This document shows positions 1 through 64,000 of a stretch of 64,000 bases of DNA, one piece after another (the stretch's first letter is position 1; the number at the start of each line of letters is the position of its first letter). The position numbers and the translations under genes are program-made. The notes under the pieces are model-generated. The model did not search any database and was not told the DNA's origin. It saw only the letters and a program-made list of their open reading frames with translations. Origin of the DNA: Lachnospiraceae bacterium (GTDB lineage: Bacteria > Bacillota > Clostridia > Lachnospirales > Lachnospiraceae); NCBI GenBank assembly GCA_017500935.1, contig JAFVXW010000035.1, forward strand, positions 1-64,000, given 5' to 3'.

Positions 1-1244
1 ACGTGAGTCACCGCGCCAACCAATTTCCCATCCTGAATAATGGGGCTGCCGCTCATCCCCTGTACAATCCCCCCGGTCTGGCGTATCAGCTCCTCATCCG
101 TCACTTTCAGTTCCATCCCCCGGTTCACATTATCATGATTCAGATGAATCCCGGTAATCTCAACCGAATAACTCTTGGGAACAACCTCTCCGTCTACATA
201 GCACAGAATCTGTGCTTCTCCCAATGTAACTTCCTGCTTAAATCCGATGGAGATCACCTGCCTTTCTTCTATGTCCGGCACATTTCCCTGTATTGTACCA
301 AAAATACCGCCCTCCGTGTTTGCTGAAACCACACCGATCTTGTTTTCCAGATTATAGTCAATAATACCTGTCAGCTCACCCGGAACGCCGTCCTCTCCTT
401 TTTTCACAGAAATAATCTCCGTTTTGTACAGGCTGCCGCTTCCAATTTTCATCAGCTGAGCCGTATCCGTATCATTGATTCCATGTCCCAATGCTCCAAA
501 CTGCTGATCCTGTGTCATAAAGGTCATGGTTCCCACCCCCTGGGCATTATCCCGGATCCAGATGCCAAGACGGTATTCCCCGTCCTCATTTTTTTGCGGA
601 AGAATCTTTACATCAAAAATTTCCTGATTTCTGCGGATTGTCAGGATCATTTCCTCCCCCTGAGCATTTTCCACCAGATTGATCACATCTTTTTTATCTG
701 CGACATTTTCTCCGTTTACCTTTAAAATGTAATCTCCCGCCTGCAAAAGATATTTGGCAGGTTCCTGTGTATTTCCGTTTTCTCCGACAAATTCTCCTTC
801 ATTGATCACAAGTACCCCGTCAGTCCTGATATAAATACCAATCGGGATTCCCATGGGATAAATCTGTACATCCTCTATGACTTCCACATCCACTGTTTTC
901 AATGGAAAAACGCCAAAAAGCTTTACATCCATCCGGTAGGACTGTTCCTGATTGGCCATAAGTGTAACGGGCCGGTTCAGATTCACCACCAATGACTCTG
1001 CATCTGCCGCTTTCCCTGACTGGAGCACAGGAACTGCCTGTAAATATTCCATATCACTTTCCCGATACAGTTCCCCTTTTCCGGGAACACCCAATTCCAG
1101 CTCCTGCTTTACACCGGCACGGATTCTGATCGCAGAAGGCACTTTATCCCATAAATGATATATCCAGATGCCAAAAATAAAAACACCGCCAGCCATACTT
1201 AAACTCAGGATCAGCTGGCGGACCCATTTTTTCTTTTTTTCCAT
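1..1244 (-). CDS. spoIVB: SpoIVB peptidase, 3' end cut by the window edge
   Basis: Serine peptidase (family S55) made in the forespore and secreted into the intermembrane space, where it triggers pro-sigma-K processing. Translating the minus strand from the ATG at 1244 gives an open frame of 414 codons to the window edge. One membrane segment lies near residues 8-30 and a PDZ-like part (QAGDYILKVNGENV) near 165-180. The catalytic-type motifs GHGINDTDT (about 253) and GMSGSPIIQDGK (about 397, with the serine) are both present. Only the last 15-20 residues seem to be missing relative to the Bacillus protein. A GGTGAGGAG ribosome site precedes the ATG. It lies downstream of recN beyond a terminator, so it needs its own promoter; I did not find a convincing one. 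Confidence 0.95.
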   Translation of the reverse strand, partial: MEKKKKWVRQLILSLSMAGGVFIFGIWIYHLWDKVPSAIRIRAGVKQELELGVPGKGELYRESDMEYLQAVPVLQSGKAADAESLVVNLNRPVTLMANQEQSYRMDVKLFGVFPLKTVDVEVIEDVQIYPMGIPIGIYIRTDGVLVINEGEFVGENGNTQEPAKYLLQAGDYILKVNGENVADKKDVINLVENAQGEEMILTIRRNQEIFDVKILPQKNEDGEYRLGIWIRDNAQGVGTMTFMTQDQQFGALGHGINDTDTAQLMKIGSGSLYKTEIISVKKGEDGVPGELTGIIDYNLENKIGVVSANTEGGIFGTIQGNVPDIEERQVISIGFKQEVTLGEAQILCYVDGEVVPKSYSVEITGIHLNHDNVNRGMELKVTDEELIRQTGGIVQGMSGSPIIQDGKLVGAVTH

Positions 1245-1268
1245 ATTGACTCCTCACCGCTTTATCCT

Positions 1269-1303
1269 AAAAAAATAAAGAGGACACTCTTCATGTCCTC
1301 TTT
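1269..1303 (-). terminator. Rho-independent terminator after recN
   Basis: On the minus strand a 9-bp perfect stem AAAGAGGAC / GTCCTCTTT with a 9-nt loop is followed by ATTTTTTT. It lies just after the recN stop codon and before spoIVB, so it separates the housekeeping cluster from the sporulation gene. Confidence 0.85.
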
Positions 1304-1310
1304 AGTATGT

Positions 1311-2990
1311 TCATTTCTCTTTATTTTTTTCTGCCAATTCTTTCATTTTACGGGCACTTTGCAGTGTTTCTTCCGTAAATTCTGCCGCGCCTGACAGTCT
1401 TGCCAGTTCCTGTAAGCTTTCTTCTCTGTTCAGACTGGTGATCGTTGTCGCGGTTGTGTCATGGTAAGCATTTTTTTCAATGTAAAAATGCCTGTCAGCC
1501 ATGGCTGCGATCTGCGGCAAATGTGTGATACAGATGACCTGCGTATTTTTCGATAAAATTCCCAGCTTGTCCGATACTGCCCAGGCGGTTTTTCCGCTGA
1601 TTCCGGCATCGATTTCGTCAAAAATCAGTGTTCCGATCTGTTCCTGTCTTGCTGTGATCGTCTTTAATGCCAGCATGATACGGGAAAGTTCGCCGCCGCT
1701 GGCAATCGCTGCCAGAGGCTTCATCGGCTCTCCGGGATTGGTAGAAATTAAAAATACCGCATCGTCAATGCCTTCTGCTGTACAGTATTCCTTTTCTTTT
1801 AAAGAAACCGCAAACTCCACGTGCAGAAAATTCATATCCTGCAGGGCATTGCACATATCCTTTTCAAAGGCATCTGCCGCTTTTTTACGCAGGTTGGAAA
1901 CTTCAGCTGCAAGCTTAAGCATTTCCTTCTGTGCCCGGTCGCGTTCGGAACGCTTTTTCTCTACCCATGCATCCTGATTGAGAAGCCTCTCAACTTCAAG
2001 CTGCTTCTGTGCTGCATACTGCAGCACTTCTGTTATGGTTCTTCCGTACTTGTCCTTTAAACGGTTGACAACATCCAAACGCTTTTCTGTTTCATAGAAG
2101 GTTTCTTCATCAAACTCAAAATCGGAAAGATAATCAGAAACACTTCTGTTAAAATCATTTAACAGCGCATCCACATCAGAGAGCTGACCGTAAAGCTCGT
2201 CCAGCCTCTCGTCATAGGAAGCAATTCCTGAAAGTTCCCGGAGTGCCCGTCCAATGCCGTCTCCGCAGCTTTCTGAATTGTCATATCCGGTGATTCCATA
2301 AACATTTCCAAGAACACCTGTGATCTTTTTGGAATTGACCATCAGCCGGTAATCCTTTTCCAGCTGTTCGTCTTCTCCTTCCATCAGGTTGGCGCTCTCT
2401 ATCTCGTCCAGTTCAAACTGTGCCAGTGAAAGCTCTCTGCGCCTCGCCGCCTCATCCAGTGTATTTTCTTCCAATTCCCGTTCAATGGCGGTATACTGCT
2501 GCCAAAGCTTCTTTAACTGTTCTTTTTTGCCTGCAAGCGTTCCTGCCGCATAACTGTCCAGAATATCCAGATGCCGTTTGGTCTGCAAAAGAACCTGACT
2601 GTCATGCTGTCCGTGAATATCGATCAGCAGTCCGGCAAGCTCTTTGAGTATCTTTGCGCTGACGGTTTCACCGTTGACACGGCACACGCTGCGTCCGGGA
2701 AGAATCCTTCTGGATAATACCAGCTCTTCTTCCTCCAAAGGCATATCTATCTGTGCCATGAAGCTTCGTACTGCCTCATCAGCAGTAAAGGTCAGTTCGA
2801 TCAGCGCTGATTCCGCTCCGGTTCTGATCATATCCTTGTCTGCTTTTGCTCCAAGCGCCAATGCGACAGAGCCCAATATCACTGACTTACCCGCACCGGT
2901 CTCACCGGTCAGGATATTGAGTCCCTCTCCGAAAAAAACTTCTGTTTCTTCGATCAGAGCAAGATTTTTCACATGTAAACTGATCAGCAT
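1311..2990 (-). CDS. recN: DNA repair protein RecN
   Basis: SMC-like ATPase acting in double-strand-break repair in the cytoplasm. The 559-aa length is normal for the family. The N-terminus carries Walker A GETGAGKS (about 29-36). The C-terminal half has the ABC signature ASGGELSRIMLAL and Walker B TLIFDEIDAGISG. The middle is long charged helix, as expected for the coiled coil. AAGGAG lies upstream of the ATG. It is the last gene of the minus-strand cluster, directly downstream of argR, an order widely conserved in Firmicutes, and a terminator follows. Confidence 0.97.
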   Translation of the reverse strand: MLISLHVKNLALIEETEVFFGEGLNILTGETGAGKSVILGSVALALGAKADKDMIRTGAESALIELTFTADEAVRSFMAQIDMPLEEEELVLSRRILPGRSVCRVNGETVSAKILKELAGLLIDIHGQHDSQVLLQTKRHLDILDSYAAGTLAGKKEQLKKLWQQYTAIERELEENTLDEAARRRELSLAQFELDEIESANLMEGEDEQLEKDYRLMVNSKKITGVLGNVYGITGYDNSESCGDGIGRALRELSGIASYDERLDELYGQLSDVDALLNDFNRSVSDYLSDFEFDEETFYETEKRLDVVNRLKDKYGRTITEVLQYAAQKQLEVERLLNQDAWVEKKRSERDRAQKEMLKLAAEVSNLRKKAADAFEKDMCNALQDMNFLHVEFAVSLKEKEYCTAEGIDDAVFLISTNPGEPMKPLAAIASGGELSRIMLALKTITARQEQIGTLIFDEIDAGISGKTAWAVSDKLGILSKNTQVICITHLPQIAAMADRHFYIEKNAYHDTTATTITSLNREESLQELARLSGAAEFTEETLQSARKMKELAEKNKEK

Positions 2991-3026
2991 GTTTTTTCTC
3001 CTTCCTGCCTCTCCAGAAACACGCTA

Positions 3027-3476
3027 TCAGGAGATCAATTCCCTGATCTTATCCATAAGGATGACCGTATCATCCACTGTACGCACCGCGATCATGATGG
3101 TGTCATCACCGCCGATGGTCCCCACAACTTCTTTTAATTTCATGGCATCAATAGCAGCCGCAACCGCCATTGCCATACCTGCCACTGTTCTCATGACCAG
3201 AATATTCTGTGCCATATCCATGGAAACAAATCCATCGCGCAGCACCCGGATATACTTATCGGAAAGATGCCCTTCATCCTGACGCAGAATCACATATTTC
3301 TGGCGTCCGCCTCCGGCCGGAACCTTTGTCAGATGCATCTGTCTGATATCTCTGGAAATTGTTGCCTGTGTCACACAAAATCCCGCTTCCTTAAGCTTTT
3401 CCGCCAGCTCTTCCTGTGTCTCAATATCAAAGCTGGTCACAAGCTCCGCGATCTTTTGATGTCTGTTCTGTTTCAT
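3027..3476 (-). CDS. argR: Arginine repressor ArgR
   Basis: Arginine-responsive repressor of arginine metabolism genes. The 149-aa protein has an N-terminal winged helix (about 1-70, with TQATISRDIRQMHL as the recognition region). The C-terminal oligomerisation and arginine-binding domain has the conserved GTIGGDDTIMI segment (about 117-127). It sits between nadK (18 bp gap) and recN (36 bp gap) on the same strand, the usual Firmicute arrangement. Its targets are not in this window as far as I can see. Confidence 0.97.
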   Translation of the reverse strand: MKQNRHQKIAELVTSFDIETQEELAEKLKEAGFCVTQATISRDIRQMHLTKVPAGGGRQKYVILRQDEGHLSDKYIRVLRDGFVSMDMAQNILVMRTVAGMAMAVAAAIDAMKLKEVVGTIGGDDTIMIAVRTVDDTVILMDKIRELIS

Positions 3477-3494
3477 GATAACTGATCTGCCTTT

Positions 3495-4355
3495 CTATTC
3501 CCGCAGTTTTCTTTGCAATACATCCAGAAAACTTGCTTCACTTAATTTGATAATGGATGTGATCAGATCGCTTTTTACGATCCTGACTTCATCTCCCGGT
3601 TCAAGTCCCACACTTGTTCCCCCGTCAAAGGTCACATCCATATTGGCCTGCTCGTATCCTTCCCGCTTTCTTACGCGGATCAGGATCTCGTCTTCAGCCT
3701 TTAAAATCACGCTTCTGTTCTGCAGGGTATGCGGACATACCGGTGTCAGAAGAAGCAGGTTTGCCGCCGGCTCCACGATCGGACCTCCGGCAGACATATT
3801 GTAGCCGGTGGAACCTGTGGGTGTTGCCACGATCATTCCATCCGCAAAATATTCCTTCAAAAACTTGCCGTTTACAAAAATCTGGAAATACAGCATCTGC
3901 AGCCGGCCGTTTCTGACAATTGCCACATCATTGAGTGCACAGCAATCCTCCAGGATCTTTCCGTTACGGAATACCTGTCCTTTTAACATCATGCGTTCCT
4001 CAATGGTATAATCACCGGCAAGCAGCTGATCCAGCGCAGGCTTTAAATTGGTTCTTTCCACTTCGGCAAGATACCCAAGTGTTCCCAGGTTTACACCGAT
4101 CACCGGAATCTTGGCCTGTGCGGTATCCTTGGCTGCCCGCAAAAGCGTACCGTCACCGCCCAGCACCAGGATCATATCTGTCTGTTTTCCCTCTGTATGT
4201 AAGATCTCCTGCCATTTTCCGGCAGAAATCTCATCCGCATACACACTGCAGGTCACACCCACTTCTTCCAGATAAGTGCAGATTTCCCGCGTCACCAAAA
4301 GCTGGGGATCCTTGGGTTTGTTTGTGATGATGATAACATGTTTCATCGTTTCCAT
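3495..4355 (-). CDS. nadK: NAD kinase
   Basis: ATP-dependent phosphorylation of NAD to NADP in the cytoplasm. The 286-aa protein shows the family motifs GGDGTLLRA (about 65-73), NLGTLGYLAEV (about 90-100) and PTGSTGYNMSAGGP (about 180-193). The start ATG at 4355 follows AAAGGATAAAC. It lies two bases downstream of the tlyA stop, so the two are probably translated together. Confidence 0.97.
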   Translation of the reverse strand: METMKHVIIITNKPKDPQLLVTREICTYLEEVGVTCSVYADEISAGKWQEILHTEGKQTDMILVLGGDGTLLRAAKDTAQAKIPVIGVNLGTLGYLAEVERTNLKPALDQLLAGDYTIEERMMLKGQVFRNGKILEDCCALNDVAIVRNGRLQMLYFQIFVNGKFLKEYFADGMIVATPTGSTGYNMSAGGPIVEPAANLLLLTPVCPHTLQNRSVILKAEDEILIRVRKREGYEQANMDVTFDGGTSVGLEPGDEVRIVKSDLITSIIKLSEASFLDVLQRKLRE

Positions 4356-4357
4356 GT

Positions 4358-5254
4358 TTATCCTTTACTCTCCAGAGAATGATGTGCCAGATTTACGATC
4401 TGACTGATCAGAGCCTTGCTCTCTTCCTGTGCAGAAAGTCTGCCGCCTTCTTTTTCGATCTCAGAAAGCATCTCTTCTGCTTCGCGTTCTGTCAGTTCAG
4501 CCATCTGTGCACTTACACCGGCATTTTTCTGTATATAAACCAGATATTCGATATTTCCTTCGGGTCCCTTGATGGGAGAATAAGTCAGTCCCAGCACATC
4601 AAAACCAACCAGCTGCGCAAAATCCAGAATTTTAGCTATCACTTCCCGATGCACGCTTTCTTCCCTGACAACCCCTTTTTTGCCTACCTTGTCTTTTCCC
4701 GCTTCAAACTGCGGCTTGATCAGACACACCATCTGTCCGTCGTCCTTAAGCAGATTACGGGCCGGGATCAGGATCTTGGTCAGGGAAATAAAGGAAACAT
4801 CCACGGAAGCAAAATCCAGTCTGTCTGCGATATCCGCAGGCACCATATATCGGAAATTGGTCTTTTCCATGCAGACTACACGGTCATCGTTGCGCAGCTT
4901 CCACGCCAGCTGTCCGTGTCCTACATCCACAGAATATACCTTTTTTGCGCCATTCTGCAGCATACAGTCGGTAAAACCGCCGGTGGAAGCTCCGATATCC
5001 ATACAAACGGTGTCATCCAGTGTGATCGGGAAAGTTTCCATCGCCTTTTCCAGCTTCAGCCCGCCGCGGCTTACATATTTTAAGGAAGCACCTTTTACTT
5101 CTATCTGTACTTTTGTTTCATCAAACATGGCACCGGCTTTGTCCTCGCGCTGTCCGGACACAAACACATTGCCGGACATGATGACCGCCTTTGCCTTTTC
5201 CCTTGATTCTGCCAGTCCCTGCTTTACAAGGAGTACATCCAGTCTCTCTTTCAT
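4358..5254 (-). CDS. tlyA: TlyA family rRNA 2'-O-methyltransferase / hemolysin-like protein
   Basis: Predicted S-adenosylmethionine-dependent RNA methyltransferase. TlyA of mycobacteria methylates cytidines in 16S and 23S rRNA; the clostridial homologue is assumed to act on rRNA. An S4 RNA-binding domain (about 1-62, RLDVLLVKQGLAESREKAKAV) is followed by a FtsJ-like domain with SAM motif DIGASTGGFTDCML (about 87-100) and the D-V-S-F-I-S-L segment. The ATG overlaps the dxs stop codon (ATGA), which indicates translational coupling. The gene normally lies between dxs and nadK in clostridia. Confidence 0.93.
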   Translation of the reverse strand: MKERLDVLLVKQGLAESREKAKAVIMSGNVFVSGQREDKAGAMFDETKVQIEVKGASLKYVSRGGLKLEKAMETFPITLDDTVCMDIGASTGGFTDCMLQNGAKKVYSVDVGHGQLAWKLRNDDRVVCMEKTNFRYMVPADIADRLDFASVDVSFISLTKILIPARNLLKDDGQMVCLIKPQFEAGKDKVGKKGVVREESVHREVIAKILDFAQLVGFDVLGLTYSPIKGPEGNIEYLVYIQKNAGVSAQMAELTEREAEEMLSEIEKEGGRLSAQEESKALISQIVNLAHHSLESKG

Positions 5255-7113
5255 TCTTCTGTCAGTTCTTTCTTTATTTTTTCAAAAATGGAGTCTTCAT
5301 CGATCAGGATTTCTTTTTTCAGAAGGTCCACATTGCCATGTTCCACATACTCATCCGGAATGGTAATGGAAACCACTTTTACAGGCAGATCATTTTCATC
5401 TGCATACGCCCTTACCTTTTCGCCGTAGCCGCCGCTGGCAACATTTTCTTCCAGTGTTACAAGCATCTGATGATTCTGCGCCAGCCTGTCCACAACTTCG
5501 GTGTCAATGGGCTTTACAAAACGGGCATTTACCAGCGTACAGGAAATTCCCTCTGCTTTTAACATCTCTCTGACAGTCTCTGCTGTCTTTACCATGCTGC
5601 CCACCGCTAAGAGTGCCACACCACTTTCCTCAAAAAGCATCTCGCTCTTGCCCATTTCAATCGGGGCACGCATCTCCTGCAGGCCGTCATAGGCTTCTCC
5701 GCGCGGATAGCGGATCGCGATAGGTCCCTGGAATCTGACCGCAAATTTCATCATATCGGAAAGCTCCCATTTATTCTTGGGTGCCATCACATGCATATTG
5801 GGAATGGAGGACAAAAAGGACAGATCAAAAATACCCTGATGGGTCTCACCGTCGCTTCCCACCAGACCTGCTCTGTCTATCGCAAAGATCACAGGCAGAT
5901 TCTGCAGGCATACATCATGAATGATCTGATCGTATGCTCTCTGTAAAAAGGAGGAATAAATTGCCACAACAGGATGCAGACCGCCTACAGCCAGACCGGC
6001 TGCAAAGGTAACGGCATGCTCCTCGGCAATTCCCACGTCAAAGAAACGCTCTGGATAAATGCTTCGGAACCGCTTTAAGCCTGTTCCGTCCGGCATTGCA
6101 GCCGTGATCGCCACCACCTCCGGATGACGCGCTGCCAGCTTTAGCATAACCGTGGAAAAAACATCGGTATAATTGGCTTTTGCCTTTTTCTTTTTGGGAA
6201 GACCTGTTTCGATCACAAAGGGTTCTGCGCCATGGAATCTGGCAGGATGCTTCTCTGCAGGTGCATATCCTTGGCCTTTCTGGGTCATTACATGCAAAAG
6301 GACACAGTTTTTGCGTCTGCCGGCTTCTTTGATCGCCGTCACAAGACCTTCCACATCATGTCCGTCCACCGGTCCCAGATAGGTAATTCCCAGATCTTCA
6401 AACCACATGCCCGGAATTACCAGCTGCTTTAAGCTGTTTTTCACGCGGCGCACGCCATTGACTACCGGTTCTCCGAATCTGGTGTTGCGGATGGCATCAT
6501 AAATTCCATCCTTAATGCCCAGATAGCGGTTGGAAGTTCTGATATTATTCAGATATTTTGATACACCGCCCACATTTTCGGAAATAGACATATTATTGTC
6601 ATTTAAAATAATGATGAAGTTGCTCTCCATCCTCGCTGCATTGTTTAAGGCTTCATAAGCCATACCGCCGGTAAGGGAACCGTCGCCGATCACTGCAACC
6701 ACGGTATTGTCCTTGCCCTGCAGATCCCTTGCGCGTACAAGACCTAACCCTGCTGAAATGGAAGTGGAGCTGTGTCCGGTATCAAAACTGTCACAGTCAC
6801 TTTCCTTTCTTTTGGGGAAACCGCTCATGCCGCCGTATTTGCGCAGGGTTTCAAAGCCCTCTCTTCTGCCGGTCAAAAGCTTATGGGTGTAAGCCTGATG
6901 ACCTACGTCCCATACGATCTTATCCTCAGGCAGATTCAGTGCCAGATGCAGTGCCATGGTCAGTTCCACAGCTCCCAGATTGGAGCCTAAATGACCGCCG
7001 GTCACACTGATCTTTTCTATTAAAAACTGCCGGATTTCCTCTGCCAGTGCAGGGTAATCCTTAGGCTGTATTTTTTTGATGTCATTTGTCTGCTGTATTT
7101 GATCCAGAAGCAT
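5251..7113 (-). CDS. dxs: 1-deoxy-D-xylulose-5-phosphate synthase
   Basis: First enzyme of the non-mevalonate isoprenoid pathway: pyruvate plus glyceraldehyde-3-phosphate gives DXP, using thiamine diphosphate. The 620-aa length is standard. The thiamine-binding GDGSLTGGMAYEALNN motif is near residues 145-160 and the catalytic-glutamate segment GIAEEHAVTFAAGLA near 365. The C-terminal transketolase domain ends normally. It directly follows ispA (17 bp), coupling isoprenoid supply to prenyl chain synthesis. Confidence 0.98.
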   Translation of the reverse strand: MLLDQIQQTNDIKKIQPKDYPALAEEIRQFLIEKISVTGGHLGSNLGAVELTMALHLALNLPEDKIVWDVGHQAYTHKLLTGRREGFETLRKYGGMSGFPKRKESDCDSFDTGHSSTSISAGLGLVRARDLQGKDNTVVAVIGDGSLTGGMAYEALNNAARMESNFIIILNDNNMSISENVGGVSKYLNNIRTSNRYLGIKDGIYDAIRNTRFGEPVVNGVRRVKNSLKQLVIPGMWFEDLGITYLGPVDGHDVEGLVTAIKEAGRRKNCVLLHVMTQKGQGYAPAEKHPARFHGAEPFVIETGLPKKKKAKANYTDVFSTVMLKLAARHPEVVAITAAMPDGTGLKRFRSIYPERFFDVGIAEEHAVTFAAGLAVGGLHPVVAIYSSFLQRAYDQIIHDVCLQNLPVIFAIDRAGLVGSDGETHQGIFDLSFLSSIPNMHVMAPKNKWELSDMMKFAVRFQGPIAIRYPRGEAYDGLQEMRAPIEMGKSEMLFEESGVALLAVGSMVKTAETVREMLKAEGISCTLVNARFVKPIDTEVVDRLAQNHQMLVTLEENVASGGYGEKVRAYADENDLPVKVVSITIPDEYVEHGNVDLLKKEILIDEDSIFEKIKKELTEE

Positions 7114-7130
7114 ATTACAAAAGCCTCCTT

Positions 7131-8084
7131 TTATTTTTCACGGGTGATCAGATTCTCCACCAGCTGCTCCAAAAACAGATTGCGCACAGGTCCTTTTTTC
7201 AGACGTCCGATCGCTTCTTCGGAAAGTCTGCGCACATCTTCCCTTGCCTTCTCCAATCCATTCAGGCTCACATAAGTTGCCTTGTTGTTTTTCTCATCGC
7301 TGCCGACGGGCTTGCCCAAAACCTCTGTACTGCTTGTCACATCCAAAATGTCATCCTGAATCTGGAAGGCAATACCGATATTTTCACCCACTTTTTCCAT
7401 TGCTGCCACTTCCTGCGCAGAAGCACCTGCCAGGATCGCACCGATCATCAGCGCACTTTCGATCAGTGCTGCTGTTTTATTTTTATGAATGTACAAAAGA
7501 AGATCTGTGTCCACTTCTTCTGCACTCTTTTCCTCTGCTTCAATATCTGCACACTGGCCGCCGATCATACCGTAGACACCGGCTTTTTTTGCAAGCACTG
7601 CCATCGCTTTTCCAACTGCCGCATAACGGGCTGCAAAGCTGACTGCCTGCTGCTGGTTCATTTCATCGGTATTCTCATAGGCACTGTCTATCATGGCAAA
7701 TGCACCGGAGGCGGTTTCAAAAGCATAATTAAGCAGCGCATCTCCCGCAAGAACTGCCATACCGTCTCCATAAACAGTCCAGGTTGTCTTACGGCCTCTG
7801 CGGTACTCATCATTGTCCATACAGGGAAGATCATCATGCACAAGAGAATAATTATGTATCATCTCCAATGCTGCCATAAAAGGCTCCACAATCGTTCCCT
7901 GACCGCCAAAAAGTTTAAAGCTTTCCTTCATCAGCATGGGGCGAAGGCGCTTTCCGCCCGCAAGAACACTGTAGTTCATAGCTTCCAGAACTGTCTTCTG
8001 ATAGCCTTCCTCCTGCGGCAGATACTGTTTTAACACCGCCTCACATCCGGCAGCCTTTCTGTCCAGTTCTTCTTTAAAACTCAT
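7131..8084 (-). CDS. ispA: Polyprenyl (farnesyl) diphosphate synthase
   Basis: Head-to-tail prenyltransferase making farnesyl or geranylgeranyl diphosphate. The 317-aa protein carries both aspartate-rich motifs: VHDDLPCMDND (first DDxxD, about 85-95) and FQIQDDILD (second, about 230-238). GGKRLRPML is near residue 43. The start overlaps the end of xseB by 11 bases. Farnesyl product is inferred from the family; chain length cannot be read with certainty. Confidence 0.95.
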   Translation of the reverse strand: MSFKEELDRKAAGCEAVLKQYLPQEEGYQKTVLEAMNYSVLAGGKRLRPMLMKESFKLFGGQGTIVEPFMAALEMIHNYSLVHDDLPCMDNDEYRRGRKTTWTVYGDGMAVLAGDALLNYAFETASGAFAMIDSAYENTDEMNQQQAVSFAARYAAVGKAMAVLAKKAGVYGMIGGQCADIEAEEKSAEEVDTDLLLYIHKNKTAALIESALMIGAILAGASAQEVAAMEKVGENIGIAFQIQDDILDVTSSTEVLGKPVGSDEKNNKATYVSLNGLEKAREDVRRLSEEAIGRLKKGPVRNLFLEQLVENLITREK

Positions 8085-8289
8085 TGAGCGTTCCCTCCCC
8101 GTTTAACAACAGTACCTTTTTTTCCACCTTGTCTATACTTTCGCTGCAATATTTCAAAAGCTGCATTCCTTCCTGATATACCAAAAAAGAATCCTCCAGT
8201 GAAATATCTGCTGATTCCAGTTTTTTTGTCACTTCATCCAGTTTTGCAAACGCTTCTTTGAGCGTCAGTTCTCTTTCTGCCATTGCCAT
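8074..8289 (-). CDS. xseB: Exodeoxyribonuclease VII small subunit
   Basis: Small subunit that activates XseA for single-strand DNA degradation. The 71-aa protein has the family pattern LTLKEAFAKLDEVTKKLES...LEDSFLVYQEGMQLLKYCSE and is mostly helical. It overlaps xseA upstream by 25 bases and ispA downstream by 11, so it is embedded in a tightly coupled operon. The second methionine (MAERELT) is an equally possible start. Confidence 0.95.
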   Translation of the reverse strand: MAMAERELTLKEAFAKLDEVTKKLESADISLEDSFLVYQEGMQLLKYCSESIDKVEKKVLLLNGEGTLNEF

Positions 8290-9482
8290 GCTTCCTTTTT
8301 TTCCACTCTTGCCTGTATCTGTCCGTTTTTGACATGGAGAAACAAAAGATCTCCCGTTTCGACCATATTGACATCTGTCACTGTCTTTCCGTCCTGATCA
8401 GACACATGTGAAAAACCCTGGTTTAATTTTGCAAGCGGAGACAGGCCCCGCAGTTTTTCTATATACAAAGAGAGCTGGTGGCGGTTTCCCTCCAGCTTTC
8501 TGTCCATTTCCGAGCGTAATTTATCTTCCAGCTTCACAAGATCATAGCGTTTTTCCCGGATCTGACTGGCCGGGCTTAAATACTGCATGGAAATCTGATA
8601 ATTGCGCAGTCTGCTGCGGTTTCTTTCCACATGCATCCGCATCCTGTGAGTTAGCTGCTCTGCCATATCCCAAAGCTGTGCCTGCAGCTGGGCATATTCA
8701 TAAACAGCCAGCTCTGCCGCGGCAGAAGGTGTCGGTGCACGCAGATCTGCTGCATAATCGGCAATTGTGGTATCCGTCTCATGTCCCACTGCCGAAATGA
8801 TCGGCACACTGCAGTCAAAAATAGCCTGCGCAACGATTTCTTCGTTAAAGGCCCATAAATCTTCGATCGATCCGCCGCCGCGTCCCACAATCATCACATC
8901 CACGCCCAGCTGCTCCAATGCCCTGATTCCGTTGACAATGCTGGCAGGCGCCTGTTCGCCCTGCACAATGGCAGGATACAAAATGATCTGCACATAGGGA
9001 TTGCGCCGGGTGGCGATATTGATAATATCCCGCACTGCAGCTCCGGTTGGTGCTGTCACAACTCCAAGGGTCTTTATATATGGCGGAATGGGCTGCTTAT
9101 ATTCAGGTGCAAACAGACCACGCTCCGCAAGCTCCCGTTTTAACTGTTCAAAACGCTCATATAAAAAGCCGGCGCCGTCCAGAAAGATCTCTCTGGCATA
9201 CAGCTGATATCTGCCGTCCCGCTCATAGACATCCACGGTGCCGGCCACAACGACCTGCTGTCCTTCCCGCATATGAAATTTGAGGCCGCCCCGGTTCCCG
9301 GCAAACATCACGCACGCGATCGTACCTCTGGGATCTTTTAAGGTAAAATAAATATGTCCCGAAGAATGGTACTTACAATTGCTGACTTCTCCCTTTACCA
9401 AAAGGGACTGCAGCATAAAGTCCTGGGTAAACATATTCCGGATATAGGCGTTTACCTGCGCGACTGTGTAAACATTTTTCAT
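8265..9482 (-). CDS. xseA: Exodeoxyribonuclease VII large subunit
   Basis: Catalytic subunit of the ssDNA-specific exonuclease VII. The 405-aa protein has an N-terminal OB fold (about 1-100, VKGEVSNCKYHSSGHIYFTLKD). The catalytic region includes VVTAPTGAAVRDI, GRGGGSIEDLWAFNEE (about 200-215) and SAVGHETDTTIAD. A long helical stretch follows. It starts two bases after the nusB stop. Confidence 0.97.
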   Translation of the reverse strand: MKNVYTVAQVNAYIRNMFTQDFMLQSLLVKGEVSNCKYHSSGHIYFTLKDPRGTIACVMFAGNRGGLKFHMREGQQVVVAGTVDVYERDGRYQLYAREIFLDGAGFLYERFEQLKRELAERGLFAPEYKQPIPPYIKTLGVVTAPTGAAVRDIINIATRRNPYVQIILYPAIVQGEQAPASIVNGIRALEQLGVDVMIVGRGGGSIEDLWAFNEEIVAQAIFDCSVPIISAVGHETDTTIADYAADLRAPTPSAAAELAVYEYAQLQAQLWDMAEQLTHRMRMHVERNRSRLRNYQISMQYLSPASQIREKRYDLVKLEDKLRSEMDRKLEGNRHQLSLYIEKLRGLSPLAKLNQGFSHVSDQDGKTVTDVNMVETGDLLFLHVKNGQIQARVEKKEAWQWQKEN

Positions 9483-9484
9483 AT

Positions 9485-9883
9485 TTATGCAAATTTTGCC
9501 AGAACACCGTTGACAAATCCGGCAGAACCGTCCTGTCCGTAGCTCTTTGCCAGTTCAACCGCTTCGTTGATGGCAACACCGGTGGGCACTTCTTCGTCAA
9601 ATTTGATCTCATAAACCGCAAGACGGATGATGGTCAGATCCACCTTACCCATTCTCTGGGTATTCCAGCCTTTGGCTGTGGTGTTGATCATCTCGTCGAT
9701 CTCGCCAAGCTTTTCTGCGATCTTTTCATATTTGCCGGTGATATAGGCGATGTCCTTTTCGGAAGCTGCATTCTCTTCATCATCAAAAAACATCACGCAC
9801 TGATCGGGCATCTCATTTTTTTCATTAAATTCTACACGAAACAACAGTTTAAAAATCTGTTCTCTCTGTTCTCTTCTGGTCAT
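9485..9883 (-). CDS. nusB: Transcription antitermination factor NusB
   Basis: RNA-binding factor of the rRNA antitermination complex. The 132-aa all-helical protein starts MTRREQREQIFKLLFRVEF and ends with the typical AINEAVELAKSYGQDGSAGFVNGVLAKF. TCCTGG and similar purine-rich sequence precedes it on the coding strand. It lies 12 bp downstream of the Asp23-family gene, a pairing seen throughout Firmicutes. Confidence 0.97.
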   Translation of the reverse strand: MTRREQREQIFKLLFRVEFNEKNEMPDQCVMFFDDEENAASEKDIAYITGKYEKIAEKLGEIDEMINTTAKGWNTQRMGKVDLTIIRLAVYEIKFDEEVPTGVAINEAVELAKSYGQDGSAGFVNGVLAKFA

Positions 9884-9895
9884 AATTTCTCCTGG

Positions 9896-10279
9896 TCACT
9901 TTCCGGTATTCATATTGATGCCTGCAACACGCAGATTGACATCTGTCACTTCAAGTCCGGTCATGTTCTCAATGGCATTTTTTACGCGTTCCTGTACTTT
10001 CTGACTTGTTGAAGGAATATTATAACCATAATCCATCACAACGGTCAGTTCCACTTTTACAGTATTGCCATCCACTTCCACCTTCACGCCTTTGGTCAGA
10101 CTTTTCACACCAACCTTACTCATCAGTTCGTTGGAAATGGCGCCGCCGCTGCAGGAAACACCCTCCACTTCATTGGTCGCCAAAGAAGCGATCATTGCCA
10201 CTACTTCATCGGCAATCTGCACGGAACCGATATTGTCATCTTCATGAAGTACATACGTATTTTTATTTTCTTTTTCCAT
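9896..10279 (-). CDS. Asp23/Gls24 family envelope stress protein
   Basis: The 127-aa protein matches the Asp23/Gls24 family: IADEVVAMIASLATNEVEGV near residues 21-40, KVEVDGNTVKVELTVVMDYG near 64-83 and QKVQERVKNAIENMTGLEV near 93-111. Family members associate with the membrane via partners and are linked to cell-envelope homeostasis; the exact role here is unknown. It is the first gene of the operon running to recN, with GGAGGG upstream of the ATG and a promoter-like sequence about 30 bp further up. Confidence 0.93.
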   Translation of the reverse strand: MEKENKNTYVLHEDDNIGSVQIADEVVAMIASLATNEVEGVSCSGGAISNELMSKVGVKSLTKGVKVEVDGNTVKVELTVVMDYGYNIPSTSQKVQERVKNAIENMTGLEVTDVNLRVAGINMNTGK

Positions 10280-10308
10280 AAAGGACCCTCCTTTACACTA
10301 TTATTTTT

Positions 10309-10336
10309 ATTATAGCAAACTCAAAAGCATTTGCAT
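10309..10336 (-). promoter_or_regulatory. Probable sigma-A promoter of the asp23-nusB-...-recN operon
   Basis: A perfect TATAAT -10 box on the minus strand (bases 10,309-10,314) lies about 30 bp before the Asp23-family ATG. The -35 region is only a loose match (ATGCAA, 16-bp spacer), so the call rests mainly on the -10 and on its position in the only gap before this gene. Confidence 0.55.
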
Positions 10337-10346
10337 AGTCTTTTCC

Positions 10347-11510
10347 TTACGGCAGCCAGAAAGTCAATGTCTTTTTTTCTGCTGATTCCGCATAGGATAC
10401 CCTGTCTGCAGACAAAATTTTCAGAACCTGCTGCTTATTGAGCAAAATGTCATATACATCCTGATAAACAGACGCATCTGCGCACTGAAACGTTACACTC
10501 TCCATTCCTTTTTCCCGTGCAGCTGTCAGGATTTCTTTGATCTGTTCCGTATCGGCGCTTTCCACATACAAACCTTCCCTGCGGTAATAATTATTTGCCA
10601 CCGAATCACAGACCGGCCATTCTATGGCATCCGAAATAAGATGTGTATCCGCAATCTGCGTATCACTCACACACAGATAATCATAATTGACCGCCGCAAG
10701 TGAGGTAGCTGCCGGCTCCTGCGTCACACCAAGTGCAAAGGCAGCATCTCCCCATGTAGGGTCCACATGATACCATTCTTTGTCTGTACAGACCATCGCC
10801 CAGGCATGAGGCTGGCCATTTACAGTACCGCTGACCGATATACAGGGAATCCCTGTCAGGTGACATAAATACTGAAACGCCCTGGTGTAGCCCTGACACA
10901 CACTTTTTCCATATAAAAAAACAGACTGCATATTCTGCCCCTGCAGTGCATCTATATCATATTCTGCAGCAGAAATCACCGTTTCATACAGATATTTTAC
11001 CTTGCCGTAATCATCAAGCCCTGTCGGCATCTGCAAAATCCATTCACCGGCAATCTGGTCCATCAGCGCTGCTTTCTGTTCTGCCTCGTCTGCAGAAAGT
11101 GTATAGGTTCCTGAAAAAGTGATTTTTTGAACCTCGTCCCTAATCCGGTAAATCTGTGTCCGGTATCCGTCTACATAAAAAAACTCCGGATGGTCCGCCA
11201 TCACACATGCAAACACGCGGGAAATCTGCTCTTCCTCCCATGCCGATATCTCACATTCCGTCTGCATACAGCCCAGAATCTCTGCAATTTCCCGATAAAG
11301 GACTTTGTCCTCCGGCGCATCCAGCGTCTGATACGCTGTCAGATCTGTTCCGGCCATATCTGCAAAACCGGTATTTGGGGTCACGGCTGCGGCCTGTTCC
11401 GGTTCTTTTGTATCAATCTCCGGCTGCTGTTTTGGTATGGATATATTGCCTGCACAACCTGTACAAAATAAAATCAGGATCACAACAGGCAAAAACAGTT
11501 TCTTTCCCAT
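10347..11510 (-). CDS. Lipoprotein with transglutaminase-like domain
   Basis: The 387-aa protein begins with a lipoprotein signal (MGKKLFLPVVILILFCTGC, lipobox cysteine near 19), so it should be anchored on the outer face of the membrane. The C-terminal half holds a transglutaminase-like core with the full triad: Cys in GKSVCQGYTRAFQYL, His in GQPHAWAMV and Asp in WYHVDPTWGD. Such proteins are thought to act as peptidases or cell-wall cross-link enzymes rather than true transglutaminases; the substrate is unknown. It lies between prfC and the asp23 operon on the same strand. CCGGAGG precedes the ATG, next to a GGCAGCAC/GTGCTGCC hairpin. Confidence 0.9.
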   Translation of the reverse strand: MGKKLFLPVVILILFCTGCAGNISIPKQQPEIDTKEPEQAAAVTPNTGFADMAGTDLTAYQTLDAPEDKVLYREIAEILGCMQTECEISAWEEEQISRVFACVMADHPEFFYVDGYRTQIYRIRDEVQKITFSGTYTLSADEAEQKAALMDQIAGEWILQMPTGLDDYGKVKYLYETVISAAEYDIDALQGQNMQSVFLYGKSVCQGYTRAFQYLCHLTGIPCISVSGTVNGQPHAWAMVCTDKEWYHVDPTWGDAAFALGVTQEPAATSLAAVNYDYLCVSDTQIADTHLISDAIEWPVCDSVANNYYRREGLYVESADTEQIKEILTAAREKGMESVTFQCADASVYQDVYDILLNKQQVLKILSADRVSYAESAEKKTLTFWLP

Positions 11511-11584
11511 AACAACTACCTCCGGAGACGATGCGGCAGCACCGCCTGAAAAGACTGTGCTGCCACCAAAAAAACTCTATATGA

Positions 11585-13180
11585 TCAGTTACGTCCAAAC
11601 TCTGCAAGTACAAGTCCGGGGTTTCTGTCCAGAACCATGCCAACACTCCAGGAGTTGACAAACAAAAGCAGAGGATTGCCTTTAAGGTCTTTGACTTTAC
11701 GCATATCGGAAGTACCCACAATTTTGGAAAGATCCACTTCATCCTTATTTTCAATCCAGCGGATATGTTCATAAGGAAGGGGCTCTAACTTAATATCTAC
11801 GTTATATTCATTTTCCAGGCGGAATTTTAATACGTCAAACTGCAGAACACCGACAACGCCGACAATGATTTCTTCCATACCGGTGTTGAACTCCTGGAAA
11901 ATCTGGATTGCACCTTCCTGTGCGATCTGATTGATACCCTTGATGAACTGTTTGCGCTTCATGGTATCCACCTGACGCACACGTGCAAAATGCTCCGGTG
12001 CGAATGTGGGAATTCCTTCATAAGTAAACTGTTCTTTGGGCATACACAGGGTATCGCCAATGGAAAATACGCCCGGATCAAATACACCGATGATATCACC
12101 GGCATAGGCTTCTGTCAGGATCTTTCTGTCATTGGCCATGATCTGCTGGGGCTGTGACAGGCGCATGTTTCTGCCGCCCTGCACATGCTTTACTTCCATA
12201 TCTGCGTCAAACTTACCGGAACAGATACGCATAAACGCGATTCTGTCACGATGAGCCTTGTTCATATTTGCCTGAATCTTAAATACAAAGGCAGAGAAAT
12301 TATTTTCCGCAGGATCGATCAGCCCCTTGTCCGCTTTACGTGCAAGAGGTGTTGTGGTCATCTGCAAAAAATGCTGTAAAAAGATCTCTACACCAAAGTT
12401 GGTCAGCGCAGAACCAAAGAATACAGGAGTCAGAAGGCCTTCCTGCACCTGTTCCAGATCAAACTCTGCGCTGGCACCGTCCAGCAGTTCGATCTCACCG
12501 ATCAGCTTATCCTTTAAGTCCTCACCCACAAAACCGGTCAGCATGTCCAGTTCATCCAGCGGGATCTCGGTAGCTTCACCTTCCTTAGTACCTTTTTCTG
12601 TATCAGAATAGGTGATGACACACTGTTTATTGCGGTCATACACACCTTTGAAGCTCTTACCGGAACCGATGGGCCAGTTGATCGGGCAGGTTGCGATTCC
12701 CAGCTCCTTCTCAATCTCATCCAGCAGTTCAAAGGTGTCATTGGCATCTCTGTCCATCTTATTGATAAAAGTAAAGATCGGGATCTTTCTCATGACGCAG
12801 ACCTTAAACAGCTTGCGGGTCTGGGGTTCTACACCCTTGCTGGCGTCAATGACCATTACCGCAGAGTCAGCTGCCATCAGCGTACGGTATGTGTCCTCGG
12901 AGAAGTCCTGATGTCCGGGGGTATCCAGCAGGTTGATACAAAAACCGTCGTATTCAAACTGCAACACGGAAGAAGTAACCGAAATACCTCTCTGTTTTTC
13001 GATCTCCATCCAGTCAGATACCGCGTGACGCGCAGTTGCCTTACCTTTTACGGAACCGGCCAGATTGATCGCACCGCCGTAAAGCAAAAACTTCTCTGTC
13101 AGAGTTGTCTTACCTGCGTCGGGGTGGGAAATGATCGCAAACGTCCTTCTTCTGTTGATTTCTTCTTTTATGCTGCTCAA
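11585..13180 (-). CDS. prfC: Peptide chain release factor 3
   Basis: GTPase that recycles RF1/RF2 from the ribosome. G1 motif SHPDAGKTTL, G3 DTPGHQDF and G4 NKMDRD are all present. I place the start at a TTG (13,180), giving 531 aa (LSSIKEEINRRRTFAII...). GGAGG lies 8 bases before it, and this length agrees with known RF3 (about 529 aa). An ATG 20 codons upstream is open but has no good ribosome site and adds residues not expected in the family. The C-terminal part (YEHIRWIE...) is complete. Confidence 0.95.
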   Translation of the reverse strand: MSSIKEEINRRRTFAIISHPDAGKTTLTEKFLLYGGAINLAGSVKGKATARHAVSDWMEIEKQRGISVTSSVLQFEYDGFCINLLDTPGHQDFSEDTYRTLMAADSAVMVIDASKGVEPQTRKLFKVCVMRKIPIFTFINKMDRDANDTFELLDEIEKELGIATCPINWPIGSGKSFKGVYDRNKQCVITYSDTEKGTKEGEATEIPLDELDMLTGFVGEDLKDKLIGEIELLDGASAEFDLEQVQEGLLTPVFFGSALTNFGVEIFLQHFLQMTTTPLARKADKGLIDPAENNFSAFVFKIQANMNKAHRDRIAFMRICSGKFDADMEVKHVQGGRNMRLSQPQQIMANDRKILTEAYAGDIIGVFDPGVFSIGDTLCMPKEQFTYEGIPTFAPEHFARVRQVDTMKRKQFIKGINQIAQEGAIQIFQEFNTGMEEIIVGVVGVLQFDVLKFRLENEYNVDIKLEPLPYEHIRWIENKDEVDLSKIVGTSDMRKVKDLKGNPLLLFVNSWSVGMVLDRNPGLVLAEFGRN

Positions 13181-13332
13181 TATATCTTCCTCCAAATCTG
13201 TATATATCTGAAACGTCTCATGGCTGCCAGACTGCATCAACGTTTATTCTGCCAATGAAACCGCTTTCTGTCAATAAAAATTATGTGTTTTTACAGAACT
13301 GTTCCGTACCTTCACAGCTCCGTTCCGGAAAT

Positions 13333-14490
13333 TTATTCTGCAAGCATGGAACTGCCTTCAAATACAGGCACGACATCAAAATAATCCAGCACCGTTGCCG
13401 CAATATCCGTAAAGCTGCTGCGGGTTCCAAGATTGGCTGCTTCCACCTTCTGTCCAGTCATCACAAAAGGCACATACTCTCTGGTATGATCCGTGGTCTT
13501 TTCATAGCCGGGATCGCAGCCGTGGTCAGCCGTGATCATCAGAATGTCCTCTTCCCCAAGCTTTGAAAGCATCTGCGGCAGCATACTGTCAAAATAAGTC
13601 AGTGCTTTCGCATAACCGTCCACATCTCTTCTGTGTCCGTATGCAGAATCATAATCCACCAGATTCACAAAACACAGACCTTCAAACTCCTTCTCCATAT
13701 AGGCAAGTGTCTTTGCAATGCCGTCTTCATTGCTGCTTGTGTAAGTGTATTCGGTCACGGATTTTCCTGCAAAAATGTCTCTGATCTTGCCCACGCCGAT
13801 CACTGCATATCCTGCCTGCGCCAGCTGGTCAAGCATGGTTGTCCTGGGCGGCTTTAAGGAGTAATCATGTCTTCTGGACGTACGCACAAATGCCCCCTCT
13901 TCACCGACAAAAGGACGCGCGATCACTCTGCCCACACCGTGTTCACCCTGCAGAATCTCCCGCGCGATCTCACAGTAACGGTATAATTCCTCCACAGGCA
14001 CCACATCTTCATGGGCTGCAATCTGAAATACACTGTCCGCTGAGGTATATACGATCAGATCTCCTGTGCGCATATGCTCTGCACCGTAATCTGCGATCAC
14101 CTCAGTTCCGGAATAAGGCCGGTTGCATAAAACACCCCTGCCAACAGCTTTTGAAAAAGCATCCAGCACCTCTGCAGGAAATCCGTCCGGATATACAGGA
14201 AGCGGTCTTTGCGACACAATACCGGAAATCTCCCAGTGACCGATGGTCGTATCTTTTCCTTTGGAGGCTTCCGTAAGTCTGGCGATCCGTCCGCTGTATG
14301 CAGCATCCGTCTGTTTCCAGTCAATGCCGTCTATATGAAACAGTCCCAGTTTTTCCATATTGGGCATGGAAAAATAAGAACTCTTTGCTGCTGATTTTAA
14401 GGTGTTGGTTCCCTCATCACCATACATAGCAGCATCGGGCATTGCCCCGATCCCCACACTGTCAAGTACGATCAGAAATACTCTCTTCAC
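13333..14490 (-). CDS. deoB: Phosphopentomutase
   Basis: Interconverts ribose or deoxyribose 1- and 5-phosphates in nucleoside salvage. An alkaline-phosphatase-superfamily metalloenzyme: VLDSVGIGAMPDA at the N-terminus supplies the first metal-binding Asp, KGKDTTIGHWE holds the phospho-acceptor Thr, and DILMITADHGCDP carries C-terminal metal ligands. The start is taken as GTG at 14,490 (385 aa) because AAGGAGTG lies 9 bases before it; an upstream ATG would add 18 unlikely residues. No purine nucleoside phosphorylase gene is adjacent. Confidence 0.95.
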   Translation of the reverse strand: MKRVFLIVLDSVGIGAMPDAAMYGDEGTNTLKSAAKSSYFSMPNMEKLGLFHIDGIDWKQTDAAYSGRIARLTEASKGKDTTIGHWEISGIVSQRPLPVYPDGFPAEVLDAFSKAVGRGVLCNRPYSGTEVIADYGAEHMRTGDLIVYTSADSVFQIAAHEDVVPVEELYRYCEIAREILQGEHGVGRVIARPFVGEEGAFVRTSRRHDYSLKPPRTTMLDQLAQAGYAVIGVGKIRDIFAGKSVTEYTYTSSNEDGIAKTLAYMEKEFEGLCFVNLVDYDSAYGHRRDVDGYAKALTYFDSMLPQMLSKLGEEDILMITADHGCDPGYEKTTDHTREYVPFVMTGQKVEAANLGTRSSFTDIAATVLDYFDVVPVFEGSSMLAE

Positions 14491-14845
14491 TGTTCTTTCA
14501 CTCCTTTTTGTACCTTTCCTAAAAATAGTGTGCGCAAAGCGCACACTCCGCGCCTAAGCGATTGTAATCGCATGCGCGGCTTGCCGTAAGGCAACATTTA
14601 CCGACGATCGCTGATCGTCTGAGCGCGAGTGCGCATATACGTGTTTTTTTGTACGATAGGAAACAAAGTTTCCTATCGTACAAAAAGACAGCTCCAAAAA
14701 GCGGCGCTGCAGGTGTCATTTTAAGGAAACGCCAAAACCTCCGGCGTCTCCTTAGTTTACCACATTCCGTCACTTTGCGCACGTTTTTTCTCGCATACAT
14801 ACGCATAATTATACTGTCTTTCCAGGGGGCCGCCGCCCGTTTCCC
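14491..14845. repeat. Gene-free stretch with six consecutive hairpins
   Basis: The 355-bp gap between spoIIIAH and deoB holds these inverted repeats. 14,527-14,547 has a 9-bp stem with an AAA loop. 14,548-14,579 is a nested CCGCGC...GCGCGG with inner GCGATT/AATCGC. 14,581-14,594 is TTGCC/GGCAA. 14,603-14,619 is GACGATC/GATCGTC. 14,646-14,686 has a 19-bp perfect stem with an AAA loop ending in a T run. 14,723-14,753 has an 11-bp stem with one mismatch around the GGAAACGCC core. The long fifth one resembles a bidirectional terminator. No supported gene is present. Confidence 0.85.
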
Positions 14846-15619
14846 TTACTGTCCGGTCAGCGGATTGATCACAATATTATAAGCAGCGATCCCTGTTTTT
14901 CTCGCCACGATATCTTCGATCTGCGCACACTGGGCATCTGTCAGTGTCTGCAGTCCCACCACCACATCTGCAGTATCTTCCGTGATCGTCACCACCGCAC
15001 TTTCAAAGCCTTTTGCTTCCAGAAGAATCTCTGCCGCAGATTCACGCTCTGCTCTCTGTGTCAGTTCGATCATATCCGTCACAGCTTCCTGCTTCTGCGC
15101 CTCCGGAATATTGGCATTGTTGATGATCTCCAGAAGTGTTTCCTTATTCTTTGCACGGGTCTGTTCCTTTAACAGACGGGCACCTGATAATACAGAAAGT
15201 CCTGCAGAACTGGTATAAACCGCTTCTCCCGGTGTCTCACCATCCAAAACCTCGGCATCCTGCACAGACACATCCATTCCCGTATCCGTAAGTCCCTCTG
15301 CCTCCTCTTCATCCACAAGCTCCGAAGCCACAGAAATACGGCTGGTATCCAGAAGCTGCATATCCTCATCCAGAAAATTCTCCACCGCAAGCTCTTCTCC
15401 TGCCGGATCAAGGCTGTAAATATCTGCTGCAATATCCTCTTGTGACAGATCCAAAAGCGCTGTCAGTTCCCCGTCGGAAACCGCTGCATCTGCACTTACC
15501 AGCTCTTCCTCTTCAATCTTGGTTCCTGCAAAATTCAGGTATCCCGCTACTGCGATCATGATGGCCAGCGCTGTGATCATGACCTGATTTCGTTTGAACA
15601 TATTCTTCAATTCCTGCAC
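14846..15619 (-). CDS. spoIIIAH: Stage III sporulation protein AH
   Basis: Mother-cell membrane protein that, with SpoIIQ or a substitute, forms the channel between mother cell and forespore. The 257-aa protein has one N-terminal membrane segment (about 14-30, VMITALAIMIAVAGYLNF), a long acidic linker, and a C-terminal YscJ/FliF-type ring domain (about 155-257, ETLLEIINN...AEILLEAKGFESAVVTI...VVVGLQTLT). It is the last gene of the spoIIIA operon, 17 bp after spoIIIAG. Confidence 0.93.
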   Translation of the reverse strand: MQELKNMFKRNQVMITALAIMIAVAGYLNFAGTKIEEEELVSADAAVSDGELTALLDLSQEDIAADIYSLDPAGEELAVENFLDEDMQLLDTSRISVASELVDEEEAEGLTDTGMDVSVQDAEVLDGETPGEAVYTSSAGLSVLSGARLLKEQTRAKNKETLLEIINNANIPEAQKQEAVTDMIELTQRAERESAAEILLEAKGFESAVVTITEDTADVVVGLQTLTDAQCAQIEDIVARKTGIAAYNIVINPLTGQ

Positions 15620-15636
15620 CCTTTCTGCTTGCGCCC

Positions 15637-16197
15637 CTATTTCATCTTTGCTACTCTAATCTTATGAGGTTCCAGCCCAAATAATGCCTCTATCATCTCT
15701 GTGATCTGTTTTTGTATCAGCGGTTTGTCACCGCCCTGAGCCAGCACTGTCACACCGCTTACCTGCGCGGCAAGGGTCTTTACCACATATGGCGTCTTAC
15801 TGCCCTGGGAATCTGTCATGATCACTGTTTCCTGCGTATAAGGAATCTCTTCCTGCTGTGCTGCAGACTGCCATCCGGCAGCTGTCCGGTCTTTTTCCAC
15901 AATCTTTTCTTCGGATGCCGAATACTGGATCAGAACCTTCACCTCTCCGGCTCCCTCCATACAGGACAAAAATTCCTCCAGCCGTCCTTCCATCGTCTGT
16001 TCCTTTTGTATTTCCTGTCCGTTTTTTTCTATCATACTCTCAGTGCTGTCCAATAAAACGGACTCTTGATTGGAATCTGCATCTTTTTTTTCTGTCGGAA
16101 CTGCGATCACCAAAAGCAAAAGCCCCAGCAGAAAAACCACGATCATATTTTCCTTTTTCAAAAAGGGTTTCCATTTTTTTCTGCCGTCAATCAACAA
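15637..16197 (-). CDS. spoIIIAG: Stage III sporulation protein AG
   Basis: Ring-forming component of the SpoIIIA-SpoIIQ feeding-tube complex. The 186-aa protein has one membrane segment (about 19-34, MIVVFLLGLLLLVIAV) and a ring-building domain (RLEEFLSCMEGAGEVKVLIQY...GVTVLAQGGDKPLIQKQITEMIEALFGLEPHKIRV). It overlaps the end of spoIIIAF by 11 bases, indicating coupled translation. Confidence 0.93.
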   Translation of the reverse strand: MLIDGRKKWKPFLKKENMIVVFLLGLLLLVIAVPTEKKDADSNQESVLLDSTESMIEKNGQEIQKEQTMEGRLEEFLSCMEGAGEVKVLIQYSASEEKIVEKDRTAAGWQSAAQQEEIPYTQETVIMTDSQGSKTPYVVKTLAAQVSGVTVLAQGGDKPLIQKQITEMIEALFGLEPHKIRVAKMK

Positions 16198-16684
16198 TTC
16201 TCACCTCCAGCTCTCCTTCTGCCAGGTTCAGGATTTCCAAAAAGGATGCTTCCAGTTTTTCTTTTAAATCAGAAATTCCCCTGTCAGTATACAGACTTCC
16301 CACTTCAACACTGCATCTGCCTTCTTCCATAAAAACCCTCTCGATCCGGACTCCCTGTCTTTTTGCCTCCTCTGACAGCTGCTGTTCGATGGAAAGTACC
16401 GCCCCCTCCCAGACATAAGAGGTACTTTCTGCATCCATCAGACTCAGTTTATCCAAAAAAGTATCATTTTCCTGTTCAAACTGTGCCAGCCAGGCGGCAA
16501 AATCCGGTTTTGCATCTATTTTTCCAATTGAAAGAACAGGCTCTGCAAGCTGCACCAAAACCAGCATGGAGAGAATCATTTTTCCATATTTTGCATACTT
16601 TTTTCCCGGGCCAAGGTACAAAAGGACCTGTGCTCCCAGCATAAATACAGCAACTTCCTGCAGTGTCCGCAGCAAATGACTCAT
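16187..16684 (-). CDS. spoIIIAF: Stage III sporulation protein AF
   Basis: Membrane component of the SpoIIIA complex. The 165-aa protein has two N-terminal membrane segments (about 7-25 and 36-52) and a soluble C-terminal domain (about 100-165, GVRIERVFMEEGRCSVEVG...). It lies between spoIIIAE (2-bp gap) and spoIIIAG (overlap). Sequence is poorly conserved in this family, so the call depends partly on operon position. Confidence 0.9.
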   Translation of the reverse strand: MSHLLRTLQEVAVFMLGAQVLLYLGPGKKYAKYGKMILSMLVLVQLAEPVLSIGKIDAKPDFAAWLAQFEQENDTFLDKLSLMDAESTSYVWEGAVLSIEQQLSEEAKRQGVRIERVFMEEGRCSVEVGSLYTDRGISDLKEKLEASFLEILNLAEGELEVRIVD

Positions 16685-16686
16685 AC

Positions 16687-17736
16687 TCAGTTCCTTCCCA
16701 CAAGACAGGCAACCACCGCGATTAAAATGACAAAACCGCCGGAGGCTGTCACGCAGATACGCAGCATCAAAAAGATCACTTCACCGGTCCTTGTCACACA
16801 GGACGTCAGCCTTTTATCCGCAACAATGCCGATCAGCGCGCCGCTTATTTTCAATAAAAGTCCGTACAAAAGCAGCTTTATACAGGGTATGACCGTTAAT
16901 ACCAGGATCAGTACCAGTGCAAAAACACCGATGCTGTTTTTGACTAAGACCGCAGACCCCCACAAAAGCTGTGCAGTTCCTTCTGCCATATCTCCAATCC
17001 CCGGGATCACTGCAACCGTTTTCTGCGCAGCAGTCCTTTTTAACCCGTCCAGCACCGGCGCCACCATGGATTGCAGTACGCTCAATCCCGTCACAGACGT
17101 AACAGCAGTCTTTAAAAGAACTCTTACCCCTTTTTCAATCAGTTCTGTCAGGGAAGACAGCTTATCCCCCTCCCAGATTCCATTCATAAACAGTAAAAGC
17201 ATCATCGCAGACAGTGCCGGCAGACAGATTTTTTCAAGGACAGTCTGCAAAACCGTCAGCAAAAGCAGCACGATCTGATAATATCCTGCCGCAGTCAGAC
17301 TGCCGGCTGCTGCCGATAAAGACAGACATAAAGCAGGAAACGTCAGTCTGCAAAACTGCCCCAAAAGTACAAGAAACTCCTCTGCCGCCTGCATACAGAC
17401 AAAAAAGATCCTGAATAAAACCGCCAGAAGCAGCAGATAAAAAACAGCATATCCAACCTGTGCTGTCTGGTGATTTTCAAACCCGGTCAGAAAACTGGTC
17501 ACAAGCACCGATAAGATCCCCAAAATCAAAATAGAACTCATCAGATTTTTCATTCCGGCAGCCTGTCCTGTCAGGGTATGCGCCAGACTTTCGCAAACCA
17601 TCCAGAATACCTGCTTTAATTCCCCCTGTAAAATCAGTTCCCACATTTTTTTTGTATCCAGTGTCAGCTGGGGAAAAAAGCTGTCCAGTTTTGTCATCAG
17701 CTCTGTCAGATTCAGCTGCTGCAGATAATGTTCCAT
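16687..17736 (-). CDS. spoIIIAE: Stage III sporulation protein AE
   Basis: Polytopic membrane protein of the mother-cell SpoIIIA complex. The 349-aa protein has about eight hydrophobic segments and family stretches such as LLLLTVLQTVLEKICLPAL, GVRVLLKTAVTSVTGLSVLQSM and QKTVAVIPGIGDMAEGTAQ. It is shorter than many relatives (about 390 aa) because it lacks an N-terminal signal-like extension. No upstream in-frame extension with a good start was seen before spoIIIAD ends, 9 bp away. Confidence 0.94.
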   Translation of the reverse strand: MEHYLQQLNLTELMTKLDSFFPQLTLDTKKMWELILQGELKQVFWMVCESLAHTLTGQAAGMKNLMSSILILGILSVLVTSFLTGFENHQTAQVGYAVFYLLLLAVLFRIFFVCMQAAEEFLVLLGQFCRLTFPALCLSLSAAAGSLTAAGYYQIVLLLLTVLQTVLEKICLPALSAMMLLLFMNGIWEGDKLSSLTELIEKGVRVLLKTAVTSVTGLSVLQSMVAPVLDGLKRTAAQKTVAVIPGIGDMAEGTAQLLWGSAVLVKNSIGVFALVLILVLTVIPCIKLLLYGLLLKISGALIGIVADKRLTSCVTRTGEVIFLMLRICVTASGGFVILIAVVACLVGRN

Positions 17737-17745
17737 CCATCTTCC

Positions 17746-18138
17746 TCACCCTGCAAATCCTGCGATCGTTTCGGCAAGTGCTAAAAAAACCGGCATTCCC
17801 ATAAATAAAATGGCAATCTTGCCAAACATTTCAATCTGCCCTGCCGCAGCCGAAAAACCGCAGTCCTTACAGATTCCCGCCGCAAACTCACACAGCCAGG
17901 TGATTCCGGTCACTTTCAAAAGCAGCGCAAAATATTCCTTTTTGGAAGCTGCATAGGCCAAAAGTCCCGATAGCTGCTCTTTTACCTGTACCATATAGGC
18001 CACTGTGCATCCAAAGATCATCATGGCAGCCGCCATGCCGACCACAATCTGGTATTCCTGTTTCTGGGACCGAAAGATCAGACCCACAAGCGCTCCCAAA
18101 ATCGCCAGTATGCTGACCTTCATCATATCCATCTGCAT
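17746..18138 (-). CDS. spoIIIAD: Stage III sporulation protein AD
   Basis: The 130-aa membrane protein has four hydrophobic segments and the family pattern VSILAILGALVGLIFRSQKQEYQIVVGMAAAMMIF...KEYFALLLKVTGITWLCEFAAGICKDCGFSAAAGQIEMFGK (listed in parts). It is closely related in fold to SpoIIIAC upstream (16-bp gap). It is part of the mother-cell side of the SpoIIIA channel. Confidence 0.94.
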   Translation of the reverse strand: MQMDMMKVSILAILGALVGLIFRSQKQEYQIVVGMAAAMMIFGCTVAYMVQVKEQLSGLLAYAASKKEYFALLLKVTGITWLCEFAAGICKDCGFSAAAGQIEMFGKIAILFMGMPVFLALAETIAGFAG

Positions 18139-18154
18139 GCCGAAAGCCTCTCTT

Positions 18155-18349
18155 TCACAATGAAAACAAATTCTGGATCGTTGTAAAAAGCTCGTAAATA
18201 TACGGTACGATCCATCCCAGCACCAGGATCAGAGCCGCCAAAGACAATAAAAAGGCATGTTCTTCCCTGCCGCTGTGCTTTAACACCTGGCTTAAGATAG
18301 TGACAAGGATCCCCACCGCCGCTATTTTAAATATCAGACTGACTCCCAT
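18155..18349 (-). CDS. spoIIIAC: Stage III sporulation protein AC
   Basis: Small membrane protein of 64 aa (MGVSLIFKIAAVGILVTIL...) with two hydrophobic segments. I start it at the ATG at 18,349, which gives the usual family length and follows AAGGGTGGG. An upstream in-frame ATG (18,406) would overlap spoIIIAB and add 19 charged residues. It sits between spoIIIAB and spoIIIAD. Confidence 0.9.
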   Translation of the reverse strand: MGVSLIFKIAAVGILVTILSQVLKHSGREEHAFLLSLAALILVLGWIVPYIYELFTTIQNLFSL

Positions 18350-18371
18350 CCGTATTCCCACCCTTTTCTTG

Positions 18372-18911
18372 TTATACAAACAGAATCGCCGCCGCAATCC
18401 CGCCAAAAATGCACAGCGCCATGGTCATTTTTTCATTCTGTGTCTGCTTTTTTCTGATCTGCAGGCTGTATTCCCCGGCCAGATTTCCCAGCCTTTCCAA
18501 TGCTGCTTTCTGCTGCATGGAATCTATATGACAAATCTCCCCTGGAAACAGAAAAAACAGTTCTTTTTCCTTTGTTTTTAAGTGGACAGTACCGATCCAC
18601 TGCGCCATTTCCTCCTGCCAGACCGTTTCCAGCAATTCTCCCTTTTCTTTGGTCATACGCCTGCCGATCCTGCACAAAACTGTCCCAAATTCACACTGCA
18701 TCCTCTCTCCCAGCTGTATCAAAAGCCTCGGCATATCCGTTCTTCCATATAAAATCTCCTGTGCAGCAGAAAAAAGAAATTTTTCATATAAAAACAGCGC
18801 TTCCATCCGCCGCCGCATCTCCCTGCACAGACAAATCCCAAATCCACCGGCCCCTGTCAGGATCAGCAGGACACCGGTACCGATCCGCCAAAAGCTCCCG
18901 GCCGTCAGCAT
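18372..18911 (-). CDS. spoIIIAB: Stage III sporulation protein AB
   Basis: The 179-aa protein has hydrophobic ends (about 10-25 and 162-178) and a helical middle. That middle resembles the type II secretion GspF cytoplasmic fold assigned to SpoIIIAB. It overlaps the stop of the ATPase gene spoIIIAA by 7 bases. In the complex it is believed to link the ATPase to the membrane components. Confidence 0.92.
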   Translation of the reverse strand: MLTAGSFWRIGTGVLLILTGAGGFGICLCREMRRRMEALFLYEKFLFSAAQEILYGRTDMPRLLIQLGERMQCEFGTVLCRIGRRMTKEKGELLETVWQEEMAQWIGTVHLKTKEKELFFLFPGEICHIDSMQQKAALERLGNLAGEYSLQIRKKQTQNEKMTMALCIFGGIAAAILFV

Positions 18912-19867
18912 GGGATTTTTTCTGCCAGAAGCGTACCGTCAGCATCATAAATTTCCTGTACCTTAAATTGCCCGTTTTCTTTTTCCAAAAACAGAACGCG
19001 GTCAAAAATCTTCTGATCAAACAAGGCTTTCCAAAACGGTTTTTCCGTCATGGAATCCAGATCCTCTCCATGAACCGTGGCGATCACACTGCAGCCGCAT
19101 TTTAACACCTGCTGCAGGGCTTTTACATCCGCATGCCCGCCCAGTTCATCCACCGCCACCACTTCCGGGGCCATGGAACGCAGAAGCATCAGCATCCCTT
19201 CCGCCTTTGGACAGCCATCCAGTACATCCGTACGCAGACCCAGGTCATTTTGCGCCACGCCCTGCACACAGCCTGCAATTTCAGACCTTTCATCCACCAC
19301 GCCCACTGTTTTGCCCGGTGCATATGCATTTCCGTCAGAAACCAGCCTGATGATATCCCGCAGCAAAGTGGTTTTGCCGCATCCGGGTGCAGACACCAAA
19401 AGGGTATTGTACAGTTTTCCTTTCTGATAAAGCCAGGGCAAAACCTGCAGTGCCGCCCCTTTCTTTTCATGGGCGATGCGGATGTTGATACTGGATATGT
19501 AACGGAGATTTTTGACGCTGCCCTGCGTATCCAAAACCACCTCTCCCGCAATCCCCACACGAAAACCGCCTTCTGCACTGATATACCCTTTTTTCATCTC
19601 CTCCTCATAAGCATAAAAAGAATATCTGCAGATATGTTTTAAAATCTGCTCCATCTCCTGGGCTGACAAAAGCTCTGCCTTTTGTACCTGTGTTGTCAAA
19701 TGTCCTGTTTCTGTCAGAAAAACCTCTGAGTCATCCAGGCTTAAAATGATCGGCTGCTTTGTCCTTAGACGGATTTCCATAAGCTGCGCCTCAAGCTGTG
19801 CCGCTTCCTTCCATTTAAAACGGAGATGTTCCGGAAAAAGCTGTAAAATCTGTTGTTCAAGCTGCAT
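18905..19867 (-). CDS. spoIIIAA: Stage III sporulation protein AA (ATPase)
   Basis: Secretion-type ATPase that powers the mother-cell-to-forespore channel. Starting at the ATG at 19,867 gives 320 aa. Walker A SAPGCGKTTLLRDI lies near 159-172, a Walker B-like VVAVDELGGHADVKAL near 240, and IATVHGEDLDSM follows. AAAGGGGGC lies before this ATG. An ATG 41 codons upstream opens into the divergent promoter region and is not supported. It is the first gene of the eight-gene operon, expected to be under sigma-E. Confidence 0.93.
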   Translation of the reverse strand: MQLEQQILQLFPEHLRFKWKEAAQLEAQLMEIRLRTKQPIILSLDDSEVFLTETGHLTTQVQKAELLSAQEMEQILKHICRYSFYAYEEEMKKGYISAEGGFRVGIAGEVVLDTQGSVKNLRYISSINIRIAHEKKGAALQVLPWLYQKGKLYNTLLVSAPGCGKTTLLRDIIRLVSDGNAYAPGKTVGVVDERSEIAGCVQGVAQNDLGLRTDVLDGCPKAEGMLMLLRSMAPEVVAVDELGGHADVKALQQVLKCGCSVIATVHGEDLDSMTEKPFWKALFDQKIFDRVLFLEKENGQFKVQEIYDADGTLLAEKIPC

Positions 19868-19902
19868 CGTAATGCCCCCTTTCGACCGTTGTCCGCATAT
19901 CT

Positions 19903-19933
19903 CATGTATATTGTCCTTTCCAGGCAGATATAC
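19903..19933 (-). promoter_or_regulatory. Candidate sigma-E promoter of the spoIIIA operon
   Basis: On the minus strand GTATATC (bases 19,927-19,933), a 16-bp gap and TATACATG (19,903-19,910) loosely match the Bacillus sigma-E pattern (kmATATT, 14-15 bp, CATACAnT). The -10 lies 36 bases before the spoIIIAA ATG. The spacer is one base long and the match is partial. Confidence 0.35.
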
Positions 19934-19978
19934 CTTTTGTCTGTACGAAAAAAAGGACAATCTGTTTTTGTAAATGAC

Positions 19979-20007
19979 TGGACATTCCAAGTCATATCTG
20001 ATAGTAT
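19979..20007 (+). promoter_or_regulatory. Candidate sigma-A promoter of the GrcA-like gene
   Basis: TGGACA (19,979-19,984), 17 bp, then TAGTAT (20,002-20,007). An overlapping TATAAT at 20,005-20,010 is a better -10 but gives a 20-bp gap. The gene's AAGGAGG ribosome site follows about 30 bases on. The region is shared with the divergent spoIIIA promoter. Confidence 0.5.
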
Positions 20008-20056
20008 AATAGTATCAGTAGTGATTACTGTTATCATTTTAAGGAGGTAATATTTT

Positions 20057-20302
20057 ATGAACAAAACTGCAAACGCACAGGTTGACAATCTCGTTTCCCT
20101 TCTGGACGGCTATGCTGTCAAGGGAGGCCATCATCTCAATGTGAATGTATTAAACCGCGATACTCTTCTGGATGCCCAGAAGCACCCGGAGAATTATCCG
20201 CAGCTGACGATCCGTGTATCCGGATACGCTGTTAACTTCATCAAGCTGACTCCCGAGCAGCAGGCAGACGTTATCAGCAGAACCTTCCACGAAGGCCTTT
20301 GA
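20057..20302 (+). CDS. Standalone glycyl-radical domain protein (GrcA/YfiD-like)
   Basis: The 81-aa protein is essentially the C-terminal end of pyruvate formate-lyase: [20 protein letters not shown] near 25-44 and the glycyl-radical loop RVSGYAVNF at 53-61, with Gly56 as the predicted radical site. In E. coli the 127-aa GrcA (YfiD) replaces the oxygen-damaged radical domain of PFL; this protein lacks the N-terminal extension of GrcA. AAGGAGG stands 9 bases before the ATG. It is a single gene with its own promoter and terminator, divergent from spoIIIA. Function as a PFL repair part is inferred from the domain alone; no PFL or activase gene lies in the window. Confidence 0.9.
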
Positions 20303-20307
20303 ACCTG

Positions 20308-20341
20308 ACGCAGCCCATCCTATACAGAGGATGGGCTGTCT
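20308..20341. terminator. Convergent terminator between the GrcA-like gene and the P-type ATPase
   Basis: A 10-bp stem CAGCCCATCC / GGATGGGCTG with an 8-nt loop lies between two convergent genes; weak T-rich sequence (TCTGATTTT) follows on the plus strand. Confidence 0.65.
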
Positions 20342-22971
20342 GATTTTACAAGCAGTTCATGCAAAACAACAGGTATCATGGAAACAGCGGTCAAAACAAG
20401 CCATTCCCGTCCGGTAAGGGCAGCGGTCTGAAACACCCGGATAAAAAAAGGGATTTCCGTCACCATCACCTGCAGGCAAAAGCCCGCAAAAAACGCGGCC
20501 AGCATCAGCCGGTTTTCCAGATGCTTCATCGCAAAGACCGATTTTTTCATATCCCGCATTCCCACGGCATGAAACAGCTGTGACAGCCCCAGTACGGTAA
20601 AAGCATAAGTCTGTGCTTTAAACAGCACCGTTTCCTGCTGCAGCAGATCTGCGATATGCTGCGGTGTGATAAGCTTTCCATGCGCGTGCAGAATCTGCGC
20701 CGGAACCATACAATAAGCACCCAAAGATAATGCTGCGATCAAAACACCGTACAGAATCGTTGTGGAAAGACCTCCTTCTGAAAAAAGAGATTCTCCTGCC
20801 TCTTTGGGCGGACGGTTCATCAGGCTGTTTTCATCATTTTTATCCACACCAAGTGCCAGAGCCGGAAGAGAATCGGTGATCAGATTGATCCACAAAATAT
20901 GACTGGATTTTAACGGTGCCGGAAACATACACAAAACAGCGGTAAACATGGTCAGAATCTCACCCAGGTTGGAAGAAAGCAAAAAGATCACGGACTTTCT
21001 GATATTTTCATATACACTTCGGCCCTCCTGCATTGCCTTTCTGATGGTATTGAAATTGTCATCCGTCAGGATCAGATCTGCTGCCTGCCTTGCCACGTCT
21101 GTGCCGTTTTTTCCCATCGCCACGCCTACATCGGCGGCTTTTAAAGAGGGCGCATCATTGACACCGTCTCCTGTCATCGCCACCACATTGCCGGCTTTCT
21201 GCAGCGCTTTTACAATGCTGACCTTATGCGCCGGTGACACCCGCGCAAAGACACGGATATCGGCAAGCCTATCCTTTCTTTCCTGCTCTGTGAGCCTTTC
21301 CAGCTCTTCCCCTGTCATGCACTGCTTTTGCTTTTCTGCAATCCCCAGATTCCGGGCCACTGCCAGAGCTGTCTGCATGTGATCTCCCGTGATCATGACC
21401 GTGCGGACACCCGCATTTTTCATCACTGCAACTGCCTCTTTCGCTTCCGGGCGTATCGGGTCTGCCATACCGACCATCCCGGAAAAAATCATATCCTGTT
21501 CCCCGATTTCTCCCTCTTTTTCAGGCTTATACGCCAGTGCCAGGGTTCGCAGCGCTTTTGCCGCCATATTCTGCGCTTCTTTCTGAATCTGTCTGCGCAT
21601 GTTTTCTGTCAGCGGTTCCTTTTTTCCATTCCTGCAAATATAACTGCACTTTGGCAAAATCACCTCCGGAGCGCCTTTTGTGTAGGTCACAGCTTCTCCA
21701 TGAAGCAGATGCTGTGTGGACATCATTTTCCGCCGGGAATCAAATGCTTTTTCCTGTATCCGCGGCATCTTTTTTTCCAGTTCTGTTTTGTCGATTCCAT
21801 ATTTTGCACCAAATTCCAGCAGGGCAAGCTCTGTGGGATCTCCCACGCCTTCTTCCTGATCCAAAACAGCATCGCAGCAAAGAACCATTCCCCAAAACAG
21901 CTCCTCATGACCGGATAATGTAAGCTTATGCAGCGGTATCCATTCTGCATCTGCCATACATTCCATAACCGTCATGCGGTTTTGCGTCAAAGTCCCTGTT
22001 TTATCTGAACACACCACATTGACAGACCCCAGTGTTTCCACACAGGGCAGGCGTCTGACAATGGTTCCGGCTTTTACCATCCTTGTCACAGACAGGGCAA
22101 GGCACAATGTCACCACAGCTGCCAGTCCCTCCGGCACAGCCGCCACCGCCAGCGAAATCGCCGTCAGAAGCATGGACATCAGCGGACGCTGCTGCAAAAT
22201 GGCGATCACAAACAACGCGGCACAGACGCCCAGAGACAAAAGGCTCAAAACCTTACCCAATTCCTCAAGTCTAAGCTGCAGCGGCGTAGGTTCACTTTCA
22301 TTTTCTGCGATCATATCCGCAATTTTTCCCACTTCCGTGTCCATTCCGGTGGCAGTTACCACGCCGATGCCTCTGCCGCCTGCCACAGTGGTGGACATAT
22401 AGGCCATATAGGTGCGGTCTCCGATTATCGTCGTATCCCGGTATTGGGTATTTTTTTGAACCGGAATGCTTTCTCCTGTCAGGGCCGATTCTTCCGTCAT
22501 AAAATCCCAGACAGAAAGCAGCCTGATATCTGCAGGCACCTGCATTCCTGCTTCCAGACACACCAGATCTCCCTTTACAAGCATCGATGCCGGAATCTGC
22601 ATCTGCTTCCCGTCACGGATCACCCTCGCATGCGGTCCTGAGAGTTTTTTCAGCGCATCCAGTGCTTTTTGTGCCCTTGTTTCCTGCATCAGTCCCACTA
22701 CCGCATTTAAAAGTACCACTGCCAGTATCACCGCTGCATCTGCCGCCTCATGCAAAAGAAGCGATATCACACCGGCCGCCAGAAGTACATAGATCAGCGG
22801 ATCATTGATCTGTTCCAGAAATGCTTTCCACAAAGGTTTTTTCTCTTCTTCCCGCAGCTGATTGAAACCATCTGCCGTAAGCCTCCTTTGTGCCTCCCTG
22901 CTGTCAAGTCCCAGGTCTTTGTCCGTACCGGTCTGCTGCAGCAGCAGCTGTGTATCCTCCAGATTCCACAT
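20320..22971 (-). CDS. Cation-transporting P-type ATPase (type IIA, Ca2+-like)
   Basis: Membrane ATPase of 883 aa that probably exports Ca2+. Motifs in order are the actuator LTGES (about 165), PEGLAAVVTLCLAL in M4 (about 285), phosphorylation site DKTGTLTQN (about 325), nucleotide-site KGAPE, the hinge MTGDGVNDAPSLKAADVGVAMG, and NLITDSLPALALGVD in M6, whose Asn and Asp fit Ca2+ sites. About ten membrane segments are visible. Substrate is inferred from PEGL and the M6 residues; Mn2+ or Na+ cannot be excluded. It is monocistronic. Confidence 0.93.
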   Translation of the reverse strand: MWNLEDTQLLLQQTGTDKDLGLDSREAQRRLTADGFNQLREEEKKPLWKAFLEQINDPLIYVLLAAGVISLLLHEAADAAVILAVVLLNAVVGLMQETRAQKALDALKKLSGPHARVIRDGKQMQIPASMLVKGDLVCLEAGMQVPADIRLLSVWDFMTEESALTGESIPVQKNTQYRDTTIIGDRTYMAYMSTTVAGGRGIGVVTATGMDTEVGKIADMIAENESEPTPLQLRLEELGKVLSLLSLGVCAALFVIAILQQRPLMSMLLTAISLAVAAVPEGLAAVVTLCLALSVTRMVKAGTIVRRLPCVETLGSVNVVCSDKTGTLTQNRMTVMECMADAEWIPLHKLTLSGHEELFWGMVLCCDAVLDQEEGVGDPTELALLEFGAKYGIDKTELEKKMPRIQEKAFDSRRKMMSTQHLLHGEAVTYTKGAPEVILPKCSYICRNGKKEPLTENMRRQIQKEAQNMAAKALRTLALAYKPEKEGEIGEQDMIFSGMVGMADPIRPEAKEAVAVMKNAGVRTVMITGDHMQTALAVARNLGIAEKQKQCMTGEELERLTEQERKDRLADIRVFARVSPAHKVSIVKALQKAGNVVAMTGDGVNDAPSLKAADVGVAMGKNGTDVARQAADLILTDDNFNTIRKAMQEGRSVYENIRKSVIFLLSSNLGEILTMFTAVLCMFPAPLKSSHILWINLITDSLPALALGVDKNDENSLMNRPPKEAGESLFSEGGLSTTILYGVLIAALSLGAYCMVPAQILHAHGKLITPQHIADLLQQETVLFKAQTYAFTVLGLSQLFHAVGMRDMKKSVFAMKHLENRLMLAAFFAGFCLQVMVTEIPFFIRVFQTAALTGREWLVLTAVSMIPVVLHELLVKSDSPSSV

Positions 22972-23118
22972 GTTCTCTTTCCTCCCGTCAGGCTTTTTCT
23001 TTGAACATGTCTATGTGGACGTGCACTGACTTATGCGAAAACCGGCAGTTTTTTGCAGGAAAATACATCCAAACCGCCATGTGATTGCAAAAAAATACAT
23101 GTTTTCATACATTATTTC

Positions 23119-23147
23119 TTGCGAAACAGAAATAATAGATGTATAAT
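23119..23147 (+). promoter_or_regulatory. Sigma-A promoter of the CofE-like gene
   Basis: TTGCGA (23,119-23,124), a 17-bp spacer, then TATAAT (23,142-23,147), about 75 bases before the ATG at 23,224. Confidence 0.8.
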
Positions 23148-23223
23148 GAAGCGTAATAATCAATCATGCTTTTTTTGCATGTATTGTAATTGTACAAATC
23201 TCGTACAAAGGGGAATCAAAAAA

Positions 23224-24417
23224 ATGGAAAGAAGAGTTGGAACAATTTCAAGGGGCATTCGCGGTCCTATCATCCGTGAAGGTGACAATCTTGTAGATAT
23301 CACTGTAGAAAGCGTACTGGAAGCTGCAAAGAGCGAAGGTTTTGAACTGCGTGACAGAGACGTTATCGCACTGACCGAATCCATCGTAGCGCGTGCACAG
23401 GGTAACTACGTATCTGTTGCTGACATCGCAGAAGATGTAAAGGCCAAGACCGGCGGCGAAACCGTTGGCGTTATCTTCCCTATCCTTTCCCGTAACCGTT
23501 TTGCGATCAACTTAAAAGGTATCGCAATGGGCTGCAAGAAAGTCGTACTGATGTTAAGCTATCCCAGCGACGAAGTAGGCAACGCACTGCTGACCTACGA
23601 TCAGCTGGATGAGGCTGGCGTTAATCCTTATTCCGACATATTATCCTTAGAAAAATATCGCGAGCTGTTCGGCGAGAACAAACATGAATTCACCGGTGTT
23701 GACTATGTTGACTACTATTCTCAGATCATCACCGATGCAGGCGCAGAAGTTGAGATCGTTTTTGCTAACCAGGCAAAGGCTATCTTAAATTACACCGACT
23801 GCGTGATCAACTGTGACATCCACACCAGAGTACGCACCAAACGCATCTTAAAAGCTGCAGGTGCCAAGGTTGTGTTTGGTCTTGACGACATTATGAACGC
23901 TCCTGTAAACGGCAGCGGCTACAACACCAAGTACGGTCTGCTGGGCTCCAACAAGTCCACCGAAGACAAGATCAAACTTTTCCCTAACGAATGTAAGGAT
24001 CTGGTTCTTGCGATCCAGGCTTCCATTCTGGAAAAGACCGGCAAATACGTTGAAGTTATGGTATACGGCGACGGCGCTTTCAAAGATCCTCAAGGCAAGA
24101 TCTGGGAACTGGCTGACCCCGTTGTATCTCCTGCTTTCACCGACGGTCTGATCGGTACTCCCAACGAACTGAAGTTAAAATATCTTGCTGACAACGATTT
24201 TGCTAACTTAAGCGGCGAAGCTTTAAAAGAAGCAATCTCCAACAGCATTAAGTCCAAACAGGATAATCTGGTAGGAAATATGGCGTCTCAGGGTACTACC
24301 CCCAGACAGCTGACCGACCTGATCGGTTCTCTGTGTGACTTAACTTCCGGTTCCGGTGACAAGGGTACTCCTATCATCCTGATCCAGGGTTACTTCGACA
24401 ACTTCACTACCAACTAA
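23224..24417 (+). CDS. CofE-like (F420-0:gamma-glutamyl ligase family) protein
   Basis: The 397-aa protein begins MERRVGTISRGIRGPIIREG and shows the F420 ligase family features: LVDITVESVLEAA, RDVIALTESIVARAQGN near 55 and FPILSRNRFAINLKGIAMG near 97-115. In archaea and actinobacteria CofE adds glutamates to coenzyme F420-0. F420 is not known in this type of clostridium, so another amide-ligation substrate is likely. The start is set at 23,224 (AAAGGGGAA before it); an upstream ATG at 23,053 would read through the promoter. A strong terminator follows. Codon use looks like that of highly expressed genes. Confidence 0.8.
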   Translation: MERRVGTISRGIRGPIIREGDNLVDITVESVLEAAKSEGFELRDRDVIALTESIVARAQGNYVSVADIAEDVKAKTGGETVGVIFPILSRNRFAINLKGIAMGCKKVVLMLSYPSDEVGNALLTYDQLDEAGVNPYSDILSLEKYRELFGENKHEFTGVDYVDYYSQIITDAGAEVEIVFANQAKAILNYTDCVINCDIHTRVRTKRILKAAGAKVVFGLDDIMNAPVNGSGYNTKYGLLGSNKSTEDKIKLFPNECKDLVLAIQASILEKTGKYVEVMVYGDGAFKDPQGKIWELADPVVSPAFTDGLIGTPNELKLKYLADNDFANLSGEALKEAISNSIKSKQDNLVGNMASQGTTPRQLTDLIGSLCDLTSGSGDKGTPIILIQGYFDNFTTN

Positions 24418-24427
24418 ACCAAATCCT

Positions 24428-24463
24428 AAAAGCCTGACGTACCATTGTGCGTCAGGCTTTTTT
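24428..24463 (+). terminator. Terminator after the CofE-like gene
   Basis: A 12-bp stem AAAAGCCTGACG / CGTCAGGCTTTT with a 10-nt loop runs into TTTTTT. Confidence 0.9.
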
Positions 24464-24591
24464 ATACGATCGGAAACTTCTTTTCATACCAATTCACATA
24501 AAAACATAGAAATTTTCCATTGTTTCTCTCTTTTGCATTTGCTACACTGTTATCAGGCAATAAATATTCATCCCTGACGGAGGTGTCTTTT

Positions 24592-25838
24592 ATGAGTAAG
24601 ATCAGAATCGGTGTATTTGGTACTGGCCGCGGTACCCATCTTGCACAGAACTTCAAAATGCTTGGCTGTGAGATCGCTGCGATCTGCGATTTCCACAAAG
24701 AACGCAGAGAGGATGCTGCAAAGAAGCTCGGCGACAGTGTGGCTGTCTATGACAATTTCGATGAATTCATCGAACATGGACTGGATGCCGTTATCCTTGC
24801 CAACTTTTTCCACGAACACGCTCCCTACGCCATCAAATGCTTTGAGAAAAACATCCATGTTTTCTCTGAATGCATCAGCAACGGCACCATGGCAGAAGGT
24901 GTGGAGCTGATCCGCGCTTACGAAAAAAGCAAAAGCATCTACTTTCTGGCAGAAAACTATCCCCAGATGCTCTTTAACCGTGAAATGAAGAGAATCTGCG
25001 ATACCGGCACTCTTGGCCGCATTATGTATGCAGAAGGCGAATACAATCACCCCGGCGATCCCTGGGATGTCAGCTTTAAAAAAGAATACAACTACTTTGA
25101 AAAACACTGGCGCAACTATGTTCCCAGTACCTACTATGTAACACACTCTCTGGGACCGATCATGCGTGCCACCGGTGCAACCCCCAGAAAGGTTACCGCA
25201 TTTGCATTCTACAATCCTTGCTCGCTCCGATCCCTACCGCCGGTCATGTAGCCGACAGCACTGCCGTGATGATGACCCAGAATGATGACGGCTCCATCTT
25301 CCGCTTCACCGGCTGCGCAACCTTTGGCGCACACCACAATGCATACCGTATCTGCGGTACCGAAGGACAGATTGAAAATCTGCGCGATATGTCCGAGCGC
25401 GTACTCCTTCGCTACAACAACTGGAGCAAACCCGAAGGTGCGGAGGATGTCAGCATCTACAAACCCGGCTGGAACGATCCCGACGAAGAAGCGATCATCA
25501 AAAGCGGCCACGGCGGCAGCGATTATCTGACTGCCCGCGCATTCTTAGACTGCATCAGAGAAAACAGACAGCCTGAACATCCTTACCATATCCACAGTGC
25601 AGTTGCCATGTCCTCCGTTGCGATCCTTGGTCACCGCTCTGTGCTGGAGGGCGGCAAACCCTTTGATATTCCTGACTTTACCAAGGAAGAATGGCGCGTT
25701 CAGTATGAAAACGATCATCTTTCTCCGTTCCATAACACAGACGGCACAGAACCTACCATGCCCTGCTGTTCCAATCCGGATTATAAACCGACGGAAGAAC
25801 AGGTCGCAAAATATAAAGAAGTGCTTGGGATTGAATAA
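24592..25838 (+). pseudogene. Gfo/Idh/MocA-family oxidoreductase, frameshifted
   Basis: The first part (24,592 to about 25,230) has the Rossmann start MSKIRIGVFGTGRGTHLAQN, LDAVILANFFHEHAPYAIKC and FSECISNGTM, and follows GGAGG. It then runs out of frame and stops at 25,251. The rest of the same protein (HVADSTAVMMTQNDDGS through KYKEVLGIE) continues in the frame used by 25,218-25,838. The two overlap only at 25,218-25,251, so one base has been lost, or two gained, near 25,215-25,240. Together they would make about 415 aa, normal for the family. No slippery heptamer is obvious, so programmed shifting is unlikely. It is either a decayed gene or an assembly error. The intact enzyme would be an NAD(P)-dependent sugar or inositol dehydrogenase. 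Confidence 0.88.
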
Positions 25839-25849
25839 CGCAAAAAATG

Positions 25850-25882
25850 AGGGGATTCGTGATGAATCCCCTTACTTTTTTC
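25850..25882. terminator. Convergent terminator between the oxidoreductase and the ABC operon
   Basis: A 9-bp stem AGGGGATTC / GAATCCCCT with a 5-nt loop is followed by TTACTTTTTT on the plus strand, and has an A run on its left side that serves the minus strand. Confidence 0.85.
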
Positions 25883-25897
25883 CTTATAAATTGTTTC

Positions 25898-26776
25898 TTA
25901 CTTCTGCGGCGCGCTGATCACAATCTTTCCATCCTGTAATTCCAGCTGCACCTTATTGCCCTCAAGACCCATTTTTTCAAGAAGCTCTCTGGGCAGCTGC
26001 ACGCGTCCGGCTTTATCCAGTATCGCAAACTCATCATGGGCATCCTCAAACATACCGATGGAGTCCAGTCGGTCTGCATAATCCTGTTTGATCAGCATTT
26101 CACTGCTGGTTTTGCCGTCGCGGATGGCCACCACGCGGTTTACCTTTTTGGCAAGCGCACGGTCATGGGTAACGATCACGATGGTCAGTCCCAGATTTTT
26201 GTTCAGTTCCCGGAATACATCCAGAATAAAGCTGCCGGTTTTGGAATCCACGGAGCCTGTGGGTTCATCGGCCAGCAAAATCTTAGGGTTGTTTGCCAGT
26301 GCAATGGCGATCGCGATACGCTGCTGTTCACCGCCGGATAGCTGCGTCAGGCGGCTGTTTTTTTTGTGGGACATCCCCACGATCTCCAAAAGCTCCAGCG
26401 CACGCTCTTTTTTCTTTTTCTCTCCCTCAAAATACATGGGAAGTGTTACATTCTGCCATGCATTCAGATAAGGAACCAGATTTCTGGCATTGTTCTGCCA
26501 TACAAAGCCAACAGTATTGCGTTTGTAAAGCACCAGCTCCTGTTCGGTAAGCTTGCTTAAATCCTTGCCGTCCACGATCAGCCGTCCGGCAGAGGGGCGG
26601 TCCAGACCGCCGATCATATTTAAAAAAGTAGATTTACCGCTGCCGCTGTTGCCGATGATCGCCATCAGTTCGCCTTTTTCGATCGTCAATTCCAGCCCCT
26701 GCAGCGCCAATACTTCCAGATCCTTGGTCTTATAAATCTTGACCAGATTTTCACAGATAATCATATCCTCAGCCAA
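25898..26776 (-). CDS. ABC transporter ATPase with C-terminal AbrB-like domain
   Basis: The 292-aa protein has an ABC domain of the MacB/LolD type at about 1-225: Walker A GNSGSGKST (about 41-49), signature [12 protein letters not shown] (about 145-156), Walker B ILLADEPTGSVD and IVTHD. After a linker, about 247-292 reads EFAILDKAGRVQLPRELLEKMG...VQLELQDGKIVI, a clear SpoVT/AbrB swapped-hairpin pattern (a DNA-binding fold in other settings). The start overlaps the end of the second ATPase gene by 8 bases. It is the last gene of the seven-gene operon that starts with the MATE gene. Confidence 0.92.
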   Translation of the reverse strand: MAEDMIICENLVKIYKTKDLEVLALQGLELTIEKGELMAIIGNSGSGKSTFLNMIGGLDRPSAGRLIVDGKDLSKLTEQELVLYKRNTVGFVWQNNARNLVPYLNAWQNVTLPMYFEGEKKKKERALELLEIVGMSHKKNSRLTQLSGGEQQRIAIAIALANNPKILLADEPTGSVDSKTGSFILDVFRELNKNLGLTIVIVTHDRALAKKVNRVVAIRDGKTSSEMLIKQDYADRLDSIGMFEDAHDEFAILDKAGRVQLPRELLEKMGLEGNKVQLELQDGKIVISAPQK

Positions 26777-27443
26777 CTAATTCACCATCCTCCAGCTGAT
26801 AAACCTTGTCTCCCAGTTTCATAATCTCCGTATCGTGGGTTGTCATCACGATCGTAACGCCCTCGATTTCCAGAAGCGATTTAAAGATCTTGATCACCTG
26901 CAGACCGGTGTTGGTATCCAGCTCTGCCGTAGGCTCATCCGCAAAGATTACCTTGGGTTTATGTGCGATCGCTCTGGCAATGGCCACTCGCTGCTGCTCA
27001 CCGCCGGAAAGCTCCTGCGGCAGAAGATCCAGACGATTTCCAAGCCCCAGCATTTTCAGCGCTTCCTGTGCGCGTTCCCTGCGGTCGCCTTTATAACCGG
27101 AAAGCCGAAGCGCAAACTCCACGTTTTCACATGCTGTCATCATCGGAACCAGCGCTACAGACTGAAAAATAAACCCAATCTGATCTCTGCGCAGTTTTTC
27201 TCTCTGACGTTCTTTCAGTGCGGTAATTTCCTGTCCGTCTACCTCTACACTTCCTTCCGTTGGAAGATCCAGCGTACTTAAAATATTCATCAGTGTTGTT
27301 TTGCCGGAACCGGATTTTCCGCGCAGGATCGTCAGCTTTCCTCTGGGAATCTCAAGATCAATGCCCTTTAGTGCCCAAAACGTCTCTTGGCCTGCAACCG
27401 GAAAACCTCTTTTGATTCCTTTTCCTGTTATGATATCAGACAT
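26769..27443 (-). CDS. ABC transporter ATPase (MacB/LolD type)
   Basis: The 224-aa ATPase is complete: Walker [10 protein letters not shown] (about 40-48), signature [14 protein letters not shown] (about 143-156), Walker [13 protein letters not shown] and switch MTTHD. It probably pairs with the AbrB-tailed ATPase as a heterodimer under the single large permease. It starts 3 bp after the permease stop. Confidence 0.93.
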
Positions 27444-27446
27444 AGC

Positions 27447-30260
27447 TTAATCCTCCCCAAGCTTTAAAGCCTGTGTGATCTTGATCTTTGAGATCAGGAC
27501 TGAAAGAATGATCATGCAGACAACCACCATCAGTCCAATGACTGCACCAAGCCGTATATGATCACTTGCAAGGCTTACAACTTCCAGCGGGATCGCCTTA
27601 TCCGCAGAAGAATAAGCGATCTGGATCAGCGGCACAAACAAAGAAGAACTGATCCTTCCCACAAGCACACCGCCCAGAATGGAAACGCCGGATATAAAGA
27701 TCTGTTCGTTGACCAGCATGGAAAGCACTTCACGCCCTGACATACCCATCGCCCGAAAAATTCCAAACTGCAGTGTTCTGGACCTGATGGACAAAATCCA
27801 GTAGATCAAAAATCCTGATGCACACAGCACAAGTACAATGATAAAACCAATGGTCAGAGTGCCGTTGGTTCCCTGAAATACCGGATCGTTTTTTAATTCC
27901 ACAAGCTTGGCCGCAGCATCCTCAAACTGCAGGAATCTGATGTTATTTTCCTGCGCGTAATCATATAAAAACTGGGAAGAGCCTTTGGTCTTGATCCATA
28001 CCTGATAAGGCAGAACGCCCCAGGAGGACTGCAGCTGTGACAGATGCGCCACGATCAGATAATTTTTCGTTTCCCGGTAAATATTGTCTGCCTGTTTTTC
28101 TCTGGTTACCGGCAAATAGGACGGCCAGTAATCCACAAATCCATAGATCACGCCTCTTGCCGAACTGCCGTTAGACCCAACATAAGTGATGATATCTCCC
28201 AGTTTATAACCGTAATCCTCCTGAAAATTGGTGGAAACCAAAATGGCGCTGGTATTTTGTGACATGGCATTTAAATACTCATACCAGTGTGCAGAAAGCA
28301 AAGACTCCTTAAACCAGGCAATTTCGCCAAATTCCCGGGTATGAATTCCCATCAGACGCACATTGCTGATCCTGCCGCTGTCCACCATGGCAGTCACTTT
28401 GTCCGTAAACACCCGGGTTACCTGCTCTGCCCCATCCATTTCCAGATATTTGTCAAAATCAGGTTCTTTGTAGGAACCGGCATTCATCAGCATTTCACCG
28501 GTTACGGCATTTTCTTTGGTGCCTTCCCGCCACTGCTCCTGCACAACAATATCCGCACCGACAGTATAGCGGATTTTTTCTTCCCCATTGGAATTGATGG
28601 TTCTGGCTGTCTGGGTATTAAAAATACCCATCGCCATGGTGATCACCAAAAATACCACCAAAAATCCCTGATTATTCTGCGTTCTCATGATCCCTAAAAA
28701 AGACGCATACAATGCCGGAGACCACCACTTTTTACCGATCCAGAATACCAGCCTGATCAGCCAGGGCAAAATACGGAGTACCAAAAGCCCGGCTCCCAGC
28801 ATAAACAGGGAAGAACAGTAATAAAGCAGCGGATCAAGGGTCGCTCCGTCCATTACCTTCTCAGCCAGATAAGCCTCCTGTCCTTTAAAGGAATAATATC
28901 CGTAAAGAGAAACTGCCAGCAGTACAACATCCAAAAAGATCTTCTGCCACCAGGGCGCAGCTGATTTTCTGTTTTTCTGCCGCTTATGTGCCACAATGGT
29001 AATTTTAGAAAACTGAAACACCGGCACTGCCATGGTTGCGATCGAAAACAGTGCCGCTCCCAGCACATACAACCAGACTTTTTCGTTCAGTTCCACAGGC
29101 ATTGCCGTTCTTTTGACAAATTCCAGAAATGCATTGGAAGAACCGATCACCCTGCACAGCAAAATTCCCAGCGGCACGCCGCCCACAATACCGGCTGCAG
29201 CCAACAGTACACTCTGTAAAAAGTAAAGATACAGAATCTGTCCGCCCGCTGCGCCGCGGCTTTTAAATACCGCGATCTCATTCTGTTCGGTTTCCAGCAT
29301 CTGTCTGGAGACCATAAAGATAAATGCCGCCAGCAAAAGCAGGATCGGTGCCTGCAGCACACTGATCGTGTTATTCAGCTTCTGGGCCTTTGGAATAAAT
29401 GCATCCAGCACTTCCAGACAGTAAATATTGATACCTGCATTTTCGTACTGCTGAATCTTTTCCATTCCATTTCTTGCAGTCTGCAGCATTTCTTCTGCCC
29501 TGCCGCATTTCATCGCTTCGTAGTCAAGAACGGTATACCAGGTTTTTTCATATCCGCTGGGTGTCTGTGCATTCACAAACAGATCTTCAAATATATTGTC
29601 CGCCACGACAAAACTGTTGTTCCAGCTTCCGGGCGCTGTCAGCCAGTAAGGATCTGCTTCCTGACTGTTTTTAAAAATACCCGCGATCCGCAGTTTGTAA
29701 GGATTTCCCTTTTCATCCAGAACATCCTTCATCACCCAGATTTCATTGAGCATCAGACTTTTATCCACAAAGGTACTTTCCGTCACGATGACATCAATGA
29801 TATTATCCGTGATCTGTTCCGAGAACATTTCACCGTTTGTGACCGTAATATGCTCTGCGATATCGGTATAGCTTTCCAGCACAAACTGCCCGGTCCTGTC
29901 GGTATTTTTCTCTGACCAGGAATACACGCCTGATTTTTTGTTTTTATGTACGGACAAAAGAGCCGGCACATCCAGTTCTTCCACCAGTTTTTCATAATCA
30001 CTGTAAATACTGTTTAAACGTCCGATCGCGTTTTCTTCATATTTGGATGCATTGCCGCGCACCACCAAAAGACCGGGGTGCAGATTATGCTCCAGCAGAT
30101 AGTTTCCCATATCCAGGGTAAGCGTGCGCTGCATAACTGCCTGAGAATACATGGGATTGGCTGATGCCACCGCGATCAGGAGCAGATTTCCCAAAAGCAG
30201 ACTGGCAACCATCCATTTTTTATTGATAAGTTTTTGTAAAATAAAACCAAACATTTGCAT
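27447..30260 (-). CDS. Large FtsX-type ABC permease
   Basis: Membrane protein of 937 aa. The first membrane segment (about 15-35) is followed by a large extracellular part (about 40-300). An FtsX domain sits near 300-430 (FMVSRQMLETEQNEIAVFKSRG), then further membrane segments near 450-560, a second extracellular part, and a second FtsX domain near 800-930 (RTLQFGIFRAMGMSGREVLSM). This duplicated layout fits a permease that carries both halves in one chain, with two ATPases. Such systems move force rather than solutes in MacB-like cases; the substrate here is unknown. Confidence 0.92.
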   Translation of the reverse strand: MQMFGFILQKLINKKWMVASLLLGNLLLIAVASANPMYSQAVMQRTLTLDMGNYLLEHNLHPGLLVVRGNASKYEENAIGRLNSIYSDYEKLVEELDVPALLSVHKNKKSGVYSWSEKNTDRTGQFVLESYTDIAEHITVTNGEMFSEQITDNIIDVIVTESTFVDKSLMLNEIWVMKDVLDEKGNPYKLRIAGIFKNSQEADPYWLTAPGSWNNSFVVADNIFEDLFVNAQTPSGYEKTWYTVLDYEAMKCGRAEEMLQTARNGMEKIQQYENAGINIYCLEVLDAFIPKAQKLNNTISVLQAPILLLLAAFIFMVSRQMLETEQNEIAVFKSRGAAGGQILYLYFLQSVLLAAAGIVGGVPLGILLCRVIGSSNAFLEFVKRTAMPVELNEKVWLYVLGAALFSIATMAVPVFQFSKITIVAHKRQKNRKSAAPWWQKIFLDVVLLAVSLYGYYSFKGQEAYLAEKVMDGATLDPLLYYCSSLFMLGAGLLVLRILPWLIRLVFWIGKKWWSPALYASFLGIMRTQNNQGFLVVFLVITMAMGIFNTQTARTINSNGEEKIRYTVGADIVVQEQWREGTKENAVTGEMLMNAGSYKEPDFDKYLEMDGAEQVTRVFTDKVTAMVDSGRISNVRLMGIHTREFGEIAWFKESLLSAHWYEYLNAMSQNTSAILVSTNFQEDYGYKLGDIITYVGSNGSSARGVIYGFVDYWPSYLPVTREKQADNIYRETKNYLIVAHLSQLQSSWGVLPYQVWIKTKGSSQFLYDYAQENNIRFLQFEDAAAKLVELKNDPVFQGTNGTLTIGFIIVLVLCASGFLIYWILSIRSRTLQFGIFRAMGMSGREVLSMLVNEQIFISGVSILGGVLVGRISSSLFVPLIQIAYSSADKAIPLEVVSLASDHIRLGAVIGLMVVVCMIILSVLISKIKITQALKLGED

Positions 30261-30269
30261 CCTCCCGGA

Positions 30270-31394
30270 CTAATCCAGAACAAGCGTCTGCCCTGCAGAC
30301 AGCCCATCCAGAATCCATACCTGGCTGGAATTGGAAAATCCTGTTACCACATACCGCTTCTTTACAATACCGTCTTCCAGTACATACACATATTCGCCCT
30401 GTTCGTCGCTGCCGGCTGCTCTGCGGTCTGTCAGCAGGATATGGCTGATGGACTGCTTATCATAGTAATACAGAATATCATCCTGCGCATTTCCGATCTC
30501 TTCCTGCAGTTCAATCAGCACCTGCCCCTGCTGCGCATCATGAGGCAGGATATTGGGTGCACAGATCACTCTGCCGTTAAATGTCTTTTTTTCCTCCCGG
30601 TCCTGAACCTCTATGCTGACATTGGAAAAACAGCGTATTTCATCGTCCACGATACCGGTTGCCGCAAGAAGTTTCTTTTCTTCGGAATACATCTCAATGA
30701 CAGTTTCATTGGCAGATACCGTCTCTCCTTCGCGCAGTATCTTTACAGAATCAATAACACCGTCAAAAGGCGCTGTCAGCTGCATGCTTTCCACGTTTTT
30801 CAGTATCGCGGCAGCCTGTTTTTCCAGATCGCGAATCTCTTGCTGTGACCGGTAGCTAAACTCCTGCAGATCAATCTCCTGTTTTTGTATCTGCAGCTGC
30901 ATGATCTGTCTTTCCCGCGCTCCTTTTTTGTAACGGTATTCCTGCTTCTCTTCGTCCCATACTTTCAGGTTATCCAGCTCTTTTTGTGCTTTCTGAATCG
31001 CGGTCCGGCGGTTTGCTCTGCCTTCCTCCAGAGCTTGCTTTGCTCTTTCCAGCTTCAGCTCATATTCTTCCAAAACCAGTTCATTGGAATCTGCTGCAAA
31101 ACTGACTAAAACATCTCCCTTGCAGACCCGGTCACCTTCCGCCACATGACAGGCCAAAAAACGTACCTGTTTACCGGGAGAAAGCTGTACATTGACCGGA
31201 TAGTAAATTTCCGCTCCGCCCTGCGCTGATTTTACGTAATCTGCAAAATCCACACTGACTGTCTGATAATTGGCCTCCTTGGGCGCATGAATCTTTTCAG
31301 AAAATGCAGTTTCCTGTGTTTTTGCCGTCTGACATGCAGTCAATGTCATACAGCCCGCCAGCAAAGCAGCAAAAATAAAGCTATTCTTTGACAT
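30270..31394 (-). CDS. HlyD/RND-type adaptor lipoprotein 3
   Basis: The 374-aa protein has a lipoprotein signal (MSKNSFIFAALLAGCMTLTAC). Next come a membrane-fusion-type barrel and lipoyl part (GKQVRFLACHVAEGDRVCKGDVLVSF, in pieces), a helical hairpin of about 80 residues (LEEYELKLERAKQALEEG...), and a C-terminal barrel (EQGEYVYVLEDGIVKKRYVVTGF). The start is at 31,394 because GGAAGGAG precedes it. The upstream ATG at 31,415 lies inside the preceding gene. Overlaps adaptor 2 by 14 bases. Confidence 0.9.
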   Translation of the reverse strand: MSKNSFIFAALLAGCMTLTACQTAKTQETAFSEKIHAPKEANYQTVSVDFADYVKSAQGGAEIYYPVNVQLSPGKQVRFLACHVAEGDRVCKGDVLVSFAADSNELVLEEYELKLERAKQALEEGRANRRTAIQKAQKELDNLKVWDEEKQEYRYKKGARERQIMQLQIQKQEIDLQEFSYRSQQEIRDLEKQAAAILKNVESMQLTAPFDGVIDSVKILREGETVSANETVIEMYSEEKKLLAATGIVDDEIRCFSNVSIEVQDREEKKTFNGRVICAPNILPHDAQQGQVLIELQEEIGNAQDDILYYYDKQSISHILLTDRRAAGSDEQGEYVYVLEDGIVKKRYVVTGFSNSSQVWILDGLSAGQTLVLD

Positions 31395-32469
31395 AGACCA
31401 CATCTCCTTCCTCAAGTCCTTCCAGAATCTGGACTTTTACCTCATTCATCATACCCGCTTTTACCGTACGGCGCACACGTTTTCCCTCTTCGATCAAATA
31501 GACATACCGTCCGGTACCGTCCTGATACAAAGCGTTGACAGGGATCGTCAGCACATCTTCCAGACTGGAATAGTACAGCATCACAGCCGCATAAGCACCG
31601 CTGACCACCGCTTCATCGGGCTGTTCCACACAAAAATCGGTCCGGATCTTTGCCCCTGCAAGCTTGTCTGAAATATATTCGCTTTCATCCATGGGAATAT
31701 GCTGGATCGTATAGTCTTTGTCTCCGATCCTTGCAAGCAGTCTGTCTGCGCCGGCAAAATTGGTCTGAGAGATATAATCTGTCTGGATGCGCAGATTTGT
31801 TTCATCTGCCAGACATACAATGGGAACATAGCTTGTGACCGCATCTTTGCTGTTCATCTGTCTGACATAGACCACCGTGCCGTCAAAGGGCGCATATATC
31901 GCATTTTCTGCCAGCTTTTCCTGATACATAGCCAACAGTTCATTTTTCTTTTCCAGTTCCAGCTCCCGCAGCTGTTTTGTCTGCTCCAGATCAGCCTGCA
32001 TCCGTTCAATGGACACTTCTTTTGCATGATAGGCCTTTTTTTTGTCCGGGCCGCCGTCCATGGCTTCCAGTTCCAGTTTGGCGATCTCAATATCCAATAA
32101 GGCCTTCTGGTCTGCAAATTCTCCCAAAGCTGTTTCATCGGCAATCTGCTCTTTCAGATCCTGAATCTGCTCTTTTAACGCTTCGCTGTCCAGCACCGCC
32201 AGTACCTGGTCTTTTTTCACCCTGTCACCGACTGTGACCAAAATCTCATCCAGTACACCTTCTGTCAAAAAAGCAACCTCTTCCACATAAGGCACCACTT
32301 CTCCATCGTATGCAAGAACCCTGTACATATCGCTGTATTCAACTCTGGCAGTATCCATTTCCACCGCTGCCGGTTCCAGAAGTTCTGGTATTTCTTTATA
32401 TGCCTGCTTCTGACAGGCACTGCATACACACAGTCCCAAAAGGAGCAGCAAGCTTATTTTTTTCTTCAT
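31381..32469 (-). CDS. HlyD/RND-type adaptor lipoprotein 2
   Basis: The 362-aa protein starts MKKKISLLLLLGLCVCSAC (lipobox cysteine near 19). It has a lipoyl-like part (VGDRVKKDQVLAVLDSEALKEQI), a helical hairpin (about 85-165), and a C-terminal barrel (TIPVNALYQDGTGRYVYLI). GAGGAGG stands 6 bases before the chosen ATG. It differs clearly in sequence from the other two adaptors, so this is not a recent tandem duplication. Confidence 0.9.
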   Translation of the reverse strand: MKKKISLLLLLGLCVCSACQKQAYKEIPELLEPAAVEMDTARVEYSDMYRVLAYDGEVVPYVEEVAFLTEGVLDEILVTVGDRVKKDQVLAVLDSEALKEQIQDLKEQIADETALGEFADQKALLDIEIAKLELEAMDGGPDKKKAYHAKEVSIERMQADLEQTKQLRELELEKKNELLAMYQEKLAENAIYAPFDGTVVYVRQMNSKDAVTSYVPIVCLADETNLRIQTDYISQTNFAGADRLLARIGDKDYTIQHIPMDESEYISDKLAGAKIRTDFCVEQPDEAVVSGAYAAVMLYYSSLEDVLTIPVNALYQDGTGRYVYLIEEGKRVRRTVKAGMMNEVKVQILEGLEEGDVVYVKE

Positions 32470-32480
32470 TTGCGTCCTCC

Positions 32481-33563
32481 TCAATCCAGGATCACACTGT
32501 CGCCTTCCAGGAGGCCGCCTGTGATTTCCATATAGTTTTTGACTTCCAGTCCGCAGGTCACATCCTGCATCACCCTAAGTCCCTCTTCATTGAGAACATA
32601 AACAAACTGCCTGCCCTCTGCTGTCTGCACGGCTCTTTTATCCACATACAGCGTATCCAGACTTTCTTCCAGAACAACTGTCACCGTTCCTTTGTCTCCG
32701 TTTTCCAGGGTAGGATCCGGAACAATCAGCTGCAGATACGCGGTTTCTTCTTTTTGTTCTTCCGTTATGCCAATCTGTGATGCTTCCACAGAAACTGCCT
32801 CATAAGGCTGCTTATTGATCTCTATGATACATTCTGTTCCCACAGGAAAATACTGTGCATCCTTTCCGGTGACAGTAAAGGCATTGGTGCTCATATCTGC
32901 GATCACTGCAATGGTTTCTCCGGTCACAGATGTCTGTCCGGCAGTCATTTTCTGTACATACAAAACCGTACCGCCAATACCCGCATACAGCTTTCGATCC
33001 TGACTTTCCTCCTGCATCTGCGAAAGCTTGCGTCCTTCTATGTAAAGGGAATCCTCCAGCTCCTGCTGCGCCAGTTCATATCTGCGAAGCAGTGCTCCCA
33101 GTGCCTCCTCATACTCCTGCGTTCCCTGTGTTTCCCAGGCATCCAGCTGCTCTTTTTCCAGCTCCTGATCCTGTTTTAAATGTTCCTTTTTTAACTGCAG
33201 AGTTTTTATAAGATATTCCTGCTCCAGAATCTGTTCACGCAGTCCGTTATCTTCCAGGGCAGCCAGCAATTCACCTGCCTTTACTTCCTGTCCTTCCTCC
33301 ACATAAATGCCGTCGATTTTTTCACCTGTATAGGAAAATGCAGCTGATTCTTTCACATTTGCCACATAACGGCAGGTTATCTTTTCCTCCAGAATCAGAT
33401 CACCGCGCAGAACCGGGGTCTGCTCATAGGTGATCATTTCATAGGACTGCATGACCGGCGCGGCCGGATACACCTCTTCCTCCGGCAAAAAGGAACAGCC
33501 GCCAACCCCTGCCGCCAGCACTGATACCATAAACATCGCACAAAGTCTGTTAACTTTTGCCAT
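32481..33563 (-). CDS. HlyD/RND-type adaptor lipoprotein 1
   Basis: The 360-aa lipoprotein starts MAKVNRLCAMFMVSVLAAG (lipobox near GGC). It has a lipoyl part (IDGIYVEEGQEVKAGELLAAL), a glutamate- and leucine-rich helical hairpin (about 105-200) and a C-terminal barrel (EGRQFVYVLNEEGLRVMQ). GGAGG lies 5 bases before this ATG. A start at 33,668 would add 35 residues inside the MATE gene and is rejected. The gene overlaps the MATE gene by 14 bases. Confidence 0.9.
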   Translation of the reverse strand: MAKVNRLCAMFMVSVLAAGVGGCSFLPEEEVYPAAPVMQSYEMITYEQTPVLRGDLILEEKITCRYVANVKESAAFSYTGEKIDGIYVEEGQEVKAGELLAALEDNGLREQILEQEYLIKTLQLKKEHLKQDQELEKEQLDAWETQGTQEYEEALGALLRRYELAQQELEDSLYIEGRKLSQMQEESQDRKLYAGIGGTVLYVQKMTAGQTSVTGETIAVIADMSTNAFTVTGKDAQYFPVGTECIIEINKQPYEAVSVEASQIGITEEQKEETAYLQLIVPDPTLENGDKGTVTVVLEESLDTLYVDKRAVQTAEGRQFVYVLNEEGLRVMQDVTCGLEVKNYMEITGGLLEGDSVILD

Positions 33564-34905
33564 CTTTTCCTCCAAATACTTTCTTTTTCCACGAAAAATA
33601 CCGCAGCATACAGAAAAACGCACTGACAAGCCAGGTAAGACCTGTTGCCCACCACACACTCCATACACCCATACCGGGGATCAGCAAAAGTCCCAGTGGA
33701 ATCAGTATACGTCCAAACACTTCCACAATACCGTTAATCAGCGCAAAAGCAGCATCTCCGACACCGTTTAACATACCTCTGACCACATTGATAAATCCAA
33801 GGGGGATATAAAACCAGCTGGTGATACGCATCGCTGTTTTGCCAAGCTCGATCACTTCCGGATCATCGACAAACACACTGACGATCCAGCCGCCGCCAAC
33901 CTGCATCACAAGCCACATCACCACGGAAAAACCGGTCATAACAACAAGCATCTTCCGGTAACCGTCCAGCAGTCTGTCCTTTTTGCCTGCTCCCAGATTC
34001 TGCCCGGAATACGTAGACATCGCTGCGCTGATGGATGCATAAGGCTGATGCAGAAGCTGCTCCACCCTTCCTGTTGCAGTAAATGCCGCAACCGCAATGG
34101 CACCAAAGGAATTGACCACACTCTGCAGTGCCGCACAGGATACCGCGATCAGGGAATTCTGCAGTGCCAGCGGAATACCGATCCGGATCGCGCCCCACAG
34201 CATCGCCTTATCCGGCTGCAAGTGCTGCTTTGCCAGCTTAAAATAAGGATTGTACCGGAATGCATAGTAAATACAGCCGATACCTGCAATAAACTCAGCC
34301 ATCGCCGTTGCCACGGCAGCTCCCAGCACGCCCATGTCAAACACACAGACAAACAAAAGATCCAGCCCGATATTCAGCACACAGGAAAAGATCAGAAAAT
34401 ACAAAGGTGTTCTGGAATCGCCAAGAGCAGTCACCATGGAGGCCGCAAAATTATAACCTGCCACTAAAATCACACCGACACACTGAATCTGCATATAGGC
34501 CTTGGCATCATACAGAACTTCTGCCGGTGTTTTCATCAGTACCAGCACCGGTTCTGCCAGAAAGAAAGCGATCCCGCTGATCAACACCGCTGATGAAACC
34601 ATAAGATATGCCGCATTGGCGATGGACCTTTTGACCCTGTCTTCATTGCCGCCGCCAAAACACTGTGCCGTGATGACACCTGCACCGCCGCTGATCCCCC
34701 ATATAAGGGCAAAAAACATAAAGGTAACGGAGCCGGACGCTCCGACTGCTGCCAGCGCATTGGCACCCACAAATTTACCTACGATAATAGAGTCCACCAG
34801 ATTGTAAAACTGCTGGAAAATATTGCCGACAAGCATCGGCAATGCAAATGTCAAAAGCAGCCGCACCGGATTTCCCGTTGTCATATTCATGGTCTTTTCT
34901 TTCAC
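33550..34905 (-). CDS. MATE family multidrug/small-molecule exporter
   Basis: The 451-aa protein has about 12 membrane segments and a typical MATE start (GNPVRLLLTFALPMLVGNIFQQFYNLVDSIIVGKFVG, in pieces). It would drive Na+- or H+-coupled export. The start is a GTG preceded by GGGAGG at 8 bases. It is the first gene of the operon that ends with the ABC system, so the two exporters may share a signal or substrate. Confidence 0.93.
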   Translation of the reverse strand: MKEKTMNMTTGNPVRLLLTFALPMLVGNIFQQFYNLVDSIIVGKFVGANALAAVGASGSVTFMFFALIWGISGGAGVITAQCFGGGNEDRVKRSIANAAYLMVSSAVLISGIAFFLAEPVLVLMKTPAEVLYDAKAYMQIQCVGVILVAGYNFAASMVTALGDSRTPLYFLIFSCVLNIGLDLLFVCVFDMGVLGAAVATAMAEFIAGIGCIYYAFRYNPYFKLAKQHLQPDKAMLWGAIRIGIPLALQNSLIAVSCAALQSVVNSFGAIAVAAFTATGRVEQLLHQPYASISAAMSTYSGQNLGAGKKDRLLDGYRKMLVVMTGFSVVMWLVMQVGGGWIVSVFVDDPEVIELGKTAMRITSWFYIPLGFINVVRGMLNGVGDAAFALINGIVEVFGRILIPLGLLLIPGMGVWSVWWATGLTWLVSAFFCMLRYFSWKKKVFGGKDGKS

Positions 34906-35007
34906 GGTATCATCCTCCCTTAAAACAACTTTATCTTATAGTATACTACAAAACACGGCATTTTTCATTCATTTTTTTACATAATGCAGGTTCAGAAAAC
35001 AAGACCA

Positions 35008-35039
35008 GAAAAAGGCGCCGGAGTTAAACTCCGGCGCCT
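35008..35039 (-). terminator. Terminator after the sugar isomerase gene
   Basis: A 12-bp perfect stem AGGCGCCGGAGT / ACTCCGGCGCCT with a 3-nt loop is followed by TTTTT on the minus strand. Confidence 0.9.
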
Positions 35040-35065
35040 GATCGCAGGTTTTGTGATGATTCTGA

Positions 35066-35986
35066 TCAGATTACGAACTGAGACAGATATCTCTTGCTTA
35101 AGATCAGGGAATTGCGTACTGCCTGATCGCTGCTTTCAAATGCACGGTCTTCTACTTCCATACATGCAAATCCGTCAAAGCCGATATCGGTCAGTGCAGA
35201 TACATAACTGCCCCAGTTGATATCGCCAAGTCCGGGAAGCTTAGGCTGCATATAGTCAAGAGGATATGCCAAAATGCCGCATTCAGAAAGCTTGTCTTCA
35301 TAAATCTTGATGTCCTTGAAGTGAACATGGAAGATCTTGTCCTTAAACTCATAAAGAGGCTTGCAGTAATCCACTCTCTGCCAGATCAGATGGGAGGGAT
35401 CATAGTTAAGACCCAGATTATCATAAGGAAGAATCTCAAATACCTTTCTCCAGATCACGGGAGTGGTCATCAGGTTCTGTCCGCCGGGCCACTGGTCAGC
35501 GCCAAAGAGCATCGGGCAGTTTTCGATCGCGATCTTAACGCCGTTTTCTTTTGCAAGATCCAGAATGGAGGGCCATACCTGTTTTACGATCTCCAGATTA
35601 TCTTCCACATTCTTGGTCTGGTCTCTGCCGATAAAGGTAGTTACCATATTCACGCCAAGCTTTGCAGATGCTAAAATCACGTTCTTTAAATGTGCATTGC
35701 TTGCTGCTCTTTTTTCCAGATTGCCGTCCATGTTGTTGGGGTAGAATGCCAGAGAGGAAATCTGCACGCCCTTTTCCTTGCTGTAAGCAAGAATGTGTGC
35801 AGCATATTCATCATCTGCAAGCACACGCTCCACATCAATGTGGCTGGTACCCGCATAACGGCGCTCGCCTTTGCCTGCAGGCCAGCAAGCCACTTCCACA
35901 CATTCAAAGCCCTGTGCGGATGCAAAATCCATCATTTCTTCGTAGGTGTAAGTTTCAAGAATAGATGTAATAAAACCGATTTTCAT
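35066..35986 (-). CDS. Sugar phosphate isomerase/epimerase (TIM barrel)
   Basis: The 306-aa protein of the xylose-isomerase-like AP-endonuclease-2 fold has likely metal ligands in VKIAIENCPM, LNYDPSHL, FHVHFKD and CMEVED. It starts MKIGFITSILETYTYEEMM after AAGGAG-type sequence. It lies divergent to the DUF4091-MFS pair, and such enzymes often work beside Gfo/Idh/MocA oxidoreductases in sugar or inositol use. Its substrate is unknown. Confidence 0.92.
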   Translation of the reverse strand: MKIGFITSILETYTYEEMMDFASAQGFECVEVACWPAGKGERRYAGTSHIDVERVLADDEYAAHILAYSKEKGVQISSLAFYPNNMDGNLEKRAASNAHLKNVILASAKLGVNMVTTFIGRDQTKNVEDNLEIVKQVWPSILDLAKENGVKIAIENCPMLFGADQWPGGQNLMTTPVIWRKVFEILPYDNLGLNYDPSHLIWQRVDYCKPLYEFKDKIFHVHFKDIKIYEDKLSECGILAYPLDYMQPKLPGLGDINWGSYVSALTDIGFDGFACMEVEDRAFESSDQAVRNSLILSKRYLSQFVI

Positions 35987-36134
35987 ACCTGATTCTCCTT
36001 TTTGGAAGCTGTTATCAAAGCTGTGTTCATTTTACCAAAAAAAGTCGGGATAGGCAAGATATTCTTCATTTTGCAGACATCATCACCCGATATTCTTTTA
36101 AGTTGCCATTCCCATCATTTCATATTAAAATACA

Positions 36135-36165
36135 ACTGTCAGGCACTTTGTCTTTACCTGACAGT
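36135..36165. promoter_or_regulatory. Perfect inverted repeat, possible operator
   Basis: ACTGTCAGG (36,135-36,143) and CCTGACAGT (36,157-36,165) are perfect inverted copies with centres 22 bp apart, about two helical turns. They lie 30 bases before the DUF4091 gene in the divergent gap. The spacing suits a dimeric regulator, but a leader hairpin is also possible. Confidence 0.45.
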
Positions 36166-36194
36166 CAAATCCCCATACACACAGGAGAACCACT

Positions 36195-37868
36195 ATGAAT
36201 CTCACCGTAAAACAGATTTCTTCCCTTGAAAAGATCCGTCAGACCGACGCACTGCCGGCAGAAGAACTCCTTACCAAAACCGTTCTTTTGGGCGAGCGTT
36301 TTTCCTATCAGATCTGTATCCGTCCCAATGAAAATACCGGGGCCGGTCTGATCACCAAAATCACCGTTGACTCTCCGTTAAAAGACAACATTCAGGTTTA
36401 TATCGTAAAAGATGCTGTCATGGACAAACCTGTGACGGATGCTGACCTCCAGCTTGAGGACTATATCACCCATACCCCCGGATTTATGCCGGATATTCTG
36501 GTTCCCATTGAAGAACAGAACAATTCCTTCACCATCGGCGATCTGACGCGTACCTTATGGGTAAGGATTGATGTACCCACAAATGCAGGCGGCATTTTCG
36601 CAGACGCGCCGGTTCCTGTCACTGTAACCTTTGACGCCTATACCGACCGTTCACCTGAACCTGTGTATACCTTTGCCAAAACCATGCTGCTGGATATCCT
36701 GCCGGTACAGATACCGGAGCAGAAACTGCTCTATACCAGATGGTTTTACGCAGACTGTATCGCCACCCAGCATCATGTGGATGTTTTTTCGGAAGCACAC
36801 TGGGAGCTTCTTGATAAATATATCGCCAGTGCTGCAGACCTTGGGATCAACATGCTTCTGGTTCCCGTCCACACACCGCCTCTGGATACCGCCATCGGCA
36901 CCAGACGCCCCTGCGTGCAGCTTGTGGACATCACCAAAGACGGAGATACCTATTCCTTTGGCTTTGAAAAATTCCACCGTTTTATCGCACTCTGCAAGAA
37001 AAACGGGATCCGTTATTACGAGATTGCCCACATGTTCTCCCAGTGGGGCGCCAAATGTGCACCCAATATTCTTGTAACGCAAAACGGCAAAGCAGAATGG
37101 CTTTTCGGCTGGCATGTTGCCGCCAATTCTCCGGAATACACTGCCTTTTTAAAACAGTATATCGCAGCCATTTACGCAGAACTCAATAAGGTCGGCATTG
37201 CCGAATACACCTATTTCCATGTATCCGACGAGCCCAATCCCCAGACAATGGATTCCTATAAGGCGGCATCGGATCTGTTCAGACCGCTGATCGGCAGCAG
37301 CAAGACCCTGGATGCCCTCTCCAGCTATCTCATTTACGAAAAAGGGCTGGTGGAATGTCCTGTTACCAGCGTTGCCCACATCCACGAATTTTTAGAGCAT
37401 CCCGTGACAAATCAATGGGCCTACTACTGCTGCGGTCCTCAGCAGATTTATACCAACAGTTTTATGGCAATGCCCTCTTACCGGACCCGCATTCTTGGAT
37501 TTTTGCTTTATAAATATGATATCAAAGGCTTTTTGCACTGGGGTTACAATTTCTATAACTCCTGCATTTCCTGGTATCCCATCAATCCGTATCTGACCAC
37601 CTCCGGCGACGGCGCATACCCTTCCGGTGATCCTTTCATTGTTTATCCTGCCGCCAACGGTACTTACCAATCCATCCGCGGCCAGGTAACTTATGATGCA
37701 CTTCAGGATATGAGAGTCTGCTGTGCACTGGAAGAAAAGATCGGCCGCAGTGCTGTTATAGAACTGATCGACAAAGCTGCCGGTATGGATCTGCGTTTTG
37801 ACTGCTATCCGCATAACAAAGAATTTATCGAGAATCTTCGCACACAACTGACCAATCTGCTGCGATGA
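36195..37868 (+). CDS. DUF4091 domain protein (glycosidase-like)
   Basis: The 557-aa protein has no signal peptide. Residues 1-165 look like a beta-sandwich (LLGERFSYQICIRP...TRTLWVRIDVP). Residues about 175-557 look like a TIM barrel with LYTRWFYADCIATQHHVD, HVSDEPNP (about 335, candidate acidic catalytic residues) and YKYDIKGFLHWGYNFY. This matches DUF4091 proteins linked to carbohydrate use. AGGAGAACCACT precedes the ATG. It is followed by an MFS transporter 58 bp on, so the pair probably imports and processes a glycoside inside the cell. Confidence 0.85.
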   Translation: MNLTVKQISSLEKIRQTDALPAEELLTKTVLLGERFSYQICIRPNENTGAGLITKITVDSPLKDNIQVYIVKDAVMDKPVTDADLQLEDYITHTPGFMPDILVPIEEQNNSFTIGDLTRTLWVRIDVPTNAGGIFADAPVPVTVTFDAYTDRSPEPVYTFAKTMLLDILPVQIPEQKLLYTRWFYADCIATQHHVDVFSEAHWELLDKYIASAADLGINMLLVPVHTPPLDTAIGTRRPCVQLVDITKDGDTYSFGFEKFHRFIALCKKNGIRYYEIAHMFSQWGAKCAPNILVTQNGKAEWLFGWHVAANSPEYTAFLKQYIAAIYAELNKVGIAEYTYFHVSDEPNPQTMDSYKAASDLFRPLIGSSKTLDALSSYLIYEKGLVECPVTSVAHIHEFLEHPVTNQWAYYCCGPQQIYTNSFMAMPSYRTRILGFLLYKYDIKGFLHWGYNFYNSCISWYPINPYLTTSGDGAYPSGDPFIVYPAANGTYQSIRGQVTYDALQDMRVCCALEEKIGRSAVIELIDKAAGMDLRFDCYPHNKEFIENLRTQLTNLLR

Positions 37869-37926
37869 ATGCTGCATCCACTCCGGCTTCCGTGCCGCCG
37901 ATATACTATATTAAAGGAGAACCGTT

Positions 37927-39165
37927 ATGACAACCCCAAACTATCAGAAAACCAAAAGAGCCTGTTACTATGCCTATCTTTCCATGGCATCCGTATTCAG
38001 CCTCCCACCCCTTTTATTTCTCACCTTCCGTGAAATCTACAATATTTCCTACACTTTGCTTGGTACGCTGGTTCTGGTCAACTTCTTTACCCAGCTATCC
38101 ATCGACCTGATTTTTACCTTTTTTACCAAATACTTTAATCCGCAGCTGACCGTGCGTATCATGCCGCTTATAACCTCCCTTGGCCTGGCCGTCTATGCGC
38201 TGGTTCCCAGCCTTTTTCCTGAACATGCCTATATCGGTCTGGTTTTGGGAACTGTCATTTTCTCCATCTCCGCCGGTCTTTGCGAGGTACTGATGAGCCC
38301 TACTGTGGCTGCGATTCCTTCCGATACCCCGGAAAAAGATATGAGTATGCTTCACTCCCTCTATGCATGGGGCGTATTGATGGTCATTCTGATCAGCACT
38401 GTCTTTTTCAATCTGTTTGGCCGTGAAAACTGGATGTATCTGACTCTGTTTTTTGCCCTGCTGCCTTTGGTCGCATCCTACCTGTTCTTCACCTCTCCCA
38501 TGCCGGAAATGAATCTGACCCATGCACCTGATTCCTCCGGTGCCGCAAAGAGAACACTTGGCATGGCGCTGTGTGTAGCCTGCATTTTCCTTGGCAGTTC
38601 CGCAGAAAACGTTATGACCAACTGGATCTCTGGCTATATGGAAAATGCGCTTCACATTTCCAAGACCCTGGGTGATATTTTCGGTATGGCGCTATTCGCA
38701 CTCCTTTTAGGTACTACCAGAACCTGGTATGCAAAATACGGACGCAATATATCCAATTTCCTGCTGCTTAGTATGACCGGTGCATTTATCTGTTATATTA
38801 TCGTAGGCTTTTCCAACAATGTGATGCTGTCCTTTGCTGCCTGCGTACTGACCGGTATCTTTACGTCCATGCTCTGGCCCGGTATGCTGATCTTTATGGA
38901 AGAAAAGCTTCCCAATCCCGGTGTTGCCGCCTATGCGCTGATGGCAGCCGGCGGTGATTTCGGTGCTTCTTTAGCACCTCAGCTGATGGGAATCGTGGTT
39001 GATAAAGTCTCTGTCAGTGAATTTGCCGCAAAACTTGCAAGCAACGCTGTTTCCACTGATCAGATCGGTATGAAAGCAGGAATGCTTGTCACCTCATTAT
39101 TCCCGTTGATCGGAGTCCTCCTTTTAATCTATATGCGAAAATACTTTTCCCAAAAAACATCCTGA
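37927..39165 (+). CDS. MFS transporter
   Basis: The 412-aa protein has about 12 membrane segments, starting MTTPNYQKTKRACYYAYLSMASVFSLPPLLF in pieces, with a soluble loop in the middle (about 190-205). AAAGGAGAA precedes the ATG. It is probably a sugar or glycoside permease partnered with the DUF4091 gene. Substrate not readable from sequence. Confidence 0.9.
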   Translation: MTTPNYQKTKRACYYAYLSMASVFSLPPLLFLTFREIYNISYTLLGTLVLVNFFTQLSIDLIFTFFTKYFNPQLTVRIMPLITSLGLAVYALVPSLFPEHAYIGLVLGTVIFSISAGLCEVLMSPTVAAIPSDTPEKDMSMLHSLYAWGVLMVILISTVFFNLFGRENWMYLTLFFALLPLVASYLFFTSPMPEMNLTHAPDSSGAAKRTLGMALCVACIFLGSSAENVMTNWISGYMENALHISKTLGDIFGMALFALLLGTTRTWYAKYGRNISNFLLLSMTGAFICYIIVGFSNNVMLSFAACVLTGIFTSMLWPGMLIFMEEKLPNPGVAAYALMAAGGDFGASLAPQLMGIVVDKVSVSEFAAKLASNAVSTDQIGMKAGMLVTSLFPLIGVLLLIYMRKYFSQKTS

Positions 39166-39190
39166 CTTATTTCTTTATCAATATTTGTTC

Positions 39191-39231
39191 TAAAAATTTG
39201 GGGACCGTGCATATGCACGATCCCCATTTTT
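39191..39231. terminator. Convergent terminator between the MFS and GH3 genes
   Basis: GGGGA-CGTGCAT / ATGCACG-TCCCC stem (39,200-39,225), flanked by TAAAAATTT on the left and ATTTTTAT on the right, serves both strands. Confidence 0.9.
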
Positions 39232-39242
39232 ATCTCTGCTTT

Positions 39243-42200
39243 TTATTTTTTCTTTTTGGATTCCTTATAGCTGATATAAATCTCTGTCTTTTTAAACTTC
39301 TTTTTCTTCATGATCCAAAGTGTCAGAGAACCTGCAAAGATCACCCAGAATACAACAGCTCCGATCTTGCATGCCACGATAATCTTAGGAGTCACACTCT
39401 TAATTGTGGTATCCGCACCGATTCCATTCATTGCCTGAGAATTTGCGATCGCATACAGGTTATGATGACATGCCTCTCTCATTGCAGCTACTGCAACAGG
39501 ATCCTTTTCATAAGCAGGAAGTCCGTTTCCGCCGGTGATCATGAATGCCAGCATAGAGTCAAATGTTGTGGTTCCACCCATTACACCGTCGATGCCGTTT
39601 ACCATGGAATTCAGCACATTGTCTGTAATCTGAAGACCGTTGCACTGCCATTCTCCGTTCATGATTCCTTTTACAAGGTTGGTATTGCCACCGGACCACT
39701 GGGTACCCCAACGGGTATATGCCATCATGACACCGTTGCCGCCCTTGCCGGAACTTACGAATTCACCGTCAGCATTCTTTACAACGCCCTGGGACTTCTC
39801 AAGACCGCCCTGGAATGCTCTCAGATAAATCTCACGTGCAGACTGTTCGTTTAACCATACGCCAAGACCGATACGGTCCTGTTCACAGTCATTTAATGCA
39901 AAATGCTTGTAAACAACAAAGACACCGTTCTTTTCGATACCGCTTACTTCGTATCTACCGATTTCAGCAGACAGACATGCATCTTCGGAATAATATTCGA
40001 AGTTACGTCCGCTGTAAGGAGATCTGTGGATATTGGCACCGGGTCCGTAAAGGAAGGTTACCTGTGCATCCAGACAGTCGTTGCCGACAACATTACCAAT
40101 CTCATACGCCAGATCCTTATTAAAGGTAGCAGCCAGAACATCTTCTGATGTCAGTGCCGTGGTTTCTACGCCAAGTCCGGAACCAAACAGGGTAACTGTC
40201 AGACCCTGGGGGCCGTTTTCATCACGGGTACCGGGAGCCTGTACAGATTCCACAGGCATATGCCAGTGGAACGCATCACCGATCAGCGTTACCATTTCAT
40301 CAAAGGTCAGCTGATCCAAAAGTTCATCCCACTTGGGATCATCATAGTCAAGACCGATCATGTCATACAGCTTTAAACCGTTCTTGGCACCAAGGGTAGG
40401 CATTGCTGCGTCTGCATCGGGATCAGTCACATACTGCTGATCCTGCAGTGCGCGGATCAGATAATCATTCAGTGCGATACGAATGGTCTTTTCCAGGCTG
40501 GGCATTGTGCCTTCCCAGTCATTACGGGTAAGATAGGTTACCTTGGTTCCAACCTGATCATTTCTGTTGGGATCGGAAGAATCCAGTTTATTGTTGATTT
40601 CAGTACCGGCATCACTGGTCGCATAGGTTGTGATATCCAGTTCAGGATTATTCCATACCGCAACCAGATTTGCGCTGCCCTCTGCGTCCATACGGCCATC
40701 AGTATTGGCAGGAGTGTAACCCTTTGCTGCCAGCACGTTGTTTGCTGCATTGTGCGCATCGGTTGCTGCTGTGAAGTAGTAATCACCGGCATCCAGAATA
40801 TAGGTTCCCGCACCGTATGCGTCATAACTTGCCACATAATCGCCGTCGATTTCGATTGTCAGAGTCTCAGAAGCACCCGGCTCCAGAATCTGTGTTTTAT
40901 CAAAACCAACCAGATTGACGGAAGCTTTTTCCACCTGATTTTCAATATCATACTGGGTATAAGGGCTGGATACATACACCTGAACAGTCTCCTTACCGGC
41001 AGTATCACCGGTATTGGTAACGGTAACGTTCATGGTATAAACAGCAGCATCCGCATCATAAGCCAGTTCCACATCACTGTATTCAAATGTGGTATAGCTT
41101 AAACCGTAACCAAACGGGAATGCCACATCATCATCGTAAGTATAGGAACCTGCATTTCCGGTGCCCATAACAAAATCTTCATAACGGGTTTCGTAATATT
41201 TGTAACCCACATAAATGCCTTCCTGATAGATCATGTAGGTATCTGCATGACCGGGGATCTGGGATACATCGCCCTCATATACGATAGGCGTAAAGTTCTG
41301 CATAACAGGACTGGAATAATTGTCGTAGCAATAGGTATCTGCCAGACTGCCGGAAGGATTTACCTTACCGTTTAAAATCTCTGCCACTGCATTGATACCG
41401 GTCTGACCCACGCCGCCGATCCAGAGTGTTGCATCCACACCGTATTCATTATCCTTTAAGAAATCAACCTGAAGTGCATTGGAGGTATTGATCAGCACCA
41501 CGATCTTATCGATCTTACCGGCATCCTTTAACGCCCTGATGTTGGCCATCATCTCTTTTTCCACATCGTTTAACGCAAGATAGTTCTTGCCGTCGCCAAG
41601 ATCATGGTCAAAATAACTGTCCGCACCTTCGCCGCCGATACGGGATAACACCACAATCGCCGCATCACCGTAGTTTTCCACGGAATTCAGCACATCCTCT
41701 GTATAAACGTTCCAGGGTGCTTCCACGATCTCTGCGGATCCATACCCGCTTGCGGTTGCGGAATCCTGCACTACTGCACCTGCATTGCCGCGGGTGTATT
41801 CCGCCGCTGCACCGGTCTCATAAAAATCCCATAAAGTCTGGTTTACCGCAAATCCTTCTTTTTCCAGTGCAACTTTTAAATTATCGCATTTGGAACTGTC
41901 TACGTTACCGGAACCGGTACCGCCGTAAACAATATTAACGGAGGATGTGGAAAACAGACTTACCTTTGCACCTTCTGCAAGAGGAAGCGCCTTATTTTCG
42001 TTCATCAAAAGAGAAGCTCCTTCTGCCTCCACCTGTTTGACAAGTGCTGCACCTGCTGCGGTTCTTTCTTCTTCTGTTGCGAAATCGCCCTCATAATAAA
42101 CGGCACTGCTGTCTGCATTTTCAAGTTCCCAGAATGTACCGCCTGTAAACAGTGCAATGGTGTTGTCAAACATGCTGACAACCACTGCTGCAATTGTCAG

Positions 42201-42317
42201 GATCACAACAAACGGTATACTGATCGATGCAATCCATTTCCACGGTCTCAACGCTTTTGACCGTGCTTTTTTGTAGGCTTTTTTCGCAGCCTTTCTCAGT
42301 TTTTTGCTCTCGTCCAT
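39243..42317 (-). CDS. Membrane-anchored GH3 beta-glycosidase with reversed domain order
   Basis: The 1024-aa protein has a membrane segment near 30-50 and another near 985-1005. Between them the order is reversed relative to ordinary GH3 enzymes. First comes the C-type domain (about 85-340, GASLLMNENKALPL...WIGGVGQTGINAVAEILNGK), then a fibronectin-III-like domain (about 415-535). The TIM-barrel domain follows (about 640-960) with PGANIHRSPYSGRNFEYYSED, VVYKHFALND and the candidate nucleophile region NGLQITDN. Reversed GH3 enzymes are known from Butyrivibrio and Ruminococcus; two membrane anchors are less usual. It has its own strong promoter. Confidence 0.9.
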   Translation of the reverse strand: MDESKKLRKAAKKAYKKARSKALRPWKWIASISIPFVVILTIAAVVVSMFDNTIALFTGGTFWELENADSSAVYYEGDFATEEERTAAGAALVKQVEAEGASLLMNENKALPLAEGAKVSLFSTSSVNIVYGGTGSGNVDSSKCDNLKVALEKEGFAVNQTLWDFYETGAAAEYTRGNAGAVVQDSATASGYGSAEIVEAPWNVYTEDVLNSVENYGDAAIVVLSRIGGEGADSYFDHDLGDGKNYLALNDVEKEMMANIRALKDAGKIDKIVVLINTSNALQVDFLKDNEYGVDATLWIGGVGQTGINAVAEILNGKVNPSGSLADTYCYDNYSSPVMQNFTPIVYEGDVSQIPGHADTYMIYQEGIYVGYKYYETRYEDFVMGTGNAGSYTYDDDVAFPFGYGLSYTTFEYSDVELAYDADAAVYTMNVTVTNTGDTAGKETVQVYVSSPYTQYDIENQVEKASVNLVGFDKTQILEPGASETLTIEIDGDYVASYDAYGAGTYILDAGDYYFTAATDAHNAANNVLAAKGYTPANTDGRMDAEGSANLVAVWNNPELDITTYATSDAGTEINNKLDSSDPNRNDQVGTKVTYLTRNDWEGTMPSLEKTIRIALNDYLIRALQDQQYVTDPDADAAMPTLGAKNGLKLYDMIGLDYDDPKWDELLDQLTFDEMVTLIGDAFHWHMPVESVQAPGTRDENGPQGLTVTLFGSGLGVETTALTSEDVLAATFNKDLAYEIGNVVGNDCLDAQVTFLYGPGANIHRSPYSGRNFEYYSEDACLSAEIGRYEVSGIEKNGVFVVYKHFALNDCEQDRIGLGVWLNEQSAREIYLRAFQGGLEKSQGVVKNADGEFVSSGKGGNGVMMAYTRWGTQWSGGNTNLVKGIMNGEWQCNGLQITDNVLNSMVNGIDGVMGGTTTFDSMLAFMITGGNGLPAYEKDPVAVAAMREACHHNLYAIANSQAMNGIGADTTIKSVTPKIIVACKIGAVVFWVIFAGSLTLWIMKKKKFKKTEIYISYKESKKKK

Positions 42318-42380
42318 GATAAACCCCTTTTCCTTTGTTTTCTCTTTTTAGTAAGAGAATATTCTTTCAGACGTATTTTA

Positions 42381-42409
42381 AGTATAGCACCCATATGTAA
42401 TAGGGTCAA
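42381..42409 (-). promoter_or_regulatory. Sigma-A promoter of the GH3 gene
   Basis: On the minus strand TTGACC (42,404-42,409), a 17-bp spacer and TATACT (42,381-42,386). A short palindrome AGAATATTCT lies about 30 bases downstream and could be an operator. Confidence 0.8.
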
Positions 42410-42448
42410 TCTTCTTATTTTACAATAAACCTCTTATAAATCCACAAA

Positions 42449-42466
42449 GAGCGGCTTACGCCGCTC
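42449..42466 (-). terminator. Weak hairpin at the spoVAC stop codon
   Basis: GAGCGGC / GCCGCTC with the stop codon TAA in its loop, followed on the minus strand by TTTGT. The T run is short, so termination strength is doubtful. Confidence 0.4.
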
Positions 42467-42911
42467 CTGCCAAAGTTCCTATCCAGTAAATCAATCCCAG
42501 TACCCAGCTGGTAAAAATCCCATACAGGATCACCGGCCCTGCAATGGTAAATATCTTACAGCCGATTCCAAAGACCTGCCCTTCCTTCTGAAATTCAATG
42601 GCAGGTGCCGCCACCGAATTGGCAAATCCTGTTATCGGCACCAAAGCCCCTGCACCGCCCCATTTTACAATAGAAGGATAGAGATTAAAACCGGTCAGCA
42701 GCACACTGCACAGCACAAGCAGCAAAGAGCACCAGCTGCCCGCCGCTTTTTCATCCATTCCCGTTTTCCCAAGAAACACAAGAATCCCCTGTCCGATCAC
42801 GCAGATCGTGCCGCCGGTCAAAAATGCATGCAGCACCTGTTTGGACAGGCTGTGAGTTGGTGTGATCTGTTTGATATAATCCTGATATTCCTTCTGTTGT
42901 CTCTGATCCAT
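42456..42911 (-). CDS. spoVAC: Stage V sporulation protein AC
   Basis: Inner-spore-membrane protein of the SpoVA channel that carries dipicolinic acid. The 151-aa protein has about four membrane segments and the family stretches FLTGGTICVIGQGIL and GAGALVPITGFANSVAAPAIEF. AAAGGATGG precedes the chosen ATG (42,911). It follows spoVAB by 15 bp. spoVAD and spoVAE, which usually follow, are not downstream; a GH3 gene is. Confidence 0.93.
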   Translation of the reverse strand: MDQRQQKEYQDYIKQITPTHSLSKQVLHAFLTGGTICVIGQGILVFLGKTGMDEKAAGSWCSLLLVLCSVLLTGFNLYPSIVKWGGAGALVPITGFANSVAAPAIEFQKEGQVFGIGCKIFTIAGPVILYGIFTSWVLGLIYWIGTLAGAA

Positions 42912-42926
42912 CGTAACCATCCTTTC

Positions 42927-43403
42927 TCACAAAGTGATCTGCACGAATCCTTTTCCAAAATACAAAAGACTTCCCACCAGTTTTCCAAGCGCTGTTGCCA
43001 GAATCATAAATCCCAGTCCATGCCTAAGTCCGATTCTCCTTGTAAAAATCGGAATGGAATCCAGCATTTCTGCGATCGCCAATGCCAGACAGCCCACAAA
43101 AATACCGGCAAACAGCCCCAAAACAACCAAAAAACCATTTTGCAGAATATCTGCCCAGGCACTTCCGCCTCCTGTTATTCTGCTGCCTTCTGCGGCAAAA
43201 ACATCTTCAAACACACTCACAGCATTGCCAAATAATGTCCCCCATATCACCGTTTCTTCATATAAAAAGATTTTTGAAGCTGTATGCGTTTTTCCTGCAA
43301 AGCGGGGTACCAGACCTACCGCTAAGAGAACCGTAAAAACACCTGCCGACACCAAAATTCCGCCGCTTAAACCACATATTGCCAGAAAAATCCACTGCCA
43401 CAT
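42927..43403 (-). CDS. spoVAB: Stage V sporulation protein AB
   Basis: Membrane protein of the SpoVA set. The 158-aa protein has about four to five membrane segments and family features ICGLSGGILVSAGVFTVLLAVGLVPRF and FVGCLALAIAEMLDSIPIFTRR. I start at the ATG at 43,403 (AAAGAGGTG before it); the GTG at 43,415 lies within that ribosome site. In related genomes spoVAB follows spoVAA directly, but here spoVAA ends 13 kb away at 56,663. Confidence 0.9.
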   Translation of the reverse strand: MWQWIFLAICGLSGGILVSAGVFTVLLAVGLVPRFAGKTHTASKIFLYEETVIWGTLFGNAVSVFEDVFAAEGSRITGGGSAWADILQNGFLVVLGLFAGIFVGCLALAIAEMLDSIPIFTRRIGLRHGLGFMILATALGKLVGSLLYFGKGFVQITL

Positions 43404-43424
43404 ACCATTTTTCACCTCTTTTTA

Positions 43425-43454
43425 CAGTATGCGTATTTTTTTTGATATTTATAC
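43425..43454 (-). promoter_or_regulatory. Sigma-G-type promoter before spoVAB-spoVAC
   Basis: On the minus strand GTATA (43,450-43,454), exactly 18 bp, then CATACTG (43,425-43,431). This fits the Bacillus sigma-G consensus (gmATr, 18 bp, cATnmTA) at nearly every position. It begins immediately after a terminator's T run and lies 22 bases before the spoVAB ATG. Confidence 0.65.
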
Positions 43455-43487
43455 AAAAAAAGAAAACACCGGCAATTCGATGTTTTC
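43455..43487 (-). terminator. Terminator upstream of spoVAB
   Basis: On the minus strand GAAAACATCG / CCGGTGTTTTC with a 5-nt loop is followed by seven T. It lies just outside the left end of the integrated DNA. In the uninterrupted chromosome it would follow the ABC exporter genes now ending at 52,832. Confidence 0.85.
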
Positions 43488-43505
43488 TCTGTCTTCATTA
43501 TTTAC

Positions 43506-43526
43506 TGCTGGTGGCCGGACTTGAAC
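43506..43526. repeat. Left att-like direct repeat (tRNA 3'-end-like)
   Basis: A 21-bp sequence, TGCTGGTGGCC then GGACTTGAAC, identical at 46,307-46,327 and 52,798-52,818. The copies at 43.5 and 46.3 kb share 25 bp. On the minus strand it reads as a T-loop (TTCAAGT) with the 3' acceptor strand ending CACCAGCA, as in a leucine-type tRNA, but no 5' tRNA part is present. Confidence 0.85.
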
Positions 43527-43584
43527 GATTCCGACACCTCAAAAATACTGATAAATAGGGGATTCCTGCAACATCTTCATTTTT

Positions 43585-43603
43585 CTACACGATTTCTACA
43601 CGG
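43585..43603. repeat. Subterminal repeat of the left element, left copy
   Basis: CTACACGATTTCTACACGG, itself two direct copies of a CTACACG motif. The matching copy at 46,213-46,230 lacks one A. The complementary motif CGTGTAGAAA resembles the GTGTAAAAAAGTGTAAAC sites of the right element. Confidence 0.7.
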
Positions 43604-43614
43604 TTTACAAACAC

Positions 43615-44307
43615 CTAATATTTTAATCCTTGGTGCTTCTTAACTTCTGAAATTATGTCGAGAGGAGATTCTGCATGCAGGAAATCAGCTTTCCTTTTCG
43701 CAGGTTGATTCGCTCCATCCTTTAGATACCATACTGCCTGTACTGGATGCATCCCAAACGACAACGCTGATTCTAATTCAAAACTTCCACCATCCCCAAC
43801 ATAAAGACACTCTTCTGGCATAACTCCCAAATCTTTTATACATTTTTGAAAAATATCAATTTCAGGCTTCTTCATTCCCAATTCACAAGACATACACGCC
43901 ACATCAAAAAAATCATAAAGAATACTATTTTTTATAACATCTCTTTCTTCATAATAACAATTTGTAATCAAACCAATCTTAATGTTCCATTCTTTAAGTT
44001 CCTTCAACATAGGTATAATATCAGGATGTATATGCTTAAAACACTCTATTTTTGACATTTTCCGCTTATCTATTATTTCCTGAAACAAATCAGAAGAATA
44101 ACAATCATTGACCCTTAAAGATTCCTCTATAACCTCTTCAAGCGTCATCTTTCCTAAAGTTCTGTCATCGTCTGTTGTGTCCCAGATTTCTCTGAACTTT
44201 TGCTCGGTAATTCCTATGTCATTCGCTATCTGTTTTCCCATATATACAGGACTTTCAAAATGTGTCACTAAGGTTTCAAACATATCGAATATTACCGCTT
44301 TAATCAT
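43615..44307 (-). CDS. HAD-superfamily hydrolase
   Basis: The 230-aa phosphatase-type protein has motif I MIKAVIFDMFETLV (the two Asp flanking FDMF-E is a variant in which the second acidic residue is E), motif II IGLITNCYY, the motif III lysine in GMKKPEIDIF and motif IV YVGDGGSFE. GAGGTG precedes the ATG at 44,307. It is the last of four cargo genes in the AT-rich element. The substrate is unknown; HAD enzymes of this type can act on small phosphorylated metabolites. Confidence 0.88.
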   Translation of the reverse strand: MIKAVIFDMFETLVTHFESPVYMGKQIANDIGITEQKFREIWDTTDDDRTLGKMTLEEVIEESLRVNDCYSSDLFQEIIDKRKMSKIECFKHIHPDIIPMLKELKEWNIKIGLITNCYYEERDVIKNSILYDFFDVACMSCELGMKKPEIDIFQKCIKDLGVMPEECLYVGDGGSFELESALSFGMHPVQAVWYLKDGANQPAKRKADFLHAESPLDIISEVKKHQGLKY

Positions 44308-44339
44308 CGTAAAACACCTCAAAATTTTGACTTTGTTTA

Positions 44340-44804
44340 TTACACGCAATATAACGAATATGGAGCATGCTTCGTATTACCCACATAATCTTTATAAATT
44401 AATCCATGCTCTTCAGATATTGCACTTTGTATCAATTTTTTCGTCAACTCCGGTACATCTTCTCTTGATAAAGCATCTTCGACATCAACCCATAAAACTT
44501 CACTATTTTCATCATTATCAGAACTTGCTTCTCCTGAAACATATTCAGCCTTAAAAGCAATGTACCAATCATGCATATTAAATCTAATACCTATAATACT
44601 AATCGGCTTTACTACAACTTTCGTTTCTTCCAAATATTCTCGTATTAACGCATCTTGCGGTGTTTCTCCAAAATTCACATAACCACCGGGAATAATAAGC
44701 ATACCTTTACCGCCTCCGTAAGTATGACGTGCAAGCAACACTTTATTTTCTCTAATTACTACGCCAGTAACACTTTGTCCCCAATTTGTATTTTCATTAG
44801 CCAT
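44340..44804 (-). CDS. NUDIX hydrolase
   Basis: The 154-aa protein has a canonical NUDIX box, G-x5-E-x7-REYLEET, in GYVNFGETPQDALIREYLEE (about 42-61). Family members cleave nucleoside-diphosphate-linked compounds. The start is the ATG at 44,804, 8 bases after GGAGG. A TTG five codons upstream overlaps the ribosome site. Three tandem copies of AAAATTTC lie just upstream of the ribosome site (44,817-44,840). Confidence 0.88.
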   Translation of the reverse strand: MANENTNWGQSVTGVVIRENKVLLARHTYGGGKGMLIIPGGYVNFGETPQDALIREYLEETKVVVKPISIIGIRFNMHDWYIAFKAEYVSGEASSDNDENSEVLWVDVEDALSREDVPELTKKLIQSAISEEHGLIYKDYVGNTKHAPYSLYCV

Positions 44805-44840
44805 CTTAATATCCTCCAAAATTTCAAAATTTCAAAATTT

Positions 44841-45341
44841 TTATTGTTGCTTCACAAGTTCATCTGGAAATCTATATTCCATTAATGTTGTATCCGTCCA
44901 ATTCCCAAATCTGTCTTTTGCAATACGCTCTCTATAACCAATTGTTCTAAAACCACATTTATTATGTAATTTTATACTCTTTTCATTTGATGAATATATT
45001 GAAGAATATAAACACCAAAACCCATTCTTAGGTGCTTCTTCAATTAACTTAGTAAGCAAACTTGTTCCCAATCCGTTATGCCAGTATTTTTCATCCACAT
45101 AAATCATTACTTCAACCACACCACGATAATGTGCTTTCCCTGAAATCGGACTAACTGCCACAAAACCAGTAATCTCATTATTGTACAAGGCAACATATCT
45201 GCAACATCTATTATGTCCCGCATCCCATTCTTCCCATGTAGGATATATTGTGCTAAATGTAGTTTTCCCTGAATCAATTCCTTGCTTATATATTTCAAAC
45301 ACTCTGTTCCAATCTTCTGGTGTCATTTCACGGATAGTCAT
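44841..45341 (-). CDS. GNAT acetyltransferase (phosphinothricin-acetyltransferase-like)
   Basis: The 166-aa protein begins MTIREMTPEDWNRVFEIYKQGI and has the acetyl-CoA loop region YVDEKYWHNGLGTSLLTKLI (about 78-97) and SIKLHNKCGFRTIGYRERIA. The overall pattern is that of the Pat/YncA type, which acetylates amino groups of amino acids or herbicide-like analogues. It is cargo of the left element, 36 bp upstream of the NUDIX gene. Confidence 0.9.
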   Translation of the reverse strand: MTIREMTPEDWNRVFEIYKQGIDSGKTTFSTIYPTWEEWDAGHNRCCRYVALYNNEITGFVAVSPISGKAHYRGVVEVMIYVDEKYWHNGLGTSLLTKLIEEAPKNGFWCLYSSIYSSNEKSIKLHNKCGFRTIGYRERIAKDRFGNWTDTTLMEYRFPDELVKQQ

Positions 45342-45368
45342 CTTTCATTCTCCATTTCTCCAAATACT

Positions 45369-45860
45369 TTAAAACTCCGGCAACTCAATAAAATCTACCC
45401 CTTTTTCATTTGTCACACCAACATATAGCTTATCCGTAAATTGTCCCACTGAACAATAATGCTCTATAACATACTTTGCCGTATAGGGCATCTCCAGTTC
45501 TGTAATTTCCTTAATAGAAAACCATTTTGACTTTCCTTCATTTGAAATCAATTCATCGTTTATACTATCTATCAAATTGGCAAAGAAATAATAATTCTGT
45601 CTTATCTCACCATTAGTCATTCGCAAAGTCACATATCTGTGAGAAAGATTTTGTACATCTTTTTCACAAAGCCCTAATTCCTCGTTCATTTCTCTCAATA
45701 TACATGCTTTTGCATCATTTAATTCAAATTCTTCGAAGTGACCTCCGGCTGAACCAGTCCACACATTATTAACTACTCTGCCACCCTGTCTAAACAAAAG
45801 AAGCACTCTATCTCCTTTAAACAAATAAATTGCAGTCATGTTTCTTAACTTACCTATCAT
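45369..45860 (-). CDS. NUDIX hydrolase with extended NUDIX box
   Basis: The 163-aa protein has GGHFEEFELNDAKACILREM followed by NEELGL (about 40-65). The spacing between the first Glu and the REMNEE part is two residues longer than the usual box, a form found in a recognised NUDIX subgroup. It is the first gene of the left element's cargo set; the rest follow on the same strand. Confidence 0.85.
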   Translation of the reverse strand: MIGKLRNMTAIYLFKGDRVLLLFRQGGRVVNNVWTGSAGGHFEEFELNDAKACILREMNEELGLCEKDVQNLSHRYVTLRMTNGEIRQNYYFFANLIDSINDELISNEGKSKWFSIKEITELEMPYTAKYVIEHYCSVGQFTDKLYVGVTNEKGVDFIELPEF

Positions 45861-46212
45861 TATCTAACCTCGCTACATACTTCTTATTTCTTCATAAAAT
45901 GACATTTCTGAATTAAATAATATCACAAATTCAGTCTTTTGAAAATCCTCATGTTACTTTAGTATCATGCCACTGCAAGTTTGCCGTCAGCAACGAAGCC
46001 TGTGGAGCGGCGAGCAGAACAGGCGGAGTGCGGACGTAAGCAAGCTTGCTGCCATGGCTTTAGGCTGAGCCTTTGTGCCATACTATTACCACAAAGGCTC
46101 ATTTTCCCAAATGCCCCTAAACCCTGATTCTTTCGGTATCTTTTTGGGGATCTGCCAATTCCCACTTCCCAAAAGAACTCCCATTTTATCAAAAAGCCTG
46201 TATCTATGTAGT

Positions 46213-46230
46213 CTACACGTTTCTACACGG
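46213..46230. repeat. Subterminal repeat of the left element, right copy
   Basis: CTACACGTTTCTACACGG, matching 43,585-43,603 apart from one missing A. It is in the same orientation as the left copy. Confidence 0.7.
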
Positions 46231-46306
46231 ATTTTAAAGGGTAATTTTGCAAACAAAAATGCTCCAAACGCTGATAAAATCAGCATTTGAAGCAAATTCT
46301 TAATAC

Positions 46307-46327
46307 TGCTGGTGGCCGGACTTGAAC
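46307..46327. repeat. Middle att-like direct repeat
   Basis: Exact copy of the 21-bp sequence at 43,506. The next 40 bases also resemble those after the left copy (both have AAAAA-ACTGA then AGGGG-TTCC), suggesting two related elements joined end to end. Confidence 0.85.
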
Positions 46328-46387
46328 GCAGAAGCCGCCGGAAAAACACTGAAAGAAAGGGGCTTCCGGCGTGCTTGCTTGCGGAGC

Positions 46388-46404
46388 GTAAAAAAGTGTA
46401 AACA
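46388..46404. repeat. Subterminal repeat of the right element, left copy
   Basis: GTAAAAAAGTGTAAACA, identical to 52,739-52,755; a likely integrase arm-type site. Confidence 0.7.
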
Positions 46405-46420
46405 TTTTAATCTCAAATTT

Positions 46421-46972
46421 TTATAATTCTTTTATCGCTTCAATAATTTTTTTCTTTTCCTCGTCCTCCTGCAAACTCTTCGTTTGCGCTCTAATATTTT
46501 CCTTTTTATTCTCCAAATCATTATTTTGAATAATTTCAACAATTCTAGTTATGTATTCTTCTTCATTCTCAGGAAAAACATACTTCACAATAATTGTCAA
46601 TATTCCTACAATTAATGATAAAAACGTTATACATACGGATATCACCTCAACCATTGAAGTAACAGAAACCGCATCATTAGAAAAGTCCATATTAAAAATA
46701 AGTATTATGAATACAACTGTAAAAGCTATCAAAATAGAACAACTACATAGCAATAAAAGCCCTTTATACCATTTATTACTCTGATTCTTATATTTATATC
46801 CCGAAACATATAATTCTAATAATTCTGTCACCCTTTTATCACGCAAACGTTGCTGTTTTGTCATATAACTATCAACATATGCATCTGCCATTTCTTTGTC
46901 ATTATCAACTCGCTTTATAAATTGTACCGAATCAATAATACTATCTAATACCTTATCATATGTATTATCCAT
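46421..46972 (-). CDS. Two-segment membrane protein, unknown function
   Basis: The 183-aa protein has a soluble N-terminus (1-68), two membrane segments (about 70-92 and 106-130) and a charged, probably coiled-coil tail. I do not recognise the family. Its start overlaps the end of the ImmA/IrrE gene by 8 bases, so the two are coupled. A small membrane protein beside a peptidase resembles toxin-type or signalling pairs in defence islands, but this is inference only. Confidence 0.75.
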   Translation of the reverse strand: MDNTYDKVLDSIIDSVQFIKRVDNDKEMADAYVDSYMTKQQRLRDKRVTELLELYVSGYKYKNQSNKWYKGLLLLCSCSILIAFTVVFIILIFNMDFSNDAVSVTSMVEVISVCITFLSLIVGILTIIVKYVFPENEEEYITRIVEIIQNNDLENKKENIRAQTKSLQEDEEKKKIIEAIKEL

Positions 46973-47519
46973 TTAATTCAAGTTCCCCAATCCTTCGTTC
47001 TATCATTTTAGATGTAACCACAAACTTCCGTGCCAACAATAAAACTATTTCCTCGTAATCTAATCCCATCTTCTTAAATTCTTTAAATTTTTCAGAAAAC
47101 TTTTCACGAGGCATAAGCAAGTTCGCCGCAAAATAATCAGCGTCATTTTCTATATCATTCTTACCCTTTTTATGATCTCTATGAGCATACATTCCCTTGT
47201 ACTGATTACTTGAATAGTGCAAGCGATAATGCGCTATTTCATGAGCTATAATGAATCGTTTCCACTCTAATGTTCTTGCAGAATTTACACCTATCAATTT
47301 ATCTGTTTTTATACCTAAGATTTCCTTTTCGCCTTCCTTGACTATAATAAAACCATCATCGTCATCATCCAATATTGCATTACCTATTGCAAACCCCATA
47401 TTTTTAGCTATTTGTATAATATCAATTGCCTCTTGTTCATCACGATAATTGATTTCATTCATCAATTCTATAGCTTTTTTTTCTATCTGCATTTTTTCCA
47501 TATGACTTAGACCTCTCAT
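46965..47519 (-). CDS. ImmA/IrrE-family metallopeptidase
   Basis: The 184-aa zinc peptidase has HEIAHY (about 93-98, HExxH) and the downstream ENDADYFAANLLMP with a third metal ligand. ImmA-type proteins cleave repressors to release mobile-element genes; IrrE types act in stress. No HTH domain is fused. The ATG at 47,519 is chosen because GGAGATTAAA stands before it. An inverted repeat lies in its leader (47,572-47,609). No obvious repressor partner is adjacent. Confidence 0.9.
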   Translation of the reverse strand: MRGLSHMEKMQIEKKAIELMNEINYRDEQEAIDIIQIAKNMGFAIGNAILDDDDDGFIIVKEGEKEILGIKTDKLIGVNSARTLEWKRFIIAHEIAHYRLHYSSNQYKGMYAHRDHKKGKNDIENDADYFAANLLMPREKFSEKFKEFKKMGLDYEEIVLLLARKFVVTSKMIERRIGELELNG

Positions 47520-47571
47520 TTTAATCTCCAAACATAACTCTCATTGTATCAATATATGATCCCCATTTCAA

Positions 47572-47609
47572 CTCTAATTATCAAATTTTCTTTCGATAAC
47601 TAGAGTTTT
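47572..47609. repeat. Inverted repeat upstream of the ImmA/IrrE gene
   Basis: AACTCTA then TTATC pair with GATAA then TAGAGTT around a 12-nt middle; a T run follows on the plus strand. It could be a terminator on that strand, an operator, or a leader hairpin for the minus-strand gene. Confidence 0.5.
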
Positions 47610-47744
47610 TTATTTCACCTCCCAATCCACACTTCAAACACTATTCTTTTTGATTCTATCACAAACATATGCGCAAAAAAGGCACATTCAAACATTCATC
47701 CATTTTCCAATCTACATAACTTGCATAAAAATAATGTGAGAGCT

Positions 47745-48107
47745 TTATACAGAAAAAGTATCTCGATAATATTCCCATAATTCTTCAGTAGTACCACAAA
47801 TATTTGCTATCATTTGCCCATTCTCAACATATTTATATAAATTACTCTTAAACTCTTCTATAGTTACTTCCTCAAATTTCCACAATCTTCCCTGCTTATC
47901 CGCAAATGAAAAAGAATGTTCTCTTGTTTCTATAATTTCAACTTCTATCATGTGACCTCGGTTAGTATCATCAAAACAAATATACCCCTCTCTAAAATCA
48001 TCCGTCACATGAAGAGCTAATTGTTTATCATTACCGTAAGGAGATTCTTTCATAACATAGAGAGCTCTTTTATTAGGTTGTTTATATAATTCATCTCTTG
48101 AATACAA
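47745..48107 (-). CDS. Small protein of unknown function next to Mrr
   Basis: The 120-aa acidic protein starts with TTG at 48,107, 7 bases after GGAGAG. It shows no family I know. It is beta-rich by appearance (LALHVTDDFREGYICFDDTNRGHMIEVEII in parts) and lies 19 bp downstream of the restriction gene on the same strand. It could be a small accessory factor of the Mrr enzyme. Confidence 0.7.
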   Translation of the reverse strand: MYSRDELYKQPNKRALYVMKESPYGNDKQLALHVTDDFREGYICFDDTNRGHMIEVEIIETREHSFSFADKQGRLWKFEEVTIEEFKSNLYKYVENGQMIANICGTTEELWEYYRDTFSV

Positions 48108-48126
48108 TTTTTAACTCTCCACGCTC

Positions 48127-49023
48127 TTAATCTTCAACAAAATAATCTAAATCAAGTTTTTTCACGATATACTCTTTTTGAACAGAAACTCCTACTCCAC
48201 ATTCAATCATAAGTTCCGCAAGCCTCTTCCCATCGACAAGAATTATATGTTGCGCTTCTGCAAAATCTTTTGCTCCTTGAGAAAATTTTGCGGTTGTTAT
48301 GAATAACCCTTTCTCGATTTTAGGCGGCCCCATCATTGCACCTGCAAACTTTTGTATTTCTGGCCTGCCGATCGTAGTATCTGTGTTCCATTTTTTTGCT
48401 TGAATGTAAATCAAATTAAATCCAAGTTTATCTTCATAAACTACACCGTCAATACCTCCGTCTCCACTGCTTTTTGTAACAAACCCTTCTCCATATCCCA
48501 TTGTTTTCATTAAATCTACAACCAGATTTTCAAAAAAAGTAGGGGACTGATTCATAATTTCCAATAGCAATTCATCTGCTAATTGATCATTTATACTTTT
48601 ATGTACACGTTCTAACGTTTCCATTGGAGTTTCTGTACTTTCGATTTGCTCTAATTCATTATTGTTTTCTGTTTTGCCATTGCCAACAAAGGCTGCGAAC
48701 TCTGGATACCTTTCTGCAAGTAATGTATCCGTAATTTCTAAACCACTTTCAAAAAGATTCTTTCCTTCTTTGGTAATAACAAACTGTGCTCTCTGAGGCG
48801 AAACGATCAGTCCTGCTTTTTTTAAATATGTTCTTGCCCAACCGATACGATTGTCATAGACCGTTTGTTTATTACTCGGCAATCTTTCTGTAAGATTCTC
48901 CTCTGATAATTGCAGTAGCTTTGCAACATTATCTTTGACTTCTTTTATAGTATGGATCCCTTCATCCTGAAGGACACTTAAAAACGGACTATACAACTCA
49001 TTATATTTAGGTATCGACATCAT
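48127..49023 (-). CDS. Mrr-type restriction endonuclease
   Basis: The 298-aa protein has an N-terminal winged-helix Mrr_N domain (about 1-95, LYSPFLSVLQDEGIHTIKEV, NRIGWARTYLKKAGLI). The C-terminal Mrr catalytic domain (about 160-285) contains FENLVVDLMKTMGYG, the nuclease motif GDGGIDGV followed by IYIQAKKW, and FITTAKFSQGAKDFA. Type IV enzymes of this family cut modified DNA. No methylase accompanies it, in keeping with that role. Confidence 0.92.
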   Translation of the reverse strand: MMSIPKYNELYSPFLSVLQDEGIHTIKEVKDNVAKLLQLSEENLTERLPSNKQTVYDNRIGWARTYLKKAGLIVSPQRAQFVITKEGKNLFESGLEITDTLLAERYPEFAAFVGNGKTENNNELEQIESTETPMETLERVHKSINDQLADELLLEIMNQSPTFFENLVVDLMKTMGYGEGFVTKSSGDGGIDGVVYEDKLGFNLIYIQAKKWNTDTTIGRPEIQKFAGAMMGPPKIEKGLFITTAKFSQGAKDFAEAQHIILVDGKRLAELMIECGVGVSVQKEYIVKKLDLDYFVED

Positions 49024-49204
49024 TCATTCTCCTCTATCGCTTTTAAATTGCCACTTTATAACTAAGTATATATATTATAGCACATTACCAAATTCTTGAA
49101 AAGTACATCACAATTACTGTATGATAATAAAAGCGATATAAAAGCGATAAGCTCTGTCCCTATGCAAAACTTATCGCCCTTTTTGCTTCAATACGCAAAT
49201 TTCT

Positions 49205-50104
49205 TTATGTTACTACTACTTTTATACTGTCATCAATATTATCCGCTATCCATCCTTGTATAACATCTATTGAAAATGCTGTTTCTCCAAAAATCTGCAT
49301 ATCTGGCTTCAGTATCATCTCCGTCCCAGACACATGATCTAGCTCCTTGCAGATTACATCATGCTGTGCTATTCCCCGAACATAATCTTGCTGAAACCAC
49401 ATTCCATTACGATATACATTAACCTGCAAGCTTTCACATAAGGAATTAACCGTCTGCAAACTACACTGCGAAAAATCTCCCATTCCGGCATATTCTAAAT
49501 TAGAAATCGGATGCCCTGCAAGAATTTTATCCAGAACTGCCTTGTTCATATACTGATCTCTTGACAAGGGAATTCCCCTTCCATTATCAGCAATCTTGAT
49601 CCTGCCGTCTTGAAGCAGCGTAATACTTATTTCAGTGCAATAACCAGCTTTAACTTCTTCTAATGATGCTCTAAGCACCTCAAAAACAATCTGGTGCATA
49701 TTATCAAATAATGTGTTTCTATCTAATCCCATAGACATTCTCCTTGATTCTGTATCTGGTACAACCCACTCCGGCACACTATAAGAAGCAAGATATTTTC
49801 TAACTGTGCTGGGTGTTGAACCAAATAATTGTGTAAATGATCTTGTGAATCCCTCGTGTGAATCAAAAGCATACATGATCGAAACATCCAGAACTTTCTT
49901 TCCTTCCAGCAACGAGCAAAGGGCATATTGAAGTTTTCTAATTCGGATATATCCCGTTATTGGCATTCCCATTATTTCAGCAAACAATTTACTGAAATAA
50001 AATGGGCTATATCCTGCCACTTCCGCCAACTCCAATAAGCTGATTTTTTCGTATATATGCTCATCAATGTAAAAAAGAATTTTCTTTAAAATCTCTGTAT
50101 TCAT
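49205..50104 (-). CDS. AraC-type DNA-binding domain fused to GyrB-like ATPase domain
   Basis: The 299-aa protein has an AraC/XylS double helix-turn-helix at 1-105 (ISLLELAEVAGYSPFYFSKLF, DVSIMYAFDSHEGFTRSFTQ). Residues about 125-299 resemble the N-terminal ATPase domain of DNA gyrase B: MHQIVFEVLRASLEEVKAG (136-154), then IADNGRGIPL (171-180), then TVNSLCESLQVNVYRNG and GTEMILKPDMQIF. The counterpart of the catalytic GyrB Glu is kept (Glu142), but the Mg-binding Asn is Ala146. The usual GG-LHGVG nucleotide loop is AGMGDFSQCS (206-215), so ATP hydrolysis is doubtful. It may sense a GyrB ligand or gyrase state; this is inference. Confidence 0.85.
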   Translation of the reverse strand: MNTEILKKILFYIDEHIYEKISLLELAEVAGYSPFYFSKLFAEIMGMPITGYIRIRKLQYALCSLLEGKKVLDVSIMYAFDSHEGFTRSFTQLFGSTPSTVRKYLASYSVPEWVVPDTESRRMSMGLDRNTLFDNMHQIVFEVLRASLEEVKAGYCTEISITLLQDGRIKIADNGRGIPLSRDQYMNKAVLDKILAGHPISNLEYAGMGDFSQCSLQTVNSLCESLQVNVYRNGMWFQQDYVRGIAQHDVICKELDHVSGTEMILKPDMQIFGETAFSIDVIQGWIADNIDDSIKVVVT

Positions 50105-50589
50105 GCCATTACCTCACACTTAATATTGTGAATGAAGCCCACAATATTATATTCAAGTTCGATGCTTCATACCGATCTTGTAATTGTATTATACTCCATA
50201 ATAAGATAATTTTCTTGATATCATATACGAATATTTATCGTGAATGAACAATTTCTCAACATATCATATCCACGTATCAAAAATTTCCCTGTTTCTTCAA
50301 AAAAGTCCAAAAACTGAATTTCCTAACATGTCTGCAAAACGTAGGAAAAATCAGCCCCTTACACTGAAAATGCCAATACCCTTCGCTGATACTCATTTTC
50401 TCACATCTCGCTAACACGTACCCCTTTTTCATCAGATTTTGCCAATTTCCCCGAAAACTAATTTTTCCATAAATATAAACCACTTTTCCAACATATCTGT
50501 TTAAAGTATCAAATCCATTTTCCGTGCACTCCGGCAAAACTGCCCCTAAAATCATAGAAAAAAAATTTCTCTAAACCGCCCCAAACACA

Positions 50590-50617
50590 TTGACCTCATT
50601 CCCTGATCTGCTATAAT
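50590..50617 (+). promoter_or_regulatory. Strong sigma-A promoter upstream of the integrase module
   Basis: TTGACC (50,590-50,595), 16-bp spacer, TATAAT (50,612-50,617). Transcripts should start near 50,624 and meet a terminator hairpin 45 bases later. Confidence 0.8.
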
Positions 50618-50667
50618 AGTATTAGAAGTTGAAGTAACAAGAAGTTTAAAATTATAGGAAGTTAAAA

Positions 50668-50710
50668 GCAAATGAAAATCCCTTACCGGGACTTTTTCGT
50701 TTGCTTTTTT
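50668..50710 (+). terminator. Leader terminator / attenuator before the integrase module
   Basis: A stem of about 15 bp (GCAAATGAAAATCCC pairing with GGGACTTTTTCGTTTGC, with a small bulge) is followed by six T. It lies between the promoter and the first gene, so it would yield a short RNA of about 85 nt unless bypassed. Confidence 0.8.
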
Positions 50711-50853
50711 GTTGCCCTAAATTAACTTCCGGCACTTCAGTTACTTTTTGATGATTACTTATTATCTCTTCCGGGATAAAAATATTTTCTAAAAAGTAGC
50801 TGTTTCTGGCAAATAAAGGGCAAAAAAAGATACTAACAAATTAACAATTAGGA

Positions 50854-50926
50854 TTGTTACCAAAAGAGTAACAAATAGCACAAAGTAGGTAGTTACCATG
50901 GATAGTTACCCAAACAGACCGTTACC
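50854..50926 (+). repeat. GTTAC motif cluster over the start of the small HTH gene
   Basis: TTGTTAC/GTAACAA inverted copies (50,854-50,874), TAGTTACC at 50,890 and 50,903, and GTTACC at 50,921. The cluster spans the ATG at 50,898 and may be an operator or accessory-factor site. Confidence 0.5.
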
Positions 50927-51317
50927 CGTCAGACCCAGACCGAAGCCAATCGCTGATATGACAGATCAGGAGTTAACAGAATTGTTAACCAAGAGCAAAA
51001 CTTCAAGCGATCTTATTCCGGGGCTGATCGAATATGTTTTTCGATTAAATCGGGAGATCAAAGCATTGAAGGATCAGATGGAACGCCAGCAGACCAAGCC
51101 AGCCAAGAAGTCCGGCAGAGCCAAGCAAGACTTTTATGTGGATGGAATCTTATTGACAGATGAGGAAATCGCCTATTACGTGGAAGGCGACTACTTCACT
51201 ATCACACAATTAGAGCGACTCGTAGGAGCCAAGAAAAACCAGCTCCGCAACCGCTACAAGCGTTACAAAGAAAAGCAAAAACTTACAAAGGAGGAATCCG
51301 ACCATGGAAATTGTTAG
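50898..51317 (+). CDS. Small basic protein, probably integrase accessory factor
   Basis: The 139-aa protein has a proline-rich start, a helical middle (DLIPGLIEYVFRLNREIKALKDQM) and a basic C-terminus that looks like an HTH (TITQLERLVGAKKNQLRNRY, about 105-124). It overlaps the integrase gene by 14 bases. By position it may be a directionality or regulatory factor; I recognise no named family. The ribosome site is weak (AGTAGGT) and overlaps the GTTAC cluster. Confidence 0.8.
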   Translation: MDSYPNRPLPVRPRPKPIADMTDQELTELLTKSKTSSDLIPGLIEYVFRLNREIKALKDQMERQQTKPAKKSGRAKQDFYVDGILLTDEEIAYYVEGDYFTITQLERLVGAKKNQLRNRYKRYKEKQKLTKEESDHGNC

Positions 51318-52653
51318 ACCAACCGTGCAGGAGTGGTGCATCCCGGTGCAGTACACTTCCTCCCCGGAAATTATCAAAAACTACTTGCAAGAAGTCTTAA
51401 ACGAAGGTATGATGAATCCACAAGCAAGCACGCCGGATAATGAAGAAGCAATGAGAAAATCTCAGAAAGAAAAAATTATCAAGGCACACATGAAACAATA
51501 CAAAACTAAATACTATGAGTCAGACAATCGGTGGCACTCTTTTCTCCCGGATGAAAATCATCCCAGAAAGATGCGTCCCATTGCCAAACGGAAGTTTGAG
51601 GACTTAGAGCAGGCGATCCTTGCCTACTATGAGGAGCAGGAGCAGTTAAACAACCGTCGGAAGATCACGCTTCGCAAGTTCTACCCGGAATGGTTTCAGT
51701 ACAAATGGCAGGAAACCAACAATTCCAACTACATGAAGCACATTGACGGCGAATGGAAACGCTACTATCTGGATGACGAGATCATTGACAAGCCGATCAT
51801 AGACCTGACCACTCTGGATCTGAAAAATTGGGCGAGAAACAAGATTGTTTCCAACCACATGACCAAGAAGCAGTATTACAATATGGCAATCATCATCCGC
51901 CAGAGCTTCGACTACCTTGTGGAGTTGGGCGATCTCCCGGTAAATCACTTTGCGGAGTTCAAGATCAATGCGTCACTCTTTACCCCACCCAAGCCTAAAG
52001 AAGCGGCAGAACGTGTCTTTATTGAGGATGAGGAAAAGAAGCTGAAGCAGATCGCCTTAAAAGACTTTGAAGAACATCCGGAGCATATCGGTGCGGCTGC
52101 AGTGCTGATCAATCTGTCTTTGGGACTTCGGGTATCGGAGCTTGTGGCTTTGCAGTGGAAGGACTTAAAAGACGGCTATCTGCAGGTCAGACGCATGGAG
52201 CAGAAACAATGGGAACAGTTGCCGGATGGGACGTGGAAGGCATATCTGACCGTGGTAGATCATACCAAGTCAACCGCTGGAACGAGAACATTGTACGTGG
52301 TATCTTCCTCTATGGCATTATTTGAGCAGATACGAGCCTTTAACCAGCGTGTGGGGTATGATTGTGAGCCAGACAGCTACATCTTCCTGCATGACAATAA
52401 CCGCATCACTGCCAATTCTATTGACAGCTACTATGAGCGTTACTGCAAGATGCTGGGCATTGCCAAGAAGGGCAATCATGGAGCAAGACGTACCGCCTTA
52501 ACCAAGATCGCAGACAATCCCAACATTAACTTGAAGGATGCCATGCAATGGGCAGGACACCGGGACGTCAAGACCTTTATCGACCATTACTGCTACTCCC
52601 GATACTCTGACGAACAAAAGAAAGCTGAGTTGGAGAAGACGTTAAATCTCTAA
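51304..52653 (+). CDS. Tyrosine-type site-specific integrase
   Basis: The 449-aa recombinase has an AP2-like or arm-binding N-terminus (about 60-115), a core-binding domain (about 120-225) and a catalytic domain (about 235-449). The catalytic set is Arg276 in GLRVSELVALQWKD, Lys322 in DHTKSTAG, His392 and Arg395 in NHGARRTALT, His419 in WAGHRDVKTF and Tyr429 in IDHYCYSRY. AAGGAGG precedes the ATG. The gene ends about 145 bp from the right att-like repeat, as usual for integrative elements. Confidence 0.95.
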   Translation: MEIVRPTVQEWCIPVQYTSSPEIIKNYLQEVLNEGMMNPQASTPDNEEAMRKSQKEKIIKAHMKQYKTKYYESDNRWHSFLPDENHPRKMRPIAKRKFEDLEQAILAYYEEQEQLNNRRKITLRKFYPEWFQYKWQETNNSNYMKHIDGEWKRYYLDDEIIDKPIIDLTTLDLKNWARNKIVSNHMTKKQYYNMAIIIRQSFDYLVELGDLPVNHFAEFKINASLFTPPKPKEAAERVFIEDEEKKLKQIALKDFEEHPEHIGAAAVLINLSLGLRVSELVALQWKDLKDGYLQVRRMEQKQWEQLPDGTWKAYLTVVDHTKSTAGTRTLYVVSSSMALFEQIRAFNQRVGYDCEPDSYIFLHDNNRITANSIDSYYERYCKMLGIAKKGNHGARRTALTKIADNPNINLKDAMQWAGHRDVKTFIDHYCYSRYSDEQKKAELEKTLNL

Positions 52654-52663
52654 AATAAAAAAG

Positions 52664-52710
52664 CGATTGCGAGAGATCCACGCATACATCATCACTCGCA
52701 ATCGACTTTT
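52664..52710 (+). terminator. Terminator after the integrase gene
   Basis: CGATTGCGAG / CTCGCAATCG, 10-bp perfect arms around a 21-nt loop, then ACTTTT. The loop is long but the stem is perfect. Confidence 0.6.
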
Positions 52711-52736
52711 ACCTACTATTATCACTCCAAAGAACC

Positions 52737-52765
52737 GTGTAAAAAAGTGTAAACACTTTTTACAC
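52737..52765. repeat. Subterminal repeat of the right element, right copy, within a palindrome
   Basis: GTGTAAAAAAGTG / CACTTTTTACAC form a near-perfect inverted repeat around TAAA. It contains the direct copy GTAAAAAAGTGTAAACA (52,739-52,755) seen at 46,388. A likely integrase arm site. Confidence 0.7.
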
Positions 52766-52768
52766 GAA

Positions 52769-52794
52769 AAAATCCAGCATTTCTGCTGGATTTT
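52769..52794. terminator. Hairpin beside the right att-like repeat
   Basis: AAAATCCAGCA / TGCTGGATTTT, 11-bp perfect stem with a 4-nt loop; usable in both directions as a weak terminator. Confidence 0.55.
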
Positions 52795-52797
52795 ATA

Positions 52798-52818
52798 TGC
52801 TGGTGGCCGGACTTGAAC
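52798..52818. repeat. Right att-like direct repeat with T-arm-like hairpin
   Basis: Third exact copy of the 21-bp repeat. Here alone it is completed to a 9-bp perfect stem GGTGGCCGG / CCGGCCACC (52,802-52,826) with the tRNA-type loop TTCAAGT on the minus strand, directly after the ABC exporter stop codon. This completed form is probably the original chromosomal site. Confidence 0.85.
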
Positions 52819-52831
52819 CGGCCACCCTTTT

Positions 52832-54682
52832 TTAGTTCTCTTTCGCAAAAGCAGCTTCCATAGAATTATTCAACATCTCTTCCTGGAATTGTCTGGTATA
52901 CAGGTTATAATAAGCCCCTTTCTTTGCGATCAGCTCTTTATGCGTTCCCTGCTCAATGATCTTGCCGTCTTTTACCACTAAGATCACGTCTGCCTGACGG
53001 ATCGTGGAAAGTCGGTGTGCGATCACAAAGGAGGTTCTGCCTTTCATCAGATTTTCAATGGCATCCTGGATCAGGCGCTCTGTCACCGTATCAATGGAGG
53101 ATGTCGCTTCGTCCAGCACAAAGATACGGGGATCTGCAAGAATCGCGCGGGCAAAAGAAAGCAGCTGTTTTTCACCGGTAGAAAGCAGATCCCCGCCTTC
53201 TCCCACATCACTGTCATATCCTTTATCCATACGCGCGATCACGCCCTGCGCAGACACGCTCTTTACAGCCGCTTCGATCTGTTCCATCGTTGCATCGGGA
53301 TTGCCGTAACGTAAGTTTTCCAGTACACTTCCCGAAAACAGATGCGGTGTCTGCAATACATAACCGATATTGCTGTGCAGCCATAACTGGGAGCGTTCCC
53401 TTGCATCCCTGCCGTCAATCAGGATCCGTCCGGATGTGGGTTCAAAGAACCGGCACACCAGATTGACAAGCGTGGATTTGCCTGCGCCTGTTTCTCCTAC
53501 AATTGCCACATTGGTTCCCTGGGGCACATGCAGATTAAAATGCTCCAGTACATATTCGTCACCGTCCGGATATTTGAAAGATACATCCTCAAAGATAATG
53601 TCACCGTGCAGAGGTTCCCAGTTCTCCTTTTTGGGTTCAAAGGAATCACCGTATTTTTCTACAACTTCCGGTGTATCGCGTACATCGGACTCTGTCTCCA
53701 TCAGGCGGGTAAAACGTTCCACGTTTACCTGTACGGTGATCAGCTGGCTGATGGCACGCACCACCCACTGGACAGGGTCCATCAGTCCCAGCGCATAGGA
53801 CATAAACACAGACAGTGTACCCAGCTCCAGAAGGCCGCTAATACTTAAATGACCGCCTCTCCAGAGCACCAGTGCAAGCGCCAAAGATGCGGCAAATGAG
53901 ATCATGGAGATAAACAAAGAACGGTAATGGGAGGCACGCACAGACACATCGTACATTTCATCTGTGCTTTTTTCAAAGTTATCTTCCATTTTTTTCTCGA
54001 TCACCAGCGTTTTGGTGGTCTTTGCTCCGGTAATGCCTTCGTTGAAATTGCCGGTGATCTGGGAATTGACCTCACGGATCTTACGGTTTAAAACCACCAG
54101 CTGCTTTTGAAAATACGCGGCGCCAAGGGCTGTGACAGGCACGATCACGATAACCCATAAGGCCAGCTTCCAGTTGATGGCAAGCATAACCGCCACTGCA
54201 CCCAGAATGTAGGACAGATTCCAGACCGCATCCATCAGTCCCCAGCTTACCAAGGAACCGATACGGTTGGTATCACTCATGACACGGGCATGAATGTAGC
54301 CGACACTGTTCTGATTATAATAGGAAAAAGCCAGTGTCTGCAGGTGGTTGAAACTCTCTCTTTTCATATCCCTGCCCACATACATCTCGATCTGACATGC
54401 CTGATAGGCGGAAATAGCATTGGCTACAACCTGAAAACTTAAGATCAGCACATAGGCGATCACAAACCCTGTCAGGGTATCCAGTGTCTTTGCTGCAATA
54501 AAATTGTTGAGCGCATACCGCTGAAACAGCGGCAGCACAATATCCACAAGTCCGCCTGCCAGTCCCAGCCCCACCATGGACACTACGATCCACTTATAGG
54601 GCGCCAGATACGGCAGAAGCTTGTTTATGCCAAAATACGGAAGAGAGACATATTCTTTCTGTTCGTCTTTTTGTGTACTCAT
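52832..54682 (-). CDS. ABC exporter, half-transporter B
   Basis: The 616-aa protein has six membrane segments (about 35-320) followed by an ATPase: Walker A GETGAGKST (about 400-408), signature LLSTGEKQLLSFARA and Walker B IFVLDEATSSID, with switch IAHRLSTI. The signature reads STGEKQ rather than SGGQKQ, which is common in the partner subunit of heterodimeric exporters. It overlaps half-transporter A by 4 bases (ATGA). Confidence 0.93.
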   Translation of the reverse strand: MSTQKDEQKEYVSLPYFGINKLLPYLAPYKWIVVSMVGLGLAGGLVDIVLPLFQRYALNNFIAAKTLDTLTGFVIAYVLILSFQVVANAISAYQACQIEMYVGRDMKRESFNHLQTLAFSYYNQNSVGYIHARVMSDTNRIGSLVSWGLMDAVWNLSYILGAVAVMLAINWKLALWVIVIVPVTALGAAYFQKQLVVLNRKIREVNSQITGNFNEGITGAKTTKTLVIEKKMEDNFEKSTDEMYDVSVRASHYRSLFISMISFAASLALALVLWRGGHLSISGLLELGTLSVFMSYALGLMDPVQWVVRAISQLITVQVNVERFTRLMETESDVRDTPEVVEKYGDSFEPKKENWEPLHGDIIFEDVSFKYPDGDEYVLEHFNLHVPQGTNVAIVGETGAGKSTLVNLVCRFFEPTSGRILIDGRDARERSQLWLHSNIGYVLQTPHLFSGSVLENLRYGNPDATMEQIEAAVKSVSAQGVIARMDKGYDSDVGEGGDLLSTGEKQLLSFARAILADPRIFVLDEATSSIDTVTERLIQDAIENLMKGRTSFVIAHRLSTIRQADVILVVKDGKIIEQGTHKELIAKKGAYYNLYTRQFQEEMLNNSMEAAFAKEN

Positions 54683-56502
54683 TCTTCCTCCTGTTCTGCC
54701 AGACTCATCTGCATATTGTAAATCTTATGATAGATGCCCTTCTTTTCCATCAGCTGCTCATGTGTGCCGATCTCTGTGATCTCGCCCTTATCAAGCACCA
54801 GAATACAGTCTGCCTGCATCAGTGTGGTCACACGGTGTGCGATCAGGATCACGGTGGAATCTCCCAGGTTCTTGCGAAGCTCCTGGCGGATCCTTGCATC
54901 GGTTTCTGCATCCACCGCAGAAAGGGAATCATCAAATACCATAATAGGGGTTTTTTGTGTCAGCATTCGTGCGATGGCAGTACGCTGTTTCTGACCGCCG
55001 GAAAGGGTCACACCGCGCTCACCCACGATCGTATCGTAACCCTGTGTAAATTCCATGACAGAATCATCCACACAGGCAATGGCTGCCGCCTGACGGATAT
55101 CGGACAGCGTCAGCTGTTCTTTGGTGATACCGATATTTTCCGCAATCGTTCTGGAAAACAGGAAAGGCTCCTGCAGTACCATACCGATATTGCTGCGTAC
55201 CCACTCACCCTTCATATCTGCCACATCCACACCGCCGATGGAAATCCTGCCGTTTCCTTCCGGCAGATCATACAGACGGTTCATCAGATACATCAGGGTA
55301 GATTTACCGGAACCGGTGCTTCCCAGAATACCAAAAGTTGTTCCTTTCGGAATCGTAAAGCTGACATCTTTTAATACCTTGGCATCACCGTATCCGAAAG
55401 TAACATGATCAAAGACAATATCTCCATGCATATCGGGTGTACCGGCATCTTCCTTATCCTTTTCCGCTTCCGAATTCATGATATAGCAAAGACGGTCAAT
55501 GGAAACGCCGGCCTTGCTCATTTCGGAAACCATACGGCCCAGATGGCGCACCGGCCAGGTCATCATGGCATTATAGGAAATGAAAGCGATAAACGCACCC
55601 GCTGTCATCTCATCCTTTACGCACAGCACGGAGCCGTAAACCACAACCGTCATCAGCTGCAGACCGGAAACCAGATCGCCTGCGCCCCAGAAAAGGCTTA
55701 ACAGCTTACACAGCTTCATCCATGCATCGGTATAAATATTATTTTGCTTTTCAAAACGGTCTTTTTCGTATTTTTCGCGGCCAAACGCACGCACCACACG
55801 CACACCGGTCAGATTCTCCTGCGCGATCGTGGACAACACACCCTCATTCTCATCACATTCCAGAAAACGGTCATGGATATGGGAATGAAAATACAGAGAA
55901 TATCCAAATACAACAGGAATAAAAGCCACCGCCACTGCCGCCAGTTTGACATTCATGGAAAACATGAAGGATACAGACAAAACGATCAGGATCACGATAC
56001 GGAACACGCTGGTCAGCTGCTCGGAAATGAAGTTTTTGATCATTTCCACGTCAGAGGTACAGCGCTGGATGATATCGCCGGTCTGATTCTTCATGTGCCA
56101 GGAAAAGGGCAGCTTCTGAATATGGGAAAACAGCTTGTTGCGCATGGTGCGCACCAGCGCTTCTGCTCCCATCGTGTTGTACATATTGTTCAGATAGCGG
56201 AAAACTGCCGCCAGCACCGCCAAAACCACCACAAGGACAGCAATCGCCCAGATATGACCGCGCAGATAATCCACGCCTCCGATTTGCTCCACCAGCCTGA
56301 CTGCAAATGCCGGAAGATCCAGCGGTTCTGTCCCGATCACACTGTCTACCGTACTGCGGATCAGCTGCGGCGTGATCATATCAATCCCTGTCACCGCAAG
56401 TGCGGACAAAATACTGATCACAAAATAATGCAGATTTCCCCTCAGAAAATCCACCACGAGCGAAACCTTGGTATACCCGGTTTTTGCTTGTTTCTTACTC
56501 AT
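54679..56502 (-). CDS. ABC exporter, half-transporter A
   Basis: The 607-aa protein (start MSKKQAKTGYTKVSLVVDFL at 56,502, GGAGAT before it) has six membrane segments and an ATPase with Walker A GSTGSGKST, signature VTLSGGQKQRTAIARM and Walker B IMVFDDSLSAVD. The residue after Walker B is Asp instead of the catalytic Glu, which points to one degenerate site, as in LmrCD/BmrCD-like pairs. An ATG at 56,757 would run back into spoVAA and is rejected. The pair sits between spoVAA and the element; substrate unknown. Confidence 0.92.
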   Translation of the reverse strand: MSKKQAKTGYTKVSLVVDFLRGNLHYFVISILSALAVTGIDMITPQLIRSTVDSVIGTEPLDLPAFAVRLVEQIGGVDYLRGHIWAIAVLVVVLAVLAAVFRYLNNMYNTMGAEALVRTMRNKLFSHIQKLPFSWHMKNQTGDIIQRCTSDVEMIKNFISEQLTSVFRIVILIVLSVSFMFSMNVKLAAVAVAFIPVVFGYSLYFHSHIHDRFLECDENEGVLSTIAQENLTGVRVVRAFGREKYEKDRFEKQNNIYTDAWMKLCKLLSLFWGAGDLVSGLQLMTVVVYGSVLCVKDEMTAGAFIAFISYNAMMTWPVRHLGRMVSEMSKAGVSIDRLCYIMNSEAEKDKEDAGTPDMHGDIVFDHVTFGYGDAKVLKDVSFTIPKGTTFGILGSTGSGKSTLMYLMNRLYDLPEGNGRISIGGVDVADMKGEWVRSNIGMVLQEPFLFSRTIAENIGITKEQLTLSDIRQAAAIACVDDSVMEFTQGYDTIVGERGVTLSGGQKQRTAIARMLTQKTPIMVFDDSLSAVDAETDARIRQELRKNLGDSTVILIAHRVTTLMQADCILVLDKGEITEIGTHEQLMEKKGIYHKIYNMQMSLAEQEEE

Positions 56503-56608
56503 AACATCTCCTTCCCGAAAGAAAAACTGCTGTTTTTCTTCCTTTTGAGTGCCTCCCTCAACCAGTTTAGCGAACATATGTATCCCGGTCAAGTATATAG
56601 AAGTATAT

Positions 56609-56644
56609 AAAAAAGCAGGACAATGCACAATGCAAAATCCTGCT
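56609..56644 (-). terminator. Terminator after spoVAA
   Basis: On the minus strand AGCAGGA / TCCTGCT around a 17-nt loop, followed by TTTTT. It separates the sigF operon from the ABC exporter genes. Confidence 0.7.
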
Positions 56645-56662
56645 GAAAACATGTAGTAAACT

Positions 56663-57307
56663 TTATAGCTGAATATCCAGCATCTTTCCCTCCCGGTCTG
56701 CAGTTTCCACGAGTGCGGTGTTGACCTGATCCTCGTAAACGCGCATTTCCACTTCAATAGGCGTAGGATCTTTTGTAATCCTGCGGCCGCCGATATGATT
56801 GAAAAATACGATGATCCCGACTGCCAGCCCCAGAGAATAGCTGATTTCCAGCACGCCTGCGCCGGTAGTTTTTTGCCCTCCGTTCATGCCTGCTGCCATT
56901 TCATAAATCCGCTCAAACACCTTCCCGATGGCAATGTCATTATGAAACGCAATGATCGTAAAGGCTGACCCGAAAAAACAGATCCCGCACACAAACAGTG
57001 CCGGTATTCCCTGCCTGATCCACTTCTGTTTCAAAACATGAATCCTTTTTACCACCACCTCTGTTTCCCCCACATTTTCAATCTGCAGATTTGGAAACTC
57101 TTTCTGCAGAAGCGCAATCAGATACATCACACTGACAATGCGTCTGCCGCCGTCATTTTTCTGAAAAGAAAAGATTTTCAAGGTTCTGGCTTTCTGCAAA
57201 ACAGATTCCTCCCTGCAATAACATTTTCCCAGATCCTTTAAAAACACCTCGTCCTTTTGCAGTTCCACACTTCTTTCCAGCTTCAGATACAAGGTTTCTG
57301 CTTTCAT
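56663..57307 (-). CDS. spoVAA: Stage V sporulation protein AA
   Basis: The 214-aa protein has a soluble N-terminal half (MKAETLYLKLERSVELQKDE..., beta-rich) and two membrane segments (about 98-118 and 150-170), ending QVNTALVETADREGKMLDI. This matches SpoVAA, which aids SpoVA-dependent dipicolinic acid traffic. It follows sigF by 19 bp, the ancestral order spoIIAA-spoIIAB-sigF-spoVAA. spoVAB does not follow; it lies at 42,927. Confidence 0.88.
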   Translation of the reverse strand: MKAETLYLKLERSVELQKDEVFLKDLGKCYCREESVLQKARTLKIFSFQKNDGGRRIVSVMYLIALLQKEFPNLQIENVGETEVVVKRIHVLKQKWIRQGIPALFVCGICFFGSAFTIIAFHNDIAIGKVFERIYEMAAGMNGGQKTTGAGVLEISYSLGLAVGIIVFFNHIGGRRITKDPTPIEVEMRVYEDQVNTALVETADREGKMLDIQL

Positions 57308-57326
57308 ACAACACCCCCATCCTTAT

Positions 57327-58073
57327 CTACTCAGTCAGCTTTGCTTTTTTCCGCATCTGGATCAGAATTCTTTTTTCCATACGGCTGACCTGCACCTGAC
57401 TCATTCCCATTTCCTGCGCGATCTGTATCTGCGTTTTATCCTGATAATAGCGCAAAAAGATCAGTTTCTTCTGCTGACTGGGCAGTTCATCCAAAAGCTG
57501 CCGCAAAAGCATTCTGTCAAGCAGCCTGTTTTTTTCGGTATCTTCCCATTTTCCGTCCTGTGTCTGCGCTGCGACCTGATCGATCAGCTGTATTTCCTTT
57601 CCATCCCCCTCATAAACGGTCCGTGACAGGGAATCCACCTCAGCTGATGCTCCCAGTGCCAGCACTGCATCTTCTCTGCTGATCCCTGATTCTGCGCACA
57701 ATTCCTCCAATGTCGGCTCTCTTCCGTTTTTATGCGTAAACTCCCGGGAAGCAAGCAACAGCTTCCAGCTGACCTCCTTAATGGAGCGGCTTACCTTCAC
57801 CATGCCGTCATCTCTGAGAAACCGTTTGATCTCTCCGGCGATCAGCGGAACCGCATAGGTGGAAAATTTCACGTCATACTGCAGATCAAAATGATCAATG
57901 GCCTTGATCAGCCCTATGGTTCCTGTCTGAAACAAATCCTCCATGTCGTATCCACGCCCTGCAAACCGCTTCACAATATGGTGAACCAGCCCCAGATTTT
58001 CTTCTATCAGTATTTCCCTGGCCTTCTGATCACCGGCCTGCGCCTTTGCGATCCATACTGATACATCCTCCAT
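57327..58073 (-). CDS. sigF: RNA polymerase sigma factor SigF
   Basis: Forespore-specific sigma factor of 248 aa. Region 2 reads DLFQTGTIGLIKAIDHFDL and FSTYAVPLIAGEIKRFLRDD; region 3 has EPTLEELCAESGISREDAVL; region 4 has YYQDKTQIQIAQEMGMSQVQVSRMEKRIL in parts. Sigma-G is close in sequence, but the gene lies 3 bp behind spoIIAB and after spoIIAA, which marks it as sigF. Activity is held by SpoIIAB until SpoIIAA is dephosphorylated. Confidence 0.97.
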   Translation of the reverse strand: MEDVSVWIAKAQAGDQKAREILIEENLGLVHHIVKRFAGRGYDMEDLFQTGTIGLIKAIDHFDLQYDVKFSTYAVPLIAGEIKRFLRDDGMVKVSRSIKEVSWKLLLASREFTHKNGREPTLEELCAESGISREDAVLALGASAEVDSLSRTVYEGDGKEIQLIDQVAAQTQDGKWEDTEKNRLLDRMLLRQLLDELPSQQKKLIFLRYYQDKTQIQIAQEMGMSQVQVSRMEKRILIQMRKKAKLTE

Positions 58074-58076
58074 GCA

Positions 58077-58520
58077 CTATTCCTCACCGCAAACCCAGGG
58101 TGCATTTCCCAGTTTTTTATCCATCAAAATACAGGTTCCTTCTCCCGGTACCGATTCCACTTCCAGCCCGTCCATAAATGCCTCCATAAAAGAAAATCCC
58201 ATGCCGGAACGCTCCAGATCCGGCCGGCTTGTATACAAAGGTTCCATCGCCTGCTTCACATCTTCAATCCCCTTTCCCCAGTCTCTGACCCGGATATGTA
58301 AAAGATCGCCTTCCAGTTCACAGACAAGCTCTATTTTTCCGCCTTTTTGATCGTAGGCATGGATGACTGCATTGGTAACTGCTTCCGAAACCGCTGTTTT
58401 GACATCATCGATTTCCTCCAGCGTCGGATTTAAAGGTGCGATAAATGCGGCAGCAGCCACTCTTGCAAATCCTTCATTCTGCGGGATCGCTTCCAGTTCC
58501 ATTTTTATCCGGTTATCCAT
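58077..58520 (-). CDS. spoIIAB: Anti-sigma factor SpoIIAB
   Basis: The 147-aa serine kinase and anti-sigma factor has GHKL fold motifs SEAVTNAVIHAY (N box), DWGKGI and SGMGFSFMEAFMD. It binds SigF and phosphorylates SpoIIAA. The start overlaps the end of spoIIAA by 8 bases. Confidence 0.97.
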   Translation of the reverse strand: MDNRIKMELEAIPQNEGFARVAAAAFIAPLNPTLEEIDDVKTAVSEAVTNAVIHAYDQKGGKIELVCELEGDLLHIRVRDWGKGIEDVKQAMEPLYTSRPDLERSGMGFSFMEAFMDGLEVESVPGEGTCILMDKKLGNAPWVCGEE

Positions 58521-58836
58521 TCTGTTCTTCCTCCATGATCTCTACGAGTTTTTCAATGCCTGACATTTTTAAAATTCTCCGTATCCGGTCCGCTGCATGG
58601 ATCACATACACTTTTCCTCCAAAACAGGCCATTTTTCTGGCTCTGCCGGCTAGAATCCCGATTCCGGAACTGTCCATGAACTGTGTATCCGAAAAATCAA
58701 ACACCATATCCTGAACCTCCCTGTCCAGCATCAGCTGGTCTGCCCGCCGGGAAATGGCACCGCTGATATGATGGTCGATCTCCTCCGGCATTCTGATCAT
58801 CAGAAAGTGATCAATGATCTGTAAATTTTCCTCCAT
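58513..58836 (-). CDS. spoIIAA: Anti-anti-sigma factor SpoIIAA
   Basis: The 107-aa STAS-domain protein carries the phosphorylatable serine in FMDSSGIGILAGR (about 54-66). When unphosphorylated it releases SigF from SpoIIAB. AAGGAGGAC stands before the ATG. It opens the operon; in Bacillus this promoter uses sigma-H, but no convincing sigma-H site was found here. Confidence 0.96.
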   Translation of the reverse strand: MEENLQIIDHFLMIRMPEEIDHHISGAISRRADQLMLDREVQDMVFDFSDTQFMDSSGIGILAGRARKMACFGGKVYVIHAADRIRRILKMSGIEKLVEIMEEEQNG

Positions 58837-58862
58837 ATACTTGTCCTCCTTTTTACTTTTTG

Positions 58863-58915
58863 AAAAAACAAAAGGACCTGAAAAACCATTCCGGTTTTCC
58901 AGATCCTCTTTTGTA
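58863..58915. terminator. Terminator between the TPR gene and spoIIAA
   Basis: AAAAGGACCTGAAAAACC / GGTTTTCCAGATCCTCTTTT form a long stem with a few mismatches. TTTTGTTTTTT follows on the minus strand. Confidence 0.85.
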
Positions 58916-58932
58916 CATTAAAATTTATTCTG

Positions 58933-60342
58933 TTATTCAGACAGATCTTCAATATAACCTGCCGCCTGTTCCGCCTTCTGGGTATCGGGGAACAATTCGA
59001 TCACCTTTTCATAGGTTTCAATCGCCTGACTCTTATTGCCCTTTTCCTTATAGGAATTGCCAAGTGCAAAAAGTGCTTCCTCGTGATCCGGGTCATATTC
59101 CACAGCTTTCTTCAGATTTTCGATCGCTGTATCATAATCGGCATCTCTGAATGCCTGATATCCGATATCATAATAAGACACTGCAATATCCGTGCCGGAA
59201 ATCGCCATCAGCTTTACAAACAGATTTCTTGCAATCTCAGAGGTTTCAGGAGATTCCATCACATCTCTGTCGATCAGTTCCATCGCTTCTGAAAGTGCTG
59301 CAACATCTTCCGGGGTCTCCAGATAAACATAAGCCGCATTCAAAAGTGTCTCCACCGTTGTCATCTGACCGCCATTACCTGCCAGTGCCTCTGTCTGACG
59401 CTTTAACTGTGCATTTTCATTGGCCACAGCCTCCAGCTGCTGTGTCAGGGTTGAGATTTCCACACTCTTTTTATCCAGTTCTTCATTGGACGCGATCAGC
59501 TGTTCATTCAGTCCGGCCTTGGCATTCTGTACCTGCGCGGGCAGCACAAGAAATACTGCTGCTGCAACACCCACTGCCAGACCGCATAACAGTCCCCAGA
59601 TCCAGCCGCCGCTGCGCTTTTGTTCCACCACATTGATGGGCTGAATGATGGTTTCATTGCCGCTCTGGTATTTGTAGGCCTCTTCTTTCTTCGCCTGGCG
59701 CTTGCCGCCTCTGGCCTCTTCTTCCAGCTTCAGTGCTGCATCCACTTCCTTCATATAACGAAGTGCCATGGTATTGGCAGTATCAATGCGCAGGCAGCGT
59801 GTCAGCTCCTTGCGCGCTTTTTCCCATTCAGCTGCATCAATATATAAAAGTGCAAGTAAAAGATGTCCCTGTATAAAATTGGGATTGTCTGCCAGAAGCT
59901 TCTTTAACTGGATCACTGCCAGGTCCTTGCTGTCCTGATAACAGTAGCCCAGCGCCAGATTGAACTTTCTGCTGGCCTGATGGATGGCTTCCAGCTGGCT
60001 GGGACTTTTCTGAATGGAATTGATGTAATCATCCGCAATATTTTTCTCAGGGGAAAGGTTCTTGCTGATAACCCATTCGCTCAGTGCCGCAACACTTTCA
60101 CCCATCTCAAAATAAACCAGTCCCAACAGGTTTCTGGCTTCAATATGATACTTATTGATCTTTAAACACAGCTTAAGACTGTCAATGGCTCCGGAAAGAT
60201 CGCGCACGGTTGCCTTTTCCAGACCCTGATTATAATAATAATTGGCAAAACTGATCAGCTTTTTGTAATTGGATACATCCGCCCTGCAGTTTGTGCAGAA
60301 AGGTTTTTCTGTCAGCTGTGCCCCGCAATTATAGCACTGCAT
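58933..60342 (-). CDS. Membrane TPR protein with N-terminal zinc ribbon
   Basis: The 469-aa protein starts with a zinc ribbon (CYNCGAQLTEKPFCTNC, four Cys at 3, 6, 16 and 19). TPR-like repeats follow at about 25-205, then a basic linker, one membrane segment (about 248-270) and a coiled-coil part (NEQLIASNEELDKKSVEISTL). C-terminal TPRs lie at about 395-465 (YQAFRDADYDTAIENLKKAV). It is probably a scaffold facing both sides of the membrane, but no specific role is known to me. The spoIIA operon follows beyond a terminator. Confidence 0.88.
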   Translation of the reverse strand: MQCYNCGAQLTEKPFCTNCRADVSNYKKLISFANYYYNQGLEKATVRDLSGAIDSLKLCLKINKYHIEARNLLGLVYFEMGESVAALSEWVISKNLSPEKNIADDYINSIQKSPSQLEAIHQASRKFNLALGYCYQDSKDLAVIQLKKLLADNPNFIQGHLLLALLYIDAAEWEKARKELTRCLRIDTANTMALRYMKEVDAALKLEEEARGGKRQAKKEEAYKYQSGNETIIQPINVVEQKRSGGWIWGLLCGLAVGVAAAVFLVLPAQVQNAKAGLNEQLIASNEELDKKSVEISTLTQQLEAVANENAQLKRQTEALAGNGGQMTTVETLLNAAYVYLETPEDVAALSEAMELIDRDVMESPETSEIARNLFVKLMAISGTDIAVSYYDIGYQAFRDADYDTAIENLKKAVEYDPDHEEALFALGNSYKEKGNKSQAIETYEKVIELFPDTQKAEQAAGYIEDLSE

Positions 60343-60353
60343 ACGACCGCTCC

Positions 60354-60506
60354 TTATTTGATATCCTTATTTTCTTCCTGTTCCTTAAGCATCTGTACAA
60401 GAATATCGGTAAAGTCGGTCAGATTATGATTTATAATAATATCCTCTGCGTCTTCGATCTCAAGACTGGGATGAAACTTCTTTAATTCTTCTTCGAAACG
60501 AATCAT
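60354..60506 (-). CDS. Short conserved-looking protein (50 aa), unknown function
   Basis: MIRFEEELKKFHPSLEIEDA continues to a helical, acidic tail with no membrane segment. GGAGG lies 6 bases before the ATG at 60,506. It ends 11 bp before the TPR gene on the same strand, so they are likely co-transcribed. A longer version starting at 60,572 lacks a ribosome site. Confidence 0.7.
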   Translation of the reverse strand: MIRFEEELKKFHPSLEIEDAEDIIINHNLTDFTDILVQMLKEQEENKDIK

Positions 60507-60628
60507 GAAATACCTCCGTTTTCGTTCAAAACACACTATCTCTTCAATATATCTATAATACGCAGAGTCCACGAAAAAATCAACGTAAAATTTCCTTAAT
60601 TTTCAAAAATCCACCCCAAAAATCCGAC

Positions 60629-60663
60629 AAAAAGGCTGTTTTGCCATTCACGACAAAACAGCC
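60629..60663 (-). terminator. Terminator after valS
   Basis: GGCTGTTTTG / CAAAACAGCC, a 10-bp perfect stem with the T run TTTTT on the minus strand. Confidence 0.9.
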
Positions 60664-60705
60664 CTGTGTTATTTTGTCAGATTATCATACTGCACGGTCC
60701 GCTGA

Positions 60706-63366
60706 TCAGCGAAGCACTGCCAGACGTTCCTTAACCTGTTCCATCATCTGGGTATATTTTTCCAGTTTTGCGCGTTCCTCTGCCACCTTTGCTTCAGGAG
60801 CCTTGCTCATGAAACGTTCGTTGTTAAGCATACCGTTTACACGTGCAAGTTCTTTGGACAGACGCTCTTCTTCTTTTTCCAGACGCTCGATTTCCTTGGC
60901 AATGTCTACCAGTTCCGCAAAAGGAATGTAGAGTGTCGCATTGGGGATCACAACAGATACCGCGTCATCCGCAATACCTGCCTTGTCTGCCTGACAGGTT
61001 ACTTTGGAAGCACCTGCAAGGGATGCAAAGAACAGCTTGCCTTCTTCAAAGATACTGCGCATTTCCTGCTGTTCGCTGACAACAAATACATGTGCCTTCT
61101 TGCTGGGAGGAACATTCATGCCGGTACGTACATTACGGATACCGCGAACCGCTTCCTTGATGATCTCGATTTCGGTTTCTTCCTTGGTATACATTCTTTC
61201 TTCAGAATATACAGGCCATTCAGAGATCATGATGGACTCTTCTTCGTTCTGAATGGTACAGAAGATTTCCTCGGTGATAAAAGGCATATAAGGATGCAGA
61301 AGCTTTAAGGCATCGATCAGGACAGTCTTTAAGGTCCAGAGTGCTGCTGCCTGGCTGTTTACATCGTCAGTAGCATACAGACGGGGTTTTACCATTTCGA
61401 TGTACCAGTCACAGAATTCATCCCAGATGAAATCGTAAACTTTCTGAACGGCGATACCCAGTTCGAAGCTTTCCATATTTTCAGTTACTTCTTTTACCAC
61501 ATTGTTTAACTTGGAAATGATCCATTTATCCACAGGCTGCAGATAGTCTGCCGCATTGGCAGGAATGGTCTTGCCTTCCATGTTCATCATAATGAAACGG
61601 GATGCATTCCAAACCTTATTGGCAAAGTTTCTGTTTGCTTCCACACGTTCCATATGGAAACGCATATCATTACCGGGTGCATTGCCGGTGATCAGGGTCA
61701 GACGCAGCGCGTCAGCGCCATACTGATCGATGATATCCAGAGGATCGATACCGTTGCCTAAAGATTTGCTCATTTTGCGGCCCTGTGCATCTCTTACCAG
61801 ACCATGGAATAATACCGTCTTGAAGGGCTTTTCACCCATCTGTTCAAAGCCGGAGAAGATCATACGGATAACCCAGAAGAAAATAATATCATAACCGGTT
61901 ACCAGCACATCGGTAGGATAGAAATATTTCAGATCCTCAGTCATTTCAGGCCATCCCAAAGTGGAGAAGGGCCACAGTGCAGAGGAAAACCAGGTATCCA
62001 GCGTATCAGGATCCTGTTCAAAATGAGTGCATCCGCACTTGGGACATACGGAAGGCATCTGCTTTGCCACAATGGTCTCACCGCACTTGTCACAGTAGTA
62101 AGCGGGAATTCTGTGTCCCCACCACAGCTGTCTGGAGATACACCAGTCTCTGATGTTGTCAGTCCAGTTAAAATAGGTCTTGTCCATACGCTCAGGGATC
62201 AGCTGGATATCTCCGCTCTTAACTGCCTCTACAGCAGGCTTGATCAGCTCATCCATCTTAACATACCACTGCTTTTTGATCATGGGTTCAACAGTGGTGC
62301 CGCAGCGGTCATGGGTACCTACATTATGAGTATAATCTTCGATACGAACCAAAAGGCCCATTTCGTCCATTTCCTTTACGATAGCCTTTCTTGCTTCGTA
62401 ACGGTCCATGCCCTCAAATTTGCCGCCGTTTGCATTGATGGTGGCGTCATCGTTCATGATGTTGATTTCGGGCAGGTTATGACGCTTACCAACCTCAAAG
62501 TCGTTAGGGTCATGACCGGGAGTGATCTTAACCACACCGGTACCAAATTCCATATCAACATAGGAATCTGCAACAACGGGGATTTCTCTGTTCATGATGG
62601 GCAGCATCAGTTTTCTGCCGATCAGGTCTTTATATCTGTCATCTTCAGGATTTACCGCTACTGCAGTATCTCCCAGCATGGTCTCAGGACGGGTGGTAGC
62701 AAATTCCAGAAATCTGGTGGTGCTTACAGTGCCGTCTTCCTCGATCAGAGGATACTTGATATGCCAGAAATGACCTGCCTGTTCCTCATAAACAACTTCT
62801 GCATCGGAAATGGAAGTTTTACATACAGGACACCAGTTGCCGATACGGTTGCCCTTGTAGATCCATCCTTTTTCATGCATCTTGCAGAATACTTCGGTAA
62901 CGGCCTTGTTGCAGCCCTCATCCATCGTGAAACGTTCTCTGTCCCAGTCACAGGAAGAACCCAGTTTCTTTAACTGATTGATGATACGTCCGCCGTATTC
63001 CTTCTTCCATGCCCATGCACGCTCCAAAAAGCCTTCTCTGCCAAGATCATGCTTATCGATGCCTTCTTCTTTCATCTTTTCGATGATCTTAACCTCGGTT
63101 GCGATACTTGCATGGTCGGTACCGGGCTGCCAGAGCGCATTATAACCCTGCATTCTCTTAAAACGGATCAGGATATCCTGCATCGTATTGTCCAGTGCAT
63201 GTCCCATATGAAGCTGTCCGGTAATATTCGGAGGGGGGATCACGATGGTAAAAGGTTTCTTGGTGTGATCAACTTCGGCGTGGAAATATTTCTTTTCCAG
63301 CCATTTTTCATAGAGTCGGTCCTCAAGTCCATGAGGATCGTAAGTCTTTGCGAGTTCTTTACTCAT
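60706..63366 (-). CDS. valS: Valyl-tRNA synthetase
   Basis: Class I aminoacyl-tRNA synthetase of 886 aa. HIGH-type motif [17 protein letters not shown] (about 47-63), editing domain near 190-340, KMSKS motif [14 protein letters not shown] (about 530), anticodon-binding domain, and a C-terminal coiled coil (about 820-886) typical of ValRS. Zinc-ribbon-like CDKCGETI and CPKCGCTHF pairs lie near 410-435. AAGGAG precedes the ATG. The gene is controlled by the T-box leader upstream. Confidence 0.97.
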
Positions 63367-63426
63367 GTCTGATACTCCTTATCAAAGCTTGTTCCAGAGC
63401 CAACGTTACTTAACTGCAATATAAAA

Positions 63427-63728
63427 GCCCTCTGGTGACTTCTATATCACCAAAGGGCGTCTTAAACGCGGTACCACCTTTGTTCACTGTAAATATCAAT
63501 ACAGCCTCTTACGTTCTCCCCGATATGGGAAGACACTGTCCGGTAACGGGGACTGACCGTGAAAACCTACTGGATCCATCTGCACTTGCAACACGCAGTG
63601 TATTGTTGGGCTTTCCGATTCGGAAGCTACCTTCCGCATTCTGTCGCTGAAATCTTCTTGCAGCCGGTGGAAGATTCTCTCTGTCAGGCAGGGGATGCGT
63701 ACTCCTCTTCTTCATTATCTTTATCTAT
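63427..63728 (-). promoter_or_regulatory. T-box riboswitch upstream of valS
   Basis: The minus strand carries the T-box core AAGGTGGTACCGCG (63,467-63,480). It is followed by a terminator (63,427-63,458, GCCCTCTGGTGA / TCACCAAAGGGC, then TTTTAT). The 5' part has the stem I features GAGGAGTACGC and AGAGAGAA. A GTA triplet (63,628-63,630) after GAAG is a possible valine specifier, but its loop was not modelled. Uncharged tRNA-Val should favour antitermination and read-through into valS. Confidence 0.93.
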
Positions 63729-63734
63729 AGAGTT

Positions 63735-63763
63735 AATATAATGAAAACCTGATTTTTTGTCAA
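63735..63763 (-). promoter_or_regulatory. Sigma-A promoter of valS
   Basis: On the minus strand TTGACA (63,758-63,763), 17 bp, TATATT (63,735-63,740). Transcription would begin near 63,728, at the 5' end of the T-box leader. Confidence 0.85.
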
Positions 63764-63895
63764 GAAAAACTTATAGCCCCTGTCATCTTTGTACTTTTTT
63801 AACACCATCACTGCTGAAATAATCTCATATTTATGTCCAGACTGTTATACTAAAGTTGATTTACCTAAAATTCCCTTCCAAACCGGAGGTAAAAT

Positions 63896-64000
63896 ATGAA
63901 CATTATCATTATTGGCTGCGGAAAAGTCGGTATCACTCTTGCCGAAACCCTTTCAGCCGAAAAACACAATATATCTCTTATAGACACTTCCGCTGAAGTA
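63896..64000 (+). CDS. TrkA-like potassium uptake regulator, 5' end only
   Basis: The 35 visible codons read MNIIIIGCGKVGITLAETLS then AEKHNISLIDTSAEV, the start of a Rossmann NAD-binding (RCK/TrkA-N) domain with GCGKVG. GGAGG lies 6 bases before the ATG. TrkA proteins control Trk or Ktr K+ channels; whether a trkH partner follows cannot be seen. Confidence 0.85.
   Translation, partial: MNIIIIGCGKVGITLAETLSAEKHNISLIDTSAEV

Follow-up and report, generated by a model that had tools for sequence, protein, structure and literature searches.

The window analysed here is a stretch of 64,000 nucleotides from a Lachnospiraceae bacterium (contig JAFVXW010000035.1). It contains a gene for a protein in which an AraC-type DNA-binding domain is joined to a relative of the ATPase domain of DNA gyrase B (Table 1). 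Analysis of the open reading frames places the gene on the minus strand, with the stop codon included in the interval given; the plus-strand translation of the same interval is full of stops.

Table 1. Features of the AraC-GyrB locus, in positions of the window
Feature	Position	Strand	Remarks
AraC-GyrB fusion gene, 299 aa	49205..50104	-	ATG at 50104
AraC-type double HTH, residues 1-110, N-terminal, Rob/RamA/SoxS-like	49775..50104	-	HTH_18 and RobA models
GyrB-derived ATPase subdomain without catalytic residues, about residues 130-290	49235..49717	-	profile and PDB matches
Shine-Dalgarno-like GTGAGG ahead of the ATG at 50104	50112..50117	-	
Structured leader RNA, hairpins P1 and P2	50119..50181	-	proposed 7-bp loop-loop (kissing) pairing, 50164-50170 with 50132-50138
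-10 element TATAAT	50188..50193	-	
Candidate operator RYATnnnnnnTCAAGA at the -35 position of the gene's own promoter	50213..50228	-	TCAAGA spacing across loci
Tyrosine integrase of the surrounding element	51304..52653	+	Phage_integrase 8.4e-12; phrog_1 6.1e-32
21-bp direct repeat, probable att core	46307..46327	+	
21-bp direct repeat, probable att core	52798..52818	+	
Third perfect copy of the 21-bp direct repeat	43506..43526		

The preliminary description of the gene had proposed an N-terminal AraC double HTH, and this was confirmed. HTH_18 matches residues 26-103 (1.5e-15, 57.7 bits against a cut-off of 33.6) and the RobA model spans residues 3-103 (4.9e-20). The best matches are Rob/RamA/SoxS-type proteins, whose own HTH is N-terminal. 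The C-terminal part resembles GyrB instead of GyrI; at the thresholds used, Pfam, NCBIfam and the PDB sequences gave no GyrI model or structure for it. For residues 134-284 the DNA gyrase B model (NCBIfam PRK05644, 1.3e-27) is a better match than the topoisomerase IV models (1.4e-19 to 2.5e-21), and the PDB GyrB entry 7ptf matches the fusion at 3.8e-19. A ten-member family profile finds solved GyrB structures at 2e-33, which excludes chance, and profile-profile comparison with a clostridial GyrB (L049) gave 99.4% probability over 170 columns. By this homology the domain should have the GHKL fold. The window protein scores 24.1 bits with Pfam HATPase_c, under the curated cut-off of 26.4, so routine annotation would probably read plain 'AraC'. 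The match starts at about GyrB residue 34 and the protein ends near GyrB residue 190. Thus the fusion is without the GyrB N-terminal arm, the transducer and TOPRIM, and the GyrB-like domain cannot act as a gyrase.

A search for the same AraC plus GyrB-type arrangement, suggested in the preliminary description, turned up 20 further intact loci, 41-83% identical to the window protein. Their neighbouring genes are not conserved. The loci came from a scan of genome contigs that gave 37 loci, with L015-L035 counted as members by a match across both domains; the family size is a lower bound because the scan relied on two short HTH patterns. The copy in L031 is frameshifted, L036 is cut by a contig end and L037 appears decayed, and these three were omitted from the protein alignment (A2). 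All 21 aligned members match HTH_18, HTH_AraC and HATPase_c at E <= 0.01. Eleven of the 20 loci are titled Lachnospiraceae; the other nine are from Acetatifactor, Tyzzerella, Pseudolachnospira, Drancourtella (placed by NCBI under Oscillospiraceae), one Defluviitaleaceae, one Clostridiales and three uncultured Clostridia. The spread is patchy. Full-length relatives were found in 5 of 397 genomes of the same taxonomic family (E <= 1e-25) and in 3 of 392 of the order (E <= 1e-45), the own genome counted in each, and in 1 of 299 genomes of the phylum, the own genome. In the class sample 33 of 391 genomes matched at 1e-30, and among the matches listed only that of the own genome spans both domains.

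Eight pairs were compared for the HTH and the GyrB-like part separately; of the 16 domain comparisons 14 could be computed, and their dN/dS ratios were 0.03-0.16, with many dS values above 1 and near saturation. Judged by these ratios, the fusion gene is under purifying selection. No relative of the full fusion was found in viral contigs, where 24 pattern stretches were scanned, or in plasmids at 1e-25. Weaker plasmid and phage matches never reached 80% query coverage, and plasmids contained nothing close to a 9.5-kb stretch of the region. The GyrB-like part by itself, used in a viral scan, gave 110 relatives, 80 of which were kept and inspected for frame length and lid motif. Their frames are at least 316 aa long, the three below 450 aa run off the available DNA, and GxHGxG is present in 39 of the 80. 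On frame length and lid motif they were read as phage topoisomerases.

The residues of the ATP pocket were compared between the 21 members (the window and 20 loci) and 26 GyrB/ParE rows, using E. coli numbering. The GyrB/ParE rows were kept only if D[ND]GRGIP and GGLHGVG were present, so their full conservation of these two motifs is partly by construction. The filter dropped the long topoisomerase frames L061 and L067, both of which have GGLHGVG; restoring L067 changed nothing of note, and L061 stayed out. L056 and L070, whose longest frames are not topoisomerase-like, were also left out of the GyrB set. In the window protein D173, R176, A146, P199 and R232 are the equivalents of D73, R76, N46, K103 and R136, and residues 209-215 correspond to the GGLHGVG lid.

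One part of the pocket is strongly conserved. E50, D73, G75, R76, G77, P79, G101, Q143 and G164 are identical in all 21 members, as is the DxGRGxP pattern of the Asp73 loop, and Glu42 is present in 18. R136 is Arg in 19 of the 21 members versus 18 of the 26 topoisomerase rows. We take Asp73 to be the adenine contact, and Arg136 and N46 to be coumarin and noviose contacts of GyrB, respectively. The other part of the pocket has been lost. K103 is retained in none of the members, 18 of which have Pro instead, and N46 is retained in five. No member has a complete GGLHGVG lid; the first glycine is left in 13 and the last glycine in 13, and some lids are still partly glycine-rich (GDLAGVG in L033, GDFSGIG in L017). 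The lid is chemically changed, not deleted, since the segment from G101 to N124 is gap-free in all members. In addition the family has a motif of its own, RG-[IV]-x-QH, in which G244 and Q247 are invariant. A glutamine occupies the R136 position in one of the host's two type II topoisomerase B subunits (L002), and in 5 of the 26 clostridial GyrB/ParE rows.

Agreement with the GyrB majority residue was 0.86 at 11 positions on the nucleobase and inhibitor side, 0.21 at 11 positions of the phosphate, Mg and lid side, and 0.46 at the 66 columns with at least 95% conservation in GyrB, the list of pocket-side positions being assumed from general knowledge. The split is significant (one-sided Mann-Whitney p = 4e-5), and with one filtered-out topoisomerase row restored the values were 0.86, 0.21 and 0.48 (68 columns) with the same p. 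Thus the phosphate/Mg/lid half has been lost and the nucleobase half kept, and by its residues the GyrB part of the fusion is a pseudo-ATPase that retains the nucleobase/inhibitor half of the pocket. It very probably does not hydrolyze ATP. D73, R76, E50 and P79 could have been retained for fold stability instead of a ligand. The limited retention of T165 (just 13 of 21) and of N46, presumably a noviose contact (5 of 21), also counts against a ligand-binding pocket. PDB entries such as 3g75 and 3ttz, each of which aligns with the fusion in two stretches, are presumably constructs without the lid loop that still bind inhibitors, which would make inhibitor binding without a working lid plausible. 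An unrooted tree, which points to no donor, sets the fusion family off as a single cluster from the 26 GyrB/ParE rows (support 100/100).

The preliminary description had called the domain GyrB-like and probably inactive, with Ala146 in place of the Mg-binding Asn and an altered glycine-rich loop. Both changes are there, with A146 at the Asn46 position and GDFSQCS where GyrB has GGLHGVG, and the affinity to GyrB is firm. The verdict of inactivity needs refining: ATPase activity is almost certainly gone, but the domain is not simply dead, since half of its pocket has been kept.

The promoters of the family share a fixed feature. In 22 of 23 loci (the window and L015-L036) TCAAGA stands exactly 19 bp ahead of a hexamer that agrees with TATAAT in four or more of its six letters; only L024 deviates, with TCAGGA. 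When these upstream regions were resampled 300 times with a first-order Markov model, 0.29 loci on average and never more than 2 had the arrangement, a comparison that is no independent test because the box was found by eye in the same sequences and the loci are related. A second half-site, approximately RYATwT, lies one turn upstream of TCAAGA. Activators of the MarA type are expected to have a fixed placement at the -35 position, and the box could well be such an activator site. Its fixed spacing suggests autoregulation, with the box as the candidate operator.

The combined pattern has 48 matches in 22 member genomes, 20 of which are the gene's own promoter, as told by comparing the matched letters with the promoter set; a reversed-pattern control gave 12 matches in the same genomes. 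The promoters of L028 and L029 fail this stricter pattern. Thirty of the 48 matches were inspected with their loci: 14 are own promoters, and 12 of the other 16 sit inside frames of more than 150 codons. Among 29 relative genomes (18 searched for the gene with no match, and 11 of the same genus outside that gene search) the pattern has 15 matches. Non-self matches are thus commoner in the members (28 in 22 genomes, two of them larger than 6.8 Mb), so further regulatory targets are possible. Only the own promoter recurs consistently as a site, next to a surplus of other matches. In the genome of L033 another AraC protein, of 494 aa, has the same promoter box upstream (L112:3-1484, minus strand); it shows a weak, sub-threshold methyl-accepting-chemotaxis match and its frame ends at the locus edge. 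This gene is possibly a second target or a relative.

Between promoter and gene lies a leader in eight loci: the window, L015-L018, L021, L026 and L029. Outside the window it was located at L015:8575-8638, L016:9922-9984, L017:9905-9972, L018:9904-9971, L021:8440-8503 and L029:649-709. In the window, L015-L018 and L021 the predicted transcript starts at the foot of hairpin P1 (CAAG...CUUG), and P2 follows P1 and ends just ahead of the Shine-Dalgarno sequence. The two loops, AUGAAGC and GCUUCAU, are complementary. Over seven sequences 94.3% of the cells pair and 17 of the 25 pairs change on both sides. Because the 5' arm of P1 in L029 overlaps its -10 element, the count was repeated without L029. 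With six sequences, among which L017 and L018 are near copies, 96.0% pair and 13 of 25 pairs covary. None of 500 shuffles was as high in either count, and slid controls of the six sequences were 33-42% paired. L026, in which P1 and P2 are separated by an insertion and the promoter-P1 segment is duplicated, was kept out of both counts. RNAalifold unaided gives essentially the same two hairpins. In L026 the promoter and first hairpin are duplicated downstream of the gene (9751-9839 and 11526-11616; 92% identical over 91 columns).

The wobbles are one-sided, with 14 GU versus 0 AC in the six sequences and about 16-18 GU versus 2 AC when L029 is included. Such a bias is what a sense-strand RNA should show, and a DNA palindrome was rejected for the stems. 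The loop-loop pairing appears less secure. It has no wobble in the six-sequence set and could still be a DNA palindrome; within these six, five of the seven pairs are invariant, and both covarying pairs are due to L021 alone. L026, uncounted, agrees by eye with the pairing. In the five cases tested, matched loops have pairing energies of -7.7 to -11.5 kcal/mol; unmatched loops among the window, L021 and L026 have -3.9 to -8.6 kcal/mol. Single-sequence folds of the seven leaders recover P1 in six and P2 in five (it is absent in L016 and L018). Sequestration of the Shine-Dalgarno sequence by loop 2 was considered and dropped because these folds are inconsistent. Folded as a single sequence, the window leader plus a piece of its promoter has only mild stability (z -1.57), so the case for the RNA rests on covariation.

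The other members searched are without the leader. Most of them have a shorter distance from box to ATG (52-79), and L024, L028 and L030 (90-138) lack it too. Among 348 genomes of the family six leader matches were found at E <= 0.01. The three below 1e-4 all precede the AraC-GyrB gene, and no frame of at least 80 codons starts within 400 bases downstream of the other three. Among 98 relative genomes there were three matches, two before the AraC-GyrB gene and a weak one before an ABC ATPase frame. All of the strong matches lay ahead of the AraC-GyrB gene. No Rfam 15 family reached its gathering score; six matches were sub-threshold, the best at 16.7 bits against 40.

The integrase and three perfect 21-bp repeats agree with the mobile island of the preliminary description. 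The AraC-GyrB gene is probably inside an integrative element bounded by the repeats at 46307 and 52798. The third copy, at 43506, suggests that there are probably two elements in tandem, of 2.8 and 6.5 kb. The repeats are reminiscent of a tRNA 3' end; ARAGORN found no tRNA in the window. A further repeat occurs at 46388 and 52739.

The preliminary description had also pointed to Mrr and an ImmA/IrrE-like peptidase, which lie inside the same element as the fusion gene, and to phage gyrase-modifying proteins. A link of the fusion to such phage proteins or to defence found no support. Neither Mrr nor ImmA/IrrE has a relative in the 22 other neighbourhoods compared, which rules out a general defence-island reading, and PADLOC gave no match for the fusion at E <= 0.01. 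Among the frames between 46 and 53 kb only the fusion gene and a flanking ABC ATPase have relatives in those neighbourhoods (BLASTP, 1e-8). The comparison was made by BLASTP and by eye on crude gene calls, with neighbourhoods that are unequal and in part shortened by contig ends. The widest neighbour group is of generic ABC ATPases, in 7 of 23 sets with the window included and counted with no background rate, and the next groups occur in three. ABC ATPases are common everywhere, and those of the window sit outside the probable element. A conserved operon partner was sought in the 23 sets and rejected, and no resistance, drug-synthesis or gyrase gene was seen to recur beside the fusion by BLASTP and by eye. 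In L015 the gene is flanked on one side by a metK-like gene (by eye) and on the other by relatives of the GNAT and NUDIX genes of the window; the distance from gene to GNAT is 234 bases there versus about 3.9 kb in the window. Other loci have unrelated contexts, for example L019, where the gene follows a tuf-like gene (by eye).

A GyrB partner for an AraC protein had seemed unfamiliar from the start, and no description of such a fusion was found in the open-access literature, as far as searched. The nearest known proteins are Rob and STM3175, which share the domain order and a similar size with the fusion and match its HTH (PDB 1d5y at 1.1e-15 and 7r3w at 4.8e-11). STM3175/YgiV is described as an AraC DNA-binding domain joined to a GyrI-like one, which captures albicidin, a gyrase poison, and autoregulation, a possible likeness to the fusion, is discussed by the authors (PMC10414762). 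The effector domain of Rob and STM3175 has a GyrI-like fold, whereas that of the fusion is a relative of the GyrB ATPase. With the 24-kDa ATPase subdomain of GyrB/ParE the fusion shares about 150 aligned residues, the D73/R76/G77/P79 loop, E50 and Gly164; it differs in that the arm, transducer, TOPRIM, Lys103 and the complete GGLHGVG are absent and Asn46 is mostly lost.

The reading we prefer, to which we give an even chance, is that of a one-component regulator which controls its own gene and binds its ligand with a domain derived from GyrB. It would have the layout of Rob and YgiV/STM3175, with the AraC/MarA-type DNA-binding domain at the N-terminus and the effector domain at the C-terminus. 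The GyrB-like domain would bind the ligand with the part of the pocket that serves adenine and the inhibitors overlapping it. The HTH would bind the conserved box, which replaces the -35 element of its own promoter, and the ligand-bound protein would activate its own synthesis. The simplest output would be more of the same protein, because no consistent site other than its own promoter was found and partner genes are not conserved. A GyrB blocker such as an aminocoumarin-like natural product might be both inducer and prey, as albicidin and STM3175 suggest by analogy. In some members the two-hairpin leader RNA may add post-transcriptional control. Gyrase-inhibitor sensing is compatible with the sequence of the fusion. 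The most specific form of the proposal, a self-inducing pocket that is sensor and sponge for natural GyrB inhibitors with a kissing-hairpin leader as the second control, is offered tentatively, as somewhat improbable in its entirety.

A purine would be nearly as good a fit as an inhibitor of the GyrB pocket, and the sequence does not separate the two. The fusion is thus possibly, though with rather less than even likelihood, a sensor of the purine or energy state, with adenine, adenosine, AMP/ADP or a different purine as its ligand. The Asp presumed to contact adenine is invariant with its loop, the contacts to triphosphate and Mg are gone, Glu42 is nearly always kept, and a smaller ligand would fit the retained half-pocket as well as an inhibitor does. 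However, no neighbour family recurs except the generic ABC ATPases, a housekeeping sensor would not usually be as patchy as 5 of 397 genomes of the family, and the retention of Arg136, presumably the coumarin contact, in more members than topoisomerases (19 of 21 versus 18 of 26) is a weak hint of an inhibitor. It is unlikely that the pseudo-ATPase takes no small ligand and instead dimerizes, or docks on gyrase or on a phage protein that targets GyrB. The residues conserved in this family alone, the Pro at the K103 position and the RG-[IV]-x-QH motif with its invariant G244 and Q247, would suit an interaction surface; but the arm and transducer that form the ATPase dimer of GyrB are missing, no partner gene is conserved, and the viral-contig scan gave no fusion relative.

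That the domain is still an active ATPase, or a switch that uses ATP in an altered way, is very improbable. Asn46 in five members and the partly glycine-rich lids of L033 and L017 point that way, but K103 and the complete lid are gone in all 21, and the window protein is without Asn46. An accidental or decaying fusion with no function would account for the frameshifted and the decayed-looking copies (L031 and L037); it can be practically dismissed given 20 intact homologues down to 41% identity, a dN/dS of about 0.1, a fixed promoter box and a covarying leader RNA.

The preferred reading, a regulator with a GyrB-derived ligand-binding domain, has a parallel in the beta-lactam receptors BlaR1 and MecR1, whose sensor is a relative of the drug-binding enzyme. 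These differ from the fusion in being membrane receptors with a protease relay and a covalent ligand. The leader resembles riboswitch-like RNAs in being a covarying 5' leader that runs from the predicted transcription start to the Shine-Dalgarno sequence; it differs in staying under every Rfam 15 gathering score and in having strong matches before one gene only. It is a compact structured element open to compensatory mutations. The split conservation makes the question of the pseudo-ATPase's ligand testable on a small soluble protein with a defined promoter. If the proposal is true, a copy of the drug-binding domain of a core enzyme has lost its catalysis and now serves as the input of a transcription factor, much like a BlaR1 in soluble form, and gut Clostridia could detect GyrB-directed natural products.
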